Source of the DNA: a virus
Strand: one strand, 5' to 3'
Virus record (IMG/VR): IMGVR_UViG_3300010885_001553
Coordinates: 1 to 32,942 of that record
DNA: 32,942 nucleotides
In this document: one piece after another, positions 1-32,942 of the stretch
Position numbering within the stretch: the stretch's first letter is position 1
Layout of the letters: every line of letters starts with the position of its first letter
The notes under the pieces: generated by a model
Seen by the model: only the letters and a program-made list of their open reading frames with translations
Database searches by the model: none
Told to the model about the DNA's origin: nothing
Position numbers and translations under genes: made by a program

Positions 1-37
1 AAGTTCGTGTAACTAAACCTACTAAGTGAGAATCTAT

Positions 38-988
38 ATGTCCGATCTAACTGTATTCAATCCCGCACAAGTACCCGACTTCGCACGTAACAACGAACTG
101 TCTGAAACCGCACTGGCTCTTACCGGTGGTGGCACTGGTGGTAGCGTCAAACGCATCTCGATTAAAGGCGGTGTGTTCCGTCTGATGTCGGGCGGCAAAG
201 AGATCGCATCCATCGAAGACCGTCACCTTGATGTGATTATCGTCAAGGCTGCACCCAAGGTAAGTCGTATCTTCTACGCTGGCGCGTACGATAAGGATGC
301 TGCTGCGGCACCACCTGATTGCTGGTCAAACGATGGCGAGAAGCCAGACGCAGGTGCAAAGAACAAGCAGTCGCAGACTTGTCTGTCGTGCCCACAGAAC
401 CAAGCCGGTTCGGGTCAGGGTAATAGCCGCGCTTGCCGTTATCAGCAGCGTCTGGCTGTGGTGTTGGAGAACAACCCCGGTGGTGATGTCATGCAGTTGA
501 CGTTGCCCGCTACGTCGGTGTTCGGTAAGGAAGACGGCGACAAGCGCCCGCTTCAGGCATTTGCGCGTCATCTGGCCTTGTCCAACCCACCGATCAACCC
601 AGAGCAGATCGTCACCCGCATGAAGTTCGATACCAAAGCGGAGTCACCCAAGCTGTTCTTCTCCCCGGTTCGTTGGTTGACCAATGACGAGTACGCCGTG
701 GTCAAGACGCAAGCTGAAAGCACCGATGCAAGCCGTGCAGTCGTGATGACTGTGGCTCAGACTGATGGTGTGAAAGCGGGTGCCCTTCCTGCACTGCCGG
801 GTAAAGCCCCTGTGGTTGAGGCTGAAGAGGAAGCACCAGCACCGAAGGCCAAGACCGCCAAGAAGAAAGCCGAAGTAGCCGACGACGATTCGGAACCCGA
901 AGTTCGCAAGGATGCGGCGAAGCCGTCCGCTGTGCCGGAGAAGAAGGGCAAGCTGGCCGACATCGTGGCTGACTGGGACGACGAGTAA
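38..988 (+). CDS. Putative ssDNA-binding-like replication protein with a four-cysteine insert
   Basis: This 316-residue protein starts at the ATG at 38, preceded by the Shine-Dalgarno-like AAGTGAG (24-30). A GTG at 26 would add four residues but overlaps that site. The N-terminal half looks like a beta-rich nucleic-acid-binding fold. It carries a four-cysteine cluster, C95, C115, C118 and C133, in a sequence with the words DCWS, TCLSCPQ and ACRYQQRLAVVL, which is probably a zinc site. The tail (about residues 245-316) is low-complexity Ala/Lys/Glu and ends in very acidic residues (DWDDE). Acidic C-terminal tails are typical of phage and bacterial single-strand-binding proteins, where they bind replication partners. 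The replication role is inferred from this architecture and from the primase-helicase downstream. I do not recognise a named family with certainty. Confidence 0.55.
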   Translation: MSDLTVFNPAQVPDFARNNELSETALALTGGGTGGSVKRISIKGGVFRLMSGGKEIASIEDRHLDVIIVKAAPKVSRIFYAGAYDKDAAAAPPDCWSNDGEKPDAGAKNKQSQTCLSCPQNQAGSGQGNSRACRYQQRLAVVLENNPGGDVMQLTLPATSVFGKEDGDKRPLQAFARHLALSNPPINPEQIVTRMKFDTKAESPKLFFSPVRWLTNDEYAVVKTQAESTDASRAVVMTVAQTDGVKAGALPALPGKAPVVEAEEEAPAPKAKTAKKKAEVADDDSEPEVRKDAAKPSAVPEKKGKLADIVADWDDE

Positions 989-997
989 ATCAGAATA

Positions 998-1043
998 GCC
1001 CAGCCGGAGGTGGCGCTAATAACACCGGCAGCGGGGGCTGGGC
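998..1043 (+). terminator. GC-rich hairpin in the 989-1103 spacer
   Basis: GCCCAGCC (998-1005) pairs perfectly with GGCTGGGC (1036-1043). An inner GGTG/CACC pair (1009-1012 with 1023-1026) can extend the fold. The hairpin starts ten bases after the stop of the first gene. No clean U-tract follows (ATCCTTTCGGAGTTTTC), so it could be a weak terminator, an attenuator, or a 3'-end stabilising structure. The rest of the 115-base spacer shows no gene. It ends in the AAGGAG ribosome-binding site of the next gene. Confidence 0.4.
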
Positions 1044-1103
1044 ATCCTTTCGGAGTTTTCATTGGCTCAGTGACCCCGCACTTTTAATTACAAGGAGAAG
1101 CAG

Positions 1104-1454
1104 ATGAGCGATATAGAGCTAGATAAATACTGGTATGACAACGAGTTGCTGTGCCCTGTTTGTAATGCCAATAATCTGCACCACGATAGCGTGAGTGTGT
1201 ACCACCGCAGAGAAGATGAGGAAGCCGTGCGCGTTACTACAGTGGAGGGCAATGAGTTGGTGAGTTCCGTAGTACCCAACAAAACATCAAGCAACCCAAG
1301 TGGTCGGCGCGGTGGCGTAGTAATTTCTTTCTGGTGCGAACACTGTCACGCCAATGCGGATGAAGACTTTCCAGATTACCAAGAACTTTTTCATTTAGAG
1401 ATACTACAGCACAAGGGCACTACGTATTTAAACTGGAAGCTACCCAAAAAATAA
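1104..1454 (+). CDS. Small zinc-ribbon protein, function unknown
   Basis: This 116-residue protein starts at an ATG with a good ribosome-binding site (AAGGAG, 1092-1097). Two CxxC knuckles, C17-P-V-C20 and C78-E-H-C81, are separated by a polar 57-residue segment with a likely beta-hairpin. This is the layout of a treble-clef or zinc-ribbon fold. Zinc-ribbon proteins of this size in phage early regions often bind nucleic acid or protein partners, but nothing here fixes a function. Its TAA overlaps the ATG of the next gene by one base (TAATG), so the two are probably translationally coupled. Confidence 0.6.
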   Translation: MSDIELDKYWYDNELLCPVCNANNLHHDSVSVYHRREDEEAVRVTTVEGNELVSSVVPNKTSSNPSGRRGGVVISFWCEHCHANADEDFPDYQELFHLEILQHKGTTYLNWKLPKK

Positions 1455-1735
1455 TGGCCTACTCTCAAAAAATTATAGATGCCGTTGCAGCAGCGCCTAA
1501 GACACCGGGCAACCAGCTTGGGCGCTGGGCTATCTATCTGGAATTTCCTGTAACCAAGATTGCATACGTGCTTGGTGTAACTCGACAGACTGTTTACAAC
1601 TGGATGATCGGCAAGACCGAAGTGTTTGTCGGCTACCAAGATCGTGTCGAGCTACTGCTAAAGATTATGCAAGCATCTAAAACCGCTGACGAAGCATGGA
1701 GAAGAATATGCAAAGAGTACAACCTCAAGCCCTGA
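1454..1735 (+). CDS. Small helix-turn-helix DNA-binding protein
   Basis: This 93-residue protein contains a helix-turn-helix core at about residues 33-60. The segment reads as VTKIAYVLGVTRQTVYNW followed by MIGKTEV. This matches the turn (LGV) and recognition helix (TRQTVYNWM) seen in Cro/CI-like and transposase-type HTH domains. The N-terminal helix and the C-terminal helical segment would pack around it. The start overlaps the stop of the zinc-ribbon gene in a TAATG. A role as a small regulator of early or late transcription is plausible but inferred. No operator repeats were seen nearby. Confidence 0.6.
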   Translation: MAYSQKIIDAVAAAPKTPGNQLGRWAIYLEFPVTKIAYVLGVTRQTVYNWMIGKTEVFVGYQDRVELLLKIMQASKTADEAWRRICKEYNLKP

Positions 1736-1908
1736 CTGACAAAGAACTTCTGAACGCATCGCTCTTGATGTTTGAACCAGACGTTGGAATGCCCCTCGAC
1801 TTTCAGAAAGAACTCATTCGCCGCTTGGCTTTGTTCGTTGAAACTGCACGCATACGCGCAACTGACTACAAAACTTCAGACCCAAACCAACTCCCGCTGT
1901 TCGATTAA
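1708..1908 (+). CDS. Small hypothetical protein overlapping the HTH gene
   Basis: This 66-residue protein starts at ATG 1708. GGAG at 1698-1701 lies six bases upstream and fits this start. An ATG at 1696 in the same frame would add four residues but has no comparable site. The gene overlaps the 3' end of the HTH gene by 28 bases in another frame. The sequence is mostly helical and charged (LTDKELLNASLLMFE, then FQKELIRRLALFVETARIR) and ends in QLPLFD. That ending resembles a clamp-binding-type motif (QxxLF), which is only a suggestion. The family is not recognised. Confidence 0.5.
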   Translation: MQRVQPQALTDKELLNASLLMFEPDVGMPLDFQKELIRRLALFVETARIRATDYKTSDPNQLPLFD

Positions 1909-1925
1909 AACAATAAAGGATACCT

Positions 1926-4892
1926 ATGAACCCGCTTGATTTTATGGCGGCGGTTCTCCCACCACCGGGTAACGGGTATTACTGCGTGGTTGAACTGACA
2001 TCGAAATACAAAGAGCATGTATATAAGGAGACGCTGGAGGAGCTTGGGCCGACGATTGAGAACTGCAAGTTAAATGGGTATGACACGTACTTTGCACTGG
2101 GGACATTTAAAAAGCCCGATGACAGGTCAGCGCCCAACGTGGAGATGGTTAAGTGCATCGCTATTGATGTGGACTGTAATCATCCACTGGACTTGCCGGA
2201 TGCAAGCGGCGTAATCAAACAGAAAGCGTATGCGTCCCCCAAGGCGGGGTTTGAAGCCATCATGGCGTTCATCGATGAGGTCGGGCTGTCAGGTCTGGGC
2301 CAGCCTTGGTTCGTCCATTCGGGCGGCGGTGTACACGCATACTGGCCGCTGAAAGAAGCGATGCCCAAGTCGGTGTGGAAGCCGATAGCGGAGCAGTTCA
2401 AGCGCCTGTGCTTCTCCAAGAAGCTGGCTATTGACGCGACTGTGACGGGTGACCCATCGCGCATCCTGCGGGTGCCGGATACGATCAATAACGGGGTCAA
2501 GAGCGGCAAGAAGGTCAGGGGCGTTACCAACGTGCGCTTCATGAACGAGGGCGACTTCTTTGATATTGAAGACATCAAGGCGCTGGTCACCAAGCATCTG
2601 GCCGGTACACCCTACGAGTCCAAACCCACACCCCCGGCCAACGTGGTCGAGCTTCCCGGCCAGCGCCCAACGCTGCCCACAACGACTGAAGCAACCGGTA
2701 CAAGCGTCAAGCTGTTTGAGAACTCAGTGACCAAGTTTCGCAAGATATTTGATCGTACTAAGCAGGGTACAGGCTGCGGTCAACTCGCATACTACATTGA
2801 GAACGCCGAGCAGGATGGCATGGAGCCGCTGTGGCGGGGGTTGCTGTCGATAGCGCAGAAGTGCGAGGAAGCACCCAAGGCCGTCATCTGGCTGTCTCAG
2901 CTTCACCCGTATGACGAAGACCGGATGAACACCAAGCTGCGGGAGATCAAAGGTCCGTACCCCTGCACCAAGTTTGACTCCGAGAACCCCGGCGTGTGTA
3001 CACAGTGTGTACACTGGGGCAAGATCACCAATCCGCTGGCACTGGGGCGCGAGTACGCCGTTGAGGTAGCGCCCAAAGAGATCGACGTGCAAGCCGACAA
3101 CGAGCAGTATGCTCGCAAGGTGCTGCGCCCTGAACCGCCCAAGGGCTACGCCTATGGCAAGCAGGGCGGGGTGTTTATTGAGAAGGATGATGAGGACGCT
3201 AATGGCAACAAGATCAAGCGCCAGATCATGCTCATCCCCTACGACTTGTTTCCTGTGGACATCCTGAACTCCGGGGGCGAACACACGGTACACATGATGG
3301 CGATCAGAAACGGCAATGCCAGCACCATCACCATCCCGCAGAAATGCGTTGTCAGTAAAGACGAGACCATGAAGCAGTTGGCCAGCCAGAACATTCTGGC
3401 TTCCTTCGGGGCGGGCAACGACAAAAATCTGTACGACTACGTCCGTGCCTGTGTGGAGAAGGTAAGCGTGGAGAAGCAAACAGTTAGTGTGCCCACCAGC
3501 TACGGCTGGCAACCAGATGACACGTTCGTCTTTGCCGGGAAGATATACACGCCCAACGGCCAGATTGAAGTGCCCATGCAGGGGCTGGAGAACATCGTTG
3601 CCAACACCAAACCTACCGGCTCAATCGAGCAGTGGCGGGCGGTCATCAACCTGTTCATCCAGAAGAAAATGTGGCAGCACGTGTGCATCATGTTGGCAGG
3701 AGCAGGCGCTCCGTTGATGCGCTTTACCGGCATTTACGGCATGACGTTCCACTGCGGCTCAACCAACTCCGGTACAGGTAAATCACTGGCGCTGGAAGCT
3801 GCGGCTTCTGTTTGGGGGCATCCGGTTCACTATCGCACCAGTAAGGGAACTTCGCCTGTCGCCATGCAGCAACGACTGGGTCTGCTGCACAGCATCCCCC
3901 TGATAACGGATGAGATCACGGCGAAGAACCGGAAAGACTTTGCGTGGTTCTCCGAGTTCGTACTGGACATGACCAACGGGCGGGGCAAGGAGCGTATGGA
4001 GTCTGGCTCCAACAAGGAGCGAATGAATCTTTCTACGTGGATGGACATGTCCATCATGTCTTCCAACACGTACGTGGTGGACTACTTCACAGGCGCACAA
4101 TCCCACTCTGCGGAAGGCGAACTGCGACGCGTACTTGAGTTTGCAATGAACGATGTACTTACATGGGAACCACATGAGATTGAGATCATTAAGTCGTTGG
4201 CGGATAATTACGCAGTCGCGGGGCACATGCTCGTCGAGTATATGGTCCAGAATCTGGACAAGATTAAAGAGCTGGTTCCGCAAGTAGTCAGGCGTATGTA
4301 CGGCGAGTACCGTGCCACGAATGATGAGCGTTTCTGGATGGCGGCTATTGGCGCTGCGGTTGCTTCAGGCATCCTGTTTTCCGATGAGCACTGCGGTGCA
4401 ATCAACATCCCGATGCAGCCTGTGCTGGATACGTTCGGCAATGCCGTGCGGTATATGCGTAATGCCATCAACACAGGAACACGCTCTGCTGAAGATGTGC
4501 TGAACTCATTTACTCAGGAATACTACGGCAACTTCATCATTGTGAAGTTCAACGCTACTGAAGGTGTGTTGGCAGAGCTTGGCAACGGTGGGGCGATTGA
4601 TGCGTCTACTACCCGAACCAAGATCATGGGGCGCATCGAGCATGGCGCAACGGTCGGGTTTACGGACTACTACATCGAGGAGCGATTATTAAAAGCGTTC
4701 TGCTCCACCATGAGCTTCGGTTACGCCGACTTCAAGAAGTATCTGGAAGAGCAGTTCATGGTGTCGTATATGCCCAAGAAAGACATGACCGCCAAAACCA
4801 AAGGACCGCCGATGCGCGTGTCCGTCATGAAGATAAGCCGACGTTCCGATGAAGAAGACTTTACAGGTAACGTACCCTTGGTCGCAGCTTAA
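1926..4892 (+). CDS. Primase-helicase (AEP-type primase fused to a P-loop helicase/ATPase)
   Basis: This 988-residue replication protein is well supported. The N-terminal part (about 1-230) looks like an archaeo-eukaryotic primase-type domain. It has a metal-binding IDVD (D81, D83), an HSGGGVHAYW motif (H131-W140) and a later DPSRILRVP segment (about 176-184). The C-terminal half is a P-loop ATPase resembling the DUF927/superfamily-3-like helicases of phages and plasmids. Walker A is GSTNSGTGKS (611-620, K619) and Walker B is PLITDE (658-663, D662/E663). The middle has a CTKF...GVCTQC cysteine cluster, a possible small zinc site. It would prime and unwind DNA at the phage replication fork. 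The ATG follows AAAGGA with normal spacing. It is the last + strand gene, directly before the terminator zone. Confidence 0.85.
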   Translation: MNPLDFMAAVLPPPGNGYYCVVELTSKYKEHVYKETLEELGPTIENCKLNGYDTYFALGTFKKPDDRSAPNVEMVKCIAIDVDCNHPLDLPDASGVIKQKAYASPKAGFEAIMAFIDEVGLSGLGQPWFVHSGGGVHAYWPLKEAMPKSVWKPIAEQFKRLCFSKKLAIDATVTGDPSRILRVPDTINNGVKSGKKVRGVTNVRFMNEGDFFDIEDIKALVTKHLAGTPYESKPTPPANVVELPGQRPTLPTTTEATGTSVKLFENSVTKFRKIFDRTKQGTGCGQLAYYIENAEQDGMEPLWRGLLSIAQKCEEAPKAVIWLSQLHPYDEDRMNTKLREIKGPYPCTKFDSENPGVCTQCVHWGKITNPLALGREYAVEVAPKEIDVQADNEQYARKVLRPEPPKGYAYGKQGGVFIEKDDEDANGNKIKRQIMLIPYDLFPVDILNSGGEHTVHMMAIRNGNASTITIPQKCVVSKDETMKQLASQNILASFGAGNDKNLYDYVRACVEKVSVEKQTVSVPTSYGWQPDDTFVFAGKIYTPNGQIEVPMQGLENIVANTKPTGSIEQWRAVINLFIQKKMWQHVCIMLAGAGAPLMRFTGIYGMTFHCGSTNSGTGKSLALEAAASVWGHPVHYRTSKGTSPVAMQQRLGLLHSIPLITDEITAKNRKDFAWFSEFVLDMTNGRGKERMESGSNKERMNLSTWMDMSIMSSNTYVVDYFTGAQSHSAEGELRRVLEFAMNDVLTWEPHEIEIIKSLADNYAVAGHMLVEYMVQNLDKIKELVPQVVRRMYGEYRATNDERFWMAAIGAAVASGILFSDEHCGAINIPMQPVLDTFGNAVRYMRNAINTGTRSAEDVLNSFTQEYYGNFIIVKFNATEGVLAELGNGGAIDASTTRTKIMGRIEHGATVGFTDYYIEERLLKAFCSTMSFGYADFKKYLEEQFMVSYMPKKDMTAKTKGPPMRVSVMKISRRSDEEDFTGNVPLVAA

Positions 4893-4897
4893 GAAAG

Positions 4898-4922
4898 GAC
4901 AGGGGTTCTTTGTCCCCTGTTT
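4898..4922 (+). terminator. Hairpin of a likely bidirectional terminator
   Basis: ACAGGGG (4899-4905) pairs with CCCCTGT (4914-4920) around an eight-base loop, with two further wobble pairs possible at the base. It starts six bases after the primase-helicase stop and is followed by TTT on the + strand. On the - strand the same stem is followed by CCTTTCTTAAG, a T-rich tail, so it can also stop the large - strand transcript. Confidence 0.6.
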
Positions 4923-4927
4923 GGACA

Positions 4928-4955
4928 CGGAGGCCGTCAAACAAGACGGCCTCCG
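4928..4955. terminator. Perfect 11-bp stem hairpin between convergent operons
   Basis: CGGAGGCCGTC (4928-4938) and GACGGCCTCCG (4945-4955) form a perfect 11-bp stem with a six-base AAACAA loop. It lies between the two convergent transcription units. There is no U-tract on either side. It probably strengthens termination together with the hairpin at 4898-4922, or protects 3' ends. Confidence 0.6.
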
Positions 4956-5014
4956 CAAAGCTTTAGCTCACCGTATTTTCCACGCCAAAGCCAGCGTGGG
5001 GGTGAAGAACGGCC

Positions 5015-8000
5015 TTACTGGGGTCTGGTTTCACCTGTGACCGACAAGAACCGTTGCGCAAGGCGATACTGGCGGTCATCGATCTTTTCCAGCAGTTCGT
5101 CTTTCTCTGCGGCGGTTCTGTTCGACGCTATTACTTGACGCCGCGCTGTAGCCAATTCGCCCAACTGCTGTCTGACTTCACCGGACAAACTGACGTTAGC
5201 CAACTTGTTGCGGTACTGATCCAAGAAAGCTGCTGCTTCTTTTTCTTTACCCGACTCACGCAAACTCTTGTAGGTGCCCTGCACCTGCTGAACCTCAAGG
5301 ATGCGCTCGTACGCAGCGTCCAATGTCCCCCTACCTTCAACCGGCTGGAACAACCCGCCGATGAACGGCATTTTGCTGGTCTTCATAGTGGGCTTCTCAA
5401 CCGCGCTGACTTCCGTGTTCAGGATAGGATTAGCCAGTGAGGCAATCGCCACACCCAGACCGCCAGTGTAACCACGAATCAGGTAGTCAATCTTGATCGG
5501 AGTAAGCCCCGCATCGCCTGTGATGCGGCCTAGCATCTTGGCGATTTCTGTTGTGCCTTCACGATACCGCTCACCCGGCATCGATGTGGTCTGCTCACGC
5601 TTAGACTCAATGTCGCCACCGAAGAACGAACGGCCAAGGATAACTTCAGTTGCAGGCTTGATTGCGGCTGGCAACGCAAACGGATTTGATTGCGCCAACA
5701 GTTTGCTCATACCTTTGATGATGTCTTGATTGCGTTCGTCTTCTGCGGCAGTGTTGTACACCGCTTCTGGCAATGCCTTAAACAGGTAACCCAATTCAAA
5801 TGGAATAGGCACTCGCATCGGTTCATCCGAAAACGGCGTGTACACAAACCAATTACCCAGACGTTCTTCAGGCTTGGCGCGTTTGTACGCTTCATCATCT
5901 TCCATCGCCGCAGCGTAAGCCAGTGTGCCCGCCGCCAACAGCAAGCCGCGAGTGTAAAGTTTTTGGCGAATCTTCAACTGGTCGTTGTACGGCATCTGCC
6001 CTTTGAACGCCCGGTATAACACATCCAGACCTTGAATCTGTGCGTTGAAGAACGGGATGACTGTTGAGAGCATCTGTATCGAAGGCGACAAACCGCGACG
6101 GCTAAAGTTCATCGACTCCAGTGTGCGCATATACGCCTGCATCTCAGACATACCTTTGGCCAGCGAGTCCTTGTAGATCACAGCGCGGGTTGCAGCATCG
6201 CCCTGCATTGCCAGCGCGTCTGCCCGCATCATCCATTTTGCCCAGCCAGATTTACCAAGGCTAACATCGCGCAAAGCTCGGGACATGTCTTCCATATCCC
6301 CCGTCATAACGTTGCTGGAGATAACGCCCGCTTGCATCAACTCAGTTGCTTCTTTACTGCGACCGGCCACAGCGCGCGCAATTTCAGTCATTGAGTTCAA
6401 CACCGGAACGCCGTCTGTGCCTGTTGTCAGCCATGCAGTTACCGAATCACGAATGGGCTGACGTAAAGCATAGGTTGGATTGCGAGTAACAAATTTTCTC
6501 AGTATGTTGGCGGGTATTCCCATGAATTTAATTGCTAACGGGACGGTGGTCTTAATGCCTTCCATACCCTTAACAATCAAATCTGCCGGGATGCCATACA
6601 TCTCTGAGTCAATGACAGCAAAGTGATCTTCGCCTTTAACTTTAAATCTAATTGTATTTGACCCATCCGGGCCTCGACCTTTACCAATTTTGCTGGCAAT
6701 GCCGAGCCGCGCCAACAGCATAGCGTTATCTTTAACCATCTGATTGCGCAAAGCCATGCGTGTCAGCAGAAACGCATTCTGGGCTGAACTTGTAAAGATC
6801 GGAAGAATGGCTTTGTTACCGCCAACAAGCTCATGCAAAATCGGTTCGTCTTTGATGTTGGCAATACGAATAGGGCGTTCTTTGTCTACCCATAAATTAA
6901 GAGTGCCATCTTTTTCAGCCCGATAAAACGGTACATAACTAACAGCTTTTAGTTGCGCGGCTAAACTTGGTTTCATGTAGCCGGTCTGCACAAGAAAATC
7001 AACCAGACCGTTGTTGTACTCCTTGTAAATCTTGGAAGCTTCTTCAAAAGCGGCCTTTGCTTTGGGATTGTCATTCAATTCTGCCATGAGCTTGTTGTAG
7101 GCAGCTTCTGCCGCAGCAGGATTTGCAAAATCTAATTTATCCCATCCGACTTGTTTAGCTCGGGGGCCGGCCTCGTATATGGTGGCCATTTCTTCCAGTT
7201 CAGTACTGTTTTTAATTCCCGACTTTTGCAACGCTTCGGCATACTTAGCCAGACTTGCCCCCGGAGTACTCTTATAAACAAATCCTGCCCCACGCTTATC
7301 TCTGACTAAAGACAACGGCCCGTTTGTAATTGCTTGCGTAGCATAAGCGTTGGCCTGCTGGCCAAAGCGCAGGTAGTAGCCTGCCTGCTCGGCTTCCAAG
7401 TCAGAGATAACGCCAGCGTCCAGACCTTTTTTAATAGCCGCATCGAGCGCCGCGTACTGGTCAACAAACTGCACACGACCAGACAAACCCAACATGTTGC
7501 CGCGCAGATCGTCGATGATACCTTTCTGGCCACCAACAAATGCTTGCCCGTAACGGCTTGGCTCACGCTTGGTACGGAAAGCCATCACACCGCCTTCTGC
7601 ACGGTAAGGGCCGACAGTACGATCATTAAAAGCTTTGTTGGCCAGCTTGATGGCATAGAACACATCCGACGTAGACATCCGCGCCATGTTCTTAAAGCCC
7701 ATCCGACGCAGCGCAGAACGCACCATGCCGACAAACTCTTTCAACCAACGGTCAGCTTTCTCACGGAAACTCTCAGTAATGCGCTTCTGTGCTGTGTAGG
7801 CAATAACTTCGCGCAGGGCTTGCAGCTTTTGTACTTCTTCAGACTTGCCTTGTTCAGCAGCAAACTTAGCAGCAGCCACTGCTTCACGCACCAACGGCTC
7901 ACCACCCAGCTTTTCGGCCAGCGCAATAACGTCAGTGTCGTTTGCGTACTTCTGCAACCGCTCCATGCCGATCACGGTGTCGATGCCGTAGTGACCTACC

Positions 8001-11000
8001 ATCTCGTGGAACAGCGTCTCTTCCAGATCGGTTACGCTAGTATGCTGGTCGCCCACCACAACGATGGTGCCGTCATCTGGCAGCACTACGCCTTTAAACG
8101 CTTCACCCTCTTTGTACCCATGCTCAACCAGACGCTTCAACAATGCGGGGTCCATGCCTTCAAGCGTGGGGACGTAAACCAACTTCACGCCTTTGGGTAG
8201 CGTAGAGAGGGTCTCTACTATCAACTTCTTTGCTTCTGCCGGGTCAACCGGCGTAGCTGGTGCTTTGGCTGTGCGGAACGCAAGCCCTGCGTCATCAGCA
8301 CCTTCCCTAAAATCTTGCTCAGTTTTCTTCCGTTCTTCGCCAGTCATCTTGCGGCGGAAACCTTCTTGCCGCGCAGTAGACGCAGCTTGGCTTTCAGCCG
8401 AACCCGTTGTCATTGTGCTGAGTTTAGGCAGCTTGCGGGTAGCTTGCGTTGTGCGCTTAGACTTAACTTCCTGTTTGCCGGTGGCTACAGCCTTTTTAAA
8501 TTCTTTGGTCTCTTCCAGTTTCTTACTGCGGTACTCAGGCAACGTCTTACCAATAGCTTCAGCTTTAGCGTTCAGATCTGCTGCCACAGAATCTTTAAAT
8601 TCTTTTAGTGCAGCAATGCGCTTGTTAGCTTCTTTAATGGCTGCGGCTTCTTTTTCTTTGTACAAGTCAGACGTATCGCCAACTTGTTTCTTCAAAGCCG
8701 CAAGTGCTTTGTTTGTCTTTTCAATAAAGGTGTTGTGCGCTTTTACTCTGGCGTCCACTTTCTTTTGCGCAGTAGTTGCCAGCTTTTGGTATTCCTCAGT
8801 TTCAAAACCAAGCTCACGTGCAACTCGCGCAGCAGACGCGCTGACCTTACCTTCTTCAACTTTCTTGGTCTGCTTGGCTTCACGCGACATTTCGCGGGCA
8901 GACTTGCCCAACGCCGCAGTTTCTGCGGCCTTTTGCCGTGGCGTTGCTACTTCGGTTGTTTTGTACAGCTTGGCCATAGCCGCATCAAGCGCATCGCGGT
9001 AAGGCTTAATACGGTTTACAGACCCCTCGTACTTTCTAAGCGCCGTATTAACTTGATTTTGCAGCGTAGTTATTTTGACTGCTGCGACATTAGCTGCCTG
9101 TGCTTCTTCCAACTTGGCCAATCTGGCTTCGTAAACAGCGTAGTTGTCATGCGCTATCTGCAACATAGAGCGTTTGGCGTTACCAATTGGCTCCTCAACT
9201 TTACGACGCAACTCACTTATTTCTTTTGCAACCGCATCAGACAAATACACTTCTTGACGTTCGCCATTGATCGTTGCCTCATACACATCGTAGTTACGTT
9301 CACGACGAATAATATTGCCAATCTTATCTTTGAGTGCTTCGTAAACTTCTTCGCGCGGCGACATCTTTGATGCTGCCGCAGCCAACGCTTTTTTGTCTGC
9401 TTCCTCACGAGCACGTTGCATGTTGGCAATAGTGCGCTCATCCCGATTTTGAATAGCAGTGTTCAGCAGATTAAAGTCGCTAAACAAATCAAGCGTAATA
9501 CCTGCCCGTGTTTCTTTCTCTTGCGGCAGTGGGCCAGCGGCAGCTTCTGCGGGTTTGATGACTTCCGTTGCCTGCGGCGCTGCCTCTCCCGGAAACATCG
9601 GGAGTGTTTCGCCTACCGGCACGGCATTAACGCGTAGTGCTTCGCGTTGCTGCTCAGTCTTAGCCTGCTGTTCGGCTTGCTGCGCTTTTAATTCGTCCAG
9701 CTTGGCGGCCAAGCTCGGCAAAGCTTCAAAGTCGCCCAGTTCCGCCGTATCAACCAGCTTCTTTTGCGCGGCTTTAATCTGCTTTTCCAGTGCCTTCTGT
9801 TCTTTAGCAGCCTCAGACTCAAATATTTCAGGGGCTTTGGTCGTGCCGCCCAACTGTTCAATCTGTGCGCCAAGCTGTTGAAGCTGTACTTGTTGTTGCT
9901 GGTACTGAGGTAGTAGCGTATTGATTGTCGCCGTGTCGCCTTTGGCGGCGGCTTCTTGCATTTGTGTTTCCAGTGGGGCTAAAGCGGTTTGTGCTTCCCG
10001 ATGTTGATCCATCATTTGTTGTACGTTACCTTGTACAACTGGCGCTTCAGGGCGTACTGGTAGCTGCGATGTGCGCAAGGCACGAGCTTCGCCTTTTACT
10101 TCGTCATAGTCTTTCTTAAGCGGTTTGAACGCTTCGATTTGTTCTTTGTATTGGCGTTGCAGTCCGGCGTAAATATCCTGTTGGCCTTCGGTCGCATCCT
10201 TGCCGGGCTTGGCTTCTTTAAGCCGCTGCTGTGTTTCTGCAAGTTGTGCTTTAGCCGCATCGTGGCGGTCTGCAATGTCGAGTATGTATTCTGGCGAAGC
10301 TTTACGTGCAGCTTCTGTTTCGCGCAGTTCTTTGGCTTTCTTTGCGGCCTCCAGTGCATCCGCACGAGTAACGTCTTCTTTTGCCAGACCAACTTCTGCC
10401 CTACGACCAACACCACCAAACGGACCACCAAAGAGCGCAGCGCCGTAGGCAGCTTCGGTATATTCTTTGATTGCGTTGTTGTCCATCAGAGGCATATTGG
10501 CTTGCCAACGCTCTAACATCTGCTGCCCAACTTCAGTGGGTATCTCAGCCAGCAAACCTTTGGTGGTACCTTTGGCAATTGATGTGGCCAGACGTTCTTC
10601 AGCCAGCTTGCGGGCTGCGGGGGATAACAGTGCTTGGGCGGCTTCTTTTTCTGGGATGTTCAACAACCGGCTCATGATCTTGCCGCCCAGAGGAATCGCC
10701 ATCGAGGCGTATTCCAAACTTGCTTGGCCTGCGGCGGACAACGCGGTCTTACCGGGGTCTTGTGGGAGTCCTTCAGCAGAACGCCGTTCAGCGCCCGCAC
10801 CATAGGCTTGCAAAGCCAGAGGGAGAATACCGCCAGCAATACCGCCTGCTATCACACCCGGCAAACCCCCCGGCGCACCCGCCATAGCGCCCAGACGCGC
10901 GGTGGCAAGGGACTCTCCCAATTGAGGAAGCTGCTCTGCAACAAAACTGGGGGCCTGACGTAACACTTCCCCGGCAGCGGGGAAGAAGCCTTCTTTTGCG

Positions 11001-11317
11001 TACTTTTCTTTGACCTTTTCCAGACTCAACTGGGACGGGGTCTTTTCTTCCAACTCGCGGCTGCGTTTCACGCCAGCCTGTGCCGCTTCTTCCGGATTAA
11101 TAAAAGATTCTAACGCTGTGCGCTGTGACGACAGTAGCTTCTTGGCTCCACCAATACCGCTCTCAAGTATGCCCGGCTCTTTTGGTTTGGTCGCGGCTTC
11201 TGCTTGCGCACCAAACGCTTGCGGGTATTTTTTGTACGCTTCGAGAAAAGCCTGTTGTGCGTTCATCCCCTTGGGGATTTCGTAGTAAGACCCATCAGGC
11301 AAAGAAAGGTACGCCAT
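5015..11317 (-). CDS. Giant polyvalent / internal virion (ejection-type) protein with HExxxH motif
   Basis: This 2100-residue protein starts at ATG 11317 behind GAGGA. The N-terminus (SLPDGSYYEIPKGMNAQQAF) resembles the short N-terminal domain of many phage internal virion proteins. Residues 143-174 are Gly/Ala-rich and hydrophobic, possibly membrane-inserting. About 330-1000 is charged Ala/Lys/Glu/Gln coiled coil. Around 1104-1111 lies HEMVGHYG (H1104, E1105, H1109), a metallopeptidase-like HExxxH. About 1600-1775 resembles the large-polyvalent-protein-associated domain LPD38 (SMNFSRRGLSP, PFFNAQIQGL). The C-terminus (about 2030-2100) is helical. Polyvalent proteins are packaged in the head and injected with DNA, and T7 gp16 is the functional analogue. 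It is last in the - strand block, next to other ejection-type proteins. The injected role is inferred, and catalysis is untested. Confidence 0.7.
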   Translation of the reverse strand: MAYLSLPDGSYYEIPKGMNAQQAFLEAYKKYPQAFGAQAEAATKPKEPGILESGIGGAKKLLSSQRTALESFINPEEAAQAGVKRSRELEEKTPSQLSLEKVKEKYAKEGFFPAAGEVLRQAPSFVAEQLPQLGESLATARLGAMAGAPGGLPGVIAGGIAGGILPLALQAYGAGAERRSAEGLPQDPGKTALSAAGQASLEYASMAIPLGGKIMSRLLNIPEKEAAQALLSPAARKLAEERLATSIAKGTTKGLLAEIPTEVGQQMLERWQANMPLMDNNAIKEYTEAAYGAALFGGPFGGVGRRAEVGLAKEDVTRADALEAAKKAKELRETEAARKASPEYILDIADRHDAAKAQLAETQQRLKEAKPGKDATEGQQDIYAGLQRQYKEQIEAFKPLKKDYDEVKGEARALRTSQLPVRPEAPVVQGNVQQMMDQHREAQTALAPLETQMQEAAAKGDTATINTLLPQYQQQQVQLQQLGAQIEQLGGTTKAPEIFESEAAKEQKALEKQIKAAQKKLVDTAELGDFEALPSLAAKLDELKAQQAEQQAKTEQQREALRVNAVPVGETLPMFPGEAAPQATEVIKPAEAAAGPLPQEKETRAGITLDLFSDFNLLNTAIQNRDERTIANMQRAREEADKKALAAAASKMSPREEVYEALKDKIGNIIRRERNYDVYEATINGERQEVYLSDAVAKEISELRRKVEEPIGNAKRSMLQIAHDNYAVYEARLAKLEEAQAANVAAVKITTLQNQVNTALRKYEGSVNRIKPYRDALDAAMAKLYKTTEVATPRQKAAETAALGKSAREMSREAKQTKKVEEGKVSASAARVARELGFETEEYQKLATTAQKKVDARVKAHNTFIEKTNKALAALKKQVGDTSDLYKEKEAAAIKEANKRIAALKEFKDSVAADLNAKAEAIGKTLPEYRSKKLEETKEFKKAVATGKQEVKSKRTTQATRKLPKLSTMTTGSAESQAASTARQEGFRRKMTGEERKKTEQDFREGADDAGLAFRTAKAPATPVDPAEAKKLIVETLSTLPKGVKLVYVPTLEGMDPALLKRLVEHGYKEGEAFKGVVLPDDGTIVVVGDQHTSVTDLEETLFHEMVGHYGIDTVIGMERLQKYANDTDVIALAEKLGGEPLVREAVAAAKFAAEQGKSEEVQKLQALREVIAYTAQKRITESFREKADRWLKEFVGMVRSALRRMGFKNMARMSTSDVFYAIKLANKAFNDRTVGPYRAEGGVMAFRTKREPSRYGQAFVGGQKGIIDDLRGNMLGLSGRVQFVDQYAALDAAIKKGLDAGVISDLEAEQAGYYLRFGQQANAYATQAITNGPLSLVRDKRGAGFVYKSTPGASLAKYAEALQKSGIKNSTELEEMATIYEAGPRAKQVGWDKLDFANPAAAEAAYNKLMAELNDNPKAKAAFEEASKIYKEYNNGLVDFLVQTGYMKPSLAAQLKAVSYVPFYRAEKDGTLNLWVDKERPIRIANIKDEPILHELVGGNKAILPIFTSSAQNAFLLTRMALRNQMVKDNAMLLARLGIASKIGKGRGPDGSNTIRFKVKGEDHFAVIDSEMYGIPADLIVKGMEGIKTTVPLAIKFMGIPANILRKFVTRNPTYALRQPIRDSVTAWLTTGTDGVPVLNSMTEIARAVAGRSKEATELMQAGVISSNVMTGDMEDMSRALRDVSLGKSGWAKWMMRADALAMQGDAATRAVIYKDSLAKGMSEMQAYMRTLESMNFSRRGLSPSIQMLSTVIPFFNAQIQGLDVLYRAFKGQMPYNDQLKIRQKLYTRGLLLAAGTLAYAAAMEDDEAYKRAKPEERLGNWFVYTPFSDEPMRVPIPFELGYLFKALPEAVYNTAAEDERNQDIIKGMSKLLAQSNPFALPAAIKPATEVILGRSFFGGDIESKREQTTSMPGERYREGTTEIAKMLGRITGDAGLTPIKIDYLIRGYTGGLGVAIASLANPILNTEVSAVEKPTMKTSKMPFIGGLFQPVEGRGTLDAAYERILEVQQVQGTYKSLRESGKEKEAAAFLDQYRNKLANVSLSGEVRQQLGELATARRQVIASNRTAAEKDELLEKIDDRQYRLAQRFLSVTGETRPQ

Positions 11318-11334
11318 GTAATCCTCGTCAGTTA

Positions 11335-13083
11335 TTACTTACGCACGTTAGCATTTTGTGGCAGTTCACTAATAACCGTAGGATTCATCATTTGCTGAAT
11401 AGCGGCCATGTAGTGTTGCGGCGTTGGGTATTTCTTTTGGAAATCGCCGTACGTGTCTTTTGCCAAGTTGTCATTATATTCTTTCAAGACAAGCGAAGGC
11501 GTAATTTGACCGCGCTGATCTGCACGGGAACCATAAGCCGCCGCCATAAGTCTTTGGCCTTGAAGGTGTGCAATGTTTTGTTCACGCGCCCGTATGTCTT
11601 CATGCTGCTGCTGCATCAAAGCGCGGCGGTCTGCGGATGCCAATGTGTTTTGGTTGTTGACAAAATCAGAAGCCGTTTTAAGATCGGTCTTGTACAAGTC
11701 TTGAACAGCAGCAATTTGCGCCTGTTTAATACCGAGGTCTGCTTCAAATGCTTTTTGTTTGAACTGCTGGGCATCTTTCCAATCACCACGGGCTTCTGCA
11801 CGGCGGGCTTCTTCGATCATAGCACTCTGCTTGCGGCGTTCCAACGCAGCCGCCTCCAGCTTGTCCATACCTTCTTGATACTGCTTGGTACCCACTTGCG
11901 CACCTTCTGCGATATTTTGAAGCGCATAATGAGATTTACCTCCAGCAATAGCCAAGCCTGCATTGATCAAGGCCATGTTGAAATTTTGTGCTTCTTTGCC
12001 TTTGGCCTTCTCTTCTTCCTTACCCAACAGTGATTCCAAGCCCGCGTATGCCTTGTCTTTTGGTTTGCCTTCTTCTCTGGCTTTTTCCAGATCAGCGTAG
12101 CCTTGTTTAATTTTGGCGCTCAGGTCGTCGTAAGCCTTGGTGCCCGGATTCATTGATTGAAGGCGTTTAAGCTCCGCAGTCAAATCGCCCGGTGTAGCCG
12201 GAACAAAGTCTGGCGTTTTTTCCGCGCTGGGTTGTGCCGTAGTTGTTCTTCCAACTCCGGGGCCGGTTCTTGTTTCAAACGGGTTCTTAGTAGTTGTCTT
12301 CCCTAAATTAAAAGGCGGTGCAGTACTACGTCCTGTATAAACATTGCCTTCATCTATCGGTGCAGGTACGGCAGACGGTTCGCCTTTCTTTTTACCTTCA
12401 ACTGCCCAACCTGCCGGCTTTTCTACAGGCGCTGGAGCGTTGTATTGTTCTAGTACAGGAGCCTTAGTTTTACTGCGTAGTTGTGCCAACCGCTGTTCTG
12501 CAAACACGCGTTGGGGGCCGGAAGGCGTAGAGTCTATAATGTTTTGCATTTTTGTAATTTCCGCAGCCACATCCTGCGCAGACTCTTCTGCCATTCTGTT
12601 TGCAAAAACGTTACTCGGACGAGGCGCAGGAATCATTTGATCTTGCCTAAACCCCTGTCCTACCAAAACACCGTCCGCATATCCCGGCACACCCCCACCA
12701 TGACCAAACGCCACAATCCCGCCGCCTGCGTACGCATCTGCGTACGAGTCAACAAACTGATCGTCATACCCGGCGATGCCGCCGTCTGCCATGGTTGCTA
12801 CGTTCTGTGCGGGCAACATACCAATGCCTTGCTGTTCGGGTAGTTGAGGCTGGGGCATCGGCGCTGGTGCGCTCATCTGTGCAATTGCTTGATCTGCTAC
12901 GGTCGGAGGCTTGCCCATCCCAGCTTGCTGCTGTCCAGCAGCACGAAGCTGTGCACGACGTTTGCTCTCAGATGCGGCTAGTGCCAGTGTGTAAGGATCG
13001 GACTTGTGTAGCTGGGCATACTGACGCAACTGCTGGTCAGACATTTCTGCCAGACGGGAAGTGAGTTCATTTACATTAAACAT
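11335..13083 (-). CDS. Putative internal virion protein
   Basis: This 582-residue protein lies 17 bases upstream of the giant polyvalent gene. The N-terminus is helical (ELTSRLAEMSDQQLRQYAQL). Next comes a Pro/Gln-rich linker and a glycine-rich patch (about 95-145) with words like MADGGIAGYDD and GGGIVAFGHGGG. A Pro/Lys/Thr-rich linker follows. From about residue 300 to 550 it is a long, charged, Ala-rich helical or coiled-coil region. There is no signal peptide and no recognisable catalytic motif. The composition and position fit a head-internal or ejection protein. The glycine-rich words occur in uncharacterised structural proteins of many environmental podoviruses, from memory and unverified. 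Confidence 0.55.
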   Translation of the reverse strand: MFNVNELTSRLAEMSDQQLRQYAQLHKSDPYTLALAASESKRRAQLRAAGQQQAGMGKPPTVADQAIAQMSAPAPMPQPQLPEQQGIGMLPAQNVATMADGGIAGYDDQFVDSYADAYAGGGIVAFGHGGGVPGYADGVLVGQGFRQDQMIPAPRPSNVFANRMAEESAQDVAAEITKMQNIIDSTPSGPQRVFAEQRLAQLRSKTKAPVLEQYNAPAPVEKPAGWAVEGKKKGEPSAVPAPIDEGNVYTGRSTAPPFNLGKTTTKNPFETRTGPGVGRTTTAQPSAEKTPDFVPATPGDLTAELKRLQSMNPGTKAYDDLSAKIKQGYADLEKAREEGKPKDKAYAGLESLLGKEEEKAKGKEAQNFNMALINAGLAIAGGKSHYALQNIAEGAQVGTKQYQEGMDKLEAAALERRKQSAMIEEARRAEARGDWKDAQQFKQKAFEADLGIKQAQIAAVQDLYKTDLKTASDFVNNQNTLASADRRALMQQQHEDIRAREQNIAHLQGQRLMAAAYGSRADQRGQITPSLVLKEYNDNLAKDTYGDFQKKYPTPQHYMAAIQQMMNPTVISELPQNANVRK

Positions 13084-13085
13084 GA

Positions 13086-14150
13086 TTACGCCTTCTCCAT
13101 GTCGTAGAGCAGCAGTTCAGACAGACCCGCCGGAGCATCCGACTCTTTAATTGCACCACCTTTTTTACGAGACATCCCGTAGGCTGCGAGTCCCAAACCG
13201 CCAAGTTGAGAAATCATGGATGGCGGTGTTCCGTACATTGTCGATGCTGTTTGAGACAATGGCAAGCCGCGCAGCATGTCGGACATAAACGCCAACTGCT
13301 GGTACGGATACTGACGCTGATTTGCAAAATCCTGATACTGTTGTTGCAGTCGCTGCTGCTCCAGCGCCTGTTGTTGCTGTCCCAAACTAGCCTGTCCTTG
13401 GATCGCTGCTTGTTGCTGGCCGAACTGAGTCTGGCCCAACTGACCCAAAGTACCTGCCATTTGCCCTGCGGTCTGAAGCCCCTGCAATCCAAGCGTTGAA
13501 CCAAACTGCTGTGCCTGACGCGCTTGCTCGTAGGCTGTCTGCATACCTTTGCCGTAGATGTCCGCTTGCTGCTGCCCCAAATTACGCTGGCGCTCTGCCT
13601 CCACAATTGCCGAACGCGAACCACCAAAGGCACCCTGCTGTACAGCCTGTGCTTGGTTCTGCTGACCTAATATAGCGGACTGCCGTGCGGCTTCGCGCAT
13701 CTGGGGAGCCAGTGCGTTCTCCACGTACGGCGACATGTACGCTTGCATAGCGTAGGGGTTAGTGGCTTGCATGGCATAGTTTTGACCAGCGCCCATCGCA
13801 CCCAGACCGGCAAGTCCTGCCATCTGCGTACCAACACCTAACTGCTGTGCTGGCCCCAAGTTCGCCGCTGCTTGTTGCGCCTGCTGTTGCATGGGGGTAA
13901 ACCCGGCAATACGTTCACCTTGGTATGCCTGATAAGGCGCATTTCCCAGCGCCTCGGTTTTACCCAGCATACGTTCGACATACGGCTTGGCGTATTCGGG
14001 AATCGTTGTTTGCTCAACGGTTTGTTTTTCAGGCTGCGAGGGAGCAGACCCGCCTCCGCCATAGATACGTCCGCCGGGTTTTAGTCGTGTGACGCTCTCG
14101 CCAAGCGGTTCGCCAAAGTATTCCAGTTGTCTGCGTGAGTAAGTCATCAT
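13086..14150 (-). CDS. Gln/Ala-rich putative internal virion protein
   Basis: This 354-residue protein is very rich in Gln, Ala and Gly. Residues about 75-290 are an almost unbroken helical stretch with words like QQQAQQAAANLG, QQADIYGKGMQTAYEQARQAQQFG and LGQQQQALEQQRLQQQYQ. The C-terminus is a short Gly-rich hydrophobic segment (SQLGGLGLAAYGMSRKKGG). Two adjacent ATGs exist (14150 and 14147). The AGGGG site sits better for the second, so the true start may be one codon shorter. It ends three bases before the next gene. The composition resembles phage core/ejection proteins such as T7 gp14/gp15 in style only; no homology is claimed. Confidence 0.5.
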   Translation of the reverse strand: MMTYSRRQLEYFGEPLGESVTRLKPGGRIYGGGGSAPSQPEKQTVEQTTIPEYAKPYVERMLGKTEALGNAPYQAYQGERIAGFTPMQQQAQQAAANLGPAQQLGVGTQMAGLAGLGAMGAGQNYAMQATNPYAMQAYMSPYVENALAPQMREAARQSAILGQQNQAQAVQQGAFGGSRSAIVEAERQRNLGQQQADIYGKGMQTAYEQARQAQQFGSTLGLQGLQTAGQMAGTLGQLGQTQFGQQQAAIQGQASLGQQQQALEQQRLQQQYQDFANQRQYPYQQLAFMSDMLRGLPLSQTASTMYGTPPSMISQLGGLGLAAYGMSRKKGGAIKESDAPAGLSELLLYDMEKA

Positions 14151-14155
14151 GACCC

Positions 14156-14608
14156 CTACAAAATCTTAGTAAACAGTTTATCTGTCAGCTTATACCCCAA
14201 GTACTCAAACAGCTTGGAGTTGTCCATGTGAATCTTTGTGTGCATGATGATCCGGTTTACACCGATACCTTTTAGCACTTCTTCAGCGTACTTAAACAGC
14301 CTGATGCCAACGCGCCCTTTGCGATAATCCGGGCGTATGTAATAAATATCTTCAAATGCTGTCTTGCAGGTCATGTAGTGCAAATGGGGCTGAACAATAA
14401 AGATCGCATACCCAATTACTTCTTCATCTGCACGTACCGTGATACAGCGCAACATCCCTGCATTTGCCAGCCTTTTATATGCATCATAGTCAGGGGCCAG
14501 CGGAAAATCTTTCGTTACACACAACTCTTCATAGTGCAGCGGGAAGAGCTTTTCAAGCTCCCCCACAAAAGCAAACGGATCGCAGTCTGCATAAACAAGC
14601 GTTGTCAT
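14156..14608 (-). CDS. GNAT-family N-acetyltransferase
   Basis: This 150-residue protein has the GNAT fold layout. The central strand reads VIGYAIFIVQPH (65-75), followed by EDIYYIRPDYR (86-96). The acetyl-CoA pyrophosphate-binding loop is RKGRVGIRL (96-104), a good match to the family R/QxxGxG/A motif. The last part (GVNRIIMHTKIHMDNSKLFEYLGYK) matches the beta-alpha end of the fold. The start overlaps the stop of the upstream gene by four bases (ATGA). The substrate is unknown. Its place among ejection-type genes recalls T7 gp13-type internal proteins annotated as GNAT-like, so it may be a packaged or assembly-linked acetyltransferase. That link is inferred. Confidence 0.8.
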   Translation of the reverse strand: MTTLVYADCDPFAFVGELEKLFPLHYEELCVTKDFPLAPDYDAYKRLANAGMLRCITVRADEEVIGYAIFIVQPHLHYMTCKTAFEDIYYIRPDYRKGRVGIRLFKYAEEVLKGIGVNRIIMHTKIHMDNSKLFEYLGYKLTDKLFTKIL

Positions 14609-16812
14609 GCGGGTAACAGTTTTTCAGCTTTCGTGTTTGCGGCTACTTGGTCTTTACCTACTGTTTTACGGCGGGCTTTCTGCACACGGTCCATCATGGC
14701 GTAAAGCTTTCTTGCTCCTGCCTCTGTGCTTCCATTTCCAATCTCAGAAACAATTCGTGCAGGTACCACAAATTCCCCGTCAGCAAGACGAGCGGGCTGA
14801 CGATTACCAATAGAAGCAGGGATAGAATCAGATACGCCATCGCCGGGTCCTTTTAGAAGTCGTCCACCATCAGAATAGTCGCCCAAGTGCGACACGCCCC
14901 CACCCATCGCATATCCAGCATAGCCGCCCAACTGCTGATTCATGTAATCGTAGAACCCGCCAAGGCCAAGCTGCTGCTCCGGTGTTTGGTAGGCAGGGAT
15001 ACTTATGTTAGGTATAAGCGGTTGTGCAGGAGATACGGGCTGCATTACCGGTGTTGCAGTTGGTATTGCAGTTGACGTAGAAGAGGCGGTGGGGCCACCA
15101 GTCTGTGTGAACTGCATAGTCTTTGGATCGTACGAATAAGCGTAGCCAGTTGGGTCTTTATATTCGGGAGCGGGTGCTTCTTTAGCGCCGACTCCGTACT
15201 GGCTCAACCCTCCGCCACCACTAGACACAGGACGGCCATACTGAGTTTCTCCACCAGACGCAAACCGCGCTTCGCCAGTATACGGATCAACACCTGCATC
15301 GGCTGACGGGGCAATCACATTTGTGGACACTGGGCGTTGCATGGATGGGTTTGCGTACATCGGTGTTTGCAGATTTGCCTGTGGGTAACCCGTGTTTGCA
15401 CCGACAGCATTCATAGCCGCCATCTGCTCAACCGGTCCGCCAACAGCTAAGTTTGTCAAACCGCCACTTGCCGCTTTTTTGTATTCAGGGCCGGGAGCTT
15501 CGTATGGGGTAAGCGCCGTGTATGTTGGCTGGAAGTATGTGCGCTCTGCGCTGCCGAAATACGGCTCCGAAGCTATGCCGGTTGCACCGTAGTTAAACTC
15601 GTAAGGACGAATCATGCCCGGAGACTTATTGGCACGATTGCGCATAGCTTCTTCAGCCTCTAGCCGCTTTTCTTCCATGTAGTTCATGGCGGTGCTACCC
15701 AACCCTGCCACACCAGAGTACGGCGCTGCTGCTTCTGCCGCCGAATACAAGGCTTTTAAACCATCGGTACTGGACAACGCTGTTTTAGCGCCGCGCCCTA
15801 TTTGCGACATGTAATCAGAAAACGGACGGCTAACGGTTTGTCCAGAAAGATCCACCGCGTTTGACGGTTGGGCAACGCTCGGCATCTTACCTGCGAACTG
15901 CTGGGTTGTTGTTGCTGTGTTTGGTACGTATCCCGGCACGTTTGAAGCGCCTGCCCCTTGTAAAGGGTTTTCAATAAAATACCGCCCGCCCGGTGCCGTT
16001 CCGTAACTACCACCGTATTTTAGAGTCGAAAGGTCGGGATACGACTGTTGCGCCCCCGCTTTAAGATCAAGCAACGAAGGTGGACGGTATGCTTTTGATA
16101 CGCCGCCAGTAACATCAAACCCACCCACTTGCTCCCCTAGCATGGCCTGTCTTTCAGCCAAGGAAGTAGGCGTAATGCTGGAAACCGCAGGGATTGGTTT
16201 TGGAATAAAGCTGTTGGGGTACTTTGAAATATCAAAAACCGGCGTTTGGTTGAGCGTTGCGGAGGTCATGCCCGGCGCTGTGGTTGCCGTTGCAGTTGGC
16301 GCAAATACTGGGGACTGCGCTGCGGGGGTCACGTTTGCAAGGGGGTTAGCCAGTATGTCCACAGAACCAACATTAGCCAACGGACTGGTACCCGCCAAAG
16401 CACTTGTATTAGCTGCAACCGAAGTTGGTAGCCCCGAAACAGCAGGAGCCGCTGCGGTAGTGCCAAGTTCAGCTAATCCAGCACCCAAACCAGCGCCGCC
16501 ATAAGCACCCAGACCCGCCATGATGCCTTTTCGTAAACTGCCAGTAGCTGCCGTGTATCCAGCGCCTGTAATGAGCGCAGCGGACAAACCTCCGGTAATC
16601 GGGGCCAGACCGAAGCCGATAGCCATCGGCAGCAGCGACGACAAGAAGCCCGCTTCAGGCAGGCCGGTTTCTGGGTTAGTTGTGAGGGAGCCACCATGCG
16701 CTTTTGCAAGAGCTTGCAGGCCGTGAACCTCGTTCGGGGTCATGTGCACAAGGACTTTGTCGTCCCCGCGCCCAGCAGACTGAAGGTGGTGGGCTAAAGT
16801 GTGGAGGCTCAT
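14605..16812 (-). CDS. Putative internal virion / ejection protein with hydrophobic N-terminal region
   Basis: This 735-residue protein starts at ATG 16812 with GAGG upstream. An N-terminal helical domain (HLQSAGRGDDKVLVHMTP) is followed by a Gly/Ala-rich hydrophobic segment at about 56-116 (FLSSLLPMAIGFGLAPITGG, then GLGAYGGAGLGAGLAELG) that could enter a membrane. The middle (about 120-600) is low-complexity Pro/Ser/Thr/Gly/Tyr. The C-terminus carries DSIPASIGNRQPARLADGEF followed by VVPARIVSEIGNGSTEAG and a basic helix. The LADGEFVVPA motif is common in virion proteins of podovirus-like phages and also appears near the ends of some tape-measure proteins (recollection, unverified). A pore or ejection role is plausible but inferred. 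Confidence 0.6.
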   Translation of the reverse strand: MSLHTLAHHLQSAGRGDDKVLVHMTPNEVHGLQALAKAHGGSLTTNPETGLPEAGFLSSLLPMAIGFGLAPITGGLSAALITGAGYTAATGSLRKGIMAGLGAYGGAGLGAGLAELGTTAAAPAVSGLPTSVAANTSALAGTSPLANVGSVDILANPLANVTPAAQSPVFAPTATATTAPGMTSATLNQTPVFDISKYPNSFIPKPIPAVSSITPTSLAERQAMLGEQVGGFDVTGGVSKAYRPPSLLDLKAGAQQSYPDLSTLKYGGSYGTAPGGRYFIENPLQGAGASNVPGYVPNTATTTQQFAGKMPSVAQPSNAVDLSGQTVSRPFSDYMSQIGRGAKTALSSTDGLKALYSAAEAAAPYSGVAGLGSTAMNYMEEKRLEAEEAMRNRANKSPGMIRPYEFNYGATGIASEPYFGSAERTYFQPTYTALTPYEAPGPEYKKAASGGLTNLAVGGPVEQMAAMNAVGANTGYPQANLQTPMYANPSMQRPVSTNVIAPSADAGVDPYTGEARFASGGETQYGRPVSSGGGGLSQYGVGAKEAPAPEYKDPTGYAYSYDPKTMQFTQTGGPTASSTSTAIPTATPVMQPVSPAQPLIPNISIPAYQTPEQQLGLGGFYDYMNQQLGGYAGYAMGGGVSHLGDYSDGGRLLKGPGDGVSDSIPASIGNRQPARLADGEFVVPARIVSEIGNGSTEAGARKLYAMMDRVQKARRKTVGKDQVAANTKAEKLLPA

Positions 16813-16860
16813 CGCTACCTCATCCTAAAAAATTTGTCAAAGTTTATCATGGGGTATGGG

Positions 16861-17175
16861 TTACGGCACGATTTTCAGTGCGTAAGTTGTTGTATCGTAA
16901 TAGATGTCCCCAGTCCTTAACTTGCCAGCGCCGTACTCCGCGCTGGTTGGGCAGCTTATTTCACGCGCCCCCGTAGTGGGATTTACCTGACTGAGGTTCA
17001 AAGCGGCTACTACTGTATTGGCATCGGGGCGACTTGTGGAGGCTGCGGAAACGCCGGGGTTGTCCAACTGGGCAAAGTATTGCCGCAGGATGTTGTGCAC
17101 CGTATCTAAATACGCCCGGTCATACTCGACGGGGGCAAGGGGCAACGCCGGGCTTCTTGTGGTTCCTGTGGACAT
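16861..17175 (-). CDS. Small conserved structural-type protein
   Basis: This 104-residue protein starts at ATG 17175 with a strong AGGAG site. It begins with a Pro-rich start (TTRSPALPLAPVEYDRAYLD). An amphipathic helix (HNILRQYFAQLDNPGVS) follows. The C-terminus is beta-like (AGKLRTGDIYYDTTTYALKI). It has no cysteine pairs, signal or membrane segment. It lies directly downstream of the tail-hub-like gene and upstream of the ejection proteins, so it is probably a minor tail or neck part. The 48-base spacer that follows it (16813-16860) holds no supported gene. Confidence 0.5.
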   Translation of the reverse strand: MSTGTTRSPALPLAPVEYDRAYLDTVHNILRQYFAQLDNPGVSAASTSRPDANTVVAALNLSQVNPTTGAREISCPTSAEYGAGKLRTGDIYYDTTTYALKIVP

Positions 17176-17177
17176 AG

Positions 17178-19058
17178 TTATCTCCTACCGTCCGGGCGGG
17201 TATCAATACGTGGAACGCCAAGCTGCCACTGAGTACCAATCGTGTTGGACTCAACCTTAAATGCCATCTGTCTTCCACGGATGCGGGTGTATACAATCTC
17301 TGTGAACTGCTGCACGTTGTAGGTCGTCTGCCCAGCGTAGCTTTGTTTTGATGTAACCGCTGGCTGGTCTGCAATGCCGTAGTTTGCACCGGGGTTTTGG
17401 CGTGGGCGCACAGTAAAGTTTACCACCGGCTTATCGCTTGTAGCACCTGTGGTGTCGGACCCGTCAAACGTAATATCCGGGATGATGCGCCAGACGAACC
17501 CATAGTTGTGGCCGTCCCCAATATCAAAGTCAGACGACTGCACATACGCATCAATTGCGCTTGGTGGGTTAGTGCTGCCGTCGTCCACTGCCGCTTCGTG
17601 ATACACAAGGATATTGCCAGCCGTTGCCGCTGCCGGGTATGGACGCAGGGGCGAATCCAACCAAGCCGTACGATCTAACGTACCGTAATACCAGACCCGG
17701 TCGAGGTAGTTAAAGATGACATAGCGGTCAACTACGTCACTGTTTTTAGAACAGTAGTTCCACCAGACTTCAGAGAAGCCTTCGTTAGTGCCAGCGTTAA
17801 ACTGCGCTTCCTGATCTTTATTAATATCGTTGAAGATATAAGTACGCACCGAACAAGGCAGTGTCTCAACCCGACCAGAGTACGAATAAAACTTGTCCAC
17901 GCCCATCCAGTACACAACACCGTTGGCTGTTGCCATAGCATTTGGGGATACGATTGAGATGTTGTCGGCAAGAAGAGTGAAGCCATATACAAACGGTGGC
18001 CCAAGGTACTGCATCGAGTAAATAGCAGCGTCCGTCCAGACTACGATTTCCTGACGAGTTTGCAGTGCGCCGATAATAGTGGAGCCGTGGGATAGGCGAT
18101 AACTACCTGCTTGGTTTGTTGCGGATGGTGTCCAGTCGGTATAGCTTTCCTGCGCAGTCCAACGGATAAGCAGTGGGTCTAATGCGGTTGTGCCATAAGC
18201 ACCGTAGTCGTTGCACCCAAAGCAGATAACAATCCGTGAGGTGTCAGACACCATAACCTCGTTAATTAGCGCCGGAACGTCCGTGCCAGACACTAAAGAG
18301 CCACGAGTGCCATATGCAGGAGTTGCACCTGAACCGGGTTGCCATAAATATAAAGCGCCGCCGCGTGGCGAGAATAACAAGTCTTCACCAAAGTTTGACT
18401 GGCTCCACAAGCGAAGCTGAAATCCAAAGCCCGTAGTAAAACCAGAACCCCACGTACCGCGTGACCAAGTTCCTGTACCCCAGCCGGTGCCGATGGTATA
18501 AGTGGCAAAACCGGTGTTGATCTGGTAGGCAATCGTAATAGCCGCGTTAGATACAGAGCCTGTCGCAGCGGTAGCCAACGTAATGGTGTAAACCGTACCC
18601 GATGTAATTGTTTTAATTTGGTACTCGCCGTTAACATTTACACCACCAATAGTATTTGCCCCCGCTATGGTGACAAAGTCATTCACCTGTAAGCTATCTG
18701 CGGCGGGGTCTGAAACAGTCAATACTGTACCGCTGGCAGTAAGTGTGATCCCCGCGCCGGGGTTGGCATTAGTTTCTCTAATTGGTGTAATGTCGTAATA
18801 AGCGCCGCCGTCTTCTACGTAGAACTTTAAGTTTGTGCCAACGCCCATCAAGTTGTAGCTTCTAAGCGTTACCCAATTCCACAGCGAGCGGCACACACCA
18901 AGGAAGGTGTTATACGACAGCGCCGCCCAGCCACCGATCTTTTCAGGAAAGCCAGAACGAAACCGCACCTTGTCGCAGTCATACCAGCCGCCCTCGTTGG
19001 CAAGCGTCGTGCCTTCGCGGTTTACGCCGGGCCTGAACTGTAATTTTTGTAGTGGCAT
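17178..19058 (-). CDS. Tail-hub / stabilisation-like structural protein (probable beta-propeller)
   Basis: This 626-residue protein starts at ATG 19058 behind AAGGAAG. Its opening (KLQFRPGVNREGTTLANEGG, then WYDCDKVRFRSGFPEKIGGW) is a widely conserved start among podovirus structural proteins. It is followed by repeated aromatic beta-strand blades (for example YLWQPGSGATPAYGTRGSLV and WTAQESYTDWTPSATNQAG). This is suggestive of a propeller like the P22 gp10-type tail stabilisation/hub protein. No signal peptide or membrane segment is present. It would sit between the head-tail connector and the tail tip. A one-to-one match with gp10 is not claimed. Confidence 0.6.
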   Translation of the reverse strand: MPLQKLQFRPGVNREGTTLANEGGWYDCDKVRFRSGFPEKIGGWAALSYNTFLGVCRSLWNWVTLRSYNLMGVGTNLKFYVEDGGAYYDITPIRETNANPGAGITLTASGTVLTVSDPAADSLQVNDFVTIAGANTIGGVNVNGEYQIKTITSGTVYTITLATAATGSVSNAAITIAYQINTGFATYTIGTGWGTGTWSRGTWGSGFTTGFGFQLRLWSQSNFGEDLLFSPRGGALYLWQPGSGATPAYGTRGSLVSGTDVPALINEVMVSDTSRIVICFGCNDYGAYGTTALDPLLIRWTAQESYTDWTPSATNQAGSYRLSHGSTIIGALQTRQEIVVWTDAAIYSMQYLGPPFVYGFTLLADNISIVSPNAMATANGVVYWMGVDKFYSYSGRVETLPCSVRTYIFNDINKDQEAQFNAGTNEGFSEVWWNYCSKNSDVVDRYVIFNYLDRVWYYGTLDRTAWLDSPLRPYPAAATAGNILVYHEAAVDDGSTNPPSAIDAYVQSSDFDIGDGHNYGFVWRIIPDITFDGSDTTGATSDKPVVNFTVRPRQNPGANYGIADQPAVTSKQSYAGQTTYNVQQFTEIVYTRIRGRQMAFKVESNTIGTQWQLGVPRIDTRPDGRR

Positions 19059-19067
19059 CGCGCTTCC

Positions 19068-19754
19068 TTAGTACAAGTCGTAGCCAAAAATTGCGCCACA
19101 ATTAATTTGATTGCCGCTAAGAGAAACACTTTGTGTTGGCCCAGTTGTTACATTTGAAGCAGCAATACGCCCGCCATCCGCAGCGTTAAAAGTGACTAAC
19201 AGCCCAGAAGAATTTGGCGATGGGTAAGATGGGGGGAGAGAAAAATTAGATACTGACGCGCCAAAAAAACAGCCGTTTGCAGACGAAGTCTGTGTGCTAG
19301 TGCCGCCTGTATTGAAAGCAGCTAAAGCAGAAGTCATAGAAGAAATACCTGTTACACGATAAATGGCAGCATAAGTAAAAGCATTTCCGCCTTGCGAAAA
19401 CGAAATATTGGCAGTTCCTGTTGGTATTTTTATTGTGTATATTCCAACCATACCACCGTCGCCACCCCCGTTACCAACCGCTGTAATAATCGTGGTTGGG
19501 GAAGTGCCGTTGATCGTAGGCGTGGTTGGGCTACCTAATGCGCTACCAGAAAATCTAAGCCCCACGTACACAAAATGCCGGTTTATATCTTCAGCACCGG
19601 GAGAAAATGAGCCACTAGGGCCTCCCGTATATATCATTGTTACATTGCCATTTTCAGCACGATAGACCTCGGTACCGTTGACGTTGACGACGCTCATCCT
19701 TGTGCCATTTACGTTCACAAGGCTCATTGCGGTACCGTTGACGTTTAGCGTCAT
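19068..19754 (-). CDS. Tail-fibre-like protein with three tandem VNVNGT units
   Basis: This 228-residue protein starts at ATG 19754. It opens with three tandem 10-residue units (residues 4-33), each built on NVNGT (NVNGTAMSLV, NVNGTRMSVV, NVNGTEVYRA). The rest is Ser/Thr/Gly/Asn-rich beta structure with aromatic strands (NRHFVYVGLRFSG, GMVGIYTIKIPTG, TYAAIYRVTGISS) and ends in GAIFGYDLY. This is typical of trimeric fibre tips or minor tail proteins. The N-terminal repeats may be a docking element for the tail. It has no recognised enzymatic motif and sits between another fibre protein and the tail-hub-like gene. Confidence 0.55.
   Translation of the reverse strand: MTLNVNGTAMSLVNVNGTRMSVVNVNGTEVYRAENGNVTMIYTGGPSGSFSPGAEDINRHFVYVGLRFSGSALGSPTTPTINGTSPTTIITAVGNGGGDGGMVGIYTIKIPTGTANISFSQGGNAFTYAAIYRVTGISSMTSALAAFNTGGTSTQTSSANGCFFGASVSNFSLPPSYPSPNSSGLLVTFNAADGGRIAASNVTTGPTQSVSLSGNQINCGAIFGYDLY
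19656..19745 (-). repeat. Three tandem 30-bp units encoding NVNGT repeats
   Basis: Residues 4-33 of the 19068-19754 protein are three 10-residue units, each starting NVNGT. They are coded by consecutive 30-bp copies that differ at several bases. Confidence 0.7.
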
Positions 19755-19757
19755 GAT

Positions 19758-20588
19758 TTAGCTCGTGTAAATGTTTAGCGTGGTGCCTACTACTTCTATC
19801 CGAACACCGCCGATAGTGGACGACGTAGCAAATGTTTGCGCAATCGTTGGGTTACCTGACACACCATTACCGTTAGTTACAGCAATACCGTTACCCGCAG
19901 TAATTGTTCTGGCAGTTGTAGTAGCCGCAGCGGTTCGCACCAACACACCATTCGCGCCGGGGTCTTGCAAGGCAGTGCCAACTTCAGTACGAACAAAAGC
20001 CGTTGTAGCAACCTGTGTTGTATTTGTACCAGCGGCGGCGGTAGGCGCTACAGGAGTGCCGGTCAAAGTGGGGGATGGGATGTTACCTGATACAGTTAAG
20101 TTGCCCGTCACAGTTGCATTACCCGTTACAGACGCATTACCGCCAACAGCAAAGTTGCCTACGATCTGGTCCAGCGACTCCACAAAGTTTGTGCCGTCTG
20201 AGCGCACCAAAACAGATTTACCTGCTGGGATAGCCACGCCGGTTCCGGCTGCGGTTGTGTTGCCAATGACGGTCGAGCAGTAAATAGTAGCAACGTAGGC
20301 ACTTCCGTTCTTGACGATGTACGTCTTAGTAACCGGCGGCGCGTAGACGGCAAAGTTGGCAGTCGTTGTTGTAGTCAGGCTGAGAACCGCACACCGCGCT
20401 TGGTCTACTGCGCCATTCTGAGCAGTCAGCGCTTGGTTTGCGCTTATTACAGACACCGATGCCAAAGCAGAGATAGCGTCCTCAATGACGGTGCCGAGGT
20501 TACTATTGGTTGTGGTGCCCCACGTACCGGACTGTTCGCCGTTGGCAATTAATTCGATCCGTAGATCGGGACTGTATGTACTTGGCAT
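19758..20588 (-). CDS. Tail fibre protein
   Basis: This 276-residue protein starts at ATG 20588 behind AAGGAAC. The opening (SPDLRIELIANGEQSGTWGT) and the following strand region form a conserved N-terminal part of many phage fibre proteins. A shaft with ASVTGNATVTGNLTVSGN repeats lies at about 150-168. The APTAAAGTNTTQVATTAFV word (about 180-200) is common in phage tail-fibre shafts. The C-terminus is beta-rich. It is expected to bind a host surface structure; specificity is unknown. The lysis genes lie immediately upstream in transcription order. Confidence 0.65.
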   Translation of the reverse strand: MPSTYSPDLRIELIANGEQSGTWGTTTNSNLGTVIEDAISALASVSVISANQALTAQNGAVDQARCAVLSLTTTTTANFAVYAPPVTKTYIVKNGSAYVATIYCSTVIGNTTAAGTGVAIPAGKSVLVRSDGTNFVESLDQIVGNFAVGGNASVTGNATVTGNLTVSGNIPSPTLTGTPVAPTAAAGTNTTQVATTAFVRTEVGTALQDPGANGVLVRTAAATTTARTITAGNGIAVTNGNGVSGNPTIAQTFATSSTIGGVRIEVVGTTLNIYTS

Positions 20589-20600
20589 TGTCGTTCCTTG

Positions 20601-21113
20601 TTAAGCCAGCATGGTTTCAGCGTGGGTCTTGGCTTCTGCCACCCGGCGCAGCCACCCTTTACCGAATGTCGCAAACGTAGGCAGACTGCGGTAAAACGCT
20701 TCCTTTTCTGCACTGAATTTTGCCACTAATTCGCTCTGATTGGCATCTTTTAATGACTGCATAGTCTTGGGGCCGATAGCGCCATCCGGGGTAGTGCCGA
20801 TGGCTTTTTGCATGGTTTTGATCGCCCGACCGGGGCCAGCGTTAATAGCGAAGTCGAACATCAGGTAGTCCAGACCGTCAGGCATTTCGTCGCCCTTGAC
20901 CGAATCCCAGTATTTTTTGCGGTACATAGGGGCCACAATCTCAGGAGTCAACGCACGCATTGCCTTTTCGTCAACAGGATGGCCTACCCATTCCTCCCAG
21001 ACTTTTTGAGTTACCCCCAGATTAGTTCGGCCACCGGGGTCTTTTGGATTATTTACGTAGCCGCCTTCGTGTTTCAGGATGGCGTTAAGGGCTTCTTGGA
21101 AGTTCTCTTTCAT
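20601..21113 (-). CDS. Endolysin: GH108-type muramidase with peptidoglycan-binding domain
   Basis: This 170-residue protein matches the phage glycoside hydrolase 108 layout. The N-terminal motif HEGGYVNNPKDPGGRTNLGV (about 15-34) carries the likely catalytic glutamate, E16. About 100-170 is the family's C-terminal peptidoglycan-binding part (KTMQKAIGTTPDGAIGPKTM, then QSLKDANQSELVAKFSAEK). No signal peptide is present, so release depends on a holin. It would cut the glycan backbone of murein. The gene follows the spanin pair and overlaps the end of the i-spanin gene by 29 bases. The start is ATG 21113, with AGGAG about ten bases upstream. Confidence 0.85.
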   Translation of the reverse strand: MKENFQEALNAILKHEGGYVNNPKDPGGRTNLGVTQKVWEEWVGHPVDEKAMRALTPEIVAPMYRKKYWDSVKGDEMPDGLDYLMFDFAINAGPGRAIKTMQKAIGTTPDGAIGPKTMQSLKDANQSELVAKFSAEKEAFYRSLPTFATFGKGWLRRVAEAKTHAETMLA

Positions 21114-21585
21114 TTCTCAGTATCTCCTGACAAGCATTTAGTTGGTGGGTGATTTCGTCGGCGTCGGCTGCGATGGTGATAAGAGCTTGCGCAGCCTCTC
21201 CTGAAAGTCGGGCTTTCGTTCCTCCATGATCGCTGCTGGGACTGGGGGAAGCACTGGGCACGGCGTTACTATTGTCTGGACACGCGGCGTCGATGTACAA
21301 CCCGTCAGTACGAGCAACATCAATAAGCTTTTGCTTTTCCACTTCAACAGTTCTAACTTTGTCAACATAGACCTTCTCCACTCTTGTTTGTGTGTTCGCC
21401 AGCAGGTGTTCTAGTTCACGAACTTCCTTATTGGCTTTGTCCAGCGCTTTGCCCGCTTCAATTGCCGCTGTGGCTTTCTCAGCTTCCCACTCCGCCTTAG
21501 TTACTTGTACACCTGTATGATGCCCATAGAAGTAAGCGCACACGGCAAAAACAAGCGCACCGATAATCACGTAAGGGTTAGGCAT
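21085..21585 (-). CDS. Rz: i-spanin (Rz-like), inner-membrane lysis protein
   Basis: This 166-residue protein uses ATG 21585. A GTG at 21630 would add 15 basic residues but lies inside the upstream holin gene. MPNPYVIIGALVFAVCAYFY is a single N-terminal transmembrane segment. It is followed by a long charged periplasmic helix (AEWEAEKATAAIEAGKALDK and on to about 80), which is the coiled coil of Rz proteins, and then a Ser/Pro-rich C-terminal part. It pairs with the o-spanin nested inside it to span the periplasm and fuse the inner and outer membranes at lysis. It overlaps the holin stop by eight bases. Confidence 0.8.
   Translation of the reverse strand: MPNPYVIIGALVFAVCAYFYGHHTGVQVTKAEWEAEKATAAIEAGKALDKANKEVRELEHLLANTQTRVEKVYVDKVRTVEVEKQKLIDVARTDGLYIDAACPDNSNAVPSASPSPSSDHGGTKARLSGEAAQALITIAADADEITHQLNACQEILRNERELPRSP
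21138..21368 (-). CDS. Rz1: o-spanin (Rz1-like) lipoprotein nested inside the i-spanin gene
   Basis: This 76-residue protein is encoded wholly inside the i-spanin gene in another frame. MLTKLELLKWKSKSLLMLLV followed by LTGC is a lipoprotein signal peptide. The lipobox is L21-T22-G23-C24, so mature residue 1 is C24. The mature 53 residues are proline-rich (for example PCPVLPPVPAA and SQPTPTKSPTN), which is characteristic of Rz1. The start has its own strong ribosome-binding site, GGAGAAGG at 21372-21379. Together with the i-spanin it forms the spanin complex for outer-membrane disruption. Confidence 0.85.
   Translation of the reverse strand: MLTKLELLKWKSKSLLMLLVLTGCTSTPRVQTIVTPCPVLPPVPAAIMEERKPDFQERLRKLLSPSQPTPTKSPTN
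21372..21379 (-). promoter_or_regulatory. Ribosome-binding site of the nested o-spanin
   Basis: GGAGAAGG on the - strand lies three bases before the ATG at 21368. It is embedded in the i-spanin coding frame. It makes the nested start credible rather than a chance ORF. Confidence 0.7.
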
Positions 21586-21862
21586 TTTCTTCTTTCCCTG
21601 CTTTGATGGATTCAATCTTCTCCTGCCCACGAGTCCAAGCAGAGATGCCCAAAATTGCCATGAAGGTGATGTGGATGAAACCGCCAGACTGAAGCGTCAA
21701 CGAATTCCATTCACGGAAAGCATCATTAACCGCCTGCGTCTCCCAGAATTGCACAATCGTCCACAAAACAGGAAACAGTACAAAGTCGCACAGGCAGATA
21801 ATCATGTAGGTGACCGCCATCATGGGTCGCCATTTAGTTGTCATCCAATCAGTAGCATTCAT
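21578..21862 (-). CDS. Holin-like membrane protein
   Basis: This 94-residue protein has two clear transmembrane segments, about 15-39 (MAVTYMIICLCDFVLFPVLW and on) and about 60-76 (GGFIHITFMAILGISAW). A charged C-terminal tail (TRGQEKIESIKAGKEENA) follows. Length, the order of segments and the position just before i-spanin, o-spanin and endolysin fit a holin, possibly of the Pfam 'holin of 3TMs' group. It would permeabilise the inner membrane to release the signal-less endolysin. Its start overlaps the previous gene by four bases. Confidence 0.7.
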   Translation of the reverse strand: MNATDWMTTKWRPMMAVTYMIICLCDFVLFPVLWTIVQFWETQAVNDAFREWNSLTLQSGGFIHITFMAILGISAWTRGQEKIESIKAGKEENA

Positions 21863-22110
21863 TCTTCACCCCTCATTTCACGTAGAACTTTCAACCGTAA
21901 TTCCTTCATCTTGCGGGTTTCTTGCTCCGCACGGTACAGCGCGTTGTTCATATCCATATACATCACACCCATCACCGGCAGGGCAATCACTAGCACAAAA
22001 CACAAGACCACCACGGCGACAAGTAGTGCCCACGGTACGTCTGGCTCAGACGAAGAAGGAGGAGGACTCCGACGTACCACGCCACGACGAAAAGGATTGC
22101 TCCAACCCAT
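21859..22110 (-). CDS. Small single-span membrane protein upstream of the holin
   Basis: This 83-residue protein starts at ATG 22110 with only a weak AAGAAG site upstream. A basic, Pro/Ser-rich N-terminus (about 1-24) is followed by one hydrophobic segment at about 26-50 (VPWALLVAVVVLCFVLVIAL and on) and a charged helical tail (YRAEQETRKMKELRLKVLRE). It overlaps the upstream gene by 121 bases in another frame and the holin by four. Position suggests a lysis or membrane-associated role, perhaps a holin partner; this is inferred. The family is not recognised. Confidence 0.55.
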   Translation of the reverse strand: MGWSNPFRRGVVRRSPPPSSSEPDVPWALLVAVVVLCFVLVIALPVMGVMYMDMNNALYRAEQETRKMKELRLKVLREMRGEE

Positions 22111-22700
22111 ACCGCTTCTTCTTTCCTTTTTCTTGCCAGTCTGCGTCTTTGCGCCGCCTCAATCTGCATCTTTGCAGTTTCCCGCTTGTGTGCCTCGTCC
22201 TGCTCTACAACAATCTGACGCCACATCTTCTCGTACTTGCCCCACAGGTCACCCAGTTCAGGCGGCGCTTTGTAGACCATCGTCTCGCGCAGTTCAGCTA
22301 ACATTGCATCCAACCTTGACCGGACTATGACGCGCATCAAGGCCCGCTTGCCAATCGACTCCGTGCCTGTGTAAACCTGATGCGCCTCTGCTTCCTGCTG
22401 CAAGAACACCTTGCCAATCTTGTCGTACTCATCCATCAACGCACCCAGATCATTACCAATCTGGATAAACACATCGTTCGGGTCGGCCTTGCCTATCTCC
22501 TGCACCCGCTGCACTTCCTCGTTGTACTGAATCTTCTGTGCGTTCGTTGGATTCGGTATCTTCTGGAACTGCGACTTCAGATCATCCAGTACGTCTTTTA
22601 CTTCCCCCGCTGCACCCTTGATGTCCTTGTAAAGCTGGCATCCTTTCTTAACCGCAGCGACAGCAGCGTTGGCAGCAGCTAAGAGCGTTAGCGGGTCAAT
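21990..22700 (-). CDS. Membrane-anchored helical protein with apparent ATT start
   Basis: The open frame runs from 22700 to a stop at 21990 (236 residues). The only in-frame ATG/GTG/TTG is GTG 22514, which would drop 62 residues. The lost part looks like real protein (DPLTLLAAANAAVAAVKKGC, then QLYKDIKGAAGEVKDVLDDL). At its front, GGAGGAA (22704-22710), then TAA, then ATT GAC gives a textbook spacing of five bases between GGAGG and ATT. The TAA is the stop of the preceding small gene. The protein is mostly charged helix. One hydrophobic segment lies near the C-terminus (AVWVGAILFVVAWYVGVLLL), and the last residues are YLSPWWSCVLC. The role is unknown; it sits at the head of the lysis module. 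A sequencing or assembly error at the start codon is the main alternative. Confidence 0.6.
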   Translation of the reverse strand: MDPLTLLAAANAAVAAVKKGCQLYKDIKGAAGEVKDVLDDLKSQFQKIPNPTNAQKIQYNEEVQRVQEIGKADPNDVFIQIGNDLGALMDEYDKIGKVFLQQEAEAHQVYTGTESIGKRALMRVIVRSRLDAMLAELRETMVYKAPPELGDLWGKYEKMWRQIVVEQDEAHKRETAKMQIEAAQRRRLARKRKEEAVWVGAILFVVAWYVGVLLLLRLSQTYRGHYLSPWWSCVLC

Positions 22701-22859
22701 TTATTCCTCCGCTGGTTCCGGGGTGTTGCCTTCTTCAAGCCACTTTAAATACGCTTGGTAATCTGTGTTGGCTGGATCAAATGGGATGCTTGTGTTGTCC
22801 GCAAGCCTAGTTACAGAAACAATGTTTTGAGAGGGAAGCGATTTATATAGTTTATACAC
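22701..22859 (-). CDS. Small tail-associated protein, GTG start
   Basis: This 52-residue ORF starts at GTG 22859, directly after the TAA (22860-22862) of the fibre gene, with GGAG six bases upstream of the stop/start junction. The translation runs through YKLYKSLPSQNIVSVTRLAD, then NTSIPFDPANTDYQAYLKWL and EEGNTPEPAEE. The SIPFDPANTDYQAYLKWLEEG pattern is typical of small phage proteins encoded next to tail-fibre genes. Because of this and its junctions I consider it real. A fibre-assembly or fibre-bound role is inferred. Its stop directly abuts the ATT start of the next gene. Confidence 0.7.
   Translation of the reverse strand: MYKLYKSLPSQNIVSVTRLADNTSIPFDPANTDYQAYLKWLEEGNTPEPAEE
22704..22710 (-). 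promoter_or_regulatory. Shine-Dalgarno site supporting the ATT start at 22700
   Basis: GGAGGAA on the - strand lies inside the last codons and next to the stop of the 22701-22859 gene. It is one of the strongest ribosome-binding sites in the window. The spacing from GGAGG to the ATT codon is five bases. This supports coupled translation of the two genes. Confidence 0.6.
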
Positions 22860-23843
22860 TTACAACTCCGACGAGAAAGAATATCCACCACTTCCAGTAT
22901 CCATAATATAAGCAGTGCCAGCAGCTAACCCAGATGCGGCACCACAATCAATCCCTGCGCTATAAATAGTCATTCCAGCGGCAGTTGCGCTTGTAATACT
23001 AATTGCGCTTCCCGCTTCTGCTCTTGGTGTCCCTGAAATTGTTACAGATGGCGTTGACCTCATAGCAACAGGAAATGGAAAACCAAAACGAACATTTATT
23101 GTTGATGAGCCAGACCCTGTTGCAATGCGATTGTTTGACCCACCAAAAACAGTGTTTGTAAATGCAATGAAGTACCGCTGACACAACGCCAACTCCGTAC
23201 CATACGGCCTGTAGTCAAAGCTGGTGGCTGTGCTGCCTTTTTCGAGCTGCATGTTACCAATTGTCCAAGTGCCTGATGTTTGAGCGCCTACGGTCAAAAG
23301 AATTTCAATCCCTGTAGTAGCTGCTGCCGGGACACTAATCTGGGCGTTATAATTTGTAACTGTGGATGTGACGGTAAATGTACCCGTTGCAATTTGAGTT
23401 TTGGTTGGGGTACCAATAGTTCCAAACGTATCGGCGGTGTTTGCATAGCTGGCTGTCCATGTCACTGTTGTTAACACAGAGTTAGCCAAATCCACCGACA
23501 AAGTACAAGTGTTTCCAGCAAGATCATAACTATTCAACGCTTCAATCCGCTGACCAACGCCAACCGCAGTTACTGATGCAGCACCTGTAATTTGCATTCT
23601 GTTTTTTACCGCTCCAGAACCAGCTACTTGAGCCGCCGTTACGTTAGCACCAGTTGAGTACACAAAGAAACGATCAACCGCCGGATACCCTGTAGAAGCC
23701 GTAGGAACAGCAGTGCCAGCAGTTACTGTGGCAGACGTAGAACGCTGGGAAATTTGCATTTGCCCATTAATAATCCGGTTCTTGAAGCCGTAATACTGCG
23801 CGTTGGAGTCGAGCAGTCCGGGGGAGACGGTTGTTAATGCCAT
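22860..23843 (-). CDS. Tail fibre / receptor-binding protein
   Basis: This 327-residue protein starts at ATG 23843 behind GGAG. The N-terminal part (NRIINGQMQISQRSTSATV, then YPAVDRFFVYST) and the later NMQLEKGSTATSFDYRPYG plus ELALCQRYF words are a familiar set in phage tail fibres and appendages. Between them lies a jelly-roll-like beta domain resembling carbohydrate-binding modules (about 60-205). About 235-327 is a separate Ser/Gly/Ala-rich tip. It is likely a host-surface glycan-binding fibre. It is followed immediately by the small tail-associated gene. Confidence 0.65.
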   Translation of the reverse strand: MALTTVSPGLLDSNAQYYGFKNRIINGQMQISQRSTSATVTAGTAVPTASTGYPAVDRFFVYSTGANVTAAQVAGSGAVKNRMQITGAASVTAVGVGQRIEALNSYDLAGNTCTLSVDLANSVLTTVTWTASYANTADTFGTIGTPTKTQIATGTFTVTSTVTNYNAQISVPAAATTGIEILLTVGAQTSGTWTIGNMQLEKGSTATSFDYRPYGTELALCQRYFIAFTNTVFGGSNNRIATGSGSSTINVRFGFPFPVAMRSTPSVTISGTPRAEAGSAISITSATAAGMTIYSAGIDCGAASGLAAGTAYIMDTGSGGYSFSSEL

Positions 23844-23846
23844 GAT

Positions 23847-24110
23847 TTACTCCGGTTTCGGATACTTTGTCTTGACTGCATCAATTGCGGCCTTCCATGC
23901 GTCATAGCCGCCGTGGTACAACAGGTCGAACTGATCCGCAAATGATGGGTACTCGGCTGCACGTTGGCGTTTGTATTCTGTCTTGGCAATCTCGGCATCT
24001 ACCAGCGCAGGGTCATATTCAACCACGTTATTTTGGTCGTCGTAGGCAATACCATCACGAAGCGTGACGACTTGCGGGTATAGCTTGAATATAAAATCAG
24101 CGCGATTCAT
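23847..24110 (-). CDS. Small tail-fibre-associated protein
   Basis: This 87-residue protein starts at ATG 24110, overlapping the upstream fibre gene by four bases (ATGA). The N-terminus is strand-rich (FIFKLYPQVVTLRDGIAYDD). The C-terminus is helical (RAAEYPSFADQFDLLYHGGY, then DAWKAAIDAVKTKYPKPE). The YPSFADQFDLLYHGG word recurs in small proteins beside phage fibre genes. It may bind or help assemble the neighbouring fibres. It is charged and has no membrane segment. Confidence 0.6.
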   Translation of the reverse strand: MNRADFIFKLYPQVVTLRDGIAYDDQNNVVEYDPALVDAEIAKTEYKRQRAAEYPSFADQFDLLYHGGYDAWKAAIDAVKTKYPKPE

Positions 24111-24571
24111 CCTGCTATCTCCATTAGCGTAATGGTTGACTTATTACTTGTCAGCGCATTTATTTGAAAAGCATACGAAGTACCCGCAGTCTGGTTTCTT
24201 TTTATTTGAACCTTGTACGTTATTGCGGATGTTGTTGCAGGTGAATCTAAATACGCCATAATAGCGCGTGCATTAATCGCAACGTTTGCATTAACTCCAT
24301 TACCTATGGCATTGTCATCCGTATAAACTGCCGTTGAATCACGCACTATTTGAATGCCGCCGCGAGTTGAGTTATCTGCTTGTATGTAATAACTAGCGTC
24401 AAGCAAAATTAAAATTTTACTGCTTGTGGAAGTTGGCGTTATCGACGCTGTAAATCCATTAGCATCAACATAAGAAGAACTTGTAGTCGAAGTATTGCTG
24501 CCTGTAAGCGCCTGCACAACCTGCAATACACCACCAGCCCCGGCTAACGCTGTATTAACTGCGCGTGTCAT
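24107..24571 (-). CDS. Minor tail-fibre-type protein
   Basis: This 154-residue protein starts at ATG 24571 in a TAATG junction with the S74 fibre gene. It is a compact beta-rich, Ser/Thr/Asn/Ala-rich domain with words such as VLQVVQALTGSNTSTTSSSY, KILILLDASYYIQADN and STITLMEIAG. There is no signal peptide. Its length, composition and position between fibre genes suggest a receptor-binding tip or fibre tip subunit. The family is not identified. Confidence 0.55.
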   Translation of the reverse strand: MTRAVNTALAGAGGVLQVVQALTGSNTSTTSSSYVDANGFTASITPTSTSSKILILLDASYYIQADNSTRGGIQIVRDSTAVYTDDNAIGNGVNANVAINARAIMAYLDSPATTSAITYKVQIKRNQTAGTSYAFQINALTSNKSTITLMEIAG

Positions 24572-25929
24572 TATTTGGCCTCCAGTGCGGCTACTTTAGC
24601 CTTCAGTTCTTCGATCATGGCTTGCTGTTCTTGCATTGCCTTAATGAGCATCGGCACAAACACGCTGTATTTCACACCTTTCATGCCATCGCGGTCTTCC
24701 TCAATCATGCCGGGGAATATCTGCTCCAGCTCCTGCGCGACAACACCAATTTGCTTTTGCGCGTCACCCACCATGTTGAAATTAACGACGCGAACTTGGT
24801 TTAGCTTTTCGAGCTTTGGCGTGGCATCAACGATGTTTTCTTTGATACGCTGGTCAGACAAAGAGCCGTAGCTGTTATTTGCGTTAAGCAAATTGCCGTT
24901 AGCGCGAATCAACATCTTTAGAGTGGTGTTGTTATCAAACACCGTCAAAGCGTTGTATTCAGTTGTAGCCCCAGACCTCGCGCAGCTAATTTGAACAACG
25001 TCGTTTGCGTAGCTTGTGCTTGATGCGTAAAACCGTGCTGAAGATGCAGAAGTGGATGATTGTGTAACCCCGAACTTTTCAGCCGAGGTTTGTGCAGTTT
25101 GCCCCACCAGCAGATTACCGCTAGTGTCGATACGTGCGCGTTCGTTGTTGTTGGTTACAAACGTGTAAGCGTGGTTTGTGTATGTGCCGCTAATTCCAAC
25201 AGAAGATGTTGTATTCCACTGAGTATAAACAGAACCTGTCGTTAAAGTAGAGTCAACAGAAACCCATGCAGTTGGGTTTGTGGCGTTTACAAGGTATGTA
25301 CTTGAACCGCGAACATCTAACTTTGCACTCGGCGAACTCGTACCAACCCCCACGTTGCCGCTACTAACCGCAAGATTTACGCCCGCATTAAATGTACTAG
25401 CCCCCGTCACCGTGCCGCCAGTCAACGGCAAAGCGTTTGATATGGAAGTCAGGGTATAAACCTGAATCACCACGCTGTCGCCAGCCGTACAGGCATTTGC
25501 AAGGGTTACCGTCGTTCCGTTCGTTGCTGTGTAGTCAGCAGGGGCAAGCTGGGAGCCGTTACGGATGACGTTGATGAAGCCCGGTGTGTACGATCCTGAC
25601 GGGGTGAACGTGGTTTGGCTGGCAGTTGCTGTGAACGAAGTCGATGAGAAGTACGCCGTGTTGCCCGGTGACGATACGCCGATGACTGGCAGTCCTAAGT
25701 AGAGGACGGAAATATTGTTCGTGCCGGTAGGCGGTGCGCCTGAGAATGTCAGGGTGGTGCTGACAACAGCATACGTATTTGGGTTCTGTACTACGCCTGA
25801 TACCGCAACAAGAATAGAAGATGCACTGGCTGGCGCATACGTCAGCGTGAATGCTGTGGTTGAACCGTTACCGCTGAACTGATCAAACGGAAACGCTGCT
25901 GTGGTAGGTTGTGCGCCGATGAATGCCAT
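24571..25929 (-). CDS. Tail fibre with C-terminal S74 intramolecular chaperone
   Basis: This 452-residue protein starts at ATG 25929 behind GGAAGG. Residues 1-80 form an N-terminal attachment-type module (FDQFSGNGSTTAFTLTYAPA) shared with the fibre at 27211-28134. The middle is Ser/Thr/Asn-rich shaft, including a VGVGTSSPSAKLDVRGSSTY repeat-type word (about 197-216). The C-terminal 95 residues are the endosialidase-type chaperone (peptidase S74). S358-D359 begins SDQRIKENIVDATPKLEKLN, and a coiled coil follows (MIEELKAKVAALEAK). In this family the chaperone trimerises the fibre and cuts itself off just before the serine. Auto-cleavage before S358 is therefore predicted. Confidence 0.8.
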   Translation of the reverse strand: MAFIGAQPTTAAFPFDQFSGNGSTTAFTLTYAPASASSILVAVSGVVQNPNTYAVVSTTLTFSGAPPTGTNNISVLYLGLPVIGVSSPGNTAYFSSTSFTATASQTTFTPSGSYTPGFINVIRNGSQLAPADYTATNGTTVTLANACTAGDSVVIQVYTLTSISNALPLTGGTVTGASTFNAGVNLAVSSGNVGVGTSSPSAKLDVRGSSTYLVNATNPTAWVSVDSTLTTGSVYTQWNTTSSVGISGTYTNHAYTFVTNNNERARIDTSGNLLVGQTAQTSAEKFGVTQSSTSASSARFYASSTSYANDVVQISCARSGATTEYNALTVFDNNTTLKMLIRANGNLLNANNSYGSLSDQRIKENIVDATPKLEKLNQVRVVNFNMVGDAQKQIGVVAQELEQIFPGMIEEDRDGMKGVKYSVFVPMLIKAMQEQQAMIEELKAKVAALEAK

Positions 25930-25932
25930 TAC

Positions 25933-26718
25933 TTAGCCTTCCCACATAACATTTACTGACCCAGCATCAAAAGTATCTGTGCCGTTGACGGTCGTTATTC
26001 GGACTCTGGTTAAAGTTCCACCCAGCGCGACATCGCCTCCACCATAAGCCAACTGACCCGTTGACACTTTTGTGGTGTGGTTTGATACCCACGTATTTCC
26101 GCTGATTAAGTTAAGGGTCATCGACCCAGAAATAATAAACGCGGCGTTATCTGAAAAAACAAGGAAGCCCGCAGTGGACGATGCGAAGCCCGCTGTGCTC
26201 TGTGTGTATGCGCCCGTTGAAACGTAGCCAGTATTTACGTTACCGCTGGCTGTCCCAAGCTGCACGAGTTTATGGCTGGTACCTGATGTACTAACGCCTT
26301 GGAATAACACGGTAATCCGCTTGGCAGTTGCCGGTATGTTGTAAAAATCCACGCCAATAATCGTAATGGTCGTTGATGCAGTTGTCTGTGATGTACTGAC
26401 AGTGTATGTACCTGTGCTGCCTGTGCCTGTACCCAGTGCCGTTATTGTTGTACCTGCCGTTACGCCTGTGCCGGTTATAAGCTGCCCCACCGCAATCGTT
26501 CCAGAGGCAACCGCCGTTACCGTCATGGTTGTACCAGAGATAGAAGCAGTAAACGACGTTGTTGCAGTAGAGACCGCTGTGCCTACGTTAATAGTCGATG
26601 ACCATGTATTGTCGCCACGCAGGAATGTAGTTGCACTGGGCGTACCAGTCGCAGCCAAGTCGGCGATAACAACCGCACCGTTAGCAATACTTGCGCTGAT
26701 TATTTGGTCAATTGACAT
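25933..26718 (-). CDS. Tail-fibre-type protein
   Basis: This 261-residue protein starts at ATG 26718 behind AGGA, after the cupin gene's stop. The opening ([20 protein letters not shown], then [17 protein letters not shown]) contains TFLRGDNTW, which is repeated in the fibre at 27211-28134. The middle (about 60-125) is Gly/Thr/Ser-rich with repeated TGT words. The rest is a beta domain ([17 protein letters not shown] and so on) ending in VNVMWEG. It is expected to be a shaft or tip fibre subunit. The shared TFLRGDNTW segment at DNA level suggests module exchange. Confidence 0.6.
26606..26631 (-). repeat. Dispersed repeat copy A (TFLRGDNTW segment)
   Basis: This 26-base stretch matches 27791-27816 at 25 of 26 positions. 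Both copies code for part of the TFLRGDNTW motif in two different fibre genes. The match is strong enough to serve as a homologous exchange point. Confidence 0.7.
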
Positions 26719-26726
26719 GTTTAGTC

Positions 26727-26993
26727 CTACTTCTGTATGTTCACAATACGACTATTGTCTTCCAGAGCAACAAACTCATGCGACTGGTCTGCCGGAAAAT
26801 CTATTACCGATCCTGCTCCATATTCTGCTGACCATTCATTACCATGCGCCTTAACCTTTCCACGAGCCACTATGGTTATATGTGCATCACCTTCTTGATG
26901 AGTGTGCATTGGCAACATATCACCGGCTTTCTCAAAGGTATAAATAGTTCCGGAGAGTTTTCCTGCGTTGAGCGCGGTATTAAGCAATGACAT
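26727..26993 (-). CDS. Cupin-domain small protein within the tail-fibre island
   Basis: This 88-residue protein starts at ATG 26993, where it overlaps the upstream gene's stop by 14 bases. GGTGG lies eight bases upstream. A longer ATG at 27074 would run through the upstream gene. The cupin signature is G24-DMLPM-H30-T-H32 in strand one, [20 protein letters not shown] in the middle, and FPADQ-S71-H72 near the second motif. H30, H32 and H72 are plausible metal ligands. Cupins bind metals or sugars and include isomerases, dioxygenases and carbohydrate-binding proteins. Here it may be an auxiliary or host-derived gene, or a structural minor protein. The activity is not predictable. Confidence 0.75.
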
Positions 26994-27198
26994 TAGGCGC
27001 ACCACCAATTGGTTGAGGTTTTGGAATAGGCAAAATTGCTTGCAATGCAGGATCATAATAAAACTGATCAGCAACTACTTCGTCTGCACACTCAACCCAA
27101 AACAAAGGAAATGCCACATCAAAATAAAAATCGCTAACTTGTGCAACACGAAAACCAAACTCATTGGTTTCGCTTGGTGAAATCAAAGCATTTTTCAT
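26980..27198 (-). CDS. Small tail-associated protein
   Basis: This 72-residue protein starts at ATG 27198 with AGGGG seven bases upstream. The sequence is beta-like and rich in aromatics and acidic residues (FRVAQVSDFYFDVAFPLFWV, then ECADEVVADQFYYDPALQAI). The tail is Pro-rich (LPIPKPQPIGGAP). It overlaps the cupin gene by 14 bases. It sits downstream of a glycine-rich fibre gene, as do similar small proteins after other fibres in this island. No named family is recognised. Confidence 0.55.
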   Translation of the reverse strand: MKNALISPSETNEFGFRVAQVSDFYFDVAFPLFWVECADEVVADQFYYDPALQAILPIPKPQPIGGAPNVIA

Positions 27199-27210
27199 TT
27201 TGACCCCTGC

Positions 27211-28134
27211 TTAATACTCAATAACTACAACGCCATTAGCTCCAGTACCACCGGCTGAGGGCTGTCCACCAGAGCCACCACCGCCATAAGCGCCGCCAGT
27301 TCCAGCTAACCCCCCAGCACCACCACCAAGAATAGTGGAGCCACCAACGCCCGGCCCGCTACTGGCATTTCCAGTTCCAGCGCCGCCTCGTATATTTAAA
27401 ATTCCTCCGCTGCCAACCCCGCCATTAACGCCAGCGCCGCTACCACCACCACCACCGCCACTACCACCCGTTGCGCTTACTGTAGAGATAGTTTGAGTGC
27501 CTGAAGCAACACTTGAAGTATTTCCAGAGACACCTGCACCTCCTCCTGCACTGCCGCCTGCACCGCCAGTACCGACAGTAATGTTAAGAGTATTCCCAAC
27601 TGTTAGCCCGGAAAAAATCTGAATTGCTGCGCCGCCGCCACCCCCACCCGCGCCAAAACTACAGCCAGCACCACCACCGCCACCACCGCCGCCAATTACT
27701 GTCACTTTAATTTTTGCAGCAGGAATAGAATATGCAGAATTTGTTGAAGTTATGGCCACCATGTTAGAAAAACCGCCAGCAGCAGCCCAAGTATTGTCAC
27801 CACGCAGGAATGTAGTCGAGCTTGGACTTCCTGTCGCACTTAACTGGCTGATACCTACCGAACCTTGTATCGGCGCAACTGATTGCAGGGTGGTTGACAT
27901 GTACCGCACATAAAACACCGTGCCGTTAGATACCGCTGGGCTAATAGTCAGGGTAGTGCCACTGACGCTGTATGAGGTTACGTTCTGCGCGACGTTGGCA
28001 ATGATGACCTGAATATCGCTTGTCGAGTTGACAGAGCGCGAAAGCGTCCAGCTTGTGGATGAGCCGTCGCCCGTGAACTGATCCGTTCCGGCAATGAAGT
28101 TTTGCGTCGTCGGAGTGTTGCCAAGGTACGCCAT
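27211..28134 (-). CDS. Tail fibre with a glycine-rich C-terminal tip
   Basis: This 307-residue protein starts at ATG 28134. Residues 1-85 (NTPTTQNFIAGTDQFTGDGS and on) are a paralogue of the N-terminus of the S74 fibre. TFLRGDNTW appears at about 107-115 and is shared with the fibre at 25933-26718. From about 145 onward it is glycine-dominated, with several blocks of four or more glycines, ending in GTGANGVVVIEY. Polyglycine tips are known from phage adhesins that read surface glycans (for example S16 gp38-type). It is likely a receptor-binding tip; host specificity is unknown. Confidence 0.65.
   Translation of the reverse strand: MAYLGNTPTTQNFIAGTDQFTGDGSSTSWTLSRSVNSTSDIQVIIANVAQNVTSYSVSGTTLTISPAVSNGTVFYVRYMSTTLQSVAPIQGSVGISQLSATGSPSSTTFLRGDNTWAAAGGFSNMVAITSTNSAYSIPAAKIKVTVIGGGGGGGGAGCSFGAGGGGGGAAIQIFSGLTVGNTLNITVGTGGAGGSAGGGAGVSGNTSSVASGTQTISTVSATGGSGGGGGGSGAGVNGGVGSGGILNIRGGAGTGNASSGPGVGGSTILGGGAGGLAGTGGAYGGGGSGGQPSAGGTGANGVVVIEY
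27791..27816 (-). repeat. Dispersed repeat copy B (TFLRGDNTW segment)
   Basis: This is the partner of the repeat at 26606-26631. It lies at the module boundary between the N-terminal part and the glycine-rich part of the 27211-28134 fibre. Confidence 0.7.
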
Positions 28135-28135
28135 A

Positions 28136-28462
28136 TTACGCCGCCAATAAGACAGAAGCTATTGCATCAGCCGAAGACGCTGCGCTCGTCACAACCACCA
28201 GAGCATCAGACGCAATCAGCACTATTCGATTCCCCTGTATGACCTCAAGCGAACCCCCTACCGGAACCGTTGCCGCTTTTACCACGTAGTAGTTCACTGC
28301 CGACCGGGTGATATATACATCACAGGTGATCGGAGAAGCCGACGTATTTGCCACCACCAGACTCGCAACCGCCGCAGTCGTAGCAGAAGCCACCGTAGTC
28401 AGTGTGCTTGGGGATGTGCCAACGTTCTTGGCGACGTATGAGGTATTTGTGTAAGTAGGCAT
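28136..28462 (-). CDS. Small minor structural protein
   Basis: This 108-residue protein starts at ATG 28462, with GGG before the TGA of the upstream gene. It is Ala/Val/Thr/Ser-rich beta structure with a single cysteine (C48). The words are VAKNVGTSPSTLTTVASATT, SPITCDVYITRSAVNYYVVK, GNRIVLIASDALVVVTS. There is no membrane helix or signal. It fits a virion decoration or tail-associated subunit. The family is unconfirmed. Confidence 0.5.
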   Translation of the reverse strand: MPTYTNTSYVAKNVGTSPSTLTTVASATTAAVASLVVANTSASPITCDVYITRSAVNYYVVKAATVPVGGSLEVIQGNRIVLIASDALVVVTSAASSADAIASVLLAA

Positions 28463-28463
28463 A

Positions 28464-28823
28464 TCAACCCATCATAAATGCTTGAAAGTACGCACCGTCA
28501 TTTGGTAAGTTGGAGAACGCCGCATAGTTCGACGGATAGTCCACCCATACATCTTTAACGCCACCAGCAAAGTTAACCAGAGAACCTGAGTTGCTGGATG
28601 CCAGCACCGTTGTACGTGCCAACGTCGGGCCTGTTGTGGAGTACGTTCCGATCCCAACTTCCCAATCTGAACTGCCCTGACCCGCGATAGTGTAGTAAGT
28701 GGTGTTGCCGTTACCAATAACAGCAAAAGTCTGGAAGCCCGAAACTGCGCCACCTAGCGTGACAGAGCCTGTGCCTGTCGTTGTGGTTGTTTCCCGTACT
28801 CGGTTTGCGACTACAAAAGCCAT
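28464..28823 (-). CDS. Conserved minor tail-type protein
   Basis: This 119-residue protein starts at ATG 28823 in a TAATG overlap with the repeat protein. It is beta-rich with words common in phage minor tail proteins: VANRVRETTTTTGTGSVTLG, WEVGIGTYSTTGPTLARTTV, LASSNSGSLVNFAGG. It ends in a short helix (FQAFMMG). I recall similar words in many phage structural proteins; a domain search would confirm. It may be a connector or fibre-base subunit. Confidence 0.55.
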   Translation of the reverse strand: MAFVVANRVRETTTTTGTGSVTLGGAVSGFQTFAVIGNGNTTYYTIAGQGSSDWEVGIGTYSTTGPTLARTTVLASSNSGSLVNFAGGVKDVWVDYPSNYAAFSNLPNDGAYFQAFMMG

Positions 28824-30097
28824 TAGTTCACCGTAGTAATGTTAGTCCAGCTTGGGTCTTCGTCCGTATCAATAACACCCCATCCGGGGGAAGTGCTACT
28901 GTTTATATTCTGCCAGCCAGCAGACACATCCGAATCAATAGCACCCCAACCTGCTGAAACGCTGCTGTTTATATTTTGCCAGTCTGCGTTCTCAAAGTCA
29001 TCAATAAGCTCCCAAAGGTAGCGGCCAGCAAACGAATCAAATACTCTGACCTGCTCTTGCAATGAAGCAAGGAACTGTGCTGCCGCCGTATTTGCATCTG
29101 TAACCCGTACTGTCTCACTTTGCGTAGCCCGGAATGTGGCAATTACAGTTTCTTCAGCTTCTAACTGGGCAAGCTCATTAATGCTTGCAACAAACGCCGC
29201 TGCCGCTGCTTGTGTATTAGAAACCCTAACCGTCTCGCTCCGTGTTGCATTGAATGCAGTTGCCGCTTGCACAGCCGAACTAACCCGTACCGTCTCGCTC
29301 TGCGTAGCAACAAAGTTAACTGTTGCACTAAACGGATCACCAAACTGACCAAGCTCAGACACAGCCGCTGCAAAATCAACCTGTCCAACAAACGCATCTG
29401 ACAACACCACGGACTCGGACAGCGAGGCCAAGAAGACTGCATTGCCTGCCTGTGCCGCACTTAGGTTGACCGTCTCATTCTGATTTACAAAATACTCGTT
29501 AAACGTATCTTGCGTTTCAGACAGATCAACCGTCTCGCTTATCGCTCCAGCAAATACAGCCGCAGCCGCTACCGCATCTCTAAACTCAACCGTCTCAGCA
29601 ACGTCAGCATCAAACTTAAAATTGCCGTAAAACTCTGCACTAAACTGTGCCGTCTCATCTATCGCCGCAGCGAACGTAGCCAGCGCCGTTTGGGTATCGC
29701 TAAACTGCCCTGTCTCAGACACCGCTGCATTGGCGCTAAATGTTGCCGCCTGTGTATCCGAGAACCGTACTGTTTCAGATATTGCCCCAACCGCCGTAAA
29801 GCTTGCTGCTTGTGTATTACTAAACTGCCCAAGTTCTGAGATTGCCCCAGCAAACGTCGCCGTTACCGTCTGCGCGTTTGAGAACCGTACAGTTTCAGAG
29901 ATTTGACCCAGCGCCGTATACGCACTAGCTATTGAATCAGAAAAACGTACTGTCTCTGATTGTGCCGCACTTAATACAGCAACTACCGTTTGCGTATTTG
30001 AAAGCTGACAAGTTTCCGAAACCGCCGCACTAATTATCCGGGCACTGTCACCTAACGAGGCAAAAGGCGCTTGCGAGAACGTGGTTATGCCAAACAT
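28823..30097 (-). CDS. Repeat-rich structural protein: 17 x 20-residue units plus 11-residue units
   Basis: This 424-residue protein starts at ATG 30097. After 23 leader residues, residues 24-363 are 17 consecutive units of exactly 20 residues. Their consensus is roughly AA-I-SETVRFSDTQAAA-F (for example GAISETVRFSDTQAATFSAN). Residues 373-424 hold a second repeat of 11-residue units (WQNINSSVSAG, WGAIDSDVSAG, WQNINSSTSPG, WGVIDTDEDPS, WTNITTVN). Between them is a short linker (WELIDDFENAD). The units are very regular, suggesting a rigid beta-rich rod or solenoid, maybe a fibre shaft or spacer. I know no named family for it. Confidence 0.6.
   Translation of the reverse strand: MFGITTFSQAPFASLGDSARIISAAVSETCQLSNTQTVVAVLSAAQSETVRFSDSIASAYTALGQISETVRFSNAQTVTATFAGAISELGQFSNTQAASFTAVGAISETVRFSDTQAATFSANAAVSETGQFSDTQTALATFAAAIDETAQFSAEFYGNFKFDADVAETVEFRDAVAAAAVFAGAISETVDLSETQDTFNEYFVNQNETVNLSAAQAGNAVFLASLSESVVLSDAFVGQVDFAAAVSELGQFGDPFSATVNFVATQSETVRVSSAVQAATAFNATRSETVRVSNTQAAAAAFVASINELAQLEAEETVIATFRATQSETVRVTDANTAAAQFLASLQEQVRVFDSFAGRYLWELIDDFENADWQNINSSVSAGWGAIDSDVSAGWQNINSSTSPGWGVIDTDEDPSWTNITTVN
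28826..28981 (-). repeat. Tandem 33-bp units at the 3' end of the repeat protein
   Basis: Four full 11-residue units and a partial fifth (residues 373-424) alternate between WQNIN- and WGxID-type. Each begins with W. The two N-type units are near-identical, and the two D-type units likewise, suggesting duplication of a 22-residue pair. Confidence 0.7.
29009..30028 (-). repeat. 17 tandem 60-bp units in the repeat protein
   Basis: The coding DNA for residues 24-363 is 1020 bases, exactly 17 x 60. The protein units are diverged, so the nucleotide copies are not identical. All share SE or a similar pair at unit positions 4-5 and a hydrophobic end. No indel breaks the 20-residue period. Confidence 0.75.
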
Positions 30098-30113
30098 GCG
30101 CCCCTACCCTTAT

Positions 30114-30290
30114 TTAAGCAGCCGTCAGTTGTGCCTCATCAAACCAGCGTGAATGCTCATTACCGTTAGTGTCAGTCCACGAAATCAAGTACTGGACGTT
30201 GCCGTCCTCATCCATACGCATCGATTCCACCGGGCCTTGTGGGATTACCGCCACAATCTTGACGGTGTCGCCCTTTTTAAAATTTGCCAT
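30114..30290 (-). CDS. Small conserved phage protein, unknown role
   Basis: This 58-residue protein starts at ATG 30290 behind a strong GGAGG (six-base spacing). It reads MANFKKGDTVKIVAVIPQGP, then VESMRMDEDGNVQYLISWTD, then TNGNEHSRWFDEAQLTAA. It looks like a small SH3-like or KOW-type beta-barrel (KKGDTVKIVAV, QYLISWTD). It lies between a structural gene and the repeat protein. I recall this word pattern in small phage proteins near tail genes; unverified. The stop is at 30114. Confidence 0.7.
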   Translation of the reverse strand: MANFKKGDTVKIVAVIPQGPVESMRMDEDGNVQYLISWTDTNGNEHSRWFDEAQLTAA

Positions 30291-30300
30291 GTTGCCTCCG

Positions 30301-30873
30301 TTATACCGCGTCAGCGTTGAATGTGTAGGTCACGTTTAGGGTGTCACCTGCTGCTACGATCTTGTCGCCGCCAGTGAAGTTACCTTCCGAGAACAGAATG
30401 CCCGAAGTACCCGATGCCACCGTGCAAAGAAACGCACCAGCAACCGTGCCGCCACCGCCAGAAATTGTGTACGCAGCCTGAGAAGCCGAGTTACTAATAA
30501 CGGATGGGTCAGCGTTTGTTGCTGTGCCAAAAGACACCAGCTTGCGGCTACCTGTGTAGTTAGTGAACTCAGTCCATGACTTCGATGCCAGCGTATCAGT
30601 GGCGTTGTAAGTAACGCCAGAACCGGGGCCAGTCACCAGACCCAAATACCAAGCAGCGGTGTAGCCCGAACCTTTGAAGAACTGTGTATTCAACTCTTGC
30701 AGGCCGACGTTAACGACCAGATTGTGGAACTCGTCCACCCATTTCTGATTGCCATCAGCATCGAAGCAAGTGACAGTAAACACACCACCAAAACCGCCAT
30801 GCTCTTGTTCTTGCGAGGACTTGCCTACGCCAGCCTGAACGGTTTCACCCATAGTAGATTTTGCAATAGGCAT
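30301..30873 (-). CDS. Minor structural protein
   Basis: This 190-residue protein starts at ATG 30873 behind GAGG. The opening is polar (SSQEQEHGGFGGVFTVTCFD). The rest is Gly/Ser/Thr/Ala-rich beta structure (DEFHNLVVNVGLQELNTQFF, WYLGLVTGPGSGVTY, SGILFSEGNFTGGDKIVAAG) ending in TYTFNADAV. It resembles phage minor tail or decoration proteins whose core has a receptor-like Ig/jelly-roll fold. It has no membrane segment. Exact function is unknown. Confidence 0.55.
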   Translation of the reverse strand: MPIAKSTMGETVQAGVGKSSQEQEHGGFGGVFTVTCFDADGNQKWVDEFHNLVVNVGLQELNTQFFKGSGYTAAWYLGLVTGPGSGVTYNATDTLASKSWTEFTNYTGSRKLVSFGTATNADPSVISNSASQAAYTISGGGGTVAGAFLCTVASGTSGILFSEGNFTGGDKIVAAGDTLNVTYTFNADAV

Positions 30874-30882
30874 AATGACCTC

Positions 30883-31317
30883 TTAAGGAAAACGAATTAG
30901 TGCCGTCGTTGCCGTATTCGCTGGCATGGTGACGGTGTTACTTGTGCTGCTAAAAGTTTTGTCTGAACCAAAGTCCAGAACGGCTACCGACTTATTGCTA
31001 CGCGTTACGTTGTAGATCAATGCGCCACGTGCAATAAAGTTTGCACCGGGCCACGACACATTATTAAAATCCACATACACCGTTCCGGAATTTACGCCTG
31101 CTGTTTCCGTATTTATCGTAACGCCCGTCATTACAACCCCGCCCGGCGTGTAACCTGTGCCGCTTATTTCATTTGTCGTGGTGTACACAGTGGTCAGTGG
31201 GCCAATATCAGAAAACGCTGTATATAACGCCATCTTCAACGTGTCGGTCGCCAAGTTCTGCCCCGCTTGGAGCATCTCTTGTTTAAAGCTGTTTGTGAGT
31301 CCTTGTTGGATAGCCAT
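30883..31317 (-). CDS. Minor structural protein
   Basis: This 144-residue protein starts at ATG 31317 in a TAATG overlap with the adaptor-like gene. An N-terminal helix (GLTNSFKQEMLQAGQNLA) is followed by a beta-rich body (KMALYTAFSDIGPLTTVYTT, WPGANFIARGALIYNVT, SVAVLDFGSDKTF). It has no signal, membrane segment or cysteines. Placed between the adaptor and another minor structural gene, it is probably a neck or tail subunit. Family unconfirmed. Confidence 0.55.
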   Translation of the reverse strand: MAIQQGLTNSFKQEMLQAGQNLATDTLKMALYTAFSDIGPLTTVYTTTNEISGTGYTPGGVVMTGVTINTETAGVNSGTVYVDFNNVSWPGANFIARGALIYNVTRSNKSVAVLDFGSDKTFSSTSNTVTMPANTATTALIRFP

Positions 31318-32033
31318 TATGGATTCACCTTAACAATTCGGGCCTGCCCGTCTCTGTATGCATCACCACGCTCAAGACCTGTACCCAGACGGTTCAACTG
31401 CGCCATGGCATCCATGTACTTCTTCTCATACACAGCCATCATGTCGGTCTCGCCCTTCAAGAACACATAGGCTTCAACCATTGTTCCATACAGCAGAACC
31501 GGCGAGTAGTTGTCGCCAAGCCACGATGTGCCAGCGTCCACGATGGACTCAGGATAATAAAAATAATGTAACTCTACATCGTACGCGTCATCCGGGGTCG
31601 GGCCAAGAATAAAGCTCAACTCATCCGTGATAATCCCTGATGCAACCGTTGGGCCAAACAAAGCGTAATACCGAGGGATGCCTGTCTCGGTTGGATTGGG
31701 GTACGCTGCGCGGATAAAGTTCACATCCTTGTTTAACAGGTACTCATAGTTGCCGTCGCCATCAACAACCGCCATTGAAAATACGGACATGAAGTCGGTC
31801 GGGCAAGACAAATACTTATTACCGCCTGACGTTATGCCTGTGACGTTCTTACGCAAAGGTGGAATCTGCACCGTGTTATAGATGCGCTCTTCCGCTTGCT
31901 TAATAAAAAAGTCGATCTGTTCAGTGCCAGTAGAGTCGGTCGTGCCTGTACCTGCTACGTTCGTCCACGTATTTGTGGGGAAGTCGTTTTGCAGGTAGTC
32001 TTTAACCGCAATGAACAGTTCGTCGTACGTCAT
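31317..32033 (-). CDS. Head-tail adaptor-like protein
   Basis: This 238-residue protein starts at ATG 32033. It has the adaptor layout: an N-terminal helix (TYDELFIAVKDYLQND), then DFFIKQAEERIYNTVQIPPL at about 41-60, a beta hairpin insert (YLSCPTDFMSVFSMAVVDGD), a tyrosine-rich strand (YDVELHYFYYPESI) and a C-terminal helix bundle (LLYGTMVEAYVFLKGETDMM, AVYEKKYMDAMAQLNRLG). I recognise this as the podovirus head-to-tail adaptor type (SU10 gp7-like or tail-tubular-A-like). It would form a ring between portal and tail. The specific subfamily is inferred. Confidence 0.65.
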   Translation of the reverse strand: MTYDELFIAVKDYLQNDFPTNTWTNVAGTGTTDSTGTEQIDFFIKQAEERIYNTVQIPPLRKNVTGITSGGNKYLSCPTDFMSVFSMAVVDGDGNYEYLLNKDVNFIRAAYPNPTETGIPRYYALFGPTVASGIITDELSFILGPTPDDAYDVELHYFYYPESIVDAGTSWLGDNYSPVLLYGTMVEAYVFLKGETDMMAVYEKKYMDAMAQLNRLGTGLERGDAYRDGQARIVKVNP

Positions 32034-32035
32034 GA

Positions 32036-32296
32036 TTAACCCATTGGGCCACGAGCCATTACGCCTTTAGTGGCGGCGCCAGTACCACGGATTTTGACGC
32101 CCGAGGTCTTTGGTTCTTTGTAGTTGCCCTTGGAAAGGCCCGCCACCGAGATGTTCATGTCGTCCATGCACTTGGCACCAGATGCGCCTTTGGATGGTTC
32201 TGCTTTAACTTGTTTGCCGTCCATAGTGTGTGGCTCCGCGTAAACAGCAGCTTGGCCTACTTCTTTGCCGCCCTGCTTTTGTGAAAATTTAGCCAT
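32036..32296 (-). CDS. Small basic Gly/Lys-rich protein
   Basis: This 86-residue protein starts at ATG 32296. It is basic and low-complexity (KFSQKQGGKEVGQAAVYAEP, EPSKGASGAKCMDDMNIS, KIRGTGAATKGVMARGPMG) with one cysteine. It has no membrane segment or clear fold. It could be a DNA-interacting packaged protein or a minor head part. The family is not recognised. Confidence 0.5.
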   Translation of the reverse strand: MAKFSQKQGGKEVGQAAVYAEPHTMDGKQVKAEPSKGASGAKCMDDMNISVAGLSKGNYKEPKTSGVKIRGTGAATKGVMARGPMG

Positions 32297-32298
32297 GA

Positions 32299-32481
32299 TT
32301 AGCCCAATTTTTGGTTGGCCACACGTGCCAGATTACGGCCCATGGACTTCATCTGATCTGTAGTTACGCCGCCCTTGGCCATCTTCTTGGCGCCGTGCAT
32401 ACGCTTCTCATGTGCTTTGACTTCCGACTTGGCGACTTTCTTCATCAGTGCCTTGTCTTGTTTTACGTCTTCGTGTTTCAT
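32299..32481 (-). CDS. Small lysine-rich protein
   Basis: This 60-residue protein starts at ATG 32481 with a good AGGAG site. It is very basic and helical (DKALMKKVAKSEVKAHEKRM, HGAKKMAKGGVTTDQMKSMG, RNLARVANQKLG). A nucleic-acid-binding or packaged role is possible. Similar short basic proteins occur beside head and neck genes of podoviruses (recollection). It ends three bases before the next gene. Confidence 0.55.
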   Translation of the reverse strand: MKHEDVKQDKALMKKVAKSEVKAHEKRMHGAKKMAKGGVTTDQMKSMGRNLARVANQKLG

Positions 32482-32489
32482 ATGAACTC

Positions 32490-32912
32490 CTATGTAATCG
32501 TTACTGTACCCACAACTCCGGCAGATACCAAGTAGTTTGGTGTCAGCCCCGCATCATTAGCACTGGAGCCGCCCACCGGCCTCCAGCCCCACTGAAACAC
32601 CCGGCTACCGCCTGACGGATCGCCATTTGATTCTTCCGACGAGCTAGGCGTCTCCGTCAACTGCAACCCTGTGTAACCCGCTTGGTAATAACTCAAGTCA
32701 GGCCGAGGATCCCGCAGACCTTGCGGGTCATCCACTGGGTACATACCCAACTGCAACTGTGGTTGATCCGGGTCCCAGCAAGTTGGACAGACCAGCAAAT
32801 TATACGTCTTGGTCTTTAAAACTTGCTTCTTTAATTCCTTGAGCTTATACCGCTGCCCGCACCGGTCGCATTCCGCAATTGCGTGTTTGCCGGAAGCAAA
32901 CCTGTTACCCAT
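32490..32912 (-). CDS. Zinc-ribbon structural-type protein
   Basis: This 140-residue protein starts at ATG 32912, which overlaps an upstream TAA (TAATG). Two CxxC pairs, C15-DR-C18 and C42-PT-C45, form a zinc ribbon in the first 50 residues (AIAECDRCGQRYKLKELK, LLVCPTCWDPDQPQLQLG). DPQGLRDPRPDLSYYQ follows, and the rest is Ser/Gly-rich with a beta-like end (LTPNYLVSAGVVGTVTIT). This combination occurs in phage neck/head completion-type proteins, from memory. Function is not established. Confidence 0.6.
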   Translation of the reverse strand: MGNRFASGKHAIAECDRCGQRYKLKELKKQVLKTKTYNLLVCPTCWDPDQPQLQLGMYPVDDPQGLRDPRPDLSYYQAGYTGLQLTETPSSSEESNGDPSGGSRVFQWGWRPVGGSSANDAGLTPNYLVSAGVVGTVTIT

Positions 32913-32942
32913 TACGACCCGCCACCAATAAAGTACTGTCTA
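32912..32942 (-). CDS. 3' end of an upstream - strand gene (partial)
   Basis: The right edge holds the last ten in-frame codons of a - strand gene, reading RQYFIGGGS and a stop. The TAA (32912-32914) overlaps the next ATG in the TAATG form seen at four other junctions in the window. This supports a truncated gene running off the edge. Its product is unknown. The ten codons alone could be chance, so confidence is modest. Confidence 0.4.
   Translation of the reverse strand, partial: RQYFIGGGS

Follow-up and report, generated by a model that had tools for sequence, protein, structure and literature searches.

AUU start codons are extremely rare, and infC and pcnB are the standard cases in Escherichia coli. 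We know of no exchange of the start codon in pcnB. According to the account of Binns and Masters (2002) given in PMC13009471, the AUU start limits the translation of pcnB. In Staphylococcus, cvfC1 has a conserved AUU start with an extended Shine-Dalgarno (SD) sequence, and conserved AUU and AUA starts with extended SDs give about 10% of the AUG yield in this genus (PMC13009471). In the sigR-rsrA pair of Streptomyces, a GTC start keeps SigR below RsrA, and a change to ATG, GTG or TTG upsets the ratio; both the ratio and the effect of IF3 were measured there (PMC5472188). Statistically, SD strength is known to compensate for GUG and UUG starts (Belinky et al., PMC5622118). A literature search outside subscription journals found no paper on AUU starts in phage genes.

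Here, we describe an AUU-started gene of a freshwater phage. It is located in a window of 32,942 nt, by which we mean the whole stretch of DNA that was analysed (positions 1 to 32,942 of IMG/VR record IMGVR_UViG_3300010885_001553). The gene resembles infC in having AUU at its true start and in that evolution has kept the weak codon. However, infC encodes IF3 and is autoregulated by IF3, whereas the phage gene encodes a membrane-anchored protein, and many of its relatives use GUG or AUG. With cvfC1 it shares a conserved AUU and an unusually strong SD, but cvfC1 is the first gene of a cellular operon, whereas the phage start lies at the stops of numerous unrelated upstream genes and, unlike that of cvfC1, exchanges with GUG lacking an SD. 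The likeness to pcnB, a single cellular gene, is the AUU start, which limits translation in pcnB. The sigR-rsrA pair differs in codon and function but has in common a non-canonical start and the scarcity of the first of two adjacent genes, which in the phage would have to be presumed.

The AUU-started gene and its product

On the minus strand, the junction with the upstream gene reads ...GCGGAGGAATAA followed by ATT GAC CCG CTA ACG (Table 1). The ATT at 22700-22698 abuts the TAA at 22703-22701, which terminates the 52-aa gene, and the frame is open over 236 codons to its stop at 21990. A first-pass annotation of the window, made from the letters and open reading frames, had described the ATT directly after the TAA, the GGAGG at ideal spacing, the open frame to 21990, and the GTG at 22514 as the first conventional start. 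All of this proved accurate apart from the end of its interval, 22704, which lies a few bases too far. The anti-SD duplex energy of the GGAGG site is -9.5 kcal/mol. This SD is well placed and stronger than usual, as befits a genuine AUU start.

Table 1 Positions of the AUU-started gene, its start-site elements and other features in the window.
Feature	Position	Strand	Remark
ATT start codon of the 236-aa gene	22698..22700	-	Homologous codon ATT, ATC, GTG or ATG in 227 relatives
GGAGG Shine-Dalgarno	22706..22710	-	Spacing of 5 nt to ATT; lies within the final codons of the upstream gene (GAG GAA TAA)
236-aa gene, DPLTLLAAANAAVAAVKKGCQLYKDIK...	21990..22700	-	All-helical body and C-terminal transmembrane helix
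Predicted N-terminus of the AUU-initiated product			(fM)DPLTLLAAANAAV
GTG codon 63, first conventional in-frame start	22512..22514	-	Rejected as real start
52-aa upstream gene, GTG start	22701..22859	-	phrog_20370 (unknown function); its TAA touches ATT
83-aa transmembrane gene, ATG start	21859..22110	-	Starts within the 236-aa gene, at its 3' end; different frame
94-aa holin-like gene	21578..21862	-	phrog_3427 holin; PF11351 GTA_holin_3TM weak, below its cut-off
Rz-like spanin	21085..21615	-	phrog_2466, 2.6e-16
Rz1-like spanin lipoprotein, nested in Rz	21138..21368	-	phrog_3198, 3e-10
Endolysin	20601..21113	-	phrog_315, 1.3e-51
Tail-fibre-like run, DNA ejection-like protein, primase/helicase-like gene	together 13086-14150, 19758-28134 and 1926-4892		

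No significant Pfam or PHROG family was found for the 236-aa protein; one distant family member is weakly linked to phrog_32327, the function of which is unassigned. The AlphaFold2 model consists of helices only (mean pLDDT 78, pTM 0.51), and its final helix has a hydrophobic segment around residues 196-216 with basic residues before it. The model suggests a C-terminal membrane anchor on a body that would lie in the cytosol. Foldseek matches with low E-values were uncultured phage proteins only, and a fold search against the PDB found nothing. A helical, membrane-anchored product of this kind is not IF3, and autoregulation as in infC does not fit it.

The first codon across relatives

Relatives of the gene, which are uncultured, were collected from IMG/VR, where the first scan alone yielded 586 stretches encoding a relative. 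Codon 1 was readable in 79 of the first 80 loci and was GTG in 41, ATT in 35, and ATG in 3. The subfamily of the window was scanned with a DNA pattern starting from codon 2, which places no restriction on codon 1. The 148 distinct contexts obtained have ATT (85), GTG (55), ATC (4), ATG (2), GTT (1, with GTG one codon before) or TTG (1) at this position. In more distant relatives, codon 1 is ATG (51), GTG (16), ATT (9), or a Leu codon (3, with GTG one codon before). When pooled, 227 distinct records carry ATT 96 times, GTG 73 times, ATG 49 times, ATC 4 times, and other codons 5 times; a separate scan added three further contigs with ATA. These are counts of contigs and not of independent events, and therefore a tree and tests per upstream family were used (see below). 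A sequencing or assembly error at 22698-22700, where a single T to G change would make ATG, is excluded by the presence of ATT in another 95 distinct contigs, which originate from many different metagenome samples, and we regard its probability as practically nil.

Since relatives outside the subfamily of the window carry ATG at exactly codon 1, followed by D-P-L-T, the AUU is the start. Each of the 35 ATT members in the first set has an in-frame stop 0 to 17 codons upstream (directly before ATT in about half of them), with no ATG, GTG or TTG between; three ATT loci of a later group (L218, L228 and L232) have a TTG 19 codons upstream. Gene finders limited to ATG, GTG and TTG would instead pick starts further in, such as the GTG at codon 63, and one deposited relative (MW202462) is annotated from codon 9. 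That translation begins at such a place, the preceding open frame being a product of chance or a leftover, is highly improbable given that relatives carry GTG or ATG at codon 1, that the first conventional start downstream of ATT is scattered from codon 6 to codon 89 among the first-set ATT members, and that codons 2-62 have the lowest dN/dS in the gene (0.036), reflecting strong protein constraint. The 62 codons before the GTG at 22514, which the first-pass annotation had read as ordinary helical protein, are thus best read as coding.

Third and synonymous positions vary freely in codons 2-12. Among ATT members with unrelated upstream DNA, sequence identity is ~0.25 (random) up to position -11, increases across the SD (-10 to -7), reaches 1.00 at the ATT, and then follows a 3-base coding rhythm. 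The 100 distinct relatives in the pooled set with Ile at codon 1 have ATT in 96 cases, ATC in 4, and ATA in none; elsewhere in the same genes, Ile is encoded by ATC (482), ATA (383) and ATT (379). Codon 1 does not behave like an ordinary codon for Ile, and ATT occurs there more often than expected by chance. In the subfamily, ATG is used in 2 of 148 contexts, whereas the next (83-aa) gene starts with ATG in 87 of 105 relatives and the endolysin gene in 22 of 22. Behind an upstream family ending in GAGGAATAA, codon 1 is ATT, ATC or ATA, but never ATG. A strict scan of 2.25 Mb of these contigs for other genes in which GGAGG and ATT head long frames without conventional starts found none; therefore, the AUU start is a property of this gene and not a habit that these phages have in general. 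We conclude that AUU is the true, conserved start and that AUG is avoided in the subfamily of the window. This agrees with the start proposed in the first-pass annotation, as the homologous codon is ATG or GTG in relatives and no usable conventional start is nearby. None of the objections that it had itself named (copies with ATG, homologues that begin near residue 63, a frameshift upstream) overturned this start.

Shine-Dalgarno strength follows the start codon

The mean anti-SD duplex energy was -7.2 kcal/mol in the Ile class, -2.3 kcal/mol in the GTG class, and -4.0 kcal/mol in the ATG class, compared with a baseline of -4.8 in these contigs for long ORFs that start with ATG. Values of -6 or better were found for 69% of the Ile-start members, the commonest form being GGAGG at spacing 5, and 43 of 55 GTG members have no recognisable SD. 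The difference persisted when one SD value was used per upstream family (-7.0 vs -2.7, p = 6e-7). On a tree of codons 2 onwards, which was obtained by a quick search and is blurred by recombination, 38 changes are required to explain the three start classes, and no fewer than 28 switches between Ile and the rest fall on well-supported branches. Across 28 independent Ile/GTG pairs on this tree, the SD follows the codon ~17 times and opposes it 0.4 times (p ~3e-5). Hence, the weak codon is paired with a strong SD and the better codon with a poor one.

If a strong SD were sufficient for initiation, AUU could be a true but neutral start that spreads by recombination together with a linker (GGAGGAATAA-ATT), with no selective advantage of a low yield. 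This would be in line with the frequent swapping of start region and upstream gene, the large number of start-class changes, and the short shared linkers that recur before unrelated upstream genes, but it accounts poorly for the near absence from the subfamily of ATG, which is one base away and which the neighbouring gene keeps. It also does not readily explain why the third base is T, C or A but not G within one upstream family, or why the SDs of members with canonical starts are poorer than those of other genes. Moreover, one AUU switch was recorded among 61,358 ancestral AUG starts (Belinky et al., PMC5622118). We consider a neutral AUU rather unlikely.

Upstream genes and exchange at the start codon

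The genes upstream of Ile-start members belong to 32 families. Where the upstream gene of an ATT member could be identified, its stop shares the frame of the ATT in 52 members and occupies the two remaining frames in 22 and 20. The ATT could be an internal codon if the upstream gene were read through its stop, or frameshifted, into the frame of the AUU gene, as the in-frame TAA of the window and the variable third base of the Ile codon in one lineage might suggest. With upstream stops in all three frames (42 members outside the ATT frame), this is excluded as a general explanation, and given unrelated upstream genes and ATG at the same codon in relatives we rate it as extremely improbable. The contact between upstream stop and start, from which the first-pass annotation had derived additional coupling, is not peculiar to the window, as close contact is a family trait.

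Across all relatives, 56 upstream gene families are exchanged right at the start codon (22700 in the window) and share short linkers. Judging from these sequences, the start codon, at the head of the lysis module, appears to mark a boundary for recombination. The loci L245 and L248 are nearly identical in the gene and in the upstream DNA but have the start regions AAATAAAATGTGGATCC and AAATAAAATTGATCC, respectively; the difference is a 2-nt indel that turns the GTG start into ATT. An AT precedes the GTG in 39 of 73 GTG members, from 12 of 22 upstream families (for example L002, L005, L008 and L022). These members have an out-of-frame AUG 2 nt upstream of the start (AUGUG), which may possibly act as a decoy; some of them share the linker TAAnCCnAT, and thus not all are independent.

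Several other accounts of the start region were rejected. One was a missing 5' end of the gene as the cause of its opening with ATT. Another was a conserved out-of-frame mini-ORF over the start, with its start at the UUG in AUUG or the AUG in AUGUG and its stop at the TAA of CTA-ACN. Codons of the form xTA are indeed frequent at Leu-4, but early +1-frame stops show no excess over synonymous resampling (0.75 vs 0.71), and ATC and ATA members lack the UUG that this idea requires. A regulatory hairpin was dismissed as folding over the start is no better than in dinucleotide shuffles (z 0.08, Ile class). Finally, the ATT is not codon 2 of an M-I-D-P protein with a lost ATG: an M-I-D-P reading was found only in distant families (phrog_32327-like; the downstream gene in L243; MW202710), and no close member turned up in a scan with the pattern ATG-ATH-GAY-CCN-YTN-ACN.

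A lysis cassette downstream of the gene

The AUU gene is followed by the overlapping 83-aa membrane gene, the holin-like gene, Rz/Rz1, and the endolysin gene. Holin, spanin and endolysin neighbours recur beside homologues of the AUU gene in divergent phages, as expected for a lysis cassette; the ATG relatives at the greatest distance (L251, L265 and L266, for example) did not show these surroundings. Together with the C-terminal hydrophobic helix, this bears out the earlier description of the gene as membrane-linked and at the head of a lysis module.

The 83-aa gene overlaps the AUU gene by 121 nt. Across the last codons of the AUU gene, in the overlap, dS is 0.48, compared with 1.3-1.5 before, and an overlapping membrane ORF was also found in distant family members. 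The lowered dS and the recurrent ORF indicate that the 83-aa gene is real and that selection acts on both overlapping frames. In L243, the segment 1919-2416, after a family member and in the same cassette, encodes another protein whose N-terminus is similar (M-I-D-P-M-T-A-L...; phrog_32327); by its sequence, it looks like a distant paralogue of the AUU-gene family.

A weak start as a possible control of dose

We propose that AUU is a selected weak start. The initiator tRNA would pair poorly with AUU, and the strong, well-placed SD overlapping the end of the upstream gene would restore part of the lost initiation, so that the protein would be made at a low, roughly set level. In related phages, GUG with almost no SD and an adjoining upstream stop would provide a second route to a similar level. 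The helical, C-terminally anchored product at the head of the lysis cassette would thereby be kept scarce relative to the overlapping AUG-started next gene, and also relative to the holin and endolysin behind it. That a selected weak AUU start keeps this tail-anchored protein scarce relative to the product of the overlapping next gene is, in our view, likely. Translation at a low rate, as the first-pass annotation had suggested, is the most economical reading of the match between SD and codon, the tree, the ATG starts of the neighbours, and the baseline of ATG ORFs. What these data describe directly is the start site, from which we infer that less protein is made, that initiation is sensitive to IF3, and that the gene has a part in lysis stoichiometry or timing. 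An AUU with a GGAGG SD could, as far as its sequence goes, also give an ordinary yield. A low dose is not vital everywhere, because outgroup members use ATG, as do two subfamily contexts, and conservation could partly be hitch-hiking, because the start codon and its SD may travel together by recombination at the upstream linker.

IF3 represses non-canonical starts and re-initiation without an SD (PMC2268962), and thus AUU with an SD and GUG without an SD behind a stop both fall in IF3-repressed groups. That AUU starts respond to IF3 has been established in other systems (infC; PMC5472188, PMC2268962). The subfamily might then have been selected off AUG and onto IF3-repressed modes, namely AUU with an SD and GUG re-initiation without one, such that IF3 or the translational state of the host would set the dose and hence the timing of lysis. 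We regard this extension as possible but tentative, and IF3 as a timer of lysis, which rests on analogy, as an attractive guess. If the low-dose idea is true, translation fidelity would be linked to phage lysis control. With more than half of the subfamily contexts starting with AUU, at least 28 class changes, and matched SDs, the family represents a natural experiment on the tuning of initiation strength.

Additional observations on annotation, host and window

Gene finders limited to ATG, GTG and TTG truncate or miss such genes. In L201 (MW202462.1, 6001-6690), the deposited CDS begins at codon 9 (6025); from the sequence, the homologous start is most likely the GTG at 5998-6000, one codon before CTA. 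The search for a host gave one doubtful contig, and phage searches gave only distant matches. This contig (L203, RGVM01000128.1), from a "Chitinophagia" MAG, ends in an AUU-gene fragment (6809-7110) that starts abruptly at codon 10; it is probably chimeric or mis-binned and hence provides no host evidence. Besides the lysis cassette, the minus strand of the window carries a series of tail-fibre-like genes, as well as a DNA ejection-like protein, and the plus strand a primase/helicase-like gene.
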